Origin: Pseudonocardia oroxyli
GTDB lineage: Bacteria; Actinomycetota; Actinomycetes; Mycobacteriales; Pseudonocardiaceae
Assembly (NCBI RefSeq): GCF_900102195.1
Contig: NZ_FNBE01000003.1
Coordinates: 124,001-188,000 of the forward strand
Reading direction: 5' to 3'
DNA: 64,000 nt
The notes under the pieces were generated by a model. The model made no database searches. It had not been told where the DNA came from and saw nothing but the letters and a program-made list of their open reading frames with translations. The number at the start of each line of letters is the position of its first letter. Position 1 is the first letter of the stretch. Both the position numbers and the translations under genes were made by a program. Below, piece by piece: positions 1 to 64,000 of the stretch.

Positions 1-788
1 ATCACCCTCCCCCGGACCCGGCTCGGACCACCCGTCAGGTGATCCATGTCTCGGGAGCGCGGCGGTCGGGAGACGACCGCCCCGCCCCTCAGATGTGGAT
101 CATGCCCATGCCCATGCTCATGCCCGACGTCCCGCCGGCCAGGTGATCCGCAGCTCGGGCGCCAGGCGGTCGACTCCCGACCACCCCGCTCCTCAGACGT
201 GGATCACCGTCCGCGAACCTGGAACCGACCCGCCCGCCCCATGATCCGCTCTTCGGGAGCGGGACGGTCGACTTCCGGCCACTCCGCTCCCCAGACGTGG
301 ATCACCGTCCGCGGACCCGGCACGGACCCGCCCGTCAGGTGATCCATGTCTCGGGAGCGGAGTGGCCGGAAGACGACCACCCCGCTCCTCAGACGTGGAT
401 CATGCTGTGCGGACCTGACCCGGACCCGCCCGTCACATGATCCATAGCCCGGGAGCGCGGCGGTCGACTCCCGACCGTCCCACTCCTGAGCAGTGGATCA
501 CACTCGCTGGGCGAGCCGCGGACCGCTCGGCACGTGATCCGTCGCTCGGGAGCGGGACGGTCGGCATCCGGCCGCTCCACTCCTCAGATGTGGATCACGC
601 CCTGCGCCACGTCCCGCCGACCCGCCCGCCACGTGATCCGCCGTTCGGGAGCCGAAGGGTCGCAGGTCGACCTGGACGCTCCCGAACCGTGGATCACGGA
701 GCGGGGCGGAGAAGGCTCGTGCCGATGATCCACTCTCCGGGAGGGGTGCGGTCGGGATGCGACCGTCGTGCTTCCTCCTCGCGGATCT
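1..788. repeat. Array A: eight 63-bp palindromic units in a ~98-bp tandem period
   Basis: Eight units, each 63 bp, start at 40, 144, 242, 340, 438, 535, 634 and 726. Each opens with TGATCC and closes with TGGATCA; the last has decayed to CGGATCT. Inside each are an arm with GGGAGCGG-like sequence and GGTCG, a short loop, and the complementary CGACC and CCGCTCC, so every unit can fold as a long hairpin. The spacers (mostly 34-36 bp) resemble one another and often end in GACCCGCCCGTCA, so the whole ~98 bp has been tandemly duplicated. Bases 1-4 are the end of a further unit, so the array continues to the left. No convincing gene lies here; the open frames are by-products of the repeat. Confidence 0.93.
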
Positions 789-793
789 CGTGA

Positions 794-809
794 GTTCGCG
801 ATCGCGAAC
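794..809. promoter_or_regulatory. 16-bp perfect palindrome upstream of the DUF559 gene
   Basis: GTTCGCGATCGCGAAC is a perfect inverted repeat 52 bp before the ATG at 862, just after the last unit of array A. Related half sites CGGATC (782) and GGATCCG (811) lie on either side. The downstream protein has an N-terminal helix-turn-helix of the AbiEi antitoxin type, and such proteins commonly repress their own promoter through inverted repeats, so an autoregulatory operator is a reasonable inference. No clear -35/-10 pair was recognised. Confidence 0.4.
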
Positions 810-861
810 GGGATCCGCGGAATCGACACGAGGGTGAGGTGGGGCGGCGAGGCTGCCCCTC

Positions 862-1746
862 ATGGCCTCCACCCCACTCGCCCGTCTCCTCACCCGTCAG
901 GACGGACTGATCACCCTCGCGCAGGCAGCCGAGCTCGGGCTCTCACGCCGGTCCGTCGGACGGCGCGTCGAGGCGGGCGTGTGGACCCGGGTCGCGCCGC
1001 GCGTCCATCTCGTGCACGGCGACCGCTCGGCTCCCGCGGTCCGTGTCCGGACCGCCTCGCTCTGGAGCGACGGCGTGGTGTCCGGCATGGCGGCGGCGTG
1101 GGTTCACGATCTCGCCGACCGCCCCGGCCCACTCGTCGACGTGACCGTGCCCCGACGGCGTCGCCCCGGCCGCGTCGAGGGTGTGCGGGTGCGGCGTCGG
1201 GACCTCGATCCACTCGACGTCACGCGGCGCCGGGGTATGGCCGTACTCGCCGTCCCGCTCGCGGTGCTGGAGGTCGCGACCGCCCTCCCGGACGGCGACA
1301 CGTTGCTGGACAGCGCGCTGCGGCGTCGGGTCCGCTTCGACGACCTGCTCTCCGCGTACCGACGCGCGATGGGGTCGACCGGGTCGGCCCGGATGCGCGA
1401 GCTCGTGGTCGCCGCGGCCGACCGCGCGGACTCGCGGCTGGAGCGCATGCTGTTCCAGCTGATGCGTGCGGCGGGCATCGGCGGGTGGACCCGTAACGTC
1501 CCCTTCCGCGGCTGGTTCCTCGACATCGCGTTCCTCGAGGCGCGGCTCGTGATCGAGACCGACGGCTGGGCATGGCACGTCGAGCCCGATCGCTTCCAGG
1601 AGGACCGCCGCAAGCAGAACGCCCTGGTCGACGCGGGCTGGCGGATCCTGCGCTTCACCTGGAAGGACGTCACCACCGAGCCCGGCGCGGTCGTCGCTCG
1701 GATCCGCCGTGCCCTCGCCACACCCCCCACGCAGGCCGCTGGATGA
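862..1746 (+). CDS. AbiEi-type HTH + DUF559 (Vsr/PD-(D/E)XK-like nuclease fold) protein
   Basis: 294 aa. Residues about 5-55 match the N-terminal winged helix found in type IV antitoxins of the AbiEi group. Residues about 190-285 form a DUF559 domain related to Vsr-type endonucleases: E194, then LDIAF with D221, IETDG with E232, the FQEDRRKQN block (245-253), and GWRILRFTW (259-267). D221 and E232 are the expected metal ligands. Such proteins are common, often orphan, genes in actinobacteria and their role is unknown. This one stands alone between two arrays of 63-bp palindromes, and its TGA stop (1744-1746) is the first three bases of the first unit of array B. No partner toxin gene is adjacent. 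The ATG at 862 is the earliest start that keeps the whole HTH domain; no strong Shine-Dalgarno precedes it. Confidence 0.82.
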   Translation: MASTPLARLLTRQDGLITLAQAAELGLSRRSVGRRVEAGVWTRVAPRVHLVHGDRSAPAVRVRTASLWSDGVVSGMAAAWVHDLADRPGPLVDVTVPRRRRPGRVEGVRVRRRDLDPLDVTRRRGMAVLAVPLAVLEVATALPDGDTLLDSALRRRVRFDDLLSAYRRAMGSTGSARMRELVVAAADRADSRLERMLFQLMRAAGIGGWTRNVPFRGWFLDIAFLEARLVIETDGWAWHVEPDRFQEDRRKQNALVDAGWRILRFTWKDVTTEPGAVVARIRRALATPPTQAAG

Positions 1747-2462
1747 TCCACCGTCCGGGCGCAACGCGGTCGTGGTTGGACCGCGCTCCTCCCGAAGAGT
1801 GGATCACCTAACCCCGGCCGAGCGAACCCGCTCGTTGATCCGAGATCGGGGAGCAGGTCGGTCGCTCAGCGACCGCTCTGCTCCCCACGGGTGGATCATC
1901 GCGGCACCTGGGCACCCGGAGCCGAACCGGGGCATGATCCGCAATCCCGGAGCACAGCGGTCGCCACACGACCGCACCACTCCTCGCAGGTGGATCATGC
2001 AATGCGGCCGTGCAGGGCAGCCCGCGCGATCAGTGACGGGGCGCAGCGGGCCTGTAGGCGACCACCCCTCACGAGTGGATCATCACAGGCTGCCAACCCC
2101 ACCGGCCGCGACCAGCGGATGATCCATTATCGGGGAGCCGAGCGGCCTGTCAGCGACCCGGCCACTCCAGACGAGTGGATCACTAAACCCGGCTGTGCGG
2201 GCCTGCGCGCTGATCAACGTCTGGGGAGCAGGGAGGTCGATCGGCGACCGCCCCACTCCCCACGAGTGGATCATCACAGGCTACTGGCCGCACGGCCGCG
2301 ACCAGTGCAGATCCACCATCGGGGAGCGGAGCAGTCTGTCAGCGACCGCCTCACTCCCCACAAGTGGATCACCACGAGCTCGCTGCCACCGGACGCACAT
2401 GATCCACGAACGAGGAGCGGAGCGGTCGAGAGCCGACCGCCTCGCTCCCCGCCCGCGGATCA
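1744..2462. repeat. Array B: eight more palindromic units with alternating spacer lengths
   Basis: Units start at 1744, 1836, 1935, about 2027, 2120, 2211, 2309 and 2400. All are 63 bp except the fourth, a degraded 56-bp copy. They share the TGATCC...TGGATCA ends and inner stem of array A, but the loop usually carries CAGCGACC. Spacers alternate between about 29 bp and 35-37 bp. The long spacers at 2083 and 2274 share TCACAGGCT and GGCCGCGACCAG, giving a higher-order period of about 190 bp. The unit at 1836 keeps pairing with GAGCAG opposite CTGCTC where other units have GAGCGG opposite CCGCTC, a paired change that supports a folded form. Confidence 0.93.
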
Positions 2463-2490
2463 TCGCCGGGCGGACCGTCCCCGGACAAGC

Positions 2491-2550
2491 CGTCACCGAG
2501 CAGACCGTCACCGAGCAGACCGTCACCGAGCAGACCGTCACCAGGCAGAC
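2491..2550. repeat. 15-bp tandem repeat, four copies
   Basis: CGTCACCGAGCAGAC is repeated head to tail at 2491, 2506 and 2521, with a variant at 2536. It lies between array B and the 3' end of the hydrolase gene. No credible gene covers it, and replication slippage is the simplest origin. Confidence 0.9.
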
Positions 2551-2586
2551 CGCTACCCGGCGAACCGCCGCCCGGGCCGACCGTTG

Positions 2587-3945
2587 CTAGGAGGCCAGCC
2601 AGTCGAGGGCTACGGCGGCGGTCCAGGACTGCATCGCCGAACCGAGGGCTTCGCCGGTCACGGGGTGGAAGTACTCCGCGAAGCCGACGTGCCGCAGCGA
2701 GTCCAGGCTCGCCTCACGCAGGGCGTCCGCGCGGACGAGGTCGCCGCCGTCTCGCAGGCCGCGCCAGTAGAGCCAGTTGACGATCGGCCAGACCGGGCCG
2801 CGCCAGTAGTTGCGCGGGTCGAAGCACTCCTCCAGCGGGCTGGTGCTCGGGACCATGGCCCAGCGCAGGTCCGGGTGGCCGGCGAAGGCCTCGGAGTCGA
2901 GGTTCTTCAGGGCCCGGTCGCGGTCGCCGCTCTCGGCGTCGAGCAGCGGGCAGAGGCCCGCGAAGGTGCGGATCTCGACCGGGGTGCCGGTGCCCAGGTC
3001 CAGGTCGTAGGCCAGGCCGGTCTCGGTGTCCACGGTGGACGCGATGCCGGATCGCCCGCGGGCGATCCAGGACTCGATCTCGGCGCGGGCCGAGGAGGTG
3101 GCACCCACCGCGTCCGCCAGCCCGAGCAGCGCCTGGTTGGCCATGACGAGCACGGACGTCAGGAACACGTCCTTGACCAGGAAGGGGTAGGAGCGGTGGA
3201 TCGCGGCGTCGTCGTAGCGGTGGCGCTTGAGCAGCTCGAGCAGCCAGAGGAAGCGGTCGTACGCGTCGTTCGACGGGCGCTGGCCCGCGTCCGCCACGTG
3301 GGACAGGTCCCGGCGGACGTAGGCGGGCACGTCCCCGACCTCGAGCCGCTCCAGCACCGCGTCCCATCGCGGGGAGTTGTCGATGCCCTCCCACGGGTGG
3401 TACGTCGTGACGAGCCCGGAGCCGGAGGGGTCGCGGTGCTCGGCCAGGTAGCGGTGCCAGGCCATCAGCTTCGGGAACAGGGTGCGGATCTCCGCGCGGA
3501 CGTCCGCCTCGGCCTCGGTCCCGGCGGCGACCTCCCAGATCCGCGCCACGGCGATCGCGTGCACGGGCGGCTGGCAGATCCCGCTGGTCTCGGCGACGCC
3601 GACCGGCGCGTCCGGGGACACCTCGACCGCCCACCGGGCGGGGTCCGGGAAGTACGAGTCCGGGCCCGCGAGCGGGTTGAACACGATCTGCGGGACCATG
3701 CCGTTCGCCCACTGGGCCTCGAACAGCCGCTGCTGCTCGGTCATCGCCCGGCGCACGTCGACCTGCGCCCACCCGATCGCGACGAAGGCGCTGTCCCAGC
3801 TCCACTGGTGCGGGTACAGCAGCGGGGCGGCCTTGGTCCAGCCGCCCATGTCGTTGGCGCGCAACACGTCCGCGGCGAGGTCGCCGAGGGCGGTGTCCGT
3901 GAGGGTGGTTCCGTGCGACGTGGGGTGGCCGGTCTCCGTACTCAC
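2587..3945 (-). CDS. ggH: GH63-family glucosylglycerate/mannosylglycerate hydrolase
   Basis: 452 aa (alpha/alpha)6-barrel enzyme resembling mycobacterial glucosylglycerate hydrolase and bacterial mannosylglycerate hydrolases, which split glycosylglycerate solutes into sugar and glycerate. Visible family blocks are YPHQWSWDSAF near residue 45, the WEGIDNSPRWD block near 215 and DPRNYWRGPVWPIVNWLYW near 370. GTG start at 3945, preceded on the coding strand by AAGGAAG. No signal peptide, so cytoplasmic. It lies 247 bp downstream of a sugar ABC importer on the same strand, which suggests that the importer brings in the substrate. The family is clear; the exact sugar is not. Confidence 0.82.
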   Translation of the reverse strand: MSTETGHPTSHGTTLTDTALGDLAADVLRANDMGGWTKAAPLLYPHQWSWDSAFVAIGWAQVDVRRAMTEQQRLFEAQWANGMVPQIVFNPLAGPDSYFPDPARWAVEVSPDAPVGVAETSGICQPPVHAIAVARIWEVAAGTEAEADVRAEIRTLFPKLMAWHRYLAEHRDPSGSGLVTTYHPWEGIDNSPRWDAVLERLEVGDVPAYVRRDLSHVADAGQRPSNDAYDRFLWLLELLKRHRYDDAAIHRSYPFLVKDVFLTSVLVMANQALLGLADAVGATSSARAEIESWIARGRSGIASTVDTETGLAYDLDLGTGTPVEIRTFAGLCPLLDAESGDRDRALKNLDSEAFAGHPDLRWAMVPSTSPLEECFDPRNYWRGPVWPIVNWLYWRGLRDGGDLVRADALREASLDSLRHVGFAEYFHPVTGEALGSAMQSWTAAVALDWLAS

Positions 3946-4192
3946 GGGATGCGCTTCCTTCCGACGTTTGGCAACGCCCTATCGGTTCACGAGGTACTTA
4001 ACTCCACAGTAACAACGAGTGAGTTCGATCTCAACCACCCGCTGCGAGCTTCATCGGGATCGACGAAGGCCCGTTACGCCGGACAGCCGAGTCACCGGAC
4101 GGACCGGGACCGACCGGACCGGGGTCGGCACGGCGGGATGGACCCGCCGCCCGGCCGACCGCGCTCCACAGCAGACAGAGCGATCACGCAGA
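3946..4192. other. Spacer between the importer operon and the hydrolase gene
   Basis: A 247-bp gap with no gene. The part next to the hydrolase is less GC-rich than its surroundings (3961-4060) and is a plausible separate promoter for it on the minus strand. The rest holds short GACCGG-type direct repeats. No terminator hairpin stood out. Confidence 0.4.
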
Positions 4193-5203
4193 TCAGCCCG
4201 CGAGTGCACGCTCCGTGTCGGCGTCGAACCAGCGGATCCGCTCGGGCGCGACGGACAGCCACACGTCCGCCCCGTCGCCCGCCGGGAAGTCCGTGGGCGT
4301 GAGGATCTTCACGTCCTGCTCCCCCGCCGCCACGGTGACCAGCAGCTGCGACCCCAGCGGCTCGACGAGCCGGACCCGGCCGGCCAGCGCCCCCGCCCGC
4401 TCCGTCGTGGAGGCCTCGATGTTCTCGGCCCGGATCCCGGCCACGCCGCGGCCGCCGAAGACCTCACCGGGCAGCATGTTCATCGGCGGCGTGCCGAGGA
4501 AGCCGCCGACGAAGCGGTCGACCGGGCGGTCGTAGACCTCCATGGGCGTGCCGCACTGCACGATCTCCCCAGCCCGCATGACGGCGACGCGGTCCCCCAG
4601 CGACAGCGCCTCCACCTGGTCGTGGGTCACGTAGACGATGGTGGTGTGCAGCTCCTTGGCCAACGCCTTGAGCTCGGACCGGAAGGACAGCCGCAGCAGG
4701 GCGTCCAGGTTGGACAGCGGCTCGTCCATGAGCAGGACCGACGGCCGGACGGCGACCGCCCTGGCCACCGCGACGCGTTGGCGCTGCCCCCCGGACAGGG
4801 CGCTCGGGTAGCGGTCGAGGTAGTCGCCGAGCTGGACGAGCCCGGCGGCGTAGCGCACCGCCGCGTCGACGTCGGCGCGGGGCTCCTTGCGCATCCGCAG
4901 CCCGAACCCGATGTTCTCGGCCACCGTGAGGTGCGGGAACACGGCGTAGCCCTGGAAGACCATGGCGAGGTCGCGGCGGCGCGGCGGCAGCGCCGTGACG
5001 TCCCGGTCCCCGAGGTGGACGGTGCCCGTATCCGGGGTCTCCAGGCCCGCGATCGCGCGGAGCAGGGTCGTCTTCCCGCAGCCGGACGGTCCGAGCAGGA
5101 CGAAGAACTCGCCGTCCTCGACGGTGACGCTCACGTCCTTCACCGCCGGTGCGGCGCCGCGCGCATAGCGCTTGGTCAGCCCGGAGATCCTGATGTCCGA
5201 CAA
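4193..5203 (-). CDS. Carbohydrate ABC importer ATPase (UgpC/MsmK type)
   Basis: 336 aa. It energises the importer formed with the two permeases upstream in the operon. Walker A GPSGCGKTT (about 38-46), Q-loop VFQGYAVFP, signature LSGGQRQRV, Walker B VLLMDEP and switch His in VTHDQ are all present, followed by a C-terminal TOBE-like regulatory domain. The most upstream in-frame start is TTG at 5203, 10 bp after the stop of the inner permease gene. A rare start codon at a translationally linked junction is plausible, and a later start would cut into the first beta strand. Confidence 0.9.
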   Translation of the reverse strand: MSDIRISGLTKRYARGAAPAVKDVSVTVEDGEFFVLLGPSGCGKTTLLRAIAGLETPDTGTVHLGDRDVTALPPRRRDLAMVFQGYAVFPHLTVAENIGFGLRMRKEPRADVDAAVRYAAGLVQLGDYLDRYPSALSGGQRQRVAVARAVAVRPSVLLMDEPLSNLDALLRLSFRSELKALAKELHTTIVYVTHDQVEALSLGDRVAVMRAGEIVQCGTPMEVYDRPVDRFVGGFLGTPPMNMLPGEVFGGRGVAGIRAENIEASTTERAGALAGRVRLVEPLGSQLLVTVAAGEQDVKILTPTDFPAGDGADVWLSVAPERIRWFDADTERALAG

Positions 5204-5213
5204 CGGGTTCCCC

Positions 5214-6008
5214 TTACCGCAAGGTGGGTCCGCCGACGCCGACGAGGCGCCTGCGGATCAGCAGGATGAACAGGAAGGCGGGCGCCAGCAGGAACAGCGC
5301 GCCCGCGTAGCGGAACGGCAGCGGCGCCTGGGTGAGTCCGGTGAGGACGAACACCGGCAGCGTCGGCTCCTGGAGGGTGAGGATCGAGGCGGCGAACACC
5401 TCGTTGTAGGACAGCAGCACCGCGAACGTGCCCGCCGCGGCCAGGCCGGGGGCGGCGTTGGGGACCACCGCCCGGCGGAACGCGCCGAACCGGGAGCAGC
5501 CGAAGATCTGCGCGGCCTCCTCGATGTCCACGGGGACACCCGCGAACACCCCCGCCACCATCAGCACCACGAACGGCAGCGCCAGCGCGGTGTGCATGAA
5601 CGCGACGCCCCACACCGAGTCGTAGATCCCCCACTGCAGGAAGAACACGGCGAGCGGGATCGACAGCACGACGACGGGGAACGCGCGGGTGGCCAGGACG
5701 GTCAGGCGGTAGGCCGAGGCGCCCGGGAACACGAAGCGCGCCAAGGCGTATCCGGCGGGGGCGGCGAGCAGGAGCGTGAGCACCCCCGTGATCAGTGCGA
5801 CGACCACACTGGACAGCAGTGCCTGCGGCACCCCGGCGGACGTCACGAAGAACCGCATCGACTCCAGCGACCAGTCCGGCCAGGGCGCGAGCGGATACGT
5901 GTAGACCGAGTCCGCCGTGGAGAACGCGCCGACGACCACGAACCAGATCGGCACCAGGATCCACCCGGCGAGCAGGGCGGCGCCGCCGTACCCGAGCACC
6001 CGCCTCAT
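5214..6008 (-). CDS. Carbohydrate ABC importer permease (MalG/UgpE type)
   Basis: 264 aa, six predicted membrane segments. The EAA loop contacting the ATPase reads EEAAQIFGCSRFGAFRRAVVP near residues 170-190. The ATG at 6006-6008 overlaps the stop of the preceding permease gene (ATGA), showing tight coupling. A longer in-frame reading upstream would run through the other permease gene and is not used. Confidence 0.9.
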   Translation of the reverse strand: MRRVLGYGGAALLAGWILVPIWFVVVGAFSTADSVYTYPLAPWPDWSLESMRFFVTSAGVPQALLSSVVVALITGVLTLLLAAPAGYALARFVFPGASAYRLTVLATRAFPVVVLSIPLAVFFLQWGIYDSVWGVAFMHTALALPFVVLMVAGVFAGVPVDIEEAAQIFGCSRFGAFRRAVVPNAAPGLAAAGTFAVLLSYNEVFAASILTLQEPTLPVFVLTGLTQAPLPFRYAGALFLLAPAFLFILLIRRRLVGVGGPTLR

Positions 6009-6871
6009 TCGCCGCGCTCCCTGCGCGCGGGGAGGGCGGCGAGGACCAGCCCCACCGCCACCAGCGAGACGACGAGGATGACGAGCCCGTAGGCGGAGGC
6101 CAGATGGGCGTCCTGGAACTCGGTGTAGGCGCGGTTGGCCTGGGTGGCGAGCGTGTCGGTCGCGGTGCCGCCCAACGCGATCACGGTCGCGAACACCTCG
6201 AACGCCAGCACCACGCGCACGATCATCGCCGTGCGGATCGTCGGGCGCAGCAGCGGGAGGACGACGTGGCGCATCCGCTGCCAGGGCCCGGCGTGGAAGA
6301 CGTCCGCGGCCTCCAGGTAGTCCTTCGGGATCTGCCGGAGCCCGCCGACGAGGATGATCACCAGCAACGACGTCGACCGCCAGGCCTCCGCGACCACGAT
6401 CGTGCCGATCACCCGCCACGGCTCCCGGTAGTCCAGCCAGATCACCGGCCGGTCGATCAGCCCGACGCCCTGCAGGACGGTGTTCAGCCAGCCCTGCTCC
6501 ACGAAGATCGAGTACCACAGGATGCCCGCGCCGAGCTCGGAGACGCCCAGCGGCAGCAGGAAGACGTAGAGCCAGAAGCCCCGGCCGCGCAGCCGCCCCG
6601 TGATGATCATCGACATCGCCAGGGCCAGCGCGAGCTGGATCGGGAGCAGGACCACGAGCAGGATCAGGGTCGTCCAGACGGCGGGCCAGAACCGGTCGTC
6701 GGAGACCATGGCGGACAGCGACGTGAGGCCCCACTCCCCCGTCGTGCTGGTGAAGGCCAGCCCGAACGCCTGCACCATCGGGGAGGCGAAGAAGATCACC
6801 AGGTACGCGACGCTCGGCAGGAGCAGCAGATAGGGCAGGGCCGCCGACGGCCGCGGCGAGCTAACCGACAC
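6005..6871 (-). CDS. Carbohydrate ABC importer permease (MalF/UgpA type)
   Basis: 288 aa, about six membrane segments. The first is near residues 15-35 and the EAA motif reads LEAADVFHAGPWQRMRHVVLP. Chosen start: GTG at 6871, giving MSVSSPRPSAALPYLL; it overlaps the end of the lipoprotein gene by a few bases. An ATG at 6934 would add a proline/arginine-rich stretch inside the upstream gene and is less likely. The protein pairs with the permease encoded immediately downstream. Confidence 0.88.
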   Translation of the reverse strand: MSVSSPRPSAALPYLLLLPSVAYLVIFFASPMVQAFGLAFTSTTGEWGLTSLSAMVSDDRFWPAVWTTLILLVVLLPIQLALALAMSMIITGRLRGRGFWLYVFLLPLGVSELGAGILWYSIFVEQGWLNTVLQGVGLIDRPVIWLDYREPWRVIGTIVVAEAWRSTSLLVIILVGGLRQIPKDYLEAADVFHAGPWQRMRHVVLPLLRPTIRTAMIVRVVLAFEVFATVIALGGTATDTLATQANRAYTEFQDAHLASAYGLVILVVSLVAVGLVLAALPARRERGE

Positions 6872-8186
6872 GGCAGACCCCCTGGCCGAGCGGGTCGGGT
6901 GCCCAGCACGCGGCGCCCGCGGTGTCCAGCACACCCTGCAGCGCCACCGCCTGGTTCGCCAGCGTGTCGCGGATGTCGGCGCCGTCGAGCGCGATCGCGC
7001 GGAAGGTGTCGGTGAAGACCTTGTCGTAGGCGCCGCTCTGCCCGCCCAGGCCGACGGCCAGCGACGACGCCAGCGCCCCGGGCGTCTCGACCATGCGCTG
7101 CAGCGTCTGCGCCTCCTGCCCGACGCCCGGGGGCAGGCCGCCGGGGATGGAGTCCAGGCTCTGCGGCGGGAACCAGGCGACGGTCCGCACCGTCGTCGAG
7201 ACGCGGGCCGGGTCGGTCAGGTGCCGGATGAGGTCGATCGACGGCTGCGGGTCGGGGACGCTCGCGGGGATCGCCAGCCCGCCGAGCACGGGGAGGTAGC
7301 CGAGGCCGCGCGGGCCGGTGGGCGCGGGGAACGAGACGATGTCGTCCGGCCGGGTCTGCAGCGCGTCGACCAGCCGGACGGCGTGGTCCCAGGCGATCCA
7401 GACCTCGCCGGTGAGCAGCGGTTCCTGCATGAAGCCGTAGGTCACCGACTGCGGGTTGGTCGTCGCCCAGATCTCGCGCAGCCACTCCCACATCGGGACG
7501 GCGTCCGGGCCGGCGAACGTGGTGTTCACCCCGCCGGTGAAGCTCGGGTAGGCGTACCCCTGCAGGAACCGCTTGAGCAGGCCGCTCTCGCCCGCGGGCA
7601 GCCCGAACCGCGGCGAGCCGGTGGCCCGCTGCACCGCACGCGACCACTCCAGGACCTGGTCGTAGGTGAGGTTCTGGAGGTCGGCGCCCGGCGGCAGGAA
7701 CGGCAGCGCCTCGCGGCGGGCGGCCATGATGTAGCTCGCGGAGATCCACGGGACGAAGGCGTAGCGGCCGTCGACGCGGGCGAGGTCGAGGTACCGGGCG
7801 GTGAACCCGCGGTCGTCGAGGGACTCCACGACGTCCGTCATGTCGCGGAGCAGCCCCTCCGCGTGCAGGGTCGCGAGCTCGCCCTGCAGCGCGCCGACCA
7901 GTCCGAGGTTCGACGTCCCGGCCTGCGCCTCGGCCCGCACCCGGTCCAGCAGCTTCGTGACCGACGAGTCGGCGACGAACTGCACCTCCCGGTCGAACCC
8001 CGTGAGGATCTGACGGCGGACGGACTCGGCCTCCGCGGTCGTCGAGAGCTGGGTCGAGTAGAAGACGAGCGCGCCGGACCCGGTCCCGCCCGGCGCCCCG
8101 CTGGTGTCGAGGGCGCACCCGGAGAGCAGACCGAGGGCCGCCGTGCCGATCCCGAGCCGGAGCGCATCCCGCCGCGAGACCCCCAT
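6861..8186 (-). CDS. Carbohydrate ABC importer substrate-binding lipoprotein
   Basis: 441 aa. The N-terminus has a twin-arginine pair (SRRDALRLG), a hydrophobic stretch and a lipobox LLSGC with the acylated Cys near residue 24, so it is an exported, membrane-anchored family 1 type binding protein. It is first in the operon binding protein, permease, permease, ATPase, followed by the GH63 hydrolase. Ligand inferred only from context: a glycosylglycerate or related glucoside/mannoside. Confidence 0.87.
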   Translation of the reverse strand: MGVSRRDALRLGIGTAALGLLSGCALDTSGAPGGTGSGALVFYSTQLSTTAEAESVRRQILTGFDREVQFVADSSVTKLLDRVRAEAQAGTSNLGLVGALQGELATLHAEGLLRDMTDVVESLDDRGFTARYLDLARVDGRYAFVPWISASYIMAARREALPFLPPGADLQNLTYDQVLEWSRAVQRATGSPRFGLPAGESGLLKRFLQGYAYPSFTGGVNTTFAGPDAVPMWEWLREIWATTNPQSVTYGFMQEPLLTGEVWIAWDHAVRLVDALQTRPDDIVSFPAPTGPRGLGYLPVLGGLAIPASVPDPQPSIDLIRHLTDPARVSTTVRTVAWFPPQSLDSIPGGLPPGVGQEAQTLQRMVETPGALASSLAVGLGGQSGAYDKVFTDTFRAIALDGADIRDTLANQAVALQGVLDTAGAACWAPDPLGQGVCRVG

Positions 8187-8254
8187 GCGCGAACGCTATC
8201 CGGAGTGGATGGATCACGCAGAGCGAGAGTCGGCGGGGCGGGTCAGGCGGCGGG

Positions 8255-9235
8255 TCAGACAGCGGTGGCGAGGCTCAGGGCGAAGCGGCGGTCCTCGTCC
8301 GCCCACCAGCGGACCAGGTCGAACCCCGCGTCCGTGAGCATCGCGCGGACGGTCTCGGGCTCGAACTTCGCCGAGATCTCCGTGCGCAGCTCCTCGCCCT
8401 CCGCGAAGTCCACCTCCAGGTCCAGCTCCGCGACGCGCACCCGCATGGCGCGCTCAGCCCGCAATCGCATCTCGATCCAGGAGTTCTCGGCGTCCCACAG
8501 CGCGACGTGGGCGAACGCGTCCGGGTCGAAGTCCGCACCCAGCGCGCGGTTGAGCACGTGCAGCACGTTCCGGTTGAACTCGGCGGTGACCCCCTCGGCG
8601 TCGTCGTAGGCGGCGACGAGGGTGGGCTCGTCGATCACCAGGCCGGTGCCCAGCAACAGCTGCTCGCCCGGCCGGAGGACCGACCGGACGTGCGCGAGGA
8701 ACGCCGCGCGCTCGGCGGGGCGCAGGTTGCCGATGGTCCCGCCGAGGAAGGCGATCAGCCGCGTACCGCGTTCGGGCAGGAACCCGAGGTCCTTCGTGAA
8801 GTCGCCGACCACGCCGTGCAGCTCGAGGTCCGGGTACTCGGCGGCGAGCGCGTCCAGGGCGCCGCGCAGCGCCGCCTCGGACACGTCCTGCGGGACGTAG
8901 CGGCGCAGGGTCGGGCGGAACGCGTCGAGCAGCAGCCGCGTCTTGGCCGACGACCCCGACCCGAGCTCGACGATGGTGTCCGCGCCGGACGCCTCGGCGA
9001 TGGCGGCGACGGACTCCTCGAGCAGGGCCCGCTCCGTGCGGGTCGGGTAGTACTCCGGCAGCGCGGTGATCCGCTCGAAGAGCTCGCTGCCGCGCGCGTC
9101 GTAGAAGTACTTGGGCGGCAGCTCCTTCGGACTGGCCGTGAGCCCGGCACGGGCGTCCTCCCGCAGCGCGCGTTCGGCGTGGTCGGGGGTCAGGTGGACG
9201 TCGAGGACGGGCGACTGCGCGGACAGGCGGTTCAT
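8255..9235 (-). CDS. egtD: L-histidine N-alpha-methyltransferase EgtD
   Basis: 326 aa. Uses S-adenosylmethionine to trimethylate histidine to hercynine, the first committed step of ergothioneine synthesis. Family blocks: LPPKYFYDARGSELFERIT (about 39-57), EYYPTRTE (61-68), SAM-binding ELGSGSSAKT (90-99) and FLGGTIGNL (163-171). ATG at 9235 follows a good ribosome site, AAGGAG six bases upstream. Last gene of the egtABCD operon, after an 86-bp gap that holds a CCACCGG/CCGGTGG inverted repeat at 9256-9280. Confidence 0.96.
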   Translation of the reverse strand: MNRLSAQSPVLDVHLTPDHAERALREDARAGLTASPKELPPKYFYDARGSELFERITALPEYYPTRTERALLEESVAAIAEASGADTIVELGSGSSAKTRLLLDAFRPTLRRYVPQDVSEAALRGALDALAAEYPDLELHGVVGDFTKDLGFLPERGTRLIAFLGGTIGNLRPAERAAFLAHVRSVLRPGEQLLLGTGLVIDEPTLVAAYDDAEGVTAEFNRNVLHVLNRALGADFDPDAFAHVALWDAENSWIEMRLRAERAMRVRVAELDLEVDFAEGEELRTEISAKFEPETVRAMLTDAGFDLVRWWADEDRRFALSLATAV

Positions 9236-9321
9236 CACGTGCTCCTTGCGTAGACCCACCGGCGCGAACGGCACCGGTGGTGGCGAACACCGCGGCGGAC
9301 GACTCGGGCGGTGCGGTGCGG

Positions 9322-10059
9322 TCAGCGGATGCGGGTGAGGTGGTGGGTGCCGGGGCCTGCGGTGACCAGGTGGCCCTCCGGCACCGGGCGCCAGCGCTCG
9401 TCGGAGGTGACGGGCTCGCTGGCGACCTCCGCCTCCTCGTCGGTGACGCGCACCGACAGGGCGTGGTCCCAGGCCGTGCCCCAGACCGTCTCCCCGTCGA
9501 TGAGCAGCAGGTTCAGCCGCGAGCCCGGGGCGGCGGCCGCGACCGCCGCCACCGTGTCCGCGAGCGCCGCGCCGGGCTCCTCCCCCGCCCGGAGCCGATC
9601 CCGGACGAGCGCCCAGAGCAGGGCCGCGTCCGTCGGGGCGTCGAGGGTGAGCAGGTCGACGACCGGGAGCCGCTCGGCGAGCTTCGCCACCGCGTCCGGC
9701 CACCCGCGGACGACGCCGTTGTGGCTGAACAGCCAGCGGTCCGCCGCGAACGGCGCCGCCGCCGTGTCGGTCACCGGCATGCCGGTCGTGGCCGACCGGA
9801 CCGCGCCGAGCATCGCCCGGCAGGACGCCGCCGCGACCGAGGCGAACGCCGTGTCCGACCAGATCGGCCGGGCCGAGCGGTAGCGCACCGGAGGACCGGC
9901 CTCGGCGTACCAGCCGACCCCGAACCCGTCCGCGTTCACGGTGCCGCCCCCGCGCATGTCCGCGGGCGCGTACGACTGGCGCAGCAGCCCGTGCGGCGGG
10001 TCCAGGACCAGCGCGGACACCGGGCGCGGCGGACCGATCCACGCGTGGTGCCTACACAC
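9322..10059 (-). CDS. egtC: Ergothioneine pathway glutamine amidotransferase-like hydrolase EgtC
   Basis: 245 aa. Class II amidotransferase (Ntn) fold: Cys2 directly follows Met1 and becomes the N-terminal nucleophile, with the NADGFGVGWY and WLFSHNGVV blocks. It removes glutamate from gamma-glutamyl-hercynylcysteine sulfoxide. The start overlaps the end of egtB by 8 bp. The last step, done by the PLP lyase EgtE in mycobacteria, has no gene next to this cluster. Confidence 0.95.
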   Translation of the reverse strand: MCRHHAWIGPPRPVSALVLDPPHGLLRQSYAPADMRGGGTVNADGFGVGWYAEAGPPVRYRSARPIWSDTAFASVAAASCRAMLGAVRSATTGMPVTDTAAAPFAADRWLFSHNGVVRGWPDAVAKLAERLPVVDLLTLDAPTDAALLWALVRDRLRAGEEPGAALADTVAAVAAAAPGSRLNLLLIDGETVWGTAWDHALSVRVTDEEAEVASEPVTSDERWRPVPEGHLVTAGPGTHHLTRIR

Positions 10060-11344
10060 CGGACGCGTCCCGCGCGCAGCGGAAGCCCGAGAAGATCTGC
10101 CTGCGGATCGGGTGGTCCCAGTTCCGGAAGGTGCCGCGGACGGCTGCGGCGTCCGTGCCGAACGAGCCCCCGCGCAGCACCTTGTAGTCGCCGCCGAAGA
10201 ACACCTCGCTGTACTCGCGGTACGGGAAGGCCTCGAACCCCGGGTAGGGCTCCCACCCCGACGAGCACCACTCCCAGACGTCTCCGATCAGCTGTTCCAC
10301 CCCGAGCGGCGACGCCCCGGCCGGGTAGGCGCCGACCGGGGCCGGCTGCAGGTGCCGCTGCCCCAGGTTGGCGTGCTCGGGGGTGGGGTCGCCGTCTCCC
10401 CACGGGAACCGGCGGGACCGGCCCGCCTCCGGGTCCCAGCGGGCCGCCTTCTCCCACTCCGCCTCGGTGGGCAGGCGCTTGCCGACCCAGCGGGCGTACG
10501 CCTCGGCCTCGTGGAAGCTCACGTGCATCACCGGCTCGTCCCCCGGCACGGGCTCGACCACGCCGAACCGCCGCCGGAACCACGTGCCGCCCGAGTCCCG
10601 CGACCAGAACCGCGGCGCCACCAGGCCCTCGTCCAGGACGTGCTGGAAACCGACGACGCTCCACCAGCGCGGGTCCCGGTACCCGCCCGCCTCGACGAAC
10701 GCGGTGAACTCGGCGTTCGTCACCGGGTGGGTGTCGATCCAGTACGCGGGCAGGCTGACGGTGTGGGCGGGGCGTTCGTTGTCCAGCGCCCACGGCTCGG
10801 TGGACGTGCCCTGCACCGACTCCCCCGCCGGGACGTACACCTCGCGCGCCGGCAGCGCCCGGCCCGGGGGCGGCGGCGGGGCGGACAGCAGCGGGCCGCC
10901 AACGCGCAGCTGGTGGGTGGCGAGCATCGTCTCGTCGTGCTGCTGCTCGTGCTGCACGATCATGCCGAAGGCGAAGCCCGCCTCCTCCAGCCTGCGCCCG
11001 GTCAGCGGGTGCCGCTCCAGCACGTCCAGCGACTTCTCCCGCACCTCCGCGACGTAGGCGCGCGCCTCCTCCGGGGTGAGCAGCGGCAGCGCGACGCGGC
11101 TGGCCCGCGAGTGCTGGAACGCGTCGTACAGCCCGTCGATCTCGGGGCGCAGCGCCTCACGGCCCCCGACGTCTCGCACCAGCCAGAGCTCCTCCTGGCT
11201 CCCGATGTGGGCCAGGTCCCAGACCAGCGGGGACATCAGCGGCGAGTGCTGCGCGACCAGCTCGGTGTCGTCGATCGCGGTCAGGACGCTGCTGCGGTGG
11301 CGGGCGGTCTCCAGCTGCGCCACGAGACGGTCACGCAGGTTCAC
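10052..11344 (-). CDS. egtB: Hercynine oxygenase EgtB (iron-dependent sulfoxide synthase)
   Basis: 430 aa from the GTG at 11344. N-terminal DinB-like domain with the iron-binding His triad H46 (DLAHIGS), H132 and H136 (QHEQQHDE), then a formylglycine-generating-enzyme-like domain (ATEAEWEKAA- and GGSFGTD-type blocks). It couples gamma-glutamylcysteine, hercynine and oxygen into the sulfoxide. The start overlaps the end of egtA by 14 bp, and the length matches characterised EgtB. A longer in-frame reading to 11404 would lie inside egtA and lacks family similarity. Confidence 0.95.
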   Translation of the reverse strand: MNLRDRLVAQLETARHRSSVLTAIDDTELVAQHSPLMSPLVWDLAHIGSQEELWLVRDVGGREALRPEIDGLYDAFQHSRASRVALPLLTPEEARAYVAEVREKSLDVLERHPLTGRRLEEAGFAFGMIVQHEQQHDETMLATHQLRVGGPLLSAPPPPPGRALPAREVYVPAGESVQGTSTEPWALDNERPAHTVSLPAYWIDTHPVTNAEFTAFVEAGGYRDPRWWSVVGFQHVLDEGLVAPRFWSRDSGGTWFRRRFGVVEPVPGDEPVMHVSFHEAEAYARWVGKRLPTEAEWEKAARWDPEAGRSRRFPWGDGDPTPEHANLGQRHLQPAPVGAYPAGASPLGVEQLIGDVWEWCSSGWEPYPGFEAFPYREYSEVFFGGDYKVLRGGSFGTDAAAVRGTFRNWDHPIRRQIFSGFRCARDASGV

Positions 11345-12671
11345 GACGGGCTCCCTCGGTCCGGGACGGGATGATCTCGACCAGTTCGGGCACGGTGGGT
11401 TCACCGGGCAGCGGCTCGTCCGCCGGGGACCGGCCCGCGGCGATCCGCCCCTCGGTGACCGCGGCGAGCCGGGCGGCCAGCGCGGGCGGCGGGTCGAGCG
11501 CGGGCAGGGCGGCCCGCGCCAGCGCGAACACCTCGCGTGCCGCGGCGGCGAGCGCGGGGTCCTCGAGCCCGACGCGGCACGCCTGCACCCACCGGTCCCG
11601 GACGGGCTCGCAGAGCTCCCGCACCCGGTCGACCGTGGCGGGCCGCGCGGTCAGCGCCGCGAGCACCGCCACGGGCAGCGCCCAGTCCGCGCCCTGCTGT
11701 CCGTCGACGTAGCGGACCTCGAGGAACCCGCGCGGGCGGACCGGCGGGAAGAGGGTGGAGACGTGGTACTCCAGGTCCGCGGTGGTCGGGGTGCCCGGCA
11801 GCGCCCCCGCGATCCAGTCCGCGAACGTGACCCCCACGGGTGTGATCCACTCGCCCTCCCCGCGCACGCACAGCAGCGGGGTCGCGACCACGCGCTCCGC
11901 CCAGGCCTGCGCCGGGTCCGGCCGGTCCAGGTCGGTGGGCGGGGCCGTGCGCGCCGGGTCCGAGGCCAGCCACGCCGCGAACCGGCTCGACTTCCACCCG
12001 GTGCGCCTGCCGTGCAGGACCGGCGAGTTGGCGAACGCGGCGAGCAGCACCGGCCCGAGCTCGTGGACCGCGGCCCACCGGGCCGCGATGTGGGCGCGTT
12101 CCCCCGCGTCCAGCGCGACCTGCACCGCGGACGTCGAGCACATGCCGGAGCGGCCGTAGGGGCCCTGCCGGTCGAACACGCGCTCCATGGCCGCGTAGCG
12201 GGGCAGGTCGAGCAGGCGCCGGGCGGGACGGTCGGGATCCGCGGCCCGGGGCTCAGGGGTCAACCCGTACGCGGCGAGGCCTGCGTGCAGGGACCGGGTG
12301 TCCTCCTCGACCGCGGCGGTCAACGCGCGGAGCGAGGCGAGCGGCGGGCTGGCCAGCTCGACCTGGCCGCCCGGCTCGACCGTGACGAGCGAGCCGTGGG
12401 GCAGCGGCGCGGCGGGCGAGCCCGGGGCGAGGGAGGCGGGGGCATGGGGACCGAGACCGGCGAGGATCGCGGTCAGATCGGGTGGGTCTGCGGCGCGCAG
12501 CAGCCATTCGAGCTCGACGCCGACGAGCCGCGGGGGCCCGTGCTTGAAGCAGACGGACGCCACGAACGCCTCGGCCTCCGCGCGGGTGCGGAGCGAGAGA
12601 TCCGCCTCTCCCGGCTCGGTGCCCTGGGCGGACAGTGCGGCGTCGAGCGCCTGACCCGGTTCCGGTGCCAC
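11331..12671 (-). CDS. egtA: Glutamate-cysteine ligase EgtA
   Basis: 446 aa from GTG at 12671. Supplies gamma-glutamylcysteine to EgtB. It belongs to the GCS2-like ligases: VGVELEWLL near 50-58, PHGSLVTVEPGGQVELASPP near 90-110 and the GRSGMCSTSAVQVALD block near 175-190. First gene of the ergothioneine operon; it diverges from an AcnR-like regulator gene over a 154-bp gap, which should hold its promoter. Confidence 0.93.
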   Translation of the reverse strand: MAPEPGQALDAALSAQGTEPGEADLSLRTRAEAEAFVASVCFKHGPPRLVGVELEWLLRAADPPDLTAILAGLGPHAPASLAPGSPAAPLPHGSLVTVEPGGQVELASPPLASLRALTAAVEEDTRSLHAGLAAYGLTPEPRAADPDRPARRLLDLPRYAAMERVFDRQGPYGRSGMCSTSAVQVALDAGERAHIAARWAAVHELGPVLLAAFANSPVLHGRRTGWKSSRFAAWLASDPARTAPPTDLDRPDPAQAWAERVVATPLLCVRGEGEWITPVGVTFADWIAGALPGTPTTADLEYHVSTLFPPVRPRGFLEVRYVDGQQGADWALPVAVLAALTARPATVDRVRELCEPVRDRWVQACRVGLEDPALAAAAREVFALARAALPALDPPPALAARLAAVTEGRIAAGRSPADEPLPGEPTVPELVEIIPSRTEGARREPA

Positions 12672-12825
12672 GCCCGAGAACGCTACCCGCGGGGTCCGAC
12701 AATTTCTCGTCGCCGGGAGCCCCCGAAGGCGCGCGAACCGCGCATAACGGGTGTCCGTCCGAGCGCGACGCACCCCACGTCGGCATGTCGTGCGCCACAA
12801 GACGTACGTACGGGATACTGGACCC

Positions 12826-13404
12826 GTGCCCCGCGTGAGTACCGACCAGCTCGCCGCCCGGCGCCAGCACATCCTCGACGGTGCGCGGCGCTGCTTCGCG
12901 GCCTACGGCTACGAGGGGGCGACGGTGCGCAGGCTCGAGCAGAGCACCGGGCTGTCCCGCGGCGCGATCTTCCACTACTTCCGCGACAAGGACGCGCTGT
13001 TCCTCGCCCTCGCCGAACAGGACGCGGCCCGGATGGCGGACGTCGTCGCCGAGCAGGGCCTGGTCCAGGTCATGCGCGACCTGCTCGCCACCGCCCGCAA
13101 GCCCGACCCGGGCGACGAGTCCAGCTGGCTGGGCACCCGGCTCGAGGTCTCGCGGCGGCTGCGCACCGACCCGGACTTCCGCAAGCGCTGGCAGGCGCAC
13201 TCGGCGGAGCTGACCGCCGCCACCCGTGACCGCCTGGAACGCCAGGCCGCCAACGGCACGCTGCGGGACGACGTGCCGGTCGCCGTCGTCGCCCAGTACC
13301 TCGAGCTGGTCCTCGAAGGCCTGGTCAGCCACCTGGCGATGGGGCTGCCCGCGGACGCGCTCGACGGGGTGCTGGACGTGGTGGAGCAGTCGGTCAGGCG
13401 CTGA
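12826..13404 (+). CDS. acnR: TetR-family regulator resembling aconitase repressor AcnR
   Basis: 192 aa from the GTG at 12826, within reach of the -10-like GGATACT at 12812. The N-terminal HTH (FAAYGYEGATVRRLEQSTGLSRGAIFHYF, residues about 25-53) and the following DKDALFLALAEQDAARMADVV segment closely resemble AcnR/Rv1474c, which represses aconitase in response to iron/citrate. No acn gene lies next to it here, unlike in corynebacteria and mycobacteria, so the target is uncertain. GACGTACGTAC at 12801-12811 could be a self-operator. The 3' end overlaps the convergent exporter gene by 11 bp. Confidence 0.75.
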   Translation: MPRVSTDQLAARRQHILDGARRCFAAYGYEGATVRRLEQSTGLSRGAIFHYFRDKDALFLALAEQDAARMADVVAEQGLVQVMRDLLATARKPDPGDESSWLGTRLEVSRRLRTDPDFRKRWQAHSAELTAATRDRLERQAANGTLRDDVPVAVVAQYLELVLEGLVSHLAMGLPADALDGVLDVVEQSVRR

Positions 13405-14809
13405 TCAGCTCGGCCGAGCGGCGCGCGGTACCGCGCGCCCACTCCCCCGTCGTCAGGACGCCGAGGACGACCACGGCCACGCCGCAGCCGATGACCACGC
13501 CCCACCCCGCGTGGCTCGCCGCGGCGAGACCCGGCCCCAGCGGGCCCACCACGGACGAGGTGACCAGCGATCCGATCACCGCCACGCCGAGCGCGGCCCC
13601 GACCTGGCGGCTCGTCGACGCGACCGCCGAGGCCACCCCGGCCTGCGCGGCGGGCATGCCGGACACGGCCGTCGTGGTGATGGGCGGGTTGATCATCCCG
13701 AACCCGACGCCGAACACCACGTACGCGGTGATCGGCAGCCAGAGCGGGGAGTCCGTGCGCAGGAACAGCAGCACCGCCCCGGACAGCGCCAGCGCGGCCC
13801 CGCCCACGACCAGCGGGATCCGGGTCCCGCGGCTGCCGACCAGCCGCCCGGACACGCTCGGCAGCACGGCCATCATCGCCGCCATCGGGAGCGTGAGCAG
13901 CCCGGCGTGCAGTGGCGAGTACCCGCGGGCGACCTGCAGGTACAGCGCGTTGACGAACAGGAACCCCGACAGGCAGACGAACGCGCAGACGGCCACGACG
14001 GTCGCGCCCGCGAACGGGACGCTGCGGAAGAAGCGCGGGTCGATCAGCGGCTCGGCACGCCGCAGCTCCCACGGCACCAGGGCGCCGAGCGCCGCCGCCG
14101 CGAGCACCGCCGCGCCGAGCACCCACGGCGAGGCCCAGCCCCGCGCGGGCCCCTCGATGATCGCGAAGACGGCGCCCCCGAGCAGCACCGTGACCAGCAG
14201 CTGACCGACCGGGTCCAGCCTGCGCGGGTGCGCGGCCCGGGACTCGGGCACCCACCGGGTCGCGGCCGCGGTGGCCACCAGCACGACCGGGACGTTCAGC
14301 CAGAAGATCGAGCGCCAGCCGACCGTGTCCACCAGCGCCCCGCCGACGAGGGGGCCGAGCGCCATGCTGAGCCCGATCACGCTCGCCCACGCCCCGATCG
14401 CCCGCGCCCGCTCCCGGGGGTCGGTGAACACGGTGACGATGATCGACATCGCGACCGGGTTGAGCATGGCCCCACCCAGCGCCTGGACCACCCGGAAGGC
14501 GACGAGCGCCCCCGCGGTGGGCGCGATGCTGCAGAGCAGCGAGCCCACGCCGAAGAGCAGCAGCCCGATCCGGAAGACCCGCCGCCGCCCCACGCGGTCC
14601 GCCGTCGAGCCCGCGAGCAGCAGCAGCGAGGCCAACGTGAGGGTGTAGGCGTCCACGGTCCACTGCAGCGCGGTCACCGACGCGTCGAGGTCGGTCTGGA
14701 TGCTGGGCAGCGCCAGGTTGACGATCGTGGCGTCCATGCTGACCACGAACAGGCTCGAGCAGCAGATCACCAGGACGACGAGGCGGTGCCGACGGTCGAG
14801 TTCGGGCAC
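13394..14809 (-). CDS. DHA2-family MFS drug:H+ antiporter
   Basis: 471 aa with about 14 hydrophobic segments. Motif D1-like MDATIVNLALPSIQTDL follows the first helix, motif A (DRVGRRRVF) sits in the 2-3 loop, and motif C-like ALGPLVGGAL in helix 5. Start: GTG at 14809 (MPELDRRHRLVVLV), 23 bp after the stop of the ABC exporter gene, so the two efflux genes are probably cotranscribed. The substrate cannot be read from the sequence. Confidence 0.9.
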   Translation of the reverse strand: MPELDRRHRLVVLVICCSSLFVVSMDATIVNLALPSIQTDLDASVTALQWTVDAYTLTLASLLLLAGSTADRVGRRRVFRIGLLLFGVGSLLCSIAPTAGALVAFRVVQALGGAMLNPVAMSIIVTVFTDPRERARAIGAWASVIGLSMALGPLVGGALVDTVGWRSIFWLNVPVVLVATAAATRWVPESRAAHPRRLDPVGQLLVTVLLGGAVFAIIEGPARGWASPWVLGAAVLAAAALGALVPWELRRAEPLIDPRFFRSVPFAGATVVAVCAFVCLSGFLFVNALYLQVARGYSPLHAGLLTLPMAAMMAVLPSVSGRLVGSRGTRIPLVVGGAALALSGAVLLFLRTDSPLWLPITAYVVFGVGFGMINPPITTTAVSGMPAAQAGVASAVASTSRQVGAALGVAVIGSLVTSSVVGPLGPGLAAASHAGWGVVIGCGVAVVVLGVLTTGEWARGTARRSAELISA

Positions 14810-14832
14810 GCTCCCAACGTAGGCCGACCGGG

Positions 14833-16752
14833 TCAGGGCGACCCCGTCCCGACCGTGTGAGCGTGGTCGCAGCCCGGGAGGCCGCAGGAGGCGTCGGTGA
14901 CCGGGGCGGCGAACTGGGTCCGGTACAGGGCGGCGTAGCGGCCGCCCGCGGCCAGGAGCTGCTCGTGGGTCCCCTGCTCCACGATCCGGCCCGCCTCGAC
15001 GACCGCGATCCGGTCGGCCGCCCGGATCGTCGAGAGCCGGTGGGCGATGACGATGGCGGTGCGACCGGCGAGGGCCTCCGCCAAGGCCTCCTGGACGGCG
15101 ACCTCGGACTCCGAGTCCAGGTGGGCGGTGGCCTCGTCCAGCACGACGACGGGCGGCCTGGCCAGCAGCAACCGGGCGATCGTCAGCCGCTGGCGCTCCC
15201 CGCCGGAGAGCCGGTAGCCCCGTTCGCCGACCACCGTGTCGAGCCCGTCCGGCAGCTGGGCCAGCACCTCCCCGAGCCGCGCCCGCTCGACGGCCTCCCG
15301 CAGCTCGGCGTCCGTGGCCTCCGGCGCGGCGTAGCGCAGGTTGGCGGCGATGGTGTCGTGGAAGAGGTGACCGTCCTGGGTGACGACGCCGACCGTGCGG
15401 CGCAGCGACGCGAACGTCAGCTCCCGCACGTCCGTCCCGGCCAGCTCGACCGCGCCGGAGTCGACGTCGTAGAGCCGCGGGAGCAGCGCGGCGATCGTCG
15501 ACTTCCCGGCCCCGGACGGCCCGACGAGCGCGACGAGTGACCCGGCGGGCGCCTCCAGGGAGATCCCGTGCAGCACCTCGCCGGGCGCCCGGCGGTCGAG
15601 GACGGCGACGTCCTCCAGCGAGGCCAGCGACACCTGCTCCGCCGTGGGGTAGGAGAAGTGCACGTCCCGCAGCCGTACGGACACCGGGCCCGGCGGCAGC
15701 TCCCGGGTGCCCTCGGTGATCATCGGCGGGAGGTCGAGGACCTCGAAGACCCGCTCGAACGCCACCAGCGCGGACATCACGTCCACGCGGGCGTTGGCGA
15801 GTGCGGTCATCGGCGTGTAGAGCCGGGTCAACAGCAGCGCCAGAGTGACGACGGTGCCGGGCTCGATCCGCCCCGTCACCGCCAGCCAGCCGCCCAGGCC
15901 GTAGACCAGCGCCTGCGCCAGGGCGGAGACCAGCGACAACGATGTGACGAAGACCCGGGACACCATCGCCGTCCGGACCCCGATGTCCCGCACATGCTCG
16001 GCCCGCGCGGTGAACTCCGCCGCCTCCTCGCGCGGGCGGCCGAACAGCTTGACCAGCGTGGCGCCCGCCGCCGAGAACCGCTCGGTCATCTGGGTGCTCA
16101 TGCCGGCGTTGAGGTCGACCGCCTCGCGGCGCAGGTCCGCGATCCGCCTGCCCATCCGGCGGGCGGGCAGCACGAAGATCGGCAGCAGCACCAGCGCGAG
16201 CACGGTGACCTGCCAGGCGAGCCCGATCATCACGGCGAGCGCGAGGGTCAGCTGGATGACGTTCGACAGGACGCTCGCCAGCGTCGTCGTGATCGCCGAC
16301 TGGGCCCCGATGACGTCGCTGTTGAGCCTGCTGACCAGCGCACCGGTGCGGGTGCGGGTGAAGAAGGCGACCGGCATCCGCTGCACGTGCCCGAACACGG
16401 CGGTGCGCAGGTCCACGATGAGACCCTCGCCGATCCGGGAGGAGAACCAGCGCGCGGCGAGCCCGATGAGCGCCTCGCACACGGCCAGGGCGGCGATGGT
16501 CAGCGCGAGGACGACGACCTGGCGGGCGGCCCCGTCCGCCCGGCCGACGATGGTGTCGACGACCCGGCCGGCGAGCAGCGGGGTGACCACCCCGATGACC
16601 GCGGTCCCGGTCGTGAGCAGCAGGAACGCCAGCAGCCGACCGCGGTAGGGATGGGCGAACCCCCAGATGCGCCGCACGGTCCCGGGGGCCACGGACCGCG
16701 GGGTGTCCGCCGCGCGCATCGTCGCGCGCATGATGGTGAAGGGCCGATCCAT
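14833..16752 (-). CDS. ABC exporter half-transporter, fused membrane and ATPase domains
   Basis: 639 aa. Six-helix type IV exporter domain (about 25-340), then an ATPase domain with Walker A GPSGAGKST (about residue 410), signature LSGGERQRL (about 512) and Walker B VVVLDEATAHLD. The C-terminal tail is unusual: ASCGLPGCDHAHTV places two Cys and two His within ten residues, a possible metal site. Start taken as the first ATG (16752); the ATG at 16731 is an alternative. A homodimeric multidrug or lipid exporter is likely. Confidence 0.87.
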   Translation of the reverse strand: MDRPFTIMRATMRAADTPRSVAPGTVRRIWGFAHPYRGRLLAFLLLTTGTAVIGVVTPLLAGRVVDTIVGRADGAARQVVVLALTIAALAVCEALIGLAARWFSSRIGEGLIVDLRTAVFGHVQRMPVAFFTRTRTGALVSRLNSDVIGAQSAITTTLASVLSNVIQLTLALAVMIGLAWQVTVLALVLLPIFVLPARRMGRRIADLRREAVDLNAGMSTQMTERFSAAGATLVKLFGRPREEAAEFTARAEHVRDIGVRTAMVSRVFVTSLSLVSALAQALVYGLGGWLAVTGRIEPGTVVTLALLLTRLYTPMTALANARVDVMSALVAFERVFEVLDLPPMITEGTRELPPGPVSVRLRDVHFSYPTAEQVSLASLEDVAVLDRRAPGEVLHGISLEAPAGSLVALVGPSGAGKSTIAALLPRLYDVDSGAVELAGTDVRELTFASLRRTVGVVTQDGHLFHDTIAANLRYAAPEATDAELREAVERARLGEVLAQLPDGLDTVVGERGYRLSGGERQRLTIARLLLARPPVVVLDEATAHLDSESEVAVQEALAEALAGRTAIVIAHRLSTIRAADRIAVVEAGRIVEQGTHEQLLAAGGRYAALYRTQFAAPVTDASCGLPGCDHAHTVGTGSP

Positions 16753-16877
16753 TCGACCATGGTGCGCCGTCCCGCTCGCCGCGGCGCGACAGGCACCGGG
16801 AATCCGTGGCGGACGGACGGGTAGCGCGGCCCGCCGCCGTACGCTGCTGACGCCGGCGGGCGCACCTCGGCGGAGGG

Positions 16878-17087
16878 CTACTTCTTCTTGGTGCGGGTGG
16901 CGCCGCCGCGACCGCGCAGCGTCACCCCGGTCTCGCTCAGCACGCGGTGCACGAATCCGTACGACCGGCCCGTCTGCTCGGCCAGTGCGCGGATGCTCGC
17001 CCCCTTCTCGTACTTCTTCTTCAGGTCGGTGGCGAGTTTGTCACGCTGGGTCCCCGTGATCCGGGCGCCCTTCTTCAGGTCGGCCAC
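16878..17087 (-). CDS. Small HTH protein, conserved in actinobacteria
   Basis: 69 aa from GTG at 17087, which follows a strong GAGGAGG ribosome site on the coding strand. Lys/Arg-rich protein: ADLKKGARITGTQRDKLATD, then a helix-turn-helix (GASIRALAEQTGRSYGFVHRVL) and a basic RGRGGATRTKKK tail. This matches a short actinobacterial HTH family; its target is unknown to me. The tail suggests general DNA binding. An upstream ATG at 17111 would bypass the ribosome site and is rejected. Confidence 0.85.
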   Translation of the reverse strand: MADLKKGARITGTQRDKLATDLKKKYEKGASIRALAEQTGRSYGFVHRVLSETGVTLRGRGGATRTKKK

Positions 17088-17277
17088 GACTCTTGACCTC
17101 CTCGGCCCCACCGGAGCCGCCCATCGGCTCGTCGGTGCAGGTCATGATGATCCAACCGCCGGGATGTGGCCAGCGCAACATCACGCATGATCGGTGAGCG
17201 GTTCCCCCGAACGGATCACGCGTACGGGTGATCCACGTGAACTGGACCACAGCACGAGGCGTGCGAATCGTGACGAT
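17088..17277. other. Intergenic region with TGATC/GGATCA palindrome fragments
   Basis: 190 bp without a gene between the HTH gene and the 3' end of the ABC-F gene. It holds TGATGATCC at 17142, a 31-bp imperfect inverted repeat at 17188-17218 (ends TGATC and GGATCA), and TGATCCACG at 17228. These ends match the termini of the 63-bp units at 1-2462, but the inner stem sequence is absent, so relatedness is only suggested. Confidence 0.4.
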
Positions 17278-18900
<1,623 letters not shown>

Positions 18901-19029
18901 AGCAGTACTCCAAGGAGGGTGGGCACACGAGCAGGGACGCACGACGGGGCGCGTCTGACCTACTCGATCTGGATCACGCCCCCAGGCTACCGGGCCGGGG
19001 CGACCGGATTGCGCCGTAGGGTGCCGGTC

Positions 19030-19797
19030 ATGACCGATGTCACCGGAGCAGGCGCCGAGCTGGCCGGCCGGGCCGCCCTCGTCACCGGCGGGAGCCGCGG
19101 GATCGGCTACGCGATCGCCGAGGAGCTGCTGCGGCGCGGCGCCGCCGTCACGATCACCGGGCGCAAGGAGCCCGAGCTCGCCGCGGCCGCGGCCGCGCTC
19201 GGCGGCCGGGTGCTGACCGTCGCCGGCAACGCGGGTGACCCGGACTCCCGCGCCGAGGCCGTCGAGCGGACGGTGGCCGAGTTCGGCGACCTGTCGATCC
19301 TGGTCAACAACGCGGGGATCAACCCCCAGTTCGGGTCGCTGATCGACGCCGACCTGGCCGCCGTGACCAGGACGTTCGACGTCAACGTGGTCGCCGCGCT
19401 CGGGTTCGCGCAGCTCGCGTACCGGGCGGGGATGGCCGAGTCCGGCGGCGCGATCGTCAACGTCGCGTCCATGGCCGGGCTGCGCGCCACGGGCGCGATC
19501 GGCGCGTACGCCGCGTCGAAGGCGGCGCTGATCATGCTGACCCAGGAGCTGGCCGGGCAGCTGGCGCCCGCGATCCGGGTGAACGCGGTGGCCCCGGCCG
19601 TGGTCAGGACGCGGTTCGCCGAGGCCCTCTACGCCCACGACGAGGAGGGCGTGGCGAAGCGCTACCCGATGCAGCGCCTCGGCAGGCCCGAGGGCGTGGC
19701 GCGGGCGGTCGGTTTCCTGGTCTCCGACGCGGAGTCCGGCTGGATCACCGGCGAGACCATCCGGCTCGACGGCGGAGCACTGGCGTCGGGGCGCTGA
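19030..19797 (+). CDS. SDR-family oxidoreductase (FabG-like)
   Basis: 255 aa classical short-chain dehydrogenase. Cofactor motif TGGSRGIG (about 20-27) with TGRK after beta-2, favouring NADP(H); NNAG near 96; catalytic Ser in NVASMAG; Y-x3-K in YAASK (about 160-164); C-terminal GGAL. The substrate is not determined. It lies 8 bp before the lycopene cyclase gene on the same strand, so the two are probably cotranscribed. Confidence 0.9.
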   Translation: MTDVTGAGAELAGRAALVTGGSRGIGYAIAEELLRRGAAVTITGRKEPELAAAAAALGGRVLTVAGNAGDPDSRAEAVERTVAEFGDLSILVNNAGINPQFGSLIDADLAAVTRTFDVNVVAALGFAQLAYRAGMAESGGAIVNVASMAGLRATGAIGAYAASKAALIMLTQELAGQLAPAIRVNAVAPAVVRTRFAEALYAHDEEGVAKRYPMQRLGRPEGVARAVGFLVSDAESGWITGETIRLDGGALASGR

Positions 19798-19805
19798 GGC
19801 ACCCG

Positions 19806-20942
19806 ATGCTCGACGTGCTCGTGGCGGGCGGGGGACCCGCGGGCCGGGCGCTGGCGGGGGCGTGCGCGAAGGTCGGGCTGCGGACCGCACTGGCCGATCC
19901 CGCGCCGGAGCGCCCCTGGCGGTCCACGTTCGCGGCCTGGTCCGGCGAGCTCCCCCCGCTCCCCGACTCCGCGATCGCCTCCCGCTCCCGCGGCCGGGCG
20001 GTCGCCGGGCGCGAGCACGCGCTCGGGTGGGACTACACGGTCCTGGACACGGCGGGGCTGCGGGCCGCGCTCGACGAGGGCCTCGCGGGCGTCGCGCTGC
20101 ACCGGGCCCGGCTCGGCGAGGTGGAGGCCCGCCTCGGCGCCCGGATCGTCATCGACGCGACCGGCCACCGGCCCACCACGCGCCGCGTCGCCGCGGAGCA
20201 GACGGCCTACGGCGTCGTGGTGGACGAGGACCTCGCCGCACCGTTCGTCGCCCGCGGCGAGGCGCTGTTCATGGACTGGCGCCCCGACCACGGCCGCCCG
20301 GGATGGCCGACGTTCCTCTACGCCGTCCCGCTCGGCGGCGGCGCCGTGCTGCTGGAGGAGACGTCCCTGGCCCGGCGGCCGGGGCTCCCCCTGCCCGAGC
20401 TGCGGGAGCGGCTGCACGCGCGGCTCGCCCACCACGGGATCGCGGCGCCCGCGGACGCCCGCACGGAACGCGTCCGCTTCCCGGTCGACGGCCCGCTCAG
20501 CCCGTCCCCCCGCCGTCTCGTCGGCCCGGCCCGGCCCTCCGAGCCGGCCTTCGGCGCCGCGACCCCCCTCGTCCACCCGGCCACCGGGTTCTCCGTGGCC
20601 ACCGCGCTCACCCTCGCCCCCCGGCTGGCCGAGGCGCTGACCCGCCCCGACGCCGTCGCGGCCGCCCGGCGGGTGCTCTGGCCCGCCCCGGCGCTCGCCG
20701 TCCACGCCCTGCGGCGCCGCGGACTGGAGTCCCTGCTGCGGATGCCGCCCGCCCAGGTCCCGGCCTTCTTCGACGTCTTCTTCGGGCTCCCCGAAAGGCA
20801 CCGCTGGGCCTACCTCACCGCGCGTGCCGACCTGCCCGGCACGCTCGCCGCGATGGGAGCGCTCTACCGGCACGCGAGCTGGCCGCTGCGGGCCCGGCTC
20901 GTCGGCCCCGCGCTGGGGGTCGCCGCCCACCCCACCGGGTGA
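19806..20942 (+). CDS. crtY: Lycopene beta-cyclase (CrtL/CrtY type flavoprotein)
   Basis: 378 aa. Rossmann GGGPAG (8-13) for FAD, PWRSTFAAW (37-45), the cyclase signatures FMDWR (155-159) and EETSL (184-188), and a conserved C-terminal FFGLPERHRWAYL segment. It closes the ends of lycopene to beta rings. No other carotenoid genes (crtE, crtB, crtI) are in the window, so it acts on precursor made from elsewhere. Membrane-associated rather than integral. Confidence 0.87.
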   Translation: MLDVLVAGGGPAGRALAGACAKVGLRTALADPAPERPWRSTFAAWSGELPPLPDSAIASRSRGRAVAGREHALGWDYTVLDTAGLRAALDEGLAGVALHRARLGEVEARLGARIVIDATGHRPTTRRVAAEQTAYGVVVDEDLAAPFVARGEALFMDWRPDHGRPGWPTFLYAVPLGGGAVLLEETSLARRPGLPLPELRERLHARLAHHGIAAPADARTERVRFPVDGPLSPSPRRLVGPARPSEPAFGAATPLVHPATGFSVATALTLAPRLAEALTRPDAVAAARRVLWPAPALAVHALRRRGLESLLRMPPAQVPAFFDVFFGLPERHRWAYLTARADLPGTLAAMGALYRHASWPLRARLVGPALGVAAHPTG

Positions 20943-21028
20943 ACCCCACGCAGGTCACGGCCGGTCCGGACGCTGCTCGACGCCTACCCCCGGGTAACCT
21001 GCCGACACACCCGATCCCCGGAGGGCAG

Positions 21029-21478
21029 ATGTCCGCCTACACCACCGTCGTCGTCGGCACCGACGGATCGTCCACCTCGTACGTCGCCGTCGAGCGCGCC
21101 GCCGCGGTCGCCCGGGACGCGGAGGCCCAGCTCGTGATCGTCTCGGCCTACACCCCCGCCTCCCGGGAGGACACCGCGGACGCCGAGGACGTGCTCGGCG
21201 ACGAGGCCTACCAGGTCCGCGGCTGGACCCCCGCCGAGGAGGTGCTCCGCACCGCGGAGGACAGGGCGGCCGCGGTCGGCGCGCGGAAGATCACCAAGGT
21301 CGCCGAGGACGGGGCCCCGGCCGACGTGCTGCGCAAGGCCGTCGAGAACCACCGGGCGGACCTCCTCGTCGTCGGCAACAAGGGCCTGAACACGCTCAGC
21401 GGCCGCATCCTCGGGTCGGTGCCGTCGGACGTGGCCCGCCGCTCCGGGGTCGACGTGCTGATCGTGCACACCACCTGA
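21029..21478 (+). CDS. Universal stress protein (UspA family)
   Basis: 149 aa single Usp domain. N-terminal VVVGTDGSSTSYVAV and C-terminal LLVVGNKGLNTLSGRILGSV match the ATP-binding G-2x-G-9x-G(S/T) pattern. ATG at 21029 follows GGAGGG. It ends 10 bp before the adenylyl cyclase gene on the same strand. In mycobacteria some Usp proteins respond to cAMP signalling, so the pairing may be functional (inference). Confidence 0.93.
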   Translation: MSAYTTVVVGTDGSSTSYVAVERAAAVARDAEAQLVIVSAYTPASREDTADAEDVLGDEAYQVRGWTPAEEVLRTAEDRAAAVGARKITKVAEDGAPADVLRKAVENHRADLLVVGNKGLNTLSGRILGSVPSDVARRSGVDVLIVHTT

Positions 21479-21488
21479 CCGAGCACTC

Positions 21489-22526
21489 ATGACCTGGGAG
21501 CAGGACTTCGGGGAGTTCCTCGAGGCCGCGGCCCGCGGCGAGCGGCGGCGCCTCGACGAGTCGTCCGCGCTGGTCACCGCTCTGGAGGAGCGGGTGCTGG
21601 ACGGGCCGCGCCGCTACACCCGCGGCGAGGTGGTGGCGCGCGCGGGGGTCACCGAGGACGAGGCCCTGCGGCTGTGGCGGTCCCTCGGCTTCCCGGACGT
21701 GCCGGACGATCTCGTGTACTTCACCGACCGGGACGTCGAGGCCGCGAGCCTGCTCGCGACCGACCCGGCCGCCCGGGCGCTGCCCACCGACGTCCGCGAG
21801 ACCGTGATCCGGGCGATCGCCCAGTCCATGTCCCGGCTCGCGGACTGGCAGGTCGGCATGCTGGCGCGGATGGTGGCGGACCGGGCCGAGGGCGCCGAGC
21901 CCGAGAACGCGCTCGCGGCCGCCCGCGACCTGCTCCCGCTGCTCGAACGGGCCCAGACCTACATCTGGCGCCGCCACGTCGCCGCGGCGGTGTCCCGGTT
22001 CGTCGTCGGCCCGCTCGACGACGAGAACGACACGCGCGAGCTGACCGTCGGGTTCGCCGACATGGTCGGCTTCACCCGGACCACCCGGCGCCGCTCCCCC
22101 GCCGAGCTGGCCGAGATGATCGCCCAGTTCGAGGCCGTGACCACCGACGTCATCGGTGGGGGCGGCGGGCGGATCGTCAAGACCGTCGGCGACGAGGTGC
22201 TGTTCGTGACCGACACGGTGGCGGCGGCCGCCGAGATCGCGGTCGCCCTGCACGAGCGGGTGCGCGCCGAGCCGGTGCTGCCCCCGCTGCGGATCGGGCT
22301 CGCCGCGGGCGAGGTGCTCACCCGCTTCGGAGACGTCTACGGCGAGACCGTCAACATCGCCGCCCGGCTCACCACCCACGCCCGGCCGGACACCATCCTG
22401 GTCGACCGCGAGGTGCGCGAGGCACTGCGCGCGGACGACCGCTACCGCACCCAGCGCCTACGCCCGCTGCAGGTCAAGGGTTACCGCCACCTCCAGCCCT
22501 ACACCCTCCGCACTATGGAACCTTAA
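21489..22526 (+). CDS. Class III adenylyl cyclase with N-terminal regulatory domain
   Basis: 345 aa. The N-terminal ~170 residues are helical with a MerR-like segment (YTRGEVVARAGVTEDEALRLWRSLG, 43-67), as in the autoinhibitory domain of mycobacterial Rv1264/Rv2212 cyclases. The C-terminal catalytic domain keeps the full set: metal ligands D191 and D235, adenine-selecting K231 and D282, transition-state N289 and R293. It should therefore make cAMP. Soluble, no membrane segments. Its last codons (TMEP-stop) are the first copy of a 41-bp-period palindromic element. Confidence 0.92.
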   Translation: MTWEQDFGEFLEAAARGERRRLDESSALVTALEERVLDGPRRYTRGEVVARAGVTEDEALRLWRSLGFPDVPDDLVYFTDRDVEAASLLATDPAARALPTDVRETVIRAIAQSMSRLADWQVGMLARMVADRAEGAEPENALAAARDLLPLLERAQTYIWRRHVAAAVSRFVVGPLDDENDTRELTVGFADMVGFTRTTRRRSPAELAEMIAQFEAVTTDVIGGGGGRIVKTVGDEVLFVTDTVAAAAEIAVALHERVRAEPVLPPLRIGLAAGEVLTRFGDVYGETVNIAARLTTHARPDTILVDREVREALRADDRYRTQRLRPLQVKGYRHLQPYTLRTMEP

Positions 22527-22608
22527 CGCGGTTTTCGGGGCCCGAAACCGGCATTATGGCTCCATAGTGCTGGAATTGGGCGCGGGTTTCGACGTTATGG
22601 ATCCATAA
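22513..22608. repeat. Three-copy palindrome element, 41-bp period, at a convergent gene junction
   Basis: 14-bp palindromes related to TTATGGAACCATAA lie at 22513-22526, 22554-22567 and 22595-22608, exactly 41 bp apart. The 27-bp spacers carry GGTTTTCGGGGCCCGAAACC (22530-22549), itself an imperfect inverted repeat, and a diverged copy of it. The first palindrome supplies the stop of the cyclase gene and the last ends 5 bp before the sufT stop on the other strand. The same element with the same period recurs at 46517-46612. It could act as a bidirectional terminator or be a small mobile palindrome. Confidence 0.9.
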
Positions 22609-22613
22609 TGCGC

Positions 22614-22994
22614 CTAGACGCGGAACCCCAAGGCGCGCAGCTGCTCGCGGCCGTCCTCGGTGATCTTCTCCGGGCCCCACGGCGGCATCCAGACCCAGTT
22701 GATCGCGATGTCCTCGACCAGGCTGCCGTTGCTCGGGCCGGTGAGGGCGCTGCGGGCCTGCTCCTCGATGACGTCCGTCAGCGGGCAGGCCGCGGACGTG
22801 AGCGTCATGTCGATGATCGCCTTCTTGTCCTCGACCTTCAGGCCGTAGACCAGACCCAGGTCGACGACGTTGATCCCCAGCTCGGGGTCCACGACGTCCC
22901 GCATGGCCTCTTCGATGTCGTCGATCGAGGGACCCTCGCTCGACGCAGCGGGCTCCGGCATGCCGGCGGCACCCCGCACCACCTCTTCGGTCAT
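22614..22994 (-). CDS. sufT: SufT, MIP18/DUF59 family Fe-S assembly factor
   Basis: 126 aa from ATG at 22994. Residues about 25-120 form the DUF59 domain: EAMRDVVDPELGINVVDLGLVY and MTLTSAACPLTDVI, with the conserved Cys of AACPL. It helps mature iron-sulfur proteins. Last gene of the suf operon; its start overlaps the sufU stop as ATGA. Confidence 0.92.
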   Translation of the reverse strand: MTEEVVRGAAGMPEPAASSEGPSIDDIEEAMRDVVDPELGINVVDLGLVYGLKVEDKKAIIDMTLTSAACPLTDVIEEQARSALTGPSNGSLVEDIAINWVWMPPWGPEKITEDGREQLRALGFRV

Positions 22995-23437
22995 GACGTC
23001 TCCTCCTCCTTCACCCGCACCACGGCGTCCTTGAACGCCATCCAGCCCAGCAGAGCACACTTGACCCGCGCCGGGTACTTGGAGACGCCCGCGAAGGCGA
23101 TCCCGTCTCCGATGACGTCCTCGTCCCCGGGCACCTTGCCGCGGCTCTGCGCCATCTCCTGGAAGGACTCCAGGATCCGGAACGCCTCCTCGACGCTCTT
23201 GCCGACGACCAGGTCGGTCAGCACCGACGTGGACGCCTGGCTGATCGAGCAGCCGAGCGACTCGTACGACACGTCCTGCACGGAGTCCCCGTCCAGCTTG
23301 ACGCGCAGCGTCACCTCGTCCCCGCAGGTGGGGTTGATGTGATGGGTCTCCGCGTCGTACGGGTCCCGCAGACCGGCGCCGTGCGGCTGCCGGTAGTGGT
23401 CCAGGATGATCTCCTGGTACATCTGTTCGAGCTGCAT
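22991..23437 (-). CDS. sufU: SufU, zinc-dependent sulfur acceptor for SufS
   Basis: 148 aa. Zn ligands C38 and D40 (PTCGDE), C63 (LGCSIS) and C127 (VKCALLGW), as in Bacillus and mycobacterial SufU. It accepts persulfide sulfur from SufS and passes it to SufBCD. Starts one base after the sufS stop. Confidence 0.95.
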   Translation of the reverse strand: MQLEQMYQEIILDHYRQPHGAGLRDPYDAETHHINPTCGDEVTLRVKLDGDSVQDVSYESLGCSISQASTSVLTDLVVGKSVEEAFRILESFQEMAQSRGKVPGDEDVIGDGIAFAGVSKYPARVKCALLGWMAFKDAVVRVKEEETS

Positions 23438-23438
23438 G

Positions 23439-26672
<3,234 letters not shown>

Positions 26673-26676
<4 letters not shown>

Positions 26677-28109
26677 CCGACCGAACCCTCCATCTGCAGC
26701 TCGATCAGGCGGTTCAGCTCGAGGGCGTACTCCATGGGGAGCTCGCGCGCGATGGGCTCGACGAACCCGCGCACGACCATCGCCATGGCCTCGTCCTCGG
26801 TGAGCCCGCGGCTCATCAGGTAGAAGAGCTGGTCGTCCGACACCTTGGAGACGGTGGCCTCGTGGCCCATCTGCACGTCGTCCGTGCGGATGTCGACGTA
26901 CGGGTAGGTGTCCGAGCGGCTGATCGTGTCGACCAGCAGCGCGTCGCACTTCACCGTGCTCTTCGAGTTCTTGGCCCGGGGGTTGACCCGGATCAGGCCG
27001 CGGTAGGAGGTCCGCCCGCCGCCGCGCGCCACCGACTTCGAGATGATCGTCGACGACGTGTTCGGCGCCAGGTGCGTCATCTTCGCGCCGGCGTCCTGGT
27101 GCTGCCCCTCGCCCGCGAACGCGATGGACAGGACCTCGCCCTTGGCGTGCTCGCCCATCAGCATCACGGCCGGGTACTTCATGGTCACCTTGGAGCCGAG
27201 GTTGCCGTCGACCCACTCCATGGTCGCGCCCTCCTCGGCCTTGGCGCGCTTGGTGACCAGGTTGTAGACGTTGTTCGACCAGTTCTGGATGGTCGTGTAC
27301 CGCACCCGGGCGTTCTTCTTCACGACGATCTCGACGACGGCCGAGTGCAGCGAGTCCGACTTGTAGATCGGCGCGGTGCAGCCCTCGACGTAGTGCACGT
27401 ACGAGCCCTCGTCCGCGATGATCAGCGTGCGCTCGAACTGGCCCATGTTCTCCGTGTTGATCCGGAAGTAGGCCTGCAGCGGGATCTCCACGTGCACGCC
27501 CTTCGGCACGTAGATGAACGAGCCGCCCGACCACACGGCCGAGTTGAGCGCGGAGAACTTGTTGTCCCCGGACGGGATGACCGAGCCGAAGTACTCCTGG
27601 AACAGCTCCGGGTGCTCGCGCAGCCCCGAGTCGGTGTCCAGGAAGATCACGCCCTGCTCCTCCAGGTCCTCGCGGATCTGGTGGTAGACGACCTCGGACT
27701 CGTACTGCGCGGCGACACCGGCGACCAGGCGGGCCTTCTCGGCCTCCGGGATGCCCAGCTTGTCGTAGGTGTTCTTGATGTCCTCGGGCAGGTCCTCCCA
27801 GCTGGAGGCCTGCTTCTCCGTGGACCGCACGAAGTACTTGATGTTGTCGAAGTCGATGCCCGACAGGTCCGAACCCCAGCGCGGCATGGGCTTGCGCTCG
27901 AAGAGGTCCAGGGCCTTGAGCCGGAAGTCCAGCATCCACTGGGGCTCGTTCTTCAGGCGGGAGATGTCCGCCACCACGTCCGCGGAGAGTCCGCGGCGCG
28001 CGGTGGACCCGGCGACGTCCGAGTCGGCCCAACCGAAGTCGTACCGGCCGAGCGTCGCGAGCGTCTCCTCCTGTGTCAGCGCCTGCTGAGCCTCAGGAGT
28101 GGTCGTCAT
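26673..28109 (-). CDS. sufB: SufB, Fe-S scaffold subunit
   Basis: 478 aa, the normal length for an intein-free SufB; the M. tuberculosis protein carries an intein in this gene and no such insertion is present here. The C-terminal [21 protein letters not shown] signature is intact. It hosts the nascent cluster. The 5' end overlaps the sufR 3' end by 17 bp, linking scaffold and regulator translationally. Confidence 0.96.
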
Positions 28110-28848
28110 GCTGCCTCCCTCTCGGGGACGTGGTGGTCACTTGCCGCCCCTGGCCGCGTTCGGGTGCGATCAGGGGTACGTGGGTGGTGCACGCGGTGTC
28201 GCCGCGTGCGATCGTCGCCAGCCGCTGCACGTGCGTGCCCAGGACCTCGGCGAACGCCTCGGTCTCCGCCTCGCAGAGCTCGGGGAACTCGGCGGCCACG
28301 TGGGCCACCGGGCAGTGGTGCTGGCACAGCTGCACACCGGCGCCCGCCTCGCGGGCGGCGGCGGCGTAGCCGCGGGAGCTGAGGACCCGGGCGAGGGCCT
28401 CGGCCCGCTCCCCCGGTCCGCCCGCGGCGTGGATCTCCTCGACGGCCCCGCCGAGCAGGTCCCGCACCCGGGTGCGGGCGAACTCGCCCACCGCCTGCTC
28501 CCCCGCGTGCTGGGCGAGGAAGCGCAGCGCCGAGGTGGCCAGATCGTCGTAGCCGTGGCCGAACCGGACCCGGCCGGCGTCCGTCAGCAGGAAGTGCTTG
28601 GCCGGACGGCCGCGGGTGCGGCGGCCGCGGCGCGGGGCCTCCCGGACCTCGGCCTCGCCGTCCGCCAGCAACGCGTCGAGGTGCCTGCGCACCGCGGGGG
28701 CGGACAGGTGCAGCTCGGCGGCGACCTCGGCCGCGGTGATCGGGCCCTGCTCCATGAGCAGGCGCGCGACCGCGCGCCGGGTTCCTCCGGACAGGTCGAG
28801 CCCGGGCACCTGCGGCGCCCCGGTCTCGGTCGGTCCGGCTGTTTTCAC
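28093..28848 (-). CDS. sufR: SufR, Fe-S-sensing repressor of the suf operon
   Basis: 251 aa. N-terminal winged helix ([22 protein letters not shown], about 36-57) and a C-terminal cluster-binding region with C175, C179, C192 and C220. With a cluster bound, members of this family repress suf transcription. GTG start at 28848. A TATAAG -10-like box (28862-28867) lies so close to the start that the mRNA may be leaderless. First gene of sufR-B-D-C-S-U-T. Confidence 0.93.
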
Positions 28849-28861
28849 AACACCAGTGTTG
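28848..28861. promoter_or_regulatory. SufR-type operator CAAC-N6-GTTG over the sufR start
   Basis: CAACACCAGTGTTG is an inverted repeat that fits the CAAC-N6-GTTG pattern described for SufR-family operators. It overlaps the first base of the sufR start codon and touches the -10-like TATAAG at 28862-28867, so bound SufR would block initiation. The divergent mptB start is 82 bp away. Operator function is inferred from the motif and its position. Confidence 0.75.
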
Positions 28862-28942
28862 CTTATATCCGCGCGGACGGCAAAGGCACCCCCGCCATGG
28901 GGTGAGCGGGCTCACTGGACCCGGGCTCCGTACGCTCACGGC

Positions 28943-30628
28943 ATGGCCTCGCCCGTCCTGCAGGATCCTGCCGTGGCGGCGCGGCGCGATCCCGCCCGGC
29001 TCGCCCGCAGGCTGGGGCTGACCGGGGCGCTGCTCATGGCCGTCGGGTCGTTGGGGGCGGGCGCGCTCCCGGTCCCGAACCCGCTCAACGGGCTGCGCCT
29101 GATCGGCCTGCCCGCGCGGAACGCCACCCTCGCCATCGCGCTGACCTACGCGGGCATGGGCATGCTGGTGCTGGCGTGGCTCTGGATCGGGCGGATGCTC
29201 TCCGCGCGCGGCGCGATCCCGCCCGCGCCGGACCGGGTGTCGCTGGGGCGCACCGGGATCCTGTGGGCGATCCCGCTGGCGATGGCGCCGCCGATGTTCT
29301 CCAAGGACGTCTACAGCTACCTCGCGCAGTCCGCGATCATGGCTCGCGGCCTGGACCCGTACGTCCTCGGCCCGGCCCAGGCCCTCGGCGTCGACGATCC
29401 GCTGACCCGCACCATCCCCACGATCTGGCGGGACACCCCGGCGCCGTACGGGCCGTTGTTCATCGCGGTGGGGCGCGGCATCACCGCGCTGACCGGCAAC
29501 GACGTCGTGTTCGGTGTGCTGGCCCACCGGGCCCTCGCGCTCGTCGGCGTCGGCCTGATCGTGTGGGCGCTGCCCAAGCTCGCCCGCCGCTGCGGGATGG
29601 AGCCCGGGCTGGCGCTCTGGCTGGGCGCGGCGAACCCGCTCGTGCTGTTCCACCTGGTCAGCGGCATCCACAACGAGGCGCTGATGATCGGCCTGCTGCT
29701 GGCCGGGCTGCATCTGGCGCTCGGAGACGGAGCTCGCGGAGTCGACCCTCGTCCCAGCGGCGGAGCTCGCGGAGTCGACCGTCGTTCCAGCGGCGGAGCT
29801 CGCGGAGTCGACCCTCGTCCCAGCGACGGAGCTCGCAGAGTCGACCGTCGGAGCGGTCCGGGGGATGCGCCGGTGCCGTGGGCGCGGTGGGTCGCGGGGG
29901 CGGCGCTGATCACGCTGGGCGGGTCGGTGAAGCTGCCCGCGCTGCTGGCGCTCGGGTTCGTCGGGATGGACCTGGCCCGGCAGTGGGGTGGCCGGTTCCG
30001 GGACGTCGCGCGCGCCGCGGGGCTGCTCGGCGCCGTCGCCGTCGGCGTGTACCTGGTCATCGGGTTCGGCACGGGGCTGGGCTTCGGCTGGATCCACACC
30101 CAGGGCACGGCCAACGAGATCCGCAGCTGGATGTCGCTGTCCACCGACCTCGGGCAGCTGTCGGGGCAGGTCGGGATCCTGGCGGGCCTCGGCGACCACA
30201 CCGACACCACGCTGGCGATCACGCGCGGGATCGGCGGGATCGCGATCGCCGCCGTCGTCGCGTGGCTGCTGTGGCTGTGCCTGAAGGGCCGCGTGGAGCC
30301 GGTCACGGGCGTCGGGGTGGGGCTGGGCGCCGTCGTCCTGCTCGGGCCCGTGGTGCACCCGTGGTACCTGCTGTGGGCGGCGATCCCGCTGGCCGCCACC
30401 CGCGGGATGCCGCGCTACCGCCGGTTCGCCCTCGCGGCGTCCGCCGTGATCGCGCTGATGGTCCCGCCGACCGGCGCGGACTTCAACTTCCGCGCCTACC
30501 AGCTGCCCTTCGCCATCCTGGCCGGCGCGGTGATGTTGCTGGTGGCGCTCGTGGTCCTGCGCGAGCTCGTCCGCCGGGAGTCGGGTGCTGAGTCGGGCCC
30601 CGACGCGGAGATCCGCGCGCCTTCGTAG
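28943..30628 (+). CDS. mptB: Polyprenol-phosphomannose-dependent alpha-1,6-mannosyltransferase MptB
   Basis: 561 aa GT-C membrane glycosyltransferase with about 12 or more hydrophobic segments. The catalytic loop Asp lies in MFSKDVYSYLAQ (near residue 118), with PHGP-like WRDTPAPYGPLF downstream and a C-terminal VVHPWYLLWAAIP segment. In Corynebacteriales it starts the mannan core of lipoglycans. It faces sufR, the arrangement of Rv1459c/Rv1460. Residues about 263-306 are a low-complexity insert from a 33-bp tandem repeat. ATG at 28943 chosen. Confidence 0.87.
   Translation: MASPVLQDPAVAARRDPARLARRLGLTGALLMAVGSLGAGALPVPNPLNGLRLIGLPARNATLAIALTYAGMGMLVLAWLWIGRMLSARGAIPPAPDRVSLGRTGILWAIPLAMAPPMFSKDVYSYLAQSAIMARGLDPYVLGPAQALGVDDPLTRTIPTIWRDTPAPYGPLFIAVGRGITALTGNDVVFGVLAHRALALVGVGLIVWALPKLARRCGMEPGLALWLGAANPLVLFHLVSGIHNEALMIGLLLAGLHLALGDGARGVDPRPSGGARGVDRRSSGGARGVDPRPSDGARRVDRRSGPGDAPVPWARWVAGAALITLGGSVKLPALLALGFVGMDLARQWGGRFRDVARAAGLLGAVAVGVYLVIGFGTGLGFGWIHTQGTANEIRSWMSLSTDLGQLSGQVGILAGLGDHTDTTLAITRGIGGIAIAAVVAWLLWLCLKGRVEPVTGVGVGLGAVVLLGPVVHPWYLLWAAIPLAATRGMPRYRRFALAASAVIALMVPPTGADFNFRAYQLPFAILAGAVMLLVALVVLRELVRRESGAESGPDAEIRAPS
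29722..29860 (+). repeat. 33-bp in-frame tandem repeat in mptB, sharing a 26-bp core with the pgi-like gene
   Basis: Four copies of a 33-bp unit start at 29729, 29762, 29795 and 29828, each encoding a variant of GARGVDPRPSG. The insert falls in a loop between membrane segments. The segment 29722-29747 matches the reverse complement of 41469-41494 at 25 of 26 positions, so the repeat core also exists in an unrelated gene 11.7 kb away. Confidence 0.9.
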
Positions 30629-30639
30629 ACTCACCCGTT

Positions 30640-31560
30640 GTGCATGCGTTGTCGGTGCGAGGCCTGGTGAAGCGGTTCGGCGCCACCACCGCCGTGGCAG
30701 GCCTCGACCTGACCCTGGACCGGGGTGCCGTGCTCGCCCTGCTCGGGCCCAACGGCGCGGGCAAGACCACCACCGTCGAGATCTGCACCGGCTTCCAGGA
30801 CGCGGACGCGGGCGAGGTCCGGGTGCTGGGCGAGGACCCGTCCGGCGGGCCGGACGGCCTGCGCGCCCGCATCGGCGTGATGCCCCAGGGCGGCGGGGCC
30901 TACCCCGGGGTGAAGGCGGGCGAGATGCTGCGGCTGGTCGCGGCCTGCGCGGCGCATCCGCTGGACCCGGACTGGCTGATCGGCGTGCTCGGCCTCGACT
31001 CCGCCGCGCGCACCCCCTACAAGCGGCTCTCCGGCGGCCAGCAGCAGCGGCTCGCGCTCGCCTGCGCGCTGGTCGGCCGTCCCGAGCTGGTGTTCCTCGA
31101 CGAGCCGACCGCGGGCATGGACCCCCAGGCCCGGCGGCTGGTGTGGGACCTCGTCGCCGCGCTGCGCCGGGACGGGGTGGCGGTGCTGCTCACCACGCAC
31201 CTGATGGAGGAGGCGGAAGCGCTCGCCGACCAGGTCGTGATCGTCGACCACGGCGCGGTCGTCGCCGCGGGCACGCCCGCCGAGCTCACCACCTCCACCG
31301 GCGACGAGCAGGAGCTCCGGTTCCGGGCCCGCACCGGGATGGACGTCACGGCCCTGGCCGCGGCGCTCCCGCCGGGCTACCGGGCGGCGGAGACCGTCGC
31401 GGGCCGCTACGTCGTCCGCGGTCGGATCGACCCCCAGGTGCTCTCCGCGATCACCGGCTGGTGCGCGGGCCAGGGCGCCCTGGCCGACGACGTCCAGGTC
31501 GCCCGGCGCAGCCTCGAGGACGTCTTCCTCGATCTCACCGGGCGGGAGCTGCGCTCATGA
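30640..31560 (+). CDS. ABC-2 type exporter ATPase
   Basis: 306 aa. Walker A GPNGAGKTT (about 36-44), signature LSGGQQQRL, Walker B LVFLDEPTAGMD and TTHLMEE switch are present, followed by a C-terminal accessory domain. GTG start 11 bp after mptB. Corresponds in position to Rv1458c. With the downstream permease it forms an exporter of unknown substrate. Confidence 0.92.
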   Translation: MHALSVRGLVKRFGATTAVAGLDLTLDRGAVLALLGPNGAGKTTTVEICTGFQDADAGEVRVLGEDPSGGPDGLRARIGVMPQGGGAYPGVKAGEMLRLVAACAAHPLDPDWLIGVLGLDSAARTPYKRLSGGQQQRLALACALVGRPELVFLDEPTAGMDPQARRLVWDLVAALRRDGVAVLLTTHLMEEAEALADQVVIVDHGAVVAAGTPAELTTSTGDEQELRFRARTGMDVTALAAALPPGYRAAETVAGRYVVRGRIDPQVLSAITGWCAGQGALADDVQVARRSLEDVFLDLTGRELRS

Positions 31561-32333
31561 CCCCGTTCCCCGCGGGCACGTTCACCCCGGCCCCCGGCCG
31601 CGGCTCCCTCGGCCGGATGCTCCGTGTCCAGGCGGGCACCGAGACCCGGATGGCGCTGCGGCACGGCGAACACGTGCTGCTCACCCTGCTGATCCCGATC
31701 GTGCTGCTCGTCGGCCTGTCGGTGCTGCGGGTGTTCCCGCTGCCGGAGCCGCGGGTGAACTCCGTGGTCCCGTCGATCCTGGCGCTCGCCGTGATGTCCA
31801 CGGCGTTCACCAGCCAGGCCATCGCGCTCGGGTTCGACCGCCGCTACGGCGTGATCCGCAGGCTCGCGGCCACCGCCCTGCCCCGCTGGCTGCTGGTCGC
31901 CGGGCGGCTCGCGGCGATGCTGGCCGTGGTCGCGGTGCAGCTGGTCGTCCTCGGCGTGATCGCGGCGCTGCTGGGCTGGACGCCGACGTTCGGCGGGGTG
32001 CTGTGGGCGCTGGTCACGGTGCTGCTCGGCTGTGCGGCGTTCGGGGCGCTGGGGATCCTGCTGGGCGGCACCCTGCGCGCGGACATCGTGCTGGCGGTGG
32101 CCAACCTCGTCTGGTTCGTGCTGCTGCTCGGCGGCGGGATCGTGATCCCCCTGGCCCAGCTGCCCGCGGGCCTCGCCGCGGTCGCCGCCCTGCTGCCGTC
32201 CGGGGCGTTGGCCGAGGGGCTGCGGGGCTCGCTGGTCGACGGCACCGGCCCCGGGGCGGGCCCCGTGCTGGTGCTGCTCGCCTGGGCCGTCGTGGCCGGT
32301 GGGGTGGCGGTCCGCGCGGTGAAGCTCCGGTAG
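31557..32333 (+). CDS. ABC-2 type exporter permease
   Basis: 258 aa with six hydrophobic segments and the ABC-2 membrane fold. The ATG at 31557 overlaps the ATPase stop (ATGA). Position matches Rv1457c, next to heme A synthase, so a link to respiratory chain or cell-envelope assembly is possible but unproven. Confidence 0.9.
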   Translation: MTPFPAGTFTPAPGRGSLGRMLRVQAGTETRMALRHGEHVLLTLLIPIVLLVGLSVLRVFPLPEPRVNSVVPSILALAVMSTAFTSQAIALGFDRRYGVIRRLAATALPRWLLVAGRLAAMLAVVAVQLVVLGVIAALLGWTPTFGGVLWALVTVLLGCAAFGALGILLGGTLRADIVLAVANLVWFVLLLGGGIVIPLAQLPAGLAAVAALLPSGALAEGLRGSLVDGTGPGAGPVLVLLAWAVVAGGVAVRAVKLR

Positions 32334-32380
32334 GAACCCGGCGGTGTCGCCGGTGGGCTCCTGCTTCTACGATGCGTAGT

Positions 32381-33319
32381 ATGACGCGAATCCCCGCCAC
32401 CTCGCCGCTGTGGATGCGGCGGCTCGCGATCCTGTCGCTGATCGGCCAGGCGGGGATCATGGTGACCGGGGCGGTCGTGCGGGTCACGGGCTCCGGGCTC
32501 GGCTGCCCGACCTGGCCGAACTGCTTCCCCGGCTCGCTCGTCCCGGAGCCGCACCCCGAGATCGCCCCGCTCGTGCAGTGGATCGAGTTCGGCAACCGGC
32601 TGCTGTCGATCTTCCTGGTGATCGTCGCGGGGATCACCTTCCTGGCCGCGCTGAACACCCGGCCCCGCCGGACGCGGTTGACCCTCCTCGCCCTGGCCAT
32701 GCCGCTGGGCGTGGTCGCCCAGGCCGTGATCGGCGGGTTCACCGTGCTCGCCGGGCTGGCCTGGTGGAGCGTCATGCCGCACTTCCTGGCCTCGACGGTG
32801 CTGGTGTGGCTGGCCGTCGAGCTGGTCGACGAGGCGCGTGCGGGCGGGGCCGTGACCCGCGTCGTGCCCCGGCCGGTGCGGACCCTGGGCGCCGTCTCCA
32901 CCGTCGTGCTCGGGGGTCTGCTCGTGGCGGGGACGCTGGTCACCGCGGCGGGCCCGCACGCGGGGGACGCGAACACCCCCCGGCTGGACGTCCCGGTCAC
33001 CCTGCTCGCCCAGCTGCACGCGGACCTGCTGTTCGCCTACCTCGGGCTGGTCGTCGGGCTGGGCTTCGCGCTGTGGGCGGTGCACGCCCCCGCGCGGCTC
33101 AAGCGCCGGTTCGCGCTGCTGGTCGCGATCGTGCTGGCCCAGGGCGCGCTCGGGGGGATCCAGTACGCCCTGGGCGTCCCGGAGCTGCTGGTGGCCCTCC
33201 ACGTCCTCGGCGCGGCCCTGACCACCGCGGCCGCCGCGGGTGTCTGGGCGGCCACCAGCGAGCGCGCCCCGGCCCCGCAGACCACCCCCGTCGAACCCCG
33301 CACCCCCGCCCACGCCTGA
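32381..33319 (+). CDS. ctaA: Heme A synthase CtaA (COX15 family)
   Basis: 312 aa, eight predicted membrane segments. The first extracellular loop has the paired cysteines GLGCPTWPNCFPG. Heme-binding His residues occur in the helices (MPHFLAST, LLAQLHADLLF and ALHVLGAA). It oxidises heme O to heme A for cytochrome aa3 oxidase. ATG at 32381; TACGAT and TAGTAT boxes just upstream could be -10 elements. Confidence 0.93.
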   Translation: MTRIPATSPLWMRRLAILSLIGQAGIMVTGAVVRVTGSGLGCPTWPNCFPGSLVPEPHPEIAPLVQWIEFGNRLLSIFLVIVAGITFLAALNTRPRRTRLTLLALAMPLGVVAQAVIGGFTVLAGLAWWSVMPHFLASTVLVWLAVELVDEARAGGAVTRVVPRPVRTLGAVSTVVLGGLLVAGTLVTAAGPHAGDANTPRLDVPVTLLAQLHADLLFAYLGLVVGLGFALWAVHAPARLKRRFALLVAIVLAQGALGGIQYALGVPELLVALHVLGAALTTAAAAGVWAATSERAPAPQTTPVEPRTPAHA

Positions 33320-33349
33320 GCCGCGGCCCCGCGAGTCCCGGGATCGGGG

Positions 33350-34549
33350 TCAGTCGTGGACGGCGCGGCGGGTCAGGACGGCCGCCACCGCGGCCAGCAG
33401 CGCGACGACGACGCTGAAGACGAGCGTCGTCGGGACCAGGCCGACGATCTGGGTGGCGGCGCCGACCGCGATCACCGGCACCGAGATCGCGATGTAGAGC
33501 ACGAGGAAGAACGTGGCCACCACGGCCCCGCGCACCTCCTGCGGCGCCGCCTCCCCGACCGCGGCGAGGCCCGCGCGGAAGCTCATCCCCTGCCCCAGGC
33601 CCGCCACGACGGCGCCCACGCAGAACACGACGAGCGACGCCACCGCCACACCCGTGCCGATCAGCAGCACCCCGACGGCCAACCCCACGCAGCCGACCGG
33701 CAGCGCCACCCGCGGCGGGACCCGCGCGGAGGAGACCTGGCCGAGCGCCGACGCGCCGAGCATCCCGAACACCGTCGCGCCGACGGCGAGGTGCCCGGAC
33801 ACCCCCATCACCTGCGCCAACACCGCGGGCGAGACCGCCGTGAAGAGACCGAGGACCGCGAAGCCCGCGAACCCGCCGACCGCGGCGGACCCGAACACGC
33901 CGCGCACCTCGGGCGGGATCCCGCCGACGCGCAGGGGCTCGATCCGGAGGCCCCGCGGCCGCACGGTCTCCGGCACCACGGCCAGCGCGGCCGCCGCGAG
34001 GACGACGAGCACGGCGTGCACGACGTAGGTCAGCACCAGCGGCAGCGGCGCGACCTGGGCCAACAGCCCGGCGAGCACCGGGCCCAACCCGAGCCCGAGC
34101 ATGTTGACCACCGCGGCGACGAGGCCGGCGCGGCGCTTCCCCGTGGGCGGGGCGAGGTCGATGATCGTCGCGGTGGCGGTCCCGGTGAAGATCCCCGCGG
34201 ACAGCCCGGAGAGCAGCCGCCCGACGAACAGCGCGGGCTCGACCGGGATCAGGAACACCAGCGAGCTGAGCAGCGCGAAGACCAGGCCTAGCAGCAGCAC
34301 GGGTCGACGCCCGATGCGGTCGGACAGCCCGCCCAGCACCACCAGCGCGGTCCCGACGCCCACCGCGTACGTCGCGAACACCACCGTGACCACGAGACTG
34401 CCGAACCCGAACCGCTGCTCGTAGAGCGGGTAGAGGGGTGTCGGCATCGTGGTGCCGATCATCGTGACGAGGAAGGCGGCGGCGACGGCGGCGGTCGCCA
34501 CCCACGACACCCGTCCCCCGGTCTCCTGCTCGGTACGCACGACGCCCAT
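33350..34549 (-). CDS. MFS transporter (DHA1-like)
   Basis: 399 aa, 12 hydrophobic segments. Motif A (GGLSDRIGRRPVLL, about 73-86) is in the 2-3 loop. It converges with ctaA and diverges from the S9 peptidase gene, so it is probably a single-gene unit. Substrate unknown. ATG at 34549 gives a short hydrophilic N-terminus before helix 1. Confidence 0.88.
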   Translation of the reverse strand: MGVVRTEQETGGRVSWVATAAVAAAFLVTMIGTTMPTPLYPLYEQRFGFGSLVVTVVFATYAVGVGTALVVLGGLSDRIGRRPVLLLGLVFALLSSLVFLIPVEPALFVGRLLSGLSAGIFTGTATATIIDLAPPTGKRRAGLVAAVVNMLGLGLGPVLAGLLAQVAPLPLVLTYVVHAVLVVLAAAALAVVPETVRPRGLRIEPLRVGGIPPEVRGVFGSAAVGGFAGFAVLGLFTAVSPAVLAQVMGVSGHLAVGATVFGMLGASALGQVSSARVPPRVALPVGCVGLAVGVLLIGTGVAVASLVVFCVGAVVAGLGQGMSFRAGLAAVGEAAPQEVRGAVVATFFLVLYIAISVPVIAVGAATQIVGLVPTTLVFSVVVALLAAVAAVLTRRAVHD

Positions 34550-34615
34550 GGTCTCCCGGAACCCGGTTGCGCGGCGAATCCGTCCCCTCCGGACGGAGGG
34601 TGTAGGCATGGTCAC

Positions 34616-36598
34616 GTGCCCGACTTCACCGATCTCCAGTCCTACGTCGAGCTCCCCCGCGTCGCAGGCCTCGCCCTGTCCCCGGACGGTCACCGGCTCG
34701 TCACCACCGCGGCCGCCCTGACGGCCGACCGCACCGCCTGGCGGCCCGCGCTGTGGGAGGTCGACCCCGCCGGTCGCGAGCCCGCCCGGCGGCTCACGCG
34801 CGGCGAGAAGGGCGAGTCGCAGCCGGTCTTCACCCCCGACGGTGACCTGCTGTTCGTGTCCGGCAGACAGGACCCGGACACGAAGGACGCGCCCGAGTCG
34901 TCCTCCCTGTGGGCGCTCCCCCCGCGCGGCGAGGCCCGCAGCGTGGCCACCCGGGCGGGTGGGGTGTCGGCCGTCGCGGTGGCCCGGGACGCGGGGACGG
35001 TGCTGGTCACGAGCCCGACGCTGCCCGCCGCGGTGACCGACGCGGACGACGCCGCGCGCCGCAAGGCCCGCAAGGACGGCGCGGTCACGGCGATCCTGCA
35101 CGAGGGCTACCCGATCCGGTACTGGGACCACGACCTCGGCCCGGACGAGCCCCGCCTGCTGATCCACACCGACGACGGCTGGCGGGACCTCACGCCCGCG
35201 CCCGGCCGGGCCCTCGACGAGGCCGCCGCCACGCTCAGCCCGGACGGCCGCACCGTGCTCACCACGTGGAGCGTGGCATTGCCGCGCGGTGACCGGCGGA
35301 CCGTCGTCGAGGCGATCGACACCGCGACCGGGGACCGCCGCACGCTGCTCGGGGACCCCGACCACGACTACGGGCCGGCGTGGGTCAGCCCGGACGGGGT
35401 CGCCGTCGTCGTGCTGCGGACCCGGCGGACCACCCCCGAGCTGGCCCCGCGGACCGATCTGGTGCTGCTGCCCCTGACCGGCGGGGAGGCACGCCCGGTG
35501 GCGCCGGAGTGGGACCGCCGGCCCGCGGACGTCGCGTGGACGCCGGACTCCCGCGCCCTGGTCGTGGCCGCCGACGACCGGGGCCGGGCCCCGTTGTTCC
35601 GCATCGACCTCGAGTCCGACCGGGTGACCCGGCTGACCGGGGACCACGGGGCCTACTCGAACGCCGTCGTCTCGCCGGACGGGGGCACGGTCTACGCGCT
35701 GCGCAACGCCGTGGACTGCCCGCCCACCCCCGTCCGGCTCGACGCCCAGGCCCCCGACCAGCAGCCGACCCTGCTGCCCGGGCCGGTCGAGCCGCCCGTG
35801 CTCCCCGGCACGCTCACCGAGGTCACCGCGACCGCGGTGGACGGCGCCCCACTGCGGGCGTGGCTCGTCCTCCCCGACCGGCAGGGCCCCGTGCCGCTCC
35901 TGCTGTGGGTGCACGGCGGTCCGCTGGGCAGCTGGAACACCTGGCAGTGGCGCTGGAACCCGTGGCTGATGGCCGCCCGCGGGTACGCGGTCCTGCTCCC
36001 CGACCCGGCGCTGTCCACGGGTTACGGACAGGACTTCGTGCAGCGCGGCTGGGGCGCGTGGGGCGAGGCGCCCTACACCGACCTGATGGCGCTGCAGGAC
36101 GCGGCGGAGGCCCTCCCCGAGATCGACGCCACCCGCACGGCCGCGATGGGCGGCTCCTTCGGCGGCTACATGGCCAACTGGATCGCGGGCCACACGGACC
36201 GCTTCCGGGCGATCGTCACGCACGCGAGCCTGTGGTCGCTCGACCAGTTCGGCCCGACGACGGACCTCTCCTACTACTGGCGCGTGGAGATGAGCCCGGA
36301 GCGGGCCCTGGCCAACAGCCCCGACCGGCACGCCGACGCCATCCGGACGCCGATGCTGGTCGTCCACGGGGACAAGGACTACCGGGTCCCGATCGGCGAG
36401 GCGCTGCGGCTGTGGTGGGACCTGCAGTCACGGGTCGCCGACCCCGAGGCGAACCCGCACCGCTTCCTGTACTTCCCCAGCGAGAACCACTGGATCCTGA
36501 CGCCGCAGCACGCGGCGCTCTGGTACGAGACCGTCCACGCCTTCCTCGCGACCCACGTCCTGGGCGAGGAGTGGCAGGTCCCGGACCTGCTGAGATGA
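34616..36598 (+). CDS. S9 family prolyl oligopeptidase-type serine peptidase
   Basis: 660 aa. N-terminal beta-propeller built of WD/PD40-like repeats (LSPDG, FTPDG, VSPDG blocks) and a C-terminal alpha/beta hydrolase. Catalytic triad: S514 in GGSFGGY, D588 in HGDKDYRVP, H625 in ENHW. No signal peptide, so probably cytosolic breakdown of small peptides or acyl-peptides. GTG start at 34616. Confidence 0.92.
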   Translation: MPDFTDLQSYVELPRVAGLALSPDGHRLVTTAAALTADRTAWRPALWEVDPAGREPARRLTRGEKGESQPVFTPDGDLLFVSGRQDPDTKDAPESSSLWALPPRGEARSVATRAGGVSAVAVARDAGTVLVTSPTLPAAVTDADDAARRKARKDGAVTAILHEGYPIRYWDHDLGPDEPRLLIHTDDGWRDLTPAPGRALDEAAATLSPDGRTVLTTWSVALPRGDRRTVVEAIDTATGDRRTLLGDPDHDYGPAWVSPDGVAVVVLRTRRTTPELAPRTDLVLLPLTGGEARPVAPEWDRRPADVAWTPDSRALVVAADDRGRAPLFRIDLESDRVTRLTGDHGAYSNAVVSPDGGTVYALRNAVDCPPTPVRLDAQAPDQQPTLLPGPVEPPVLPGTLTEVTATAVDGAPLRAWLVLPDRQGPVPLLLWVHGGPLGSWNTWQWRWNPWLMAARGYAVLLPDPALSTGYGQDFVQRGWGAWGEAPYTDLMALQDAAEALPEIDATRTAAMGGSFGGYMANWIAGHTDRFRAIVTHASLWSLDQFGPTTDLSYYWRVEMSPERALANSPDRHADAIRTPMLVVHGDKDYRVPIGEALRLWWDLQSRVADPEANPHRFLYFPSENHWILTPQHAALWYETVHAFLATHVLGEEWQVPDLLR

Positions 36599-36603
36599 CC
36601 CTC

Positions 36604-36643
36604 GTGCGCGGCGATCGTCGCTGGAGCGACCATCGCCGCGCAC
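36604..36643. terminator. Strong hairpin between convergent S9 peptidase and ctaB genes
   Basis: GTGCGCGGCGATCGTCGCT (36604-36622) and its near-perfect complement (36625-36643) leave a 2-base loop. It lies between two stop codons on opposite strands, so it can serve as a two-way terminator. No U-tract is present, as is usual in actinobacteria. Confidence 0.7.
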
Positions 36644-36645
36644 GG

Positions 36646-37584
36646 TCAGAGGACGGTGGGCAGGCCGATGGCCGCGTCGACCGCGATGGCCAGGAAGAGG
36701 CCGCAGAGGTAGATGTTCGACAGGTGGAACAGCCTCATCGGGGAGACGTTCTCGCCCGCCTTCACCCCGGCGTGCAGGCGGTGCGCCATGACGACGAAGT
36801 AGAGGCCGCCCGCCAGCGCGAACCCGACGTAGATCCAGGACGTGACCGGGGCCAGCAGCAGCGTCCAGGCGACCATCACCCAGGCGTAGGCCACGATCCG
36901 CACCGACACCTGCCGCGGGGTGGCGACGACCGGCAGCATCGGGACCTCGGCGGCCGCGTAGTCGTCCTTGTACTTCATGGCCAGCGCCCAGAAGTGCGGC
37001 GGCGTCCAGAAGAAGATCACGCCGAACATGACGAGCGCTGGCCACTCGACCGTGCCGGTGACCGCCGACCAGCCGATGACGACCGGCATGCAGCCCGCGG
37101 CGCCGCCCCAGACGATGTTCTGCGAGGTCCGCCGCTTGAGCAGCAGCGTGTAGACCAGCACGTAGAAGGCGATCGCGGCGACCGACAGGATCGCCGAGAG
37201 CAGGTTGGTGGTCAGCCACAGCCAGGCCGCGGACAACGCGCCGAGGGCCAGGCCGAAGACCAGCGCGTTCCGCGGCGGCACCTCGCCCCTGGCCGTAGGC
37301 CTGCGCGCGGTGCGCTTCATCTTCGCGTCGATGTCCGCGTCCACCACGCAGTTCAGCGCGTGCGCCGACGCCGCGGCCATGGTGCCGCCGACCAGGGTGG
37401 CCAGGATGAGCCAGACGGACGGGATGGCGCGCTCGGCGAGGATCATCGCCGGCACCGTCACGACCAGCAGCTGCTCGATGATGCGGGCCTTGGTGAGCGC
37501 GGCGTACGCCCGAACCGTGTCCACGACGCCGCGTTTCGCCGGAGCGGTCGACGCCGCCCCCCGGTGTGACACGGGTGTGCTCAC
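36646..37584 (-). CDS. ctaB: Heme O synthase (protoheme IX farnesyltransferase) CtaB
   Basis: 312 aa UbiA-family prenyltransferase, about eight or nine membrane segments. First Asp-rich motif in [19 protein letters not shown] (about 90-108). It attaches farnesyl to heme b, giving the substrate of CtaA encoded 3.3 kb away. GTG start at 37584. Confidence 0.95.
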
Positions 37585-37833
37585 CAGCTGCTACCTCGCT
37601 CGACCGTAAGTGGTGGGACTGCGGAAGCGTACTTCTACAGCGCGTCGATGCTAGCTCGTGGAGTGGCGGAGGGGGTCGCGGGGTAGCCGGTTCGTGAGGA
37701 CTACGTGTCCGAACTCCCCGAACCGGGCGTCGGGCGTCCGCTTCGGACTAGAGTCCGGGGTCGAGTCGGACGGGCCCCCGCGGTCCTCCCTGAACCGTCA
37801 CACCCCCATCGATGCAGACAGGAGCTCCGCACC
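37585..37833. promoter_or_regulatory. Divergent promoter region ctaB / tkt
   Basis: 249 bp between divergent starts. Contains TAGAGT at 37749-37754 as a possible -10 for tkt, and a GGAG ribosome site before the tkt GTG. No convincing small gene or operator palindrome was found. Confidence 0.5.
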
Positions 37834-39924
37834 GTGTCTTCTACCGAGCCCGACTTCGCCGCCCTCACCCGGGCCGAGGTGCCGCCGGACTGGACCGAGC
37901 TGGACAAGCGGGCCGTCGACACCGTCCGGGTCCTGGCTGCGGACGCGGTGCAGCACTGCGGCAGCGGCCACCCGGGCACCGCGATGAGCCTGGCGCCGCT
38001 GGCCTACACGCTGTTCCAGCGCGTCATGCGGCACGACCCGGCGAACCCGGACTGGCCGGGCCGCGACCGGTTCGTCCTCTCGGCGGGCCACTCCAGCCTC
38101 ACCCTCTACATCCAGCTGTTCCTGGCGGGCTACGGCCTGGAGATCGAGGACCTCAAGCAGCTGCGGAGGTGGGGCTCGAAGACCCCGGGGCACCCGGAGT
38201 GGCGCCACACCGACGGTGTGGAGATCACCACCGGCCCGCTGGGCCAGGGCCTCGCCTCCGCGGTCGGCATGGCGATGGCGGCCCGCCGCGAGCGCGGCCT
38301 GTTCGACCCGGACGCCCCCGAGGGTTCCTCGCCCTTCGACCACCAGATCTACGTCATCGCCTCGGACGGCGACATCGAGGAGGGGGTGACCAGCGAGGCG
38401 TCGTCGCTCGCGGGCCGCCAGGAGCTCGGCAACCTCACGGTGATCTACGACGACAACAAGATCTCCATCGAGGACGACACCGCGATCGCGCTGTCCGAGG
38501 ACACCGCGAAGCGCTACGAGGCCTACGGCTGGCACGTCCAGGTCGTCGAGGGCGGGGAGAACGTCACCGGCATCCTCGCCGCGCTCGAGGCGGCGCGGGA
38601 CGAGAAGGACCGGCCGTCCTTCATCCTGCTCCGCACCATCATCGGCTTCCCGGCGCCGACCAAGATGAACACCGGCAAGGCGCACGGCGCGGCGCTGGGC
38701 GCCGAGGAGGTCGCCGAGACCAAGAAGGTCCTCGGGTTCGACCCGGACAAGGACTTCGTGGTCGAGGACGAGGTGCTGGCCCACACCCGGGACGTCGGCG
38801 AGCGGCTGGGCGGGAAGAAGGACGCCTGGCAGAAGTCGTTCGACGACTGGGTGATGCGGGAGCCCGAGCGCAAGCAGCTCTGGGACCGCCTGCTGGCCAA
38901 CGCCCTGCCCGAGGGCTGGACCGACGCGCTGCCGCAGTGGCCCGTCGACCCGAAGGGCCTCGCCACCCGCAAGGCCTCCGGCGAGGTGCTCAAGGCCCTC
39001 GCGCCGGTGCTGCCGGAGCTGTGGGGCGGCTCGGCCGACCTGGCCGAGAGCAACAACACCACGATGGAGGGCGCGGACAGCTTCGGCCCGAAGTCCGCGG
39101 CCACGAAGATGTGGAACGCGAACCCGTACGGCCGCACGCTGCACTTCGGCGTCCGCGAGCACGCGATGGGCGCGATCCTCAACGGCATCTCGCTGCACGG
39201 CCCGACCCGCCCCTACGGCGGCACGTTCCTGCAGTTCGCGGACTACATGCGCGGGGCCGTGCGGCTCGGCGCGCTGATGAAGTCCGCGGCGGTCTTCGTC
39301 TGGACGCACGACTCCATCGGCCTCGGCGAGGACGGACCCACGCACCAGCCGATCGAGCACCTCGCGGCGCTGCGGGCCATCCCGAACCTGTCGATGCTGC
39401 GCCCGGCGGACGCGAACGAGACCGCCCACGCCTGGCGCGCGACGCTGGAGTGGCAGGAGGGCCCGGTCGGCCTCGCGCTGACCCGGCAGAACGTCCCGAC
39501 CCTGGAGGGCACCTCCTACGAGGGCGTGCAGAAGGGCGGCTACGTCCTGGCGGACGCCACGGACGGCGAGCCGCAGGTCGTGATCATCGCCACCGGGTCG
39601 GAGGTCCAGCTCGCCGTCGAGGCGCGGAAGACCCTCGAGGCGGACGGCGTTCCCACCCGCGTGGTGTCCATGCCGTGCGTCGAGTGGTTCGACCAGCAGG
39701 ACGCCGCGTACCGGGACTCCGTCCTGCCGCCGTCGGTCAAGGCGCGGGTCTCGGTCGAGGCCGGGATCGCGATGCCCTGGTACCGCTTCATCGGAGACGC
39801 GGGCGTGCCCGTGTCCATCGAGCACTACGGCGCCTCCGCGGACGCCGCCACCCTGTTCCGCGAGTTCGGGTTCACGCCGGAGGCCGTCGTCGACGCCGCC
39901 CGCGCGAGCCTCGGCAAGCTCTGA
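37834..39924 (+). CDS. tkt: Transketolase
   Basis: 696 aa. Thiamine pyrophosphate motif [13 protein letters not shown] followed by [12 protein letters not shown] (about residues 180-210), the [12 protein letters not shown] block and the C-terminal pyrimidine-binding region ([14 protein letters not shown]). Moves two-carbon units in the pentose phosphate pathway. GTG start at 37834 follows GGAG and matches the usual N-terminus. First of seven closely spaced genes tkt-tal-pgi-zwf-opcA-pgl-NYN. Confidence 0.96.
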
Positions 39925-39935
39925 GAGGAGTGCAC

Positions 39936-41060
39936 ATGAGCAGCAACGGCAAGTCGGCCGCCCTGGCCCAGCTGTCGGAGGCGGGCGTCTCGATCTGGCT
40001 CGACGACCTCTCCCGCGAGCGGATCACCTCCGGGAACCTCACGAAGCTGATCGACGAGTGGAGCGTCGTCGGGGTCACCACGAACCCCACGATCTTCGCC
40101 TCCGCCCTGTCGGACGGCGCGGCGTACGACGCGCAGGTCCGGGAGCTGGCGGCCCGCGGCGCGGACGTCGCGGCCACCATCCGCGAGGTCACCGTCGCGG
40201 ACGTGCAGCAGGCGTGTGACGTCTTCTCCGGCGTCTGGGAGAAGACCGGCGGCGTCGACGGCCGGGTCTCCCTGGAGGTCGACCCGACCCTGGCCCGGGA
40301 CACCGAGGCCACCGTCGCGCAGGCGCTGGACCTGTGGAAGGCCGTCGCCCGGCCGAACCTGCTGGTGAAGATCCCGGCCACCGAGGCGGGCCTGCCCGCG
40401 ATCACCCGGGCGCTCGCCGAGGGCGTGTCGGTGAACGTCACGCTGATCTTCTCCGTCGAGCGCTACGAGGCCGTCATGGCCGCGTACCTCGACGGCGTCG
40501 AGCAGGCCGCGGCGAACGGCGTCGCGGTCTCCTCGCTCACCTCGGTCGCGTCGTTCTTCGTGTCCCGCGTGGACTCCGAGATCGACGGGCGGCTGGACGC
40601 CATCGGCACCGACGAGGCGAAGGCGCTCAAGGGCAAGGCGGGCGTCGCGAACTCCCGGCTGGCCTACGACGCGTTCCAGAAGGTCTTCTCCTCCGACCGC
40701 TGGAAGGCCCTCGAGGCGCAGGGCGCCAAGCCGCAGCGGCCGCTGTGGGCCTCGACCGGGGTCAAGAACCCGGACTACCCGGACACCCTCTACGTCACCG
40801 AGCTGGTCGTCGCGGACACCGTGAACACCATGCCGGAGAAGACCATGGCCGCGTTCGCGGACCACGGCGTCGTCGAGGGCGACAAGGTCACCGGCACCGG
40901 GCCCGCCGCGCAGGAGGTGTTCGACTCGCTGGAGCGGGTAGGCATCGACCTGACCGACGTGTTCCTGGTGCTGGAGAACGAGGGCGTCGAGAAGTTCGAG
41001 AAGTCCTGGTCGGAGCTGCAGGAGTCCGTCCAGGGGCAGCTCGACGCCGCAGGCAAGTGA
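39936..41060 (+). CDS. tal: Transaldolase
   Basis: 374 aa, the long actinobacterial type. Schiff-base Lys145 in [11 protein letters not shown]; substrate-binding [11 protein letters not shown] near residues 48-58. Interconverts sedoheptulose 7-phosphate and erythrose 4-phosphate with triose. ATG at 39936 after GAGAGGAG, 11 bp behind tkt. Confidence 0.96.
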
Positions 41061-41088
41061 CAGCCGACTAGTCGGAGGCGACCCGCAC

Positions 41089-42846
41089 GTGACGTCTCGA
41101 CCCGCCGTCGGGCTCCCGGTCGTGGAGCTCGGCGGCGGTCTCCCGTCCACCCCGTCGAGCTCCGGGACGGGGGTCGCCGCCGAGGGGCGGCGGGTGGCGG
41201 CCCAGCTGGCCGCCGACACCGTCGCGTCCCGGATCACGGACGCCGACCCGTCGTTCCTGCGACCCGAGCAGGGCCGGGTGGCCGCCGACGCGCTCGGCTG
41301 GGCCGCCCTCCCGTGGGCCTCCCGGCCGTTGATCGGGCAGATCGACGCGCTGCGCGAGGCCTTCCGGGTGGACGGCGCCGCCCGGGTGCTGCTCGTCGGC
41401 GACAGCCGGTGGACGCTCGGCGCCGAGGTCCTCGCCCGCGCCGGCGTCCGTACCGACGCCCGGTCGATGGTCGACTCCGCAAGCTCCGTCTCCGTGGATC
41501 TCCTCACGGTCCTGGACTCCCCCGATCCGGGCGTGGTCTCGCACGCCCTGGCCGGGGACCTGACGGGCACGGTGGTGGTGATCACCGACCCGGAGGGCGG
41601 GACGGCGTGGATCGCCGCCGTCCAGGAGCTGCTCACGGACGCGATCGCCGACGAGGTCGGCCCGCGCGCCGCCGCCGAACGGACCGTGGTGCTGACCGAG
41701 GCCGGGTCCCCGCTCGACGAGCGCGCCCGGGCCGCGGGCTCGGTCGTGATCACCACCGAGCGGGACGTGCCGGCCGTCTTCTCCGTGCTCGGGGCGCCGG
41801 GACTGGTGCCCGCGGGGCTCGCGGGCGCACCGGTCGGCGGGATCCTCGACGACGCCCGCGCCGCCGTGGAGCTGCTGACCGGTGACGACCCGGCGAACCC
41901 CGCCCTGCTGCTCGCGGGCGTGTTGGTGGCGTCCGCGAACGACGCGGTCCGGCTGGACGGGCGGCTCGCACCGCCCGCGCTGACCGAGTGGGTGGCGATG
42001 CTCGTCGCGGCGGCGGGGGCGATGCCCGTGCTGCTCGACGGCGAGGGCGGGGACGCGGGCGAGGACGGTGTCCCATCCGGGCCGACCCTCGCCCCGGCGA
42101 CCGCCAAGGACCCCACGGCCGCCCCGGACGACCTGTCCGAGCTGCTGGGCCCCGCACCGCGCCGGATGCCGGACGATCCCGCCACCCTCGAGCCCGAGCC
42201 GGACGAGCCCGGGTCCGGCGGCTCGGACGAGGTGATCTCCACCGGCGGGCCGCTCGGCGCCGAGCTGCTGCTCTGGCAGTACGCGGCCGCGGCCGCCGCC
42301 CGGCTGCTCGGCGGCGACCCGTTCGCCGAGGTCGCCGGGTCCGCCGGGATCCCCGAGGCCCTGCCCGAACGCGCGTCGGACGGCGTGGTGACGGTCCACG
42401 CAGGCCCGTGGCTGACCGGTGCCCCGTCCACCGGGGACGCGCTGCAGGCGCTCGTCGACGCCGTGCCGGAGGGTGGGCACCTCGCCCTGTCCGTGTGGCT
42501 GGACCCGGCGGACGACGCGTCGATGGCCGTGCTCCGCGGTGAGCTGGCCCGCCGCACCGGCGTGCCCGTGACGTTCGGGTGGGGGCCGCGCCACCGCGGC
42601 GTGCTCGCCCCGTTCGCGCGCGCCGATCCCCGACCGGGTGCCGTCTGCGTGGTGACGGGCGAGCCCCCGGATGATCTCGTCCCCGACCCGGGGCCCGAGA
42701 GCTCTAGGCTGGCGTTGACCGAGGCGAGCGGCGCCGCTGCCGCGGTCGCCGCGCGGGATGTGCCCGTGCTGCGACTGCACCTCGCCGACCGGGTCGCCGG
42801 GCTCGTCCTGCTCGCTCGCGCGGTCCAGGACCTGCGGAGACCGTGA
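41089..42846 (+). CDS. pgi: Divergent glucose-6-phosphate isomerase-like (SIS fold) protein
   Basis: 585 aa. Occupies the tal-zwf position filled by a divergent glucose-6-phosphate isomerase in many actinobacteria. N-terminal half has SIS-like segments (VLLVGDSRW, TGTVVVITDPEGG); the C-terminal half keeps ELLLWQYAAAAAARLLGGDPF. Classic PGI signatures are weak. Residues about 322-385 form an Asp/Glu/Pro/Gly-rich linker. Residues about 127-135 (MVDSASSVS) come from a 26-bp repeat also found in mptB. Chosen GTG start at 41089 follows GGAGG. Catalytic competence is uncertain. Confidence 0.65.
   Translation: MTSRPAVGLPVVELGGGLPSTPSSSGTGVAAEGRRVAAQLAADTVASRITDADPSFLRPEQGRVAADALGWAALPWASRPLIGQIDALREAFRVDGAARVLLVGDSRWTLGAEVLARAGVRTDARSMVDSASSVSVDLLTVLDSPDPGVVSHALAGDLTGTVVVITDPEGGTAWIAAVQELLTDAIADEVGPRAAAERTVVLTEAGSPLDERARAAGSVVITTERDVPAVFSVLGAPGLVPAGLAGAPVGGILDDARAAVELLTGDDPANPALLLAGVLVASANDAVRLDGRLAPPALTEWVAMLVAAAGAMPVLLDGEGGDAGEDGVPSGPTLAPATAKDPTAAPDDLSELLGPAPRRMPDDPATLEPEPDEPGSGGSDEVISTGGPLGAELLLWQYAAAAAARLLGGDPFAEVAGSAGIPEALPERASDGVVTVHAGPWLTGAPSTGDALQALVDAVPEGGHLALSVWLDPADDASMAVLRGELARRTGVPVTFGWGPRHRGVLAPFARADPRPGAVCVVTGEPPDDLVPDPGPESSRLALTEASGAAAAVAARDVPVLRLHLADRVAGLVLLARAVQDLRRP
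41469..41494. repeat. Second copy of the 26-bp dispersed repeat
   Basis: Begins GGTCGACTCCGC and ends GCTCCGTCTCCG. It equals the reverse complement of 29722-29747 with one mismatch. It is translated in frame here as part of an extra loop of the pgi-like protein. Confidence 0.88.
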
Positions 42847-42868
42847 CAACAGTGGAAGGCTTGCTGCC

Positions 42869-44431
42869 ATGACCAGCGGTACGAAGGGAATCCCGGCCCA
42901 TACGGCGGCCTGGGTGAACCCGCTGCGTGACCCCCGGGACAAGCGGCTGCCGCGGATCGCGGGCCCGTGCGGTCTGGTGATCTTCGGTGTGACCGGGGAC
43001 CTGTCGCGCAAGAAGCTGATGCCCGCCATCTACGACCTCGCCAACCGCGGGCTGCTCCCCCCGGGCTTCGCGCTGACCGGCTTCGCCCGCCGGGACTGGT
43101 CGAACGACGACTTCGGGCAGATCGTCCTCGACGCGGTGAAGGCGCACTCGCGCACGCCGTTCCGGCAGGAGGTCTGGGACCGGCTGGCCGAGGGCTTCCG
43201 GTTCGTCGAGGGCACCTTCGACGACGACGACGCGTTCGACCGGCTCGAGCAGACCGTCCACGACCTCGACCGGGTCCGCGGCACGAACGGCAACCACGCG
43301 TTCTACCTGTCGATCCCGCCGTCGGCCTTCCCGGTGGTGTGCAAGCAGCTCGCCCGCTCCGGGCTGTCCGCGCAGAACGCGGACCAGTGGCGCCGGGTGG
43401 TGATCGAGAAGCCCTTCGGGCACGACCTCGCGTCGGCGCGGGAGCTCAACGCGATCGTCAACGACGTCTTCCCCGAGGACTCGGTCTTCCGGATCGACCA
43501 CTACCTCGGCAAGGAGACGGTGCAGAACGTCCTCGCGCTGCGCTTCGCCAACCAGCTCTACGAGCCCATCTGGAACAGCAACTACGTCGACCACGTGCAG
43601 ATCACCATGGCCGAGGACATCGGCCTCGGCGGGCGCGCGGGGTACTACGACGGCATCGGCGCGGCCCGGGACGTCATCCAGAACCACCTGCTGCAGCTGC
43701 TCGCCTTCACGGCGATGGAGGAGCCGACGTCCTTCTCCTCCGACGAGCTGCGCACCGAGAAGATCAAGGTCCTGAACGCGACCAAGCTCGTCGGCCCGCT
43801 GGACGCGACCACCGCGCGCGGGCAGTACACCGGCGGCTGGCAGGGCGGCGAGCTGGTCCGCGGCCTCAAGGAGGAGGAGGGCTACGACCCGAACTCCACC
43901 ACCGAGACGTACGCGGCGATCACCCTCGAGGTCGAGAACCGCCGGTGGGCCGGGGTGCCCTTCTACCTGCGCACGGGCAAGCGGCTGGGGCGGCGGGTCA
44001 CCGAGATCGCAGTGATCTTCAAGCGGGCGCCGCACCTGCCCTTCGACTCCACGATGACCGAGGAGCTGGGGCAGAACGCGCTGGTCATCCGGGTGCAGCC
44101 GGACGAGGGCATCACCATGCGCTTCGGGTCCAAGGTGCCGGGCAGCCAGATGGAGGTCCGGGACGTCACGATGGACTTCGGCTACGGCACGGCGTTCACC
44201 GAGGCCTCGCCCGAGGCGTACGAGCGGCTGATCCTCGACGTGCTGCTCGGCGAGCCGTCGCTGTTCCCGGTGAACGAGGAGGTCGAGCGGTCCTGGGAGA
44301 TCCTCGACCCGGTGATCGAGCACTGGCACTCGCTCCCGGAGGGCCCGCCCGGGTACCCCGCGGGATCGTGGGGGCCCGAACAGGCCAACGAGATGCTGGC
44401 CCGGACCGGACGCACGTGGCGTCGGCCGTGA
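42869..44431 (+). CDS. zwf: Glucose-6-phosphate dehydrogenase
   Basis: 520 aa. NADP-binding FGVTGDLSRKK near residues 38-48; substrate motif DHYLGK (210-215) with H211 near the catalytic centre; EKPFG upstream. First NADPH-yielding step of the oxidative pentose phosphate pathway. ATG at 42869. OpcA, needed for full activity in actinobacteria and cyanobacteria, is encoded 19 bp downstream. Confidence 0.97.
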   Translation: MTSGTKGIPAHTAAWVNPLRDPRDKRLPRIAGPCGLVIFGVTGDLSRKKLMPAIYDLANRGLLPPGFALTGFARRDWSNDDFGQIVLDAVKAHSRTPFRQEVWDRLAEGFRFVEGTFDDDDAFDRLEQTVHDLDRVRGTNGNHAFYLSIPPSAFPVVCKQLARSGLSAQNADQWRRVVIEKPFGHDLASARELNAIVNDVFPEDSVFRIDHYLGKETVQNVLALRFANQLYEPIWNSNYVDHVQITMAEDIGLGGRAGYYDGIGAARDVIQNHLLQLLAFTAMEEPTSFSSDELRTEKIKVLNATKLVGPLDATTARGQYTGGWQGGELVRGLKEEEGYDPNSTTETYAAITLEVENRRWAGVPFYLRTGKRLGRRVTEIAVIFKRAPHLPFDSTMTEELGQNALVIRVQPDEGITMRFGSKVPGSQMEVRDVTMDFGYGTAFTEASPEAYERLILDVLLGEPSLFPVNEEVERSWEILDPVIEHWHSLPEGPPGYPAGSWGPEQANEMLARTGRTWRRP

Positions 44432-44450
44432 GCGCGAGCAGGAGCAGAGG

Positions 44451-45395
44451 ATGATCGTCGACCTCCCGTCGAGCAACACCTCGGCGGTCAACAAGAAGCT
44501 CGTCGAGCTGCGCGAGTCCGGTGGTGTGCAGGCGCAGGGCCGGGTGCTCACGCTGGTGATCGTCACCGACGACGGTGCGGGCATCGAGAGCGCGATCGAG
44601 GCGGCCAACACCGCGAGCCACGAGCACCCCTGCCGGGTGATCGTGCTGGCCCGCGGGGCGCGCCGGGCGGCAGCGCGGCTGGACGCCCAGATCCGCGTGG
44701 GGGGTGACGCGGGCGCGAGCGAGGTGATCGTGCTGCGCGGCTACGGCCCCCTCGCGGGCGGCGAGGCGGGTGCGGGCATGGTCATGCCGCTCCTGCTGCC
44801 GGACGCCCCGGTCGTCGCCTGGTGGCCCGCCGAGGCGCCCGCGGTGCCCGCCGAGGACCCGATCGGCGTGCTGGCCCAGCGCCGCATCACCGACGCGCTG
44901 TCGGCGAAGGACCCGATCAAGGCCTTCGAGCAGCGCCGCGCCACCCACGTGGCGGGCGACACCGACCTCACCTGGACGCGGCTGACCCAGTGGCGGGCCC
45001 TGCTCGCCGCGGCGCTCGACTTCCCGCCCCACGAGGAGGTCACGTCCGCGCTCGTCGTCGGGGAGAAGGTGTCCCCCTCGACCGACCTGCTGGCGGGCTG
45101 GCTGGCCACCCGGCTCGGGGTCAAGGTCAAGCGCTCCCCCGCCGCCGGCGGCCAGGGCATGACGCTCGTGCAGCTCACCCGCGCCTCGGGCAAGGTCGAG
45201 CTGTCGCGTCCGGACGGGAAGACGGCCACGCTGTCGCAGCCCGGCCAGCCGGACCGGATGATCGCCCTCGCGCGCCGCGGCGTGCCGGACTGCATCGCCG
45301 AGGAGCTGCGCAGGCTGGACCCGGACGAGACGTACGGCGAGGCGCTCGCGGGCGTCGAGGCCGTGTCCCGCGGCCGGTCGGCGGTCAAGGTCTGA
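44451..45395 (+). CDS. opcA: OpcA, glucose-6-phosphate dehydrogenase assembly protein
   Basis: 314 aa. N-terminal DLPSSNTSAVNKKLVELRE and central ARPSREHPCRV-like block (TASHEHPCRVIVLARG) are typical of OpcA. Promotes oligomerisation and redox control of G6PDH. Its TGA shares one base with the pgl ATG. Confidence 0.94.
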   Translation: MIVDLPSSNTSAVNKKLVELRESGGVQAQGRVLTLVIVTDDGAGIESAIEAANTASHEHPCRVIVLARGARRAAARLDAQIRVGGDAGASEVIVLRGYGPLAGGEAGAGMVMPLLLPDAPVVAWWPAEAPAVPAEDPIGVLAQRRITDALSAKDPIKAFEQRRATHVAGDTDLTWTRLTQWRALLAAALDFPPHEEVTSALVVGEKVSPSTDLLAGWLATRLGVKVKRSPAAGGQGMTLVQLTRASGKVELSRPDGKTATLSQPGQPDRMIALARRGVPDCIAEELRRLDPDETYGEALAGVEAVSRGRSAVKV

Positions 45396-46162
45396 TGGCC
45401 GAGATCGTCATCCACTCCGACTCGGACGTCCTGGCCGCGGCGTGCGCGGCCCGGCTCGTCACGAAGCTGGTCGACCTGCAGGCGGGGGGTGGGATCCCGC
45501 GGGTCGTGCTGACCGGCGGCGGCGTCGGCATCGCGATGCTGGAGCAGATCCGCGACTCCCCCGCCCGCGCGGCGGTGGACTGGTCGCGGATCGAGTTCTA
45601 CTGGGGGGACGAGCGTTTCCTCCCCGCCGGGCACCCGGAGCGCAACGAGACCCAGGCCCGCGAGGCGCTGCTCGACCACGTCGACGTCGACCCGTCGCTG
45701 GTGTTCCCGATGGGCGCGGACGTGGGCCACGGGCCGTCGGGGGCCGACGAGGCCGCCGCGGAGTACGCGGACCTGTTGGCGCGCAAGGCCCGCCCGGAGG
45801 ACCACGGCGAGGTCCCCGCGTTCGACGTGCTGATGCTCGGCATGGGCGGGGAGGGGCACTGCGCCTCGATCTTCCCCGAGTCCCCGGCCGTCTACGAGAC
45901 CGAGCGGACGGTCGTGCCGGTCTACAACTGCCCCAAACCGCCGCCCACCCGCGTCTCGCTGACGCTGCCCGCGATCCGCACGGCCCAGGAGGTCTGGATC
46001 ATCACGGGCGGGTCGGCGAAGGCCGCGGCCGTCTCGCTCGCGCTGGGCGGCGCGGGTGAGGTCGCGATCCCGGTGGCCGGGGCGCGGGGGCGGCTGCACA
46101 CGCGGTGGCTGCTGGACCGGGAGGCGGCGTCGAAACTGCCGTCCGACCTGCACCGGGGCTGA
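45395..46162 (+). CDS. pgl: 6-phosphogluconolactonase
   Basis: 255 aa (DevB family). GGGVGIAMLE, FYWGDERFLP (about 67-76) and LGMGGEGHCASIFP (about 149-162) blocks carry the substrate-binding residues. Hydrolyses the G6PDH product. ATG overlaps the opcA stop and its own TGA overlaps the next ATG, both by one base. Confidence 0.95.
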   Translation: MAEIVIHSDSDVLAAACAARLVTKLVDLQAGGGIPRVVLTGGGVGIAMLEQIRDSPARAAVDWSRIEFYWGDERFLPAGHPERNETQAREALLDHVDVDPSLVFPMGADVGHGPSGADEAAAEYADLLARKARPEDHGEVPAFDVLMLGMGGEGHCASIFPESPAVYETERTVVPVYNCPKPPPTRVSLTLPAIRTAQEVWIITGGSAKAAAVSLALGGAGEVAIPVAGARGRLHTRWLLDREAASKLPSDLHRG

Positions 46163-46530
46163 TGCTGCTCGTCGTGGACGGGGCCAACGTCGTCGGCTCC
46201 CGTCCGGACGGGTGGTGGCGGGACCGCGCGGGCGCGGCGGAACGCCTCGCCACACAGCTCGCCGCGGCCCGGCGGTCGGGCGCGCTCGCGGCCCTGGGCG
46301 ACCGGGTGGTCCTGGTGCTGGAGGGCGAGGCCCGCGGCGCGGCCGTGCCCGAGGACCTGGAGGTCCTGCTCGCCCCGCGGGACGGGGACTCGACGATGGT
46401 GGAGCTGGTGCACGAGTCCCCCGACGAGGTCACGGTGGTGACCGCGGACCGCGAGCTCATCCGCCTGGTGACCGCCCTCGGCGCCCGCACCGTCTCCCCC
46501 CGCACCCTCCTCCGCATTATGGAACCATAA
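46162..46530 (+). CDS. Small NYN/PIN-like domain protein
   Basis: 122 aa. MLLVVDGANVVGSRPDGWW has the Asp6/Asn9 pattern of NYN/YacP-like nuclease folds, with further acidic residues in VVTADRELIRLV near the C-terminus. Possible RNase; activity unproven. Its start shares one base with the pgl stop, so it is translated with the pentose phosphate genes. The last codons (IMEP-stop) are the first copy of the 41-bp-period palindromic element. Confidence 0.7.
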   Translation: MLLVVDGANVVGSRPDGWWRDRAGAAERLATQLAAARRSGALAALGDRVVLVLEGEARGAAVPEDLEVLLAPRDGDSTMVELVHESPDEVTVVTADRELIRLVTALGARTVSPRTLLRIMEP

Positions 46531-46612
46531 CGGGCTTTTCGAGGCCGGATTAGCGCATTGTGGAACCATAATGGGCTTTTCGGGGCCGGGAACGCGCGTT
46601 ATGGCTCCACAG
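46517..46612. repeat. Second three-copy palindrome element, 41-bp period, at a convergent junction
   Basis: Palindromes at 46517-46530 (TTATGGAACCATAA), 46558-46571 and 46599-46612, spaced exactly 41 bp. Both spacers contain GGGCTTTTCG followed by GGCCGG. The layout equals that at 22513-22608: the first palindrome ends the left gene and the last ends 5 bp before the stop of the convergent gene. Confidence 0.92.
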
Positions 46613-46617
46613 TGCGG

Positions 46618-47112
46618 TCAGCGGCGACGGCTCGCGGCGGCCGCGGCGGCGCTGGCCCGCACCGCGCTCGACACCACCGACCGCCTCGGGAGCGGGCTGG
46701 AGTACACGACGCTCGTCGTGACCCCGCCCAGCCCCGCGATCCGGCCCGTCACCTCCTCGAGGTGGCGCATCGACCGCGCCCGCACCGTGATCACGAAGCA
46801 GTCCTCGCCCGTGACGTGGTGGGCCTCGACGATCTCCGGTGTGGTGCCGAGGAGGTCCCGGAACGGCAGATGGTTGCCGCTCGGGTAGCGCAGCCGGACG
46901 AGCGCCATGATCGGGAGCCCGAGCTTCTCGGCGTCGACCTCGCAGCCGTACCCGGTGATCACGCCCGAGTCCTCCAGCCTGCGCACCCGCTCGGTGACCG
47001 CACTCGGCGAGAGCCCGACCAGCCTGCCGAGATCGGCGTAGCTGGCGCGACCGTCGCGCTGCAGGGCTTCCAGCAGGCGCCAGTCCGTATCGTCCAGGGA
47101 TTCCGTGGGCAC
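46618..47112 (-). CDS. Lrp/AsnC family transcriptional regulator
   Basis: 164 aa from GTG at 47112. N-terminal HTH (LDDTDWRLLEALQRDGRASYADLGRLVGLSPSAVTERVRRL) and C-terminal RAM/ACT-like domain (MALVRLRYP, HHVTGEDCFVITVRA). A short Ala/Arg tail follows. Likely senses an amino acid; effector unknown. A palindrome 14 bp before its start may be a self-operator. A longer N-terminal extension to 47190 lacks family similarity. Confidence 0.9.
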   Translation of the reverse strand: MPTESLDDTDWRLLEALQRDGRASYADLGRLVGLSPSAVTERVRRLEDSGVITGYGCEVDAEKLGLPIMALVRLRYPSGNHLPFRDLLGTTPEIVEAHHVTGEDCFVITVRARSMRHLEEVTGRIAGLGGVTTSVVYSSPLPRRSVVSSAVRASAAAAAASRRR

Positions 47113-47125
47113 AGCGGGAGAATAG

Positions 47126-47140
47126 CCGTGGATTCCACCG
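47126..47140. promoter_or_regulatory. CCGTGGATTCCACCG palindrome upstream of the lrp-type gene
   Basis: Imperfect inverted repeat preceded by TAG. The same motif, CCGTGGAATCCACGG also preceded by TAG, lies at 48870-48884, and a half copy at 48901-48912. Recurrence around this regulator suggests an Lrp-family operator (inference). Confidence 0.5.
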
Positions 47141-47179
47141 CCACCGATGAGTACCCGGCGCGCGGCCGGTCCTCCCCGC

Positions 47180-47653
47180 ATGAAGAGCATCCAGAACTGC
47201 CTCTGGTTCGACGGACAGGCCCGGGAGGCCGCCGAGTTCTACTGCTCGGTGTTCCCGAACTCGCGGATCACCCGCGTCCAGTACTACCCCGAGGGCGCGC
47301 CGGGCCCGACGGGCGAGGTCATGTACGTGGAGTTCACCCTCGACGGGCGGGAGTTCGCCGGGCTCAACGGCGGTCCGCAGTTCCCGCACAGCGAGGCGGT
47401 CTCCTTCGTGGTCCCGGTCGAGTCGGACGAGGAGAACGACCACTACTACGCCGCGCTCGTGGCGGGCGGGTCCGAGCAGCCCTGCGGCTGGCTCAAGGAC
47501 CGGTTCGGCGTGTCGTGGCAGGTCGTGCCCGTGGAGGCCGACGAGTGGATGCGCGACCCCGATCCCGAGAAGGCGAACCGCGTCTTCGCCGCGATGCTCC
47601 AGATGCACGGCAAGCTGGACATCGAGACGCTCCGGAAGGCTTATCTAGGCTGA
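47180..47653 (+). CDS. VOC/PhnB-like (glyoxalase fold) protein
   Basis: 157 aa. [20 protein letters not shown] at the start and the [17 protein letters not shown] block ([20 protein letters not shown], about 105-124) place it in the PhnB / 3-demethylubiquinone methyltransferase-like VOC proteins. Function not assigned. ATG at 47180 matches the conserved N-terminus; purT begins 4 bp downstream. Confidence 0.88.
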
Positions 47654-47657
47654 GCCC

Positions 47658-48869
47658 ATGAACTCCGGCCCCGTGCGCATCGGCACTCCGCTCAGTCCCT
47701 CCGCCACTCGCGTCATGCTGCTCGGGGCGGGTGAGCTGGGCAAGGAGGTCGTGATCGCCTTCCAACGGCTCGGTGTCGAGGTCGTCGCCGTCGACCGCTA
47801 CCCGGACGCCCCCGGCCACCAGGTCGCGCACCGCGCCCACGCCATCGACATGACGGACCCGGTGGCGCTGCGGGCGGTCATCGAGCAGGAGCAGCCGCAG
47901 TACGTCATCCCGGAGATCGAGGCCATCGCGACCGCCGCCCTCCTGCAGGTCGAGCAGGAGGGCCTCGCGACGGTCATCCCGACCGCCCGGGCCACCCGGC
48001 TGACCATGGACCGCGAGGGCATCCGCCGGCTCGCCGCCGAGGAGCTCGGCCTGCCCACCTCGCCGTACGAGTTCGCCGACACGCTCGACGAGGTCCGCGC
48101 GGCCGTCGACCGCCTCGGTCTGCCGTGCGTGCTCAAGCCCGTCATGTCGTCGTCCGGCAAGGGGCAGTCGACGATCCGGACCCCCGAGGACGTCGAGGCG
48201 GCCTGGGACTACGCGAGGGCAGGCGGCCGGGTGACGGGCACCCGGGTGATCGTCGAGGGGTTCGTGGACTTCGACTACGAGATCACCCAGCTGACGGTGC
48301 GGGCCGCCGATCTGGACGGCACGGTGGGAACGTTCTTCTGCGCACCCGTCGGCCACATCCAGCAGGCGGGCGACTACGTCGAGTCCTGGCAGCCCCAGCC
48401 GATGTCCGACGCGGCCGCCGCGGCCGCGCGGGACGTCGCGGGTCGGATCACCGAGGCCCTCGGCGGCCGCGGCATCTTCGGCGTGGAGCTGTTCGTCCGC
48501 GGCGACGAGGTGCTGTTCTCCGAGGTCAGCCCGCGCCCGCACGACACCGGCCTGGTCACCCTCGCCACCCAGCGGCTCTCGGAGTTCGAGCTGCACGCCC
48601 GCGCGATCCTCGGCCTCCCGGTGGACGTCTCGCTCCGCTCCCCCGGCGCCTCCGCCGTGATCTACGGCGGGGTGGACGCCAAGGCGGTCGCGTTCGAGGG
48701 CGTCGCGGAGGCCCTGTCCGTGCCGGGCACGGACATCCGGCTGTTCGGCAAGCCGGAGAGCTTCACCACGCGCCGGATGGGTGTGGTCGTGGCCGCCGCC
48801 GAGGACACCGACACCGCGCGGGCGAACGCGAAGGCCGCCGCGGCGAAGGTCCGCGTGATCAGCGAGTAG
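47658..48869 (+). CDS. purT: Formate-dependent GAR transformylase PurT
   Basis: 403 aa ATP-grasp enzyme. [20 protein letters not shown], the [17 protein letters not shown] block ([15 protein letters not shown], about 156-170) and [14 protein letters not shown] (about 292-305) are hallmarks. Adds formate to glycinamide ribonucleotide in purine synthesis, an alternative to folate-dependent PurN. ATG at 47658. Confidence 0.96.
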
Positions 48870-48912
48870 CCGTGGAATCCACGGCGCATCTCGGGTGCCA
48901 CCGTGGAATCCG
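48870..48912. promoter_or_regulatory. Palindrome pair between purT and the rhodanese gene
   Basis: CCGTGGAATCCACGG (48870-48884) directly follows the purT stop; CCGTGGAATCCG repeats at 48901-48912. The first could also work as a short terminator stem. Shared motif with 47126-47140 upstream of the Lrp-type gene suggests regulation of the rhodanese gene. Confidence 0.5.
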
Positions 48913-48950
48913 TCTGTTCCTCGCGATTCGGTGTTCGTAACGTGCGGCAC

Positions 48951-49388
48951 ATGACGACGACCGCACCCCTCGCCGTGCCGCCCGCACCCCCCGCCGAGGC
49001 GGCGGCCTACTTCGCCGCCCGCCTCGCCTTCCACACGGACGTGGCGGACGTGCACGCGGCCCTCGCGACCGGCGCCCCCGGCTTCGTCCTGGTGGACACC
49101 CGCAGCCGGGCGGCGTGGGACCAGGGCCACGTGCCGGGCGCGGTGCACCTGCCGACGGCGGAGCTCCCGGGCGGGCTGGACCCGTCGGTTCCCGTGGTCG
49201 TCCACTGCTGGGGCCCGGGCTGCGACGGCGCCACCCGCGCCGCCCTGGCCCTGGCCCGCGCAGGCGTCCGGGTCAAGGAGATGCTCGGCGGATTCGAGTA
49301 CTGGGCCCGCGAGGGCCTGCCCGTCGAGAGCGCGGCGGGCCTCCGCCTGCCGGACCCCGACCCCCTCACGGTCCCCTGCGGCTGCTGA
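48951..49388 (+). CDS. Rhodanese-domain protein
   Basis: 145 aa single rhodanese domain: LVDTRSRAAWDQGHVPGAVHLP, active-site loop HCWGPGCDGATRAA with the persulfide-forming Cys near residue 85, and KEMLGGFEYWAREG. Probably sulfur transfer or a redox sensor. Ends in CGC, giving an extra Cys pair. ATG at 48951. Confidence 0.9.
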   Translation: MTTTAPLAVPPAPPAEAAAYFAARLAFHTDVADVHAALATGAPGFVLVDTRSRAAWDQGHVPGAVHLPTAELPGGLDPSVPVVVHCWGPGCDGATRAALALARAGVRVKEMLGGFEYWAREGLPVESAAGLRLPDPDPLTVPCGC

Positions 49389-49409
49389 TCACCCTGCTCG
49401 TCGGGGATC

Positions 49410-49505
49410 GAGGCCCAGACGGGCGCCGGCGCAGCGGACGCCGACGCCTGGCTGGCGGGCCTGCGCGCGCAGAACCGCTTCCTGGAGGACATCCGGGGCG
49501 GCTGA
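49410..49505 (+). pseudogene. Possible gene remnant encoding a reductase-like C-terminal tail
   Basis: An open stretch right after the rhodanese gene reads EAQTGAGAADADAWLAGLRA followed by QNRFLEDIRGG and a stop. The RAQxRFLEDI end vaguely resembles the C-terminus of FAD/NADPH reductases. It has no start codon. It may be a decayed fragment or chance. Confidence 0.2.
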
Positions 49506-49521
49506 CCCACCCCGGCCCGGG

Positions 49522-49869
49522 TCAGAGCTCGCGGTTCGCGCGGAGCCGGGCCAGCGCCTCGTCGAGGATCGCGGCGCCGTCCTCGTCGCTGCGGCGCTCC
49601 TTCACGTAGGCGAGGTGCGTCTTGTAGGGCTCGGTGCGCGGCGCGGCGGGCGGGGCCTGCTGCTCGCGGCCCGCCGGGAGCCCGCAGCGCGGGCAGTCCC
49701 AGAACTCGGGGATCTCGGCCTCGGCCGCGAAGGACGGACGGGTCTCGTGGCCGTTCGCGCACCAGTACGGGATGCGTTCGCGCGGCGCGGTCTCGCCCCG
49801 CTCCGACTCGCCCATCGGGCCCGCCCCGACCCGGGTTCCGCGGATCGCGTTGCCGCCGGACATCGCCAT
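49522..49869 (-). CDS. rbpA: RNA polymerase-binding protein RbpA
   Basis: 115 aa from the ATG at 49869 after GGAGA. Core domain with C37, H41, C59 and C62 (YWCANGHETRP and FWDCPRCGLP) and a C-terminal sigma-interaction helix (THLAYVKERRSDEDGAAILDEALARLR). It stabilises open complexes with the principal sigma factor. Next to secG, as in related genomes. Confidence 0.95.
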   Translation of the reverse strand: MAMSGGNAIRGTRVGAGPMGESERGETAPRERIPYWCANGHETRPSFAAEAEIPEFWDCPRCGLPAGREQQAPPAAPRTEPYKTHLAYVKERRSDEDGAAILDEALARLRANREL

Positions 49870-49916
49870 GGTGTCTCCTCGTTCGAGATCCGTGAGGGGT
49901 GCAGTCGCGCCGACTG

Positions 49917-50153
49917 CTAGGCCCCGACCTTCACCAGCAGGCCGGTTCCGATGATCGACACGACCCAGATCGCCGCGGTGAACAGCGTGAGCCGGTCCAG
50001 GTTCTTCTCCGCGACCGACGAACCGGAGAGGCTGGACTGCACGCCACCGCCGAACAGGCTCGACAGGCCGCCGCCGCGACCGCGGTGCAGCAGGATCAGC
50101 AGCACCAGCAGCACGCTGGAGACGATCAGCACGATCTGAAGTGCGAGGACCAT
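49917..50153 (-). CDS. secG: SecG, preprotein translocase subunit
   Basis: 78 aa with two membrane segments (about 3-22 and 56-75), separated by the conserved HRGRGGGLSSLFGGG loop. Part of SecYEG. Follows tpiA on the same strand after a 211-bp gap with a large hairpin. Confidence 0.95.
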   Translation of the reverse strand: MVLALQIVLIVSSVLLVLLILLHRGRGGGLSSLFGGGVQSSLSGSSVAEKNLDRLTLFTAAIWVVSIIGTGLLVKVGA

Positions 50154-50290
50154 TCCACCCTCTCAAACCCACGGACGGTAGGAACGTCAAGCCTACCCGC
50201 GCCCGCGGCCGTCGTATCCGGAGGGTCGAATCCGCAGCACGCCCCGTTACCCGTCCGGTCGACGGTCGAGCCCGCCTCCCGGTTCCGAGA

Positions 50291-50341
50291 CGGCGAACGG
50301 CGCGTTCGCTCACCAGGTGTGAGCCAACGCGCCGTTCGCCG
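50291..50341. terminator. 51-bp hairpin between tpiA and secG
   Basis: The arm CGGCGAACGGCGCGTT (50291-50306) pairs with AACGCGCCGTTCGCCG (50326-50341), and the inner GCTCAC pairs with GTGAGC. It lies 24 bp after the tpiA stop, fitting a terminator or processing site ending the gap-pgk-tpiA unit ahead of secG. A palindromic extragenic repeat is the alternative. Confidence 0.65.
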
Positions 50342-50364
50342 ACACGAGCGCCGGAGCCCGAGGA

Positions 50365-51139
50365 CTACGGCAGCGGGCCGCCCGCCGCGATCGCGCTGAG
50401 CTGCGCGAACTCGTCCCCGTCGAGGCTCGCCCCGCCGACCAGTGCGCCGTCGACGTCCGCCTCGGCGACGATCTCGCCGACGTTCTTCGCCTTGACCGAG
50501 CCGCCGTAGAGGATCCGGATGCCGTCCGCCGTGGCGGAGCCGTACAGCTCGCGCACCTGCTCGCGCAGGGCGTGGCAGACCTCCTGGGCGTCCGCCGGGG
50601 AGGCGACCTTCCCTGTGCCGATCGCCCAGATCGGCTCGTAGGCCACGACGACCTCGGCGATCTGCTCGGGCGTGACCTTCTCCAACGCCGCCACCAGCTG
50701 CGCGGTGGTGTGGCTGACCTGGGCGCCGGACTCCCGGACGTCCAGGCCCTCGCCGACGCACAGGATGGGCTTGAGCCCGTGCCGGAGCGCGGCGTGCACC
50801 TTGCTGTTGACGACCTGGTCGTCCTCGCCGTGGATCTCCCGACGCTCCGAGTGCCCGACCACCACGTAGGTGCAGCCGAGCTTCGCCAGCATGGCGCCGG
50901 AGATGTCCCCGGTGTAGGCGCCGGAGTCGTACGGCGACAGGTCCTGCGCGCCGTGGACGAGCTTGAGCTTGTCCCCGTCGATCAGGGTCTGCACGCTGCG
51001 GATGTCCGTGAAGGGCGGGATCACCGCGACGTCCACGTGGTCGTAGTACTTCAGCGGCAACGCGAAGGCGATCTTCTGCACCAGCCCGATGGCCTCGAGG
51101 TGGTTCAGGTTCATCTTCCAGTTGCCCGCGATCAGGGGC

Positions 51140-51150
<11 letters not shown>
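50365..51150 (-). CDS. tpiA: Triosephosphate isomerase
   Basis: 261 aa TIM barrel. GNWKMN (9-14), catalytic His in VGHSERR (about 99-105), catalytic Glu in [11 protein letters not shown] (about 169-179) and the phosphate-binding YGGSVK. ATG at 51150 overlaps the pgk stop by 11 bp. Confidence 0.97.
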
Positions 51151-53382
<2,232 letters not shown>

Positions 53383-53403
53383 TCACTGCGTATGACCTGC
53401 GCA

Positions 53404-54387
53404 TCACGCCTCTTCCAGCATCTCCGGGGTGACGGCCGACTCGGTGTCCGGGATGCCCAGGTCGGCGGCCCGCTTGTCCGCCATGTGCAGCAGCCTGCGG
53501 ATCCGGCCCGCCACGGCGTCCTTCGTCATGGGCGGGTCGGCGAGCTGGCCGAGCTCCTCGAGCGAGGCCTGGGTGTGCTCGGCGCGCAGCCTGCCCGCGG
53601 CGAGGAGGTGGTCGGGCACGTCGTCCGCGAGGATCTCCAGGGCCCGCTGGACCCGGGCGGCCGCGGCCACCGCGGCGCGGGCCGAGCGGCGCAGGTTGGC
53701 GTCGTCGAAGTTCGCGAGCCGGTTGGCCGTGGCCCGGACCTCGCGGCGCATCCGCCGCTCCTCCCAGGCCAGCACGCACTCGTGGGCACCCATCCGGGTC
53801 AGCAGCACGCCGATGGCGTCCCCGTCCCGGACGACGACGCGGTCCGCCCCCCGGACCTCGCGCGCCTTCGCCGTGACCCCGAGCCGCCGCGCCGAGCCGA
53901 CGAGCGCCAGCGCGGCCTCCGGGCCCGGGCAGGTCACCTCCAGCGCGGAGCTGCGTCCGGGCTCGGTCAGCGAGCCGTGCGCGAGGAAGGCCCCCCGCCA
54001 GGCGGCCTCGGCGTCCTCCAGGTCCCCGGACACGACGGCGGGCGGCAGCCCGCGCACCGGACGTCCGCGCTGGTCCAGCAGGCCGGTCTGCCGGGCCAGG
54101 CCCTCGCCGTCCCGCACCACGCGCAGCACGTAGCGGTTCCCCCGGCGCAGCCCGCCCGCGGTGATCACGTGCGCCTCGACCTGGTGCCCGTAGAGGTCGT
54201 GGATGTCCTTGCGCAGCCGCCGCGCGACCGAGCCGGTGTCCACCTCCGCCTCGATCACGACCCGCCCGCCGACGATGTGCAGGCCGCCCGCGAAGCGCAG
54301 CAGGGACGCGACCTCCGCCTTCCGGCAGGACGGCTTGTTCACGGTGAGCCTCGACAGCTCGTCCTTCACCGCCGCGGTCATCGCCAT
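53404..54387 (-). CDS. whiA: WhiA, sporulation/cell division regulator
   Basis: 327 aa. LAGLIDADG-homing-endonuclease-like N-terminal domain lacking nuclease residues, then a C-terminal HTH ([29 protein letters not shown]). DNA-binding protein conserved in Gram-positives; in Streptomyces it acts with WhiB. ATG at 54387, overlapping yvcK by 10 bp; ATG at 54381 is an alternative. Confidence 0.96.
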
Positions 54388-55346
54388 GCCTGCGCCTCCC
54401 CCTCGTTCTCCACCTGCACGAACACCTCGCGCAGCGCCACCGCCAGCGCCGCGGGCTCGTGCCTGGGCACGAGCGGGTCCGCCGCCGCGACCGGTGCCAG
54501 GTGCACCCGGCCGCCCTCCTCCATCATCGCCCGTGCCGCCTGGCGCAGCCGACGGGGTACCGCTACCGCCGCCCCGTCCGCCACCACGGCGTGCAGACGG
54601 AGGTCGGGGGCATGGGCCGCCAGCACGGCCAGGTGCTGCTCCGGGCTGAAGTCCGGGGTCTCCCCCGGCTCCGGGGCGAGGTTCAGCACGACGACGCGCC
54701 GCGCCGCCGTCTCCACCAGCGCCGCGTGCAGGGCCGGGACCAGCAGGTGCGGGAGCACCGAGGTGAACCACGAGCCCGGCCCGAGCACCACGACGTCCGC
54801 CGACCGGATGACCTCGACCGCCTGGTCGCACGCCGGGGGCTGCGCCGGGTGGAGCCACACCCGTTCCACCCGCCCCGGGGTCGACGCCACGGCGACCTGG
54901 CCGCGGATCCGGTGCAGGCCCCCCGGCTCGCCGAGCCCGCTCACCTCCGCCTCGATGTCCAGCGGCACGGTGCTCATCGGCAGCACCCGCCCGCGGACGC
55001 CGAGCAGGCCGCTCATCGCGTCCAGCGCGGCCACCGGGTCGCCGGTGGTCTCCATCAGGCCGGCCAGCATCAGGTTGCCGACGGCGTGCCCCGCCAACGC
55101 CCCCGTGCCGCCGAAGCGGTGCTGCACGAGCGCCGCCCAGCGGTCGGAGTCGGCGAGCGCGGCCAGCGCCATCCGCAGGTCCCCGGGCGGCAGCAGGCCG
55201 CCCAGCTCGCGGCGGATCCGCCCGGACGAGCCGCCGTCGTCCGCCACCGTGACGACGGCCGTGACGTCCGTGACCTCCGGCAGCCGCCGCAACGCCGTCA
55301 GCGTGGCGGCCAGCCCGTGGCCGCCGCCGAGCGCGACGGCCCTCAT
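54378..55346 (-). CDS. yvcK: YvcK/CofD-like gluconeogenesis factor
   Basis: 322 aa. [18 protein letters not shown] (5-22) and [13 protein letters not shown] (about 36-48) match the UDP-sugar-binding YvcK family (CuvA in mycobacteria), required for carbon-source adaptation and envelope synthesis. ATG at 55346 overlaps the rapZ stop. Confidence 0.95.
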
Positions 55347-56215
55347 TCGCGGCCCAGGTCGCGGTGCGTCACCGACACCGCCACCCCCTCGGCACCGGCC
55401 AGCCGCCGCGCCAGCTCCTCCGCGACGGCCACGCTGCGGTGCTTGCCGCCCGTGCACCCCACCGCGACGGTGAGATAGCGCTTGCCCTCCCGCCGGTACC
55501 CGGCGCCGACCAGCGACAACAGGCCGAGGTACTGGGTGAGGAACTCCTCGGCACCCTCCTGCGAGAGCACGTAGTCCGACACCGCCGCGTCTCGCCCCGT
55601 CTGCTCGCGCAGCTCCGGGATCCAGTGCGGGTTGGGCAGGAACCGCATGTCGACGACGAGGTCCGCGTCGAGCGGCAGGCCGTACTTGTAGCCGAAGGAC
55701 AGCAGGTTGACCCGGGTCGGCTCCGGCGCACCCGTCTCGAAGCCCTGCTCGATCCGGCTGCGCAGCTGGTGCACCGACAACGTCGAGGTGTCGACGACCA
55801 GGTCGGCGGCCTCGCGCAGCGGGCGCAGCAGCGCGCGCTCGGCGGTGATCCCGTCCGCGAGCCTGCCGTCCCCCTGCAGCGGGTGGCCGCGGCGGTTCGC
55901 CTCGAACCGGCGCACCAGCACCGCGTCCGCGGCCTCCAGGAACAGCAGCCGCGGCTTGTAGCCGCGCGCGTCCAGATCCTTGATCACCGCGGCCAGGTCG
56001 CGGGTGAAGGCCCGGCTGCGGACGTCCATGACCACCGCGATCCGGGTGACCTCACCGCTGGAGCGGGCCCCGAGGTCGACCATGGTGGCGATCAGCTCGG
56101 GCGGCAGGTTGTCCACGACGAACCAGCCGAGGTCCTCCAGGACCTTCGCCGCGGTGCTGCGCCCGGCGCCCGACAGGCCGCTGACCAGGGCGACCTCGAT
56201 GCCCGCGTCACTCAC
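55343..56215 (-). CDS. rapZ: RapZ-family nucleotide-binding protein
   Basis: 290 aa. Walker A-like GLSGAGRST (13-21) has Arg19 where most P-loops have Lys, which is usual in actinobacterial members. C-terminal [18 protein letters not shown] is the RapZ domain signature. In E. coli RapZ controls amino-sugar RNA decay; the actinobacterial role is unclear. GTG start; overlaps uvrC by 8 bp. Confidence 0.93.
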
Positions 56216-58172
56216 CGGCGCTGCCCTGGAGCGCGCTGACGACAGCCTCGGCGGTGCGCTTGCCGAACCCGGGCAGCCCGGCGATCTCGTCGACGTCCGC
56301 GGCCTTGAGCTTCTTCATGGACCCGAAGTGCTTCAGCAGTGCCTGCCTGCGCGCGGGCCCGAGGCCCGGCACCCCGTCGAGCTCGGAGGCGACCATGCCC
56401 TTGGAACGACGCTGCCGGTGATAGGTGATGGCGAAGCGGTGTGCCTCGTCCCGCGCGCGCTGCAGGAGGTAGAGCCCCTCGCTGGTCCGGGAGAGGATCA
56501 CCGGGTCCGGGTCGGCGGGTAGCCACACCTCCTCCAGGCGCTTGGCCAGCCCGCACAGCGCGACGTCGGTGATCCCCAGCTCCGCCAGCACGTCCGCCGC
56601 CGCCTCGACCTGCGGCTGCCCGCCGTCGACGACGAGGAGGTTGGGCGCGTAGGCGAACTTCTTGGGACGGCCGGTGGTCGGGTCGATCCCGGTGCGCACC
56701 TTGGCGCCGAACTCGGGCTCGGGCGCGATCTCGTCGCTGTGCGTCGGCTGGTTCTCGCTCAGGTACCGCTTGAACCGGCGGCGGACGACCTCGGCGATGG
56801 ACGCGACGTCTCCCCCCTCCGCGCCGTCTCGCACCTCGAAGCGCCGGTACTCGGACTTCTTGGCCAGACCGTCCTCGAACACCACCAGGCTGGCCACCAC
56901 GTTCGTGCCCTGCACGTGGCTGACGTCGATGCACTCGATCCGCAGGGGCGCCTCGTCGAGGCCCAGGGCGTCCTGCAGCTCCTGCAGTGCGGCGCTGCGG
57001 GCCGTGAGGTCGCCCGCGCGGCGCAGCTTGTGCTGGGTGAACGCCTCCTTCGCGTTCCGCTCGACGGTCTCGGCGAGCGCGCGCTTGTCGCCGCGCTGCG
57101 GGACCCGCAGGCTCACCCGGGAGCCGCGCAGCCCGGTGAGCCACTGCTGCAGGGCCTCGGCGTCCGCGGGCAGCTGCGGGACCAGGATCTCCCGCGGGAT
57201 GGGGTTGTCCGGCTGGTCGGCCGCGCCCTCGGAGGAGTCACCGTAGAACTGGGTCACGAACCGCTCGACGAGCGCGGGGGTGTCCGGCGTCTCGTCCGTC
57301 TTGTCGATCACCCAGCCGCGCTGGCCGCGGACCCGCCCGCCGCGCACGTGGAAGATCTGGACGGCGGCCTCCAGCTCGTCCTGGGCGAACGCGACGACGT
57401 CCGCGTCCGTGCCGTCCCCGAGCACCACGGCCTGGCGCTCCATGGCCCGCTTGAGCGCGCCGATGTCGTCTCGCAGGCGGGCGGCCTTCTCGAACTCCAG
57501 GTCCTCCGACGCCTGCTGCATCCGCCGCTCGAGCTCGCGGACCATGCGGTCGGTGCGGCCGGAGAGGAACTCGGCGAAGTCCTCGACGATCCCGCGGTGC
57601 TCGTCCGCGGTGACCCGCCCGACGCAGGGCGCCGAGCACTTGTCGATGTACCCCAGCAGGCAGGGGCGGCCGATCTGGCCGTGCCGCTTGAACACCCCGG
57701 CGCTGCAGGTCCGCGCCGGGAACACGCGCAACAGCAGGTCGAGGGTCTCGCGGATCGCCCAGGCGTGGGCGTACGGGCCGAAGTACCGGACCCCCTTGCG
57801 GCGCGGGCCGCGGTAGACGTGCAGCCGCGGGAACTCCTCGTTCATCGTCACGGCCAGCACCGGGTAGGTCTTGTCGTCCCGGTACCGGACGTTGAACCGC
57901 GGGTCGTACTCCTTGATCCAGTTGTACTCGAGCTGGAGCGCCTCGACCTCGGTGCCGACGACCGTCCACTGCACGTGCGCCGCGGTGGTGACCATCTGGC
58001 GGGTGCGCGGGTGCAGGCCCGCGATGTCCGCGAAGTAGGAGTTCAGCCGCTGCCGCAGGCTTTTGGCCTTGCCGACGTAGATGACCCGGCCCTGCGGGTC
58101 GGAGAAGCGGTACACGCCGGGGGCCTCGGGGATCGTCCCCGGGGCCGGGCGGTAGGTGGCGGGGTCCGGCAT
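56208..58172 (-). CDS. uvrC: Excinuclease ABC subunit UvrC
   Basis: 654 aa. GIY-YIG nuclease at the N-terminus ([25 protein letters not shown]), UVR motif near residues 200-240, RNase H-like second nuclease ([30 protein letters not shown]), and C-terminal helix-hairpin-helix pair. Makes both incisions in nucleotide excision repair. ATG at 58172 fits the family start; one at 58199 adds nine residues. Confidence 0.96.
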
Positions 58173-58400
58173 GGCGCGTCCCAGAGTAGAACCGGGCACC
58201 GACGGTCCGTGGCGCGGAGTGCCTGCGAGGCGGTGACGGCGAGGGTGTATCCGGGGCCCGTGGTCGCTGTGGGTGCCGGGCTCGTTACCGTGCGGATGCT
58301 GTGGAGGGAGGGCTGCGGTGGGTGGTCGTGGATGCGGGTCCGTCGGAGGCTGTCGGTGCGGTGCGGTAGACCCTCGAACACCTGATCGAAGGAGCCCCTC

Positions 58401-59183
58401 ATGACCGCCACCACTCCCGGCACCTCACCCGGCACCTCACCCGGCACCTCACCCGGCACCGAGGCCCGCACCGATCGCCTGGAGCGGGTCCGCAAGCTGT
58501 TGGCCAAGGCCGAGCGGGCGGGCACGCCGGAGGAGGCCGAGACCTACAACGCCAAGGCCGTCGAGCTCATGGCGCGACACGGGATCGACGAGGCGCTGCT
58601 GTCCGCGAGCCTGGGCGCGGGCGACCCGCGGCGGGACGCGATCGGCGTGCTGCGGGTCGCGATGGAGGACCCGTACTCCGGCGGCAAGGCCCGGCTGCTC
58701 GGCTGGATCGCCGCGGCGCTGCGCTGCCGGTGGATCATGCACGGGGCGGTCGGGGGCAAGGTGGCGGCGGTGACCGTGTTCGGGTTCGCCTCGGACCGCG
58801 AACGGGTCGAGCTGCTCTACACCTCGCTGCTGCTGCAGGCCACGGGCCAGCTCGTCCGGCTGCGACCACCGGATCCCTGGGAGTCCGTGGCCGCCTACCG
58901 GCGGTCCTGGCTGCAGGGCTTCGCCGCGCAGGTGCACCAGCGGCTGCTGCTCGCCGAGACCGAGGCGGTGCAGACCACGCCCGGCGGGGGCGCCGAGCTG
59001 GTCCTCGCCGACCGCGGCACCCAGGTGGACCGGGCGTACGCGGAGGCCTTCCCCACCCTGGGCCGGGCCCGGCGCCCGAGCCTGTCCGGCAGCGGTTTCA
59101 CCCACGGCGCCGCAGCGGGCGCCCGCGCCGACCTCGGCGGCCCGGCCGTCGACACCCGCTCGCGCCCCCAACTCGGCGCCTGA
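58401..59183 (+). CDS. DUF2786 domain protein with N-terminal GTSP repeats
   Basis: 260 aa. After MTATTP come three GTSP repeats from a 12-bp tandem repeat (58419-58460). Residues about 25-66 form the DUF2786 domain ([35 protein letters not shown]). The rest is alpha-rich and includes a [16 protein letters not shown] central part. DUF2786 proteins are common in actinomycetes and phages with unknown role. ATG at 58401 follows GGAG. Confidence 0.85.
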
Positions 59184-59186
59184 CCC

Positions 59187-59457
59187 GCGAGCGGGACAGG
59201 AGCGCACCCGCGAGAGCGCTCGGGTGACGCTCGTCGGACACGGATCACGCGAGCGACACAGGAGCGCACCTGCGATCACACTCCCGTGACACTCGTCGAG
59301 TGGGACCGGAGCGCACTTCGCGGAGCGCTCCCGTGACGCTCGACGGGCGCGACAGGAGCGTTGCCGCGGCAGCGCTCGCGTCACGCTCGTCGGACACGGA
59401 TGCGCGAGGGGGACGGGAGCGTTCACGCGCGAGCGCTCCGGTGACGCTCGGCGGGCG
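59187..59457. repeat. Five tandem hairpin repeats between DUF2786 and HAD-like genes
   Basis: Copies anchored by GGAGCG at 59199, 59261, 59308, 59355 and 59416 (GGAGC at the last), with steps of 62, 47, 47 and 61 bp. Most read GACAGGAGCG, a short loop, GCGCTC and GTGACGCTCG. GGAGCG and CGCTC pair, giving a hairpin each. The two longer steps contain an extra TCGGACACGGAT block. It is a different family from the 63-bp units at 1-2462. It fills the whole gap between two convergent genes. Confidence 0.85.
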
Positions 59458-59459
59458 GG

Positions 59460-60233
59460 TCAGGCCGGGAGGGCGAGGAGTCGGGCGGCCGCGTCGGGCA
59501 GGGTGGTGGCGGTGACGTGGGGCGGTGTCACGGTGCTGGGCAGTCGCTCGCCCTCGCGCAGCACCAGGGCGCCGACCAGCCCGGCCTTCTGCGCGCCGTG
59601 CACGAGGAAGGGCTGGGTGGACACGAAGGCCGTGGTGGCGGGGTCGACCCGGGCGGCGGCGCAGGCCAGGTGGAAGGCGTCGGGGTGCGGGGGCACGGCG
59701 GCGAGGTCGTCGGTCGCCACGGTGCCGCGCAGGAAGGAACGCAGACCGGTCGCGTCCAGGGCGCCCGCGACCGACTCCCCCGCACCGTGTGCGAGGGCCC
59801 ACGCCGGCACGCGGGACCGGGCGAACGCGACGAGCGCGGGCTCGGCGTCCGGGTGACGGGGCAGCGTGTCCAGGCCGGCGAGGACGTGCGCGGCGGCGTC
59901 GTCGGACAGCGTCGGGCCCCCGACCGCGTGCAGCGCGTCCCGCAGGACCTCGGCGAAGGCCGAGCGGGTCCCCGTGAGCGCGAGCGCGGTGCCGTCGCGC
60001 GCGGCGCGGGCGAGCACGATGTCGAGCTCGTGCTCGGCCCGCCCGACCTCCCGGAAGCGCCGGCGCAGGGCCTCGACCCGCAGCAGCGTGCCGTGCACCT
60101 CGACGAGCACCGCCCGGGGCCGCCGGACGCGCTCCGTCTCCGGCGGGGTCGCGGGCGTCCGCCCGCGCACGGCGGCGGAGCGACCACCCCGCCGGACGTG
60201 TCGGGTGTCCGTTCCGCCCAGCCCGATACTCAT
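59460..60233 (-). CDS. HAD-superfamily-like protein lacking catalytic residues
   Basis: 257 aa. Matches the haloacid dehalogenase type II layout, but the signature AVLVEVHGTLL (41-51) has E45 instead of the nucleophilic Asp. The usual KPDP motif is VPPHPDAFHLA, lacking Lys, and the DDN/D motif reads VSTQPFLVHGAQKAGL, lacking Asp. Arginine-rich N-terminus of about 35 residues. It is probably an inactive, binding or decaying paralogue. The ATG at 60233 is the longest start; a shorter one near residue 40 cannot be excluded. Confidence 0.7.
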   Translation of the reverse strand: MSIGLGGTDTRHVRRGGRSAAVRGRTPATPPETERVRRPRAVLVEVHGTLLRVEALRRRFREVGRAEHELDIVLARAARDGTALALTGTRSAFAEVLRDALHAVGGPTLSDDAAAHVLAGLDTLPRHPDAEPALVAFARSRVPAWALAHGAGESVAGALDATGLRSFLRGTVATDDLAAVPPHPDAFHLACAAARVDPATTAFVSTQPFLVHGAQKAGLVGALVLREGERLPSTVTPPHVTATTLPDAAARLLALPA

Positions 60234-60407
60234 CCCGCCGCCTCACCCTCGGGCGCCGTTGCCCGAGTCGGTCGATCAGCTCTCCGCACGCGCGTGGTCA
60301 CGCTGCGTTCGATCTCCGCGCCAGAGGAGTGTGGGGCCGGCCGACCGCGCGGGCCGGGACGCGGGCGGAATGGGAGCCCAGCGGTCAGGCGGGGTCGCCC
60401 AAAGGGG

Positions 60408-60881
60408 TCAGCGGTGGGCGGCGGCGTGCAGCGCCCGCACCTTCCGGATCGCGTCGACCGCGTGCTGCCGGTCCACCGCCTGGATCGCCAACACGGGCAG
60501 GTACTCGTAGTCCGGCAGGTCCAGCCGGGCCCAGGAGGCGCCGTCCGGGAACCCGACCCGCTCGACCACCGACCAGGGCAGGGTCTTCGCGAGCCCGACG
60601 TTGCGGACCTCGATGCCACGCTCGTCCGCCCGGACCCGCGGCCGCGCGAACAGCAGACACCCGGCCGCGACGAAGAGCCCGAACAGGACCATCGCCACCT
60701 GGTCGGCGAGCCGGAAGAACACGCCCGTCGCCGTGTTCCGCAGGATCACCGCGATCACCACGAAGACGACGATCGTCACCACCGCGGAGACCCAGCCCAG
60801 CCAGGACGCCAGCCGCGGCCGGACCGTCACCGCCCCCGGCCCCCGTCCGATCGGGGCCTCGACCCGCGCCGTCTCGTTCAT
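60408..60881 (-). CDS. PH-domain membrane protein
   Basis: 157 aa from ATG at 60881 (GTG at 60887 is the alternative). Two membrane segments (about 28-50 and 60-80), then a bacterial PH-like domain (VRADERGIEVRNVGLAKTLPWSVVERVGFPDGASWARLDLPD). Counterpart of the Rv1417-type membrane gene beside ribH. Function unknown. It begins just after the ribH stop. Confidence 0.88.
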   Translation of the reverse strand: MNETARVEAPIGRGPGAVTVRPRLASWLGWVSAVVTIVVFVVIAVILRNTATGVFFRLADQVAMVLFGLFVAAGCLLFARPRVRADERGIEVRNVGLAKTLPWSVVERVGFPDGASWARLDLPDYEYLPVLAIQAVDRQHAVDAIRKVRALHAAAHR

Positions 60882-60883
60882 GG

Positions 60884-61452
<569 letters not shown>

Positions 61453-61466
61453 GGAGCGGCCGGGCC

Positions 61467-62776
<1,310 letters not shown>

Positions 62777-62780
<4 letters not shown>

Positions 62781-63415
62781 TCCGCACCGTCCTTCGGTGT
62801 CGTCGATGTGGCAGCGCCGCCGAGGTAACCGGCGGTCATCTTCTCCACGTACTTCGCGAGCACGTCCACCTCGAGGTTGACGGGATCGCCGGGCCTGCGC
62901 AGGCCGAGGGTGGTGTCGGCGAGCGTCGTCGGGATGAGGGCCACGGTGAACGTGTCGCCGTCGGTGGCGGCCACGGTCAGCGACACGCCGTCGACCGTGA
63001 TCGAACCCTTCTCCACCACGTACTTCGCGAGCTCGGCCGGGAGGCTGAAGCGCACCTCGTCCGACCGCTCGCCGGGGGTGCGGGTCAGCAGCGTGCCGAC
63101 CCCGTCGACGTGGCCCTGCACGATGTGCCCGCCGAAGCGGCCGTTCGCCGCCAGCGCGCGCTCGAGGTTGACCTTCGCGCCCGCGACGGCCCCGCTGAGC
63201 GAGGTCCGCTTGAGGGTCTCGGGGACGAGCTCGAGGCGGAAGGTGTCCCCGCCGTCCGGCACCACGGCCGTGAGACAGCAGCCGTTCACCGCGATCGAGT
63301 CGCCGTGACCCGCGTCGGAGGAGACCAGCGGCCCCCGCACGGTCAGGACGACCACCTCGCCGGAGGACGCGACGTCGACGATCTCGCCGACCTCCTCCAC
63401 GATCCCCGTGAACAT
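62777..63415 (-). CDS. ribE: Riboflavin synthase alpha subunit
   Basis: 212 aa, two lumazine-binding barrel repeats. [13 protein letters not shown] starts the first, with [14 protein letters not shown], and [12 protein letters not shown] plus [12 protein letters not shown] belong to the second. Last step to riboflavin. ATG at 63415, 15 bp after the ribD stop. Confidence 0.96.
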
Positions 63416-63430
63416 CCCCTGTCCCTTCCG

Positions 63431-64000
63431 TCAGGCCGGCCGAGCGTCGACCAGCACGTCCGCGCCCACGACGCGGACCGTGTCCACCTGCAACCGAGCG
63501 ATGTCGCCGATCGTTCCCACCCCCGCGTCCCCCAGCGCGGCCGGGCCGGCACCGAGGAGCGCGGGCGCGAGGTACGCCAGCACCCGGTCGACCCGCCCGG
63601 CCTGCACGAACGCGCCCGCGAGCCGGGGGCCGCCCTCCAGCAGGACGTCCACGACACCACGGTCGGCGAGCGCCTTCAGCACGTCGTCGGGTGACTGTGT
63701 CCGCAGGTGTAGCACGTCCGGCGCGTCCAGTCGGGATCCTGTACGGAGGTCACTGTGGCCCACCACGACCCGCAGCGGCTGGCGCTCGCGGTCCGTGCCG
63801 TCCGGGTACCGGGCGGTGAGGGCCGGATCGTCCGCCCGCGCCGTCCCGGTGCCGACGACCACGGCGTCGACGTGCGAACGGAACTCGTGGACCTCGGCGC
63901 GGGCCTCGGGACCGGTGATCCACCGGCTCGTGCCGTCCGCGGCGGCGCTGCGGCCGTCGAGCGTCGCGGCGAACTTCCACGTGACGTGCGGACGCCCGGT
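63431..64000 (-). CDS. ribD: Riboflavin biosynthesis deaminase/reductase RibD, C-terminal part
   Basis: The gene runs off the right edge; only the reductase domain is visible. [49 protein letters not shown] and [14 protein letters not shown] are the reductase signatures. Reduces the deaminated pyrimidine intermediate. Order ribD-ribE-ribBA-ribH-PH gene on the minus strand. A riboswitch, if any, would lie beyond the window. Confidence 0.93.

Follow-up and report, generated by a model that had tools for sequence, protein, structure and literature searches.

In REP/RAYT systems an enzyme gene lies between two palindromes, further copies of which are scattered between genes. RAYT genes have been reported to lie between two REPs in every case and to co-vary with them (PMC2817692), and REPs to be elements of 20-40 bp that are tagged with GTAG or CGTC at one end (PMC3733652). 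Excerpts on two other groups of proteins are relevant to the locus described here. The antitoxin AbiEi binds two 23-bp inverted repeats that are 3 bp apart, and Rv2827c, which is related to AbiEi, binds repeats that are 13 bp apart (PMC7319586). By our own sum, the excerpted sites of AbiEi and Rv2827c span 49 and 59 bp, which is near the length of the 50- and 63-bp units described below. The EDxHD enzyme I-Bth0305I is stated, in the part of the source used here, to dimerise on a target of nearly 60 bp (PMC3943268).

Pfam names the nuclease part of the widespread family studied here a protein of unknown function. We found no link between DUF559 or AbiEi-like genes and palindromes in the literature that our search covered, with most subscription papers and bioRxiv lying outside its coverage. 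Here we report that in actinomycete bacteria many genes of the family are paired with palindromes of their own and that, in the genomes we checked, copies of such palindromes also occur at scattered sites, and we describe the predicted fold and the conserved nuclease residues of the protein.

A solitary gene between two arrays of palindromic units

The window is the 64,000-nucleotide stretch of DNA from Pseudonocardia oroxyli that was analysed. At 862..1746 on its + strand we found a solitary gene encoding a protein of 294 aa, characterised by Pfam, an AlphaFold2 model and Foldseek. Sixteen palindromic units surround the gene between 40 and 2462, eight upstream and eight downstream; 15 of these are exactly 63 bp, as the earlier note had described, and one is degenerate. 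To the left, directly beyond the window's edge, there is a 17th unit at G000:C17:123942. Unit searches placed the upstream units at 40..102, 144..206, 242..304, 340..402, 438..500, 535..597, 634..696 and 726..788, the last being closest to the gene and having a diverged last base. Downstream, the opening TGA of the unit at 1744..1806 is the stop codon of the gene itself. The same searches placed further 63-bp units at 1836..1898, 1935..1997, 2120..2182, 2211..2273, 2309..2371 (first base diverged) and 2400..2462 (the final unit), and a weak one-strand model match (E 3.9e-4) marks the degenerate, shortened unit of 56 bp at 2027..2082.

The units are nearly symmetric and start with TGATC. Their consensus consists of the outer ends TGATCCAC, arms GGGAG/CTCCC and a core GGTCG-N5-CGACC. 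The unit matrix found zero units in five shuffles of the window, and no Rfam match to the unit was obtained up to E 0.1 in window positions 1-4000. Since covariation of the stem pairs in the own-genome units did not go beyond that of shuffles, we do not claim a selected hairpin. Immediately after the last unit, at 2463-2552, there are short direct repeats with a 15-nt spacing.

The protein matches two Pfam models, AbiEi_4 at residues 6-45 and DUF559/MTES_1575 at residues 189-285. Its AlphaFold2 model has a mean pLDDT of 93, and the best fold match of this model in Foldseek is the AbiEi antitoxin 6y8q (E 2.6e-6). The best nuclease match of the C-terminal part is 3r3p, the catalytic domain of I-Bth0305I (4.9e-4); Vsr 1cw0 was also matched (0.066), as were some mitoribosomal proteins at 9e-4 and weaker with low TM-scores. 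The predicted architecture is thus an AbiEi-like winged-helix N-terminus, an AbiEi-like middle and a Vsr/EDxHD-type nuclease C-terminus, in agreement with the AbiEi-like domain joined to a Vsr-fold domain that had been read from the sequence before.

Residues E194, D221, E232, D234, H239 and D248 are conserved in 32-34 of 35 family sequences. We take E194, D221, H239 and D248 to be the residues of the EDxHD motif, and with the match to 3r3p the protein has the Vsr-like fold together with the conserved E, D, H and D of EDxHD-type homing endonucleases. In three pairs of family genes dN/dS was 0.15-0.22, which suggests that the family protein is under constraint. The likeness to I-Bth0305I lies in the nuclease part, and the dimer on a target of nearly 60 bp is a feature of I-Bth0305I. 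That enzyme is covered in a review on the homing endonucleases of group I introns (PMC3943268), whereas the gene reported here is solitary, lies between palindromes and encodes an AbiEi-like N-terminus.

The likeness to AbiEi antitoxins lies in the fold match to 6y8q, in a PADLOC AbiEi model that covers residues 11-155, and in the paired inverted repeats of similar span that AbiEi binds according to the excerpted source. In contrast to type IV AbiE systems, no AbiEii toxin (nucleotidyltransferase) partner was found among the tested neighbours of the window gene, a nuclease domain has been added, and the repeats lie to either side of the gene as well as across the genome. The neighbours are a convergent glycoside hydrolase gene beyond the downstream array and, upstream, a small Glyoxalase-family gene and an aconitase gene. 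Assignment of the protein to a known defence system was rejected; PADLOC returned AbiEi models and, weakly on the nuclease part, PDC-S37, Hhe and homing endonuclease. A search of the genome contig collection found no named relatives. Database records matching the protein comprise 1 phage and 11 plasmid records, of which one, a Tsukamurella tyrosinosolvens plasmid, matches most of the protein and carries two flanks that match each other with a score of 38; a phage or plasmid origin of the window gene was rejected.

Matched palindromes around genes of the family

A de novo palindrome scan of 39 homolog loci found many of the genes between two near-identical palindromes, the sequence of which differed from gene to gene. 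We then scored pairs by aligning the left flank of a gene against its right flank, with the 99th percentile of mismatched pairs as the cut-off. Matched flanking repeats above this cut-off were present at 92 of 144 homolog loci, a set drawn for the most part by best E-value rather than at random: 7/11 in the own genome, 36/61 in the genus and 49/72 in the class and order. The remaining 52 of the 144 had no matched pair above the cut-off. Of the 92 matched pairs 72 are palindromic, compared with 17 of 432 random 90-nt windows, the length of which was not matched to the repeats compared.

Several loci were left out of the count of 144. L005, L006, L008-L010, L020, L147 and L148 are duplicates of another locus; L011 and L023 encode a 1768-aa multi-domain protein; L157 and L167 lie at contig edges; at L233 the bracketed ORF is outside the family; and at L385 no gene was found. 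At L197, L202 and L213 the matched repeats around the homologs run to about 190-250 nt, longer than a single palindrome.

A score over 35 was reached by 88 of the 144 homologs and by 4 of 462 control genes (Fisher p 1.5e-61). The control set had originally yielded 8 of 466 genes passing this score, four of which were family members and were removed. Two of the four that remained adjoin a family member and share its palindrome, and the own-genome controls still contain a few low-scoring family members. Similarly, in an earlier run on 257 own-genome genes the five highest flank scores all belonged to family genes. A named sample, consisting mostly of Mycobacterium, had only 9 of 43 genes scoring over 35; its palindromes look to have diverged further, and mismatched pairs match at times too. 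Of 60 genomes sampled from the class, 55 have matches to the family profile itself, with a maximum of 21 in one genome.

The sequence of the palindrome goes with the gene. Among 33 genes picked for having a pair, the left and right copies of one gene matched with a median score of 68, only 1 of 60 palindrome pairs from different genes of one genome exceeded 35, and close homologs in different genomes had common palindromes. At 27 loci the similarity of the palindromes followed the identity of the proteins (Mantel r 0.60, 0/2000 permutations), a correlation to which the shared descent of gene and flanks contributes a part. The outer ends TGATC...GATCA recur across many palindrome families and the inner stems differ.

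In these respects the family resembles REP/RAYT: the enzyme gene lies between two palindromes, at the window gene as at the 92 matched loci, and enzyme and palindrome vary together, with different palindromes within one genome. The earlier note had proposed, more broadly, a nuclease kept with its own palindromes in the manner of REP and RAYT, and this idea is borne out by the many homologs that lie between matched, gene-specific palindromes.

Scattered palindromes in the source genome and its relatives

The pattern TGATCC-N45..57-GGATCA has 69 matches per strand in the source genome, some of them plainly chance occurrences inside other sequence, and the reversed pattern has 0. A genome search with the unit model gave at least 143 strand matches (150 candidates scored). 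In 598 kb of loci, taken mostly around units, we counted 70 units in 35 clusters; 26 of these clusters are single units, and the longest arrays hold up to nine units in a row. Two of the 35 clusters are those beside the window gene; the other 33 lie about 20 kb or more from the listed homologs or on other contigs, the list including only part of the 18 own-genome matches to the family profile. No window-type units were found around other own-genome homologs in ten stretches of 16-19 kb, but several of these homologs are bracketed by a different palindrome pair of their own. The genome search that the earlier note had called for thus recovered scattered units, but its literal claim, that the unit clusters around DUF559 genes, did not hold at the other homologs; taken literally, the ten homolog stretches lacking a window-type unit are one of the outcomes which that note had named as speaking against it.

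With genes called by a simple script, 13 of 31 unit-bearing gaps are convergent, compared with 37 of 224 unit-less gaps (p 0.003), and 1 of 31 is divergent, compared with 75 of 224 (p 0.0002). Three unit clusters lie inside called ORFs, and in several cases the adjoining gene uses the TGA of a unit as its stop codon. The placement of the units is REP-like. A short target-site duplication of the kind left by an insertion sequence or MITE did not stand out: among the 70 units exact duplications numbered three of 2 nt, one each of 3, 4 and 5 nt, and none of 6-9 nt.

Two arrays differ in their setting. At L125 6310-6960 (G000:C17:248309-248959) a regular array of seven units, with spacings of 81 and 132 nt, lies inside a called 1429-aa ORF. 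The sole exception to the avoidance of divergent gaps is a five-unit array at L025 8977-9400 (G000:C17:58976-59399), which no listed family gene adjoins.

At least four scattered gene-palindrome families are present in the source genome, and others in Jiangella mangrovi. We followed the palindromes of three other homologs of the source genome. The most scattered, that of the homolog at C30:493075, recurs at 14 other sites within the 598 kb; its protein has no Pfam match and is without the glutamate at position 232 (E232). The palindrome of the C8 homolog has several further sites, partly in arrays, and that of the C11 homolog only two in the source genome. A protein match of 100% led us to take G098 as Jiangella mangrovi; in this genome a fixed-end pattern found 73 palindromes, mostly of 50 nt, and the reversed control found 0. 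We compared 49 listed palindromes of G098, of which six belong to bracketing pairs and 43 are dispersed. Five bracketing pairs were used, of which four enclose family genes and one encloses a different ORF; with a cut of 70% that has no null model, 26 of the 43 dispersed units are at least 70% like one of these pairs and 17 fall below 70% to any. The scattering of copies between genes, with about 70 in the own genome and 73 in G098, is again shared with REP/RAYT, the paralog on C11 with its two further sites being the sparse case.

Window-type units also occur in congeners. G001 has 117 strand matches and G014 has 46, and in both genomes some units directly adjoin homologs. G002 has nine strand matches, and none of the three homologs examined there carries the window-type unit; the prediction of this unit type at two further G002 homologs failed. 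Under stricter filters, 34 of 41 genomes contained no window-type units.

Proposed mechanism, alternatives, and sites with and without the gene

We lean slightly towards reading the window as one of several gene-palindrome families in the genome, the protein of which is predicted to bind its own palindrome and likely to cut it, which would spread palindromes. The AbiEi-like/Vsr-like protein would bind its palindrome as a dimer through the winged-helix part. We infer the dimer from the repeat spans of the AbiEi and Rv2827c sites and from the dimer of I-Bth0305I on nearly 60 bp, set against units of 50 and 63 bp. The nuclease part would likely cut in or beside the palindrome, and repair of the cut could copy palindromes, and now and then the gene, into new places.

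For a wider claim we see the balance as even: that this is a second, independently evolved REP-like system, in which AbiEi/EDxHD nucleases of most actinomycete genomes each keep and spread private palindromes of 50-63 bp, several such pairs coexisting in one genome without crossing. We call the system new because the enzyme, the DNA-binding part and the palindromes are all unlike those of RAYT and REP, and its arrangement appears convergent with REP/RAYT but built on an unrelated nuclease. RAYT is an IS200/IS605-type tyrosine (HUH) transposase, whereas the protein here is AbiEi-like with a DUF559/Vsr/EDxHD-type part. The palindromes here are nearly symmetric dyads of 50-63 bp that start with TGATC and are without the GTAG or CGTC head given for REPs in the excerpted source. 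If many family genes do keep their own palindromes, both the genes and a large class of scattered repeats would be accounted for. Many natural combinations of a protein with a DNA site of 50-63 bp would then be available for tests of recognition, and the REP/RAYT arrangement would appear to have originated repeatedly, from unrelated enzymes.

Alternatively, the palindromes may be operators of the AbiEi type through which the protein only represses itself, with scattered copies that spread passively or titrate the protein and a nuclease that acts elsewhere, for example on invading DNA. AbiEi is the best fold match of the window protein, and both AbiEi and Rv2827c are described, in the portion of the source used, as repressing their own promoters via paired inverted repeats of similar span (PMC7319586). 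However, a second matched copy is located downstream of the gene, and the scattered units avoid the divergent, promoter-bearing gaps (1/31 against 75/224 of the unit-less gaps). We consider this alternative unlikely.

One site in G098 bears on a different explanation. At L233 1533-2501 two identical palindromes enclose a 322-aa ORF, which has no Pfam or PADLOC match. The neighbouring gene ends with the 13 nt that precede the left palindrome, and these are repeated with one change before the right copy. The congener G080 lacks the ORF, and there the two flank matches have one palindrome as their overlap; six more congeners were inspected at this gap, and the palindrome of this site is absent from them. 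From this site it would seem that a gene can insert at a palindrome and duplicate it in the process, the ORF in this example not being recognisably a member of the family. The ORF belongs to a hypothetical family of 188 proteins at E up to 0.001 and shows, by eye, a PD-(D/E)XK-like motif. In G220, at L299 2160-2272, the gap that holds the G098 pair contains, by eye, a palindrome of a different family.

The G098 site is what would be expected if the gene were cargo or a passenger and the palindromes were landing sites after genes, duplicated on insertion and moved by other enzymes, and the rarity of the divergent orientation among unit-bearing gaps fits this too. However, the palindrome sequence follows the clade of the gene and not the genome, and matched pairs are rare at ordinary genes (4/462), so that we regard a passenger role as quite improbable. 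A role of the palindromes as ordinary transcription terminators flanking each gene is very improbable: they are G+C-rich dyads that often follow genes and are more frequent in convergent gaps (13/31 against 37/224), but the terminators of one gene need not be alike in sequence or occur in arrays of as many as nine, and no T-run follows the units in the window.

Two sites come from Mycobacterium-type genomes. In G189 the family gene is absent and the left palindrome plus 21 nt is retained; because of this remnant the site looks like a deletion of the gene, and clean excision was rejected. In G114 the match begins inside the left palindrome and continues up to the outer end of its right counterpart, with the flanks unmatched, as if the cassette were located elsewhere in that genome.
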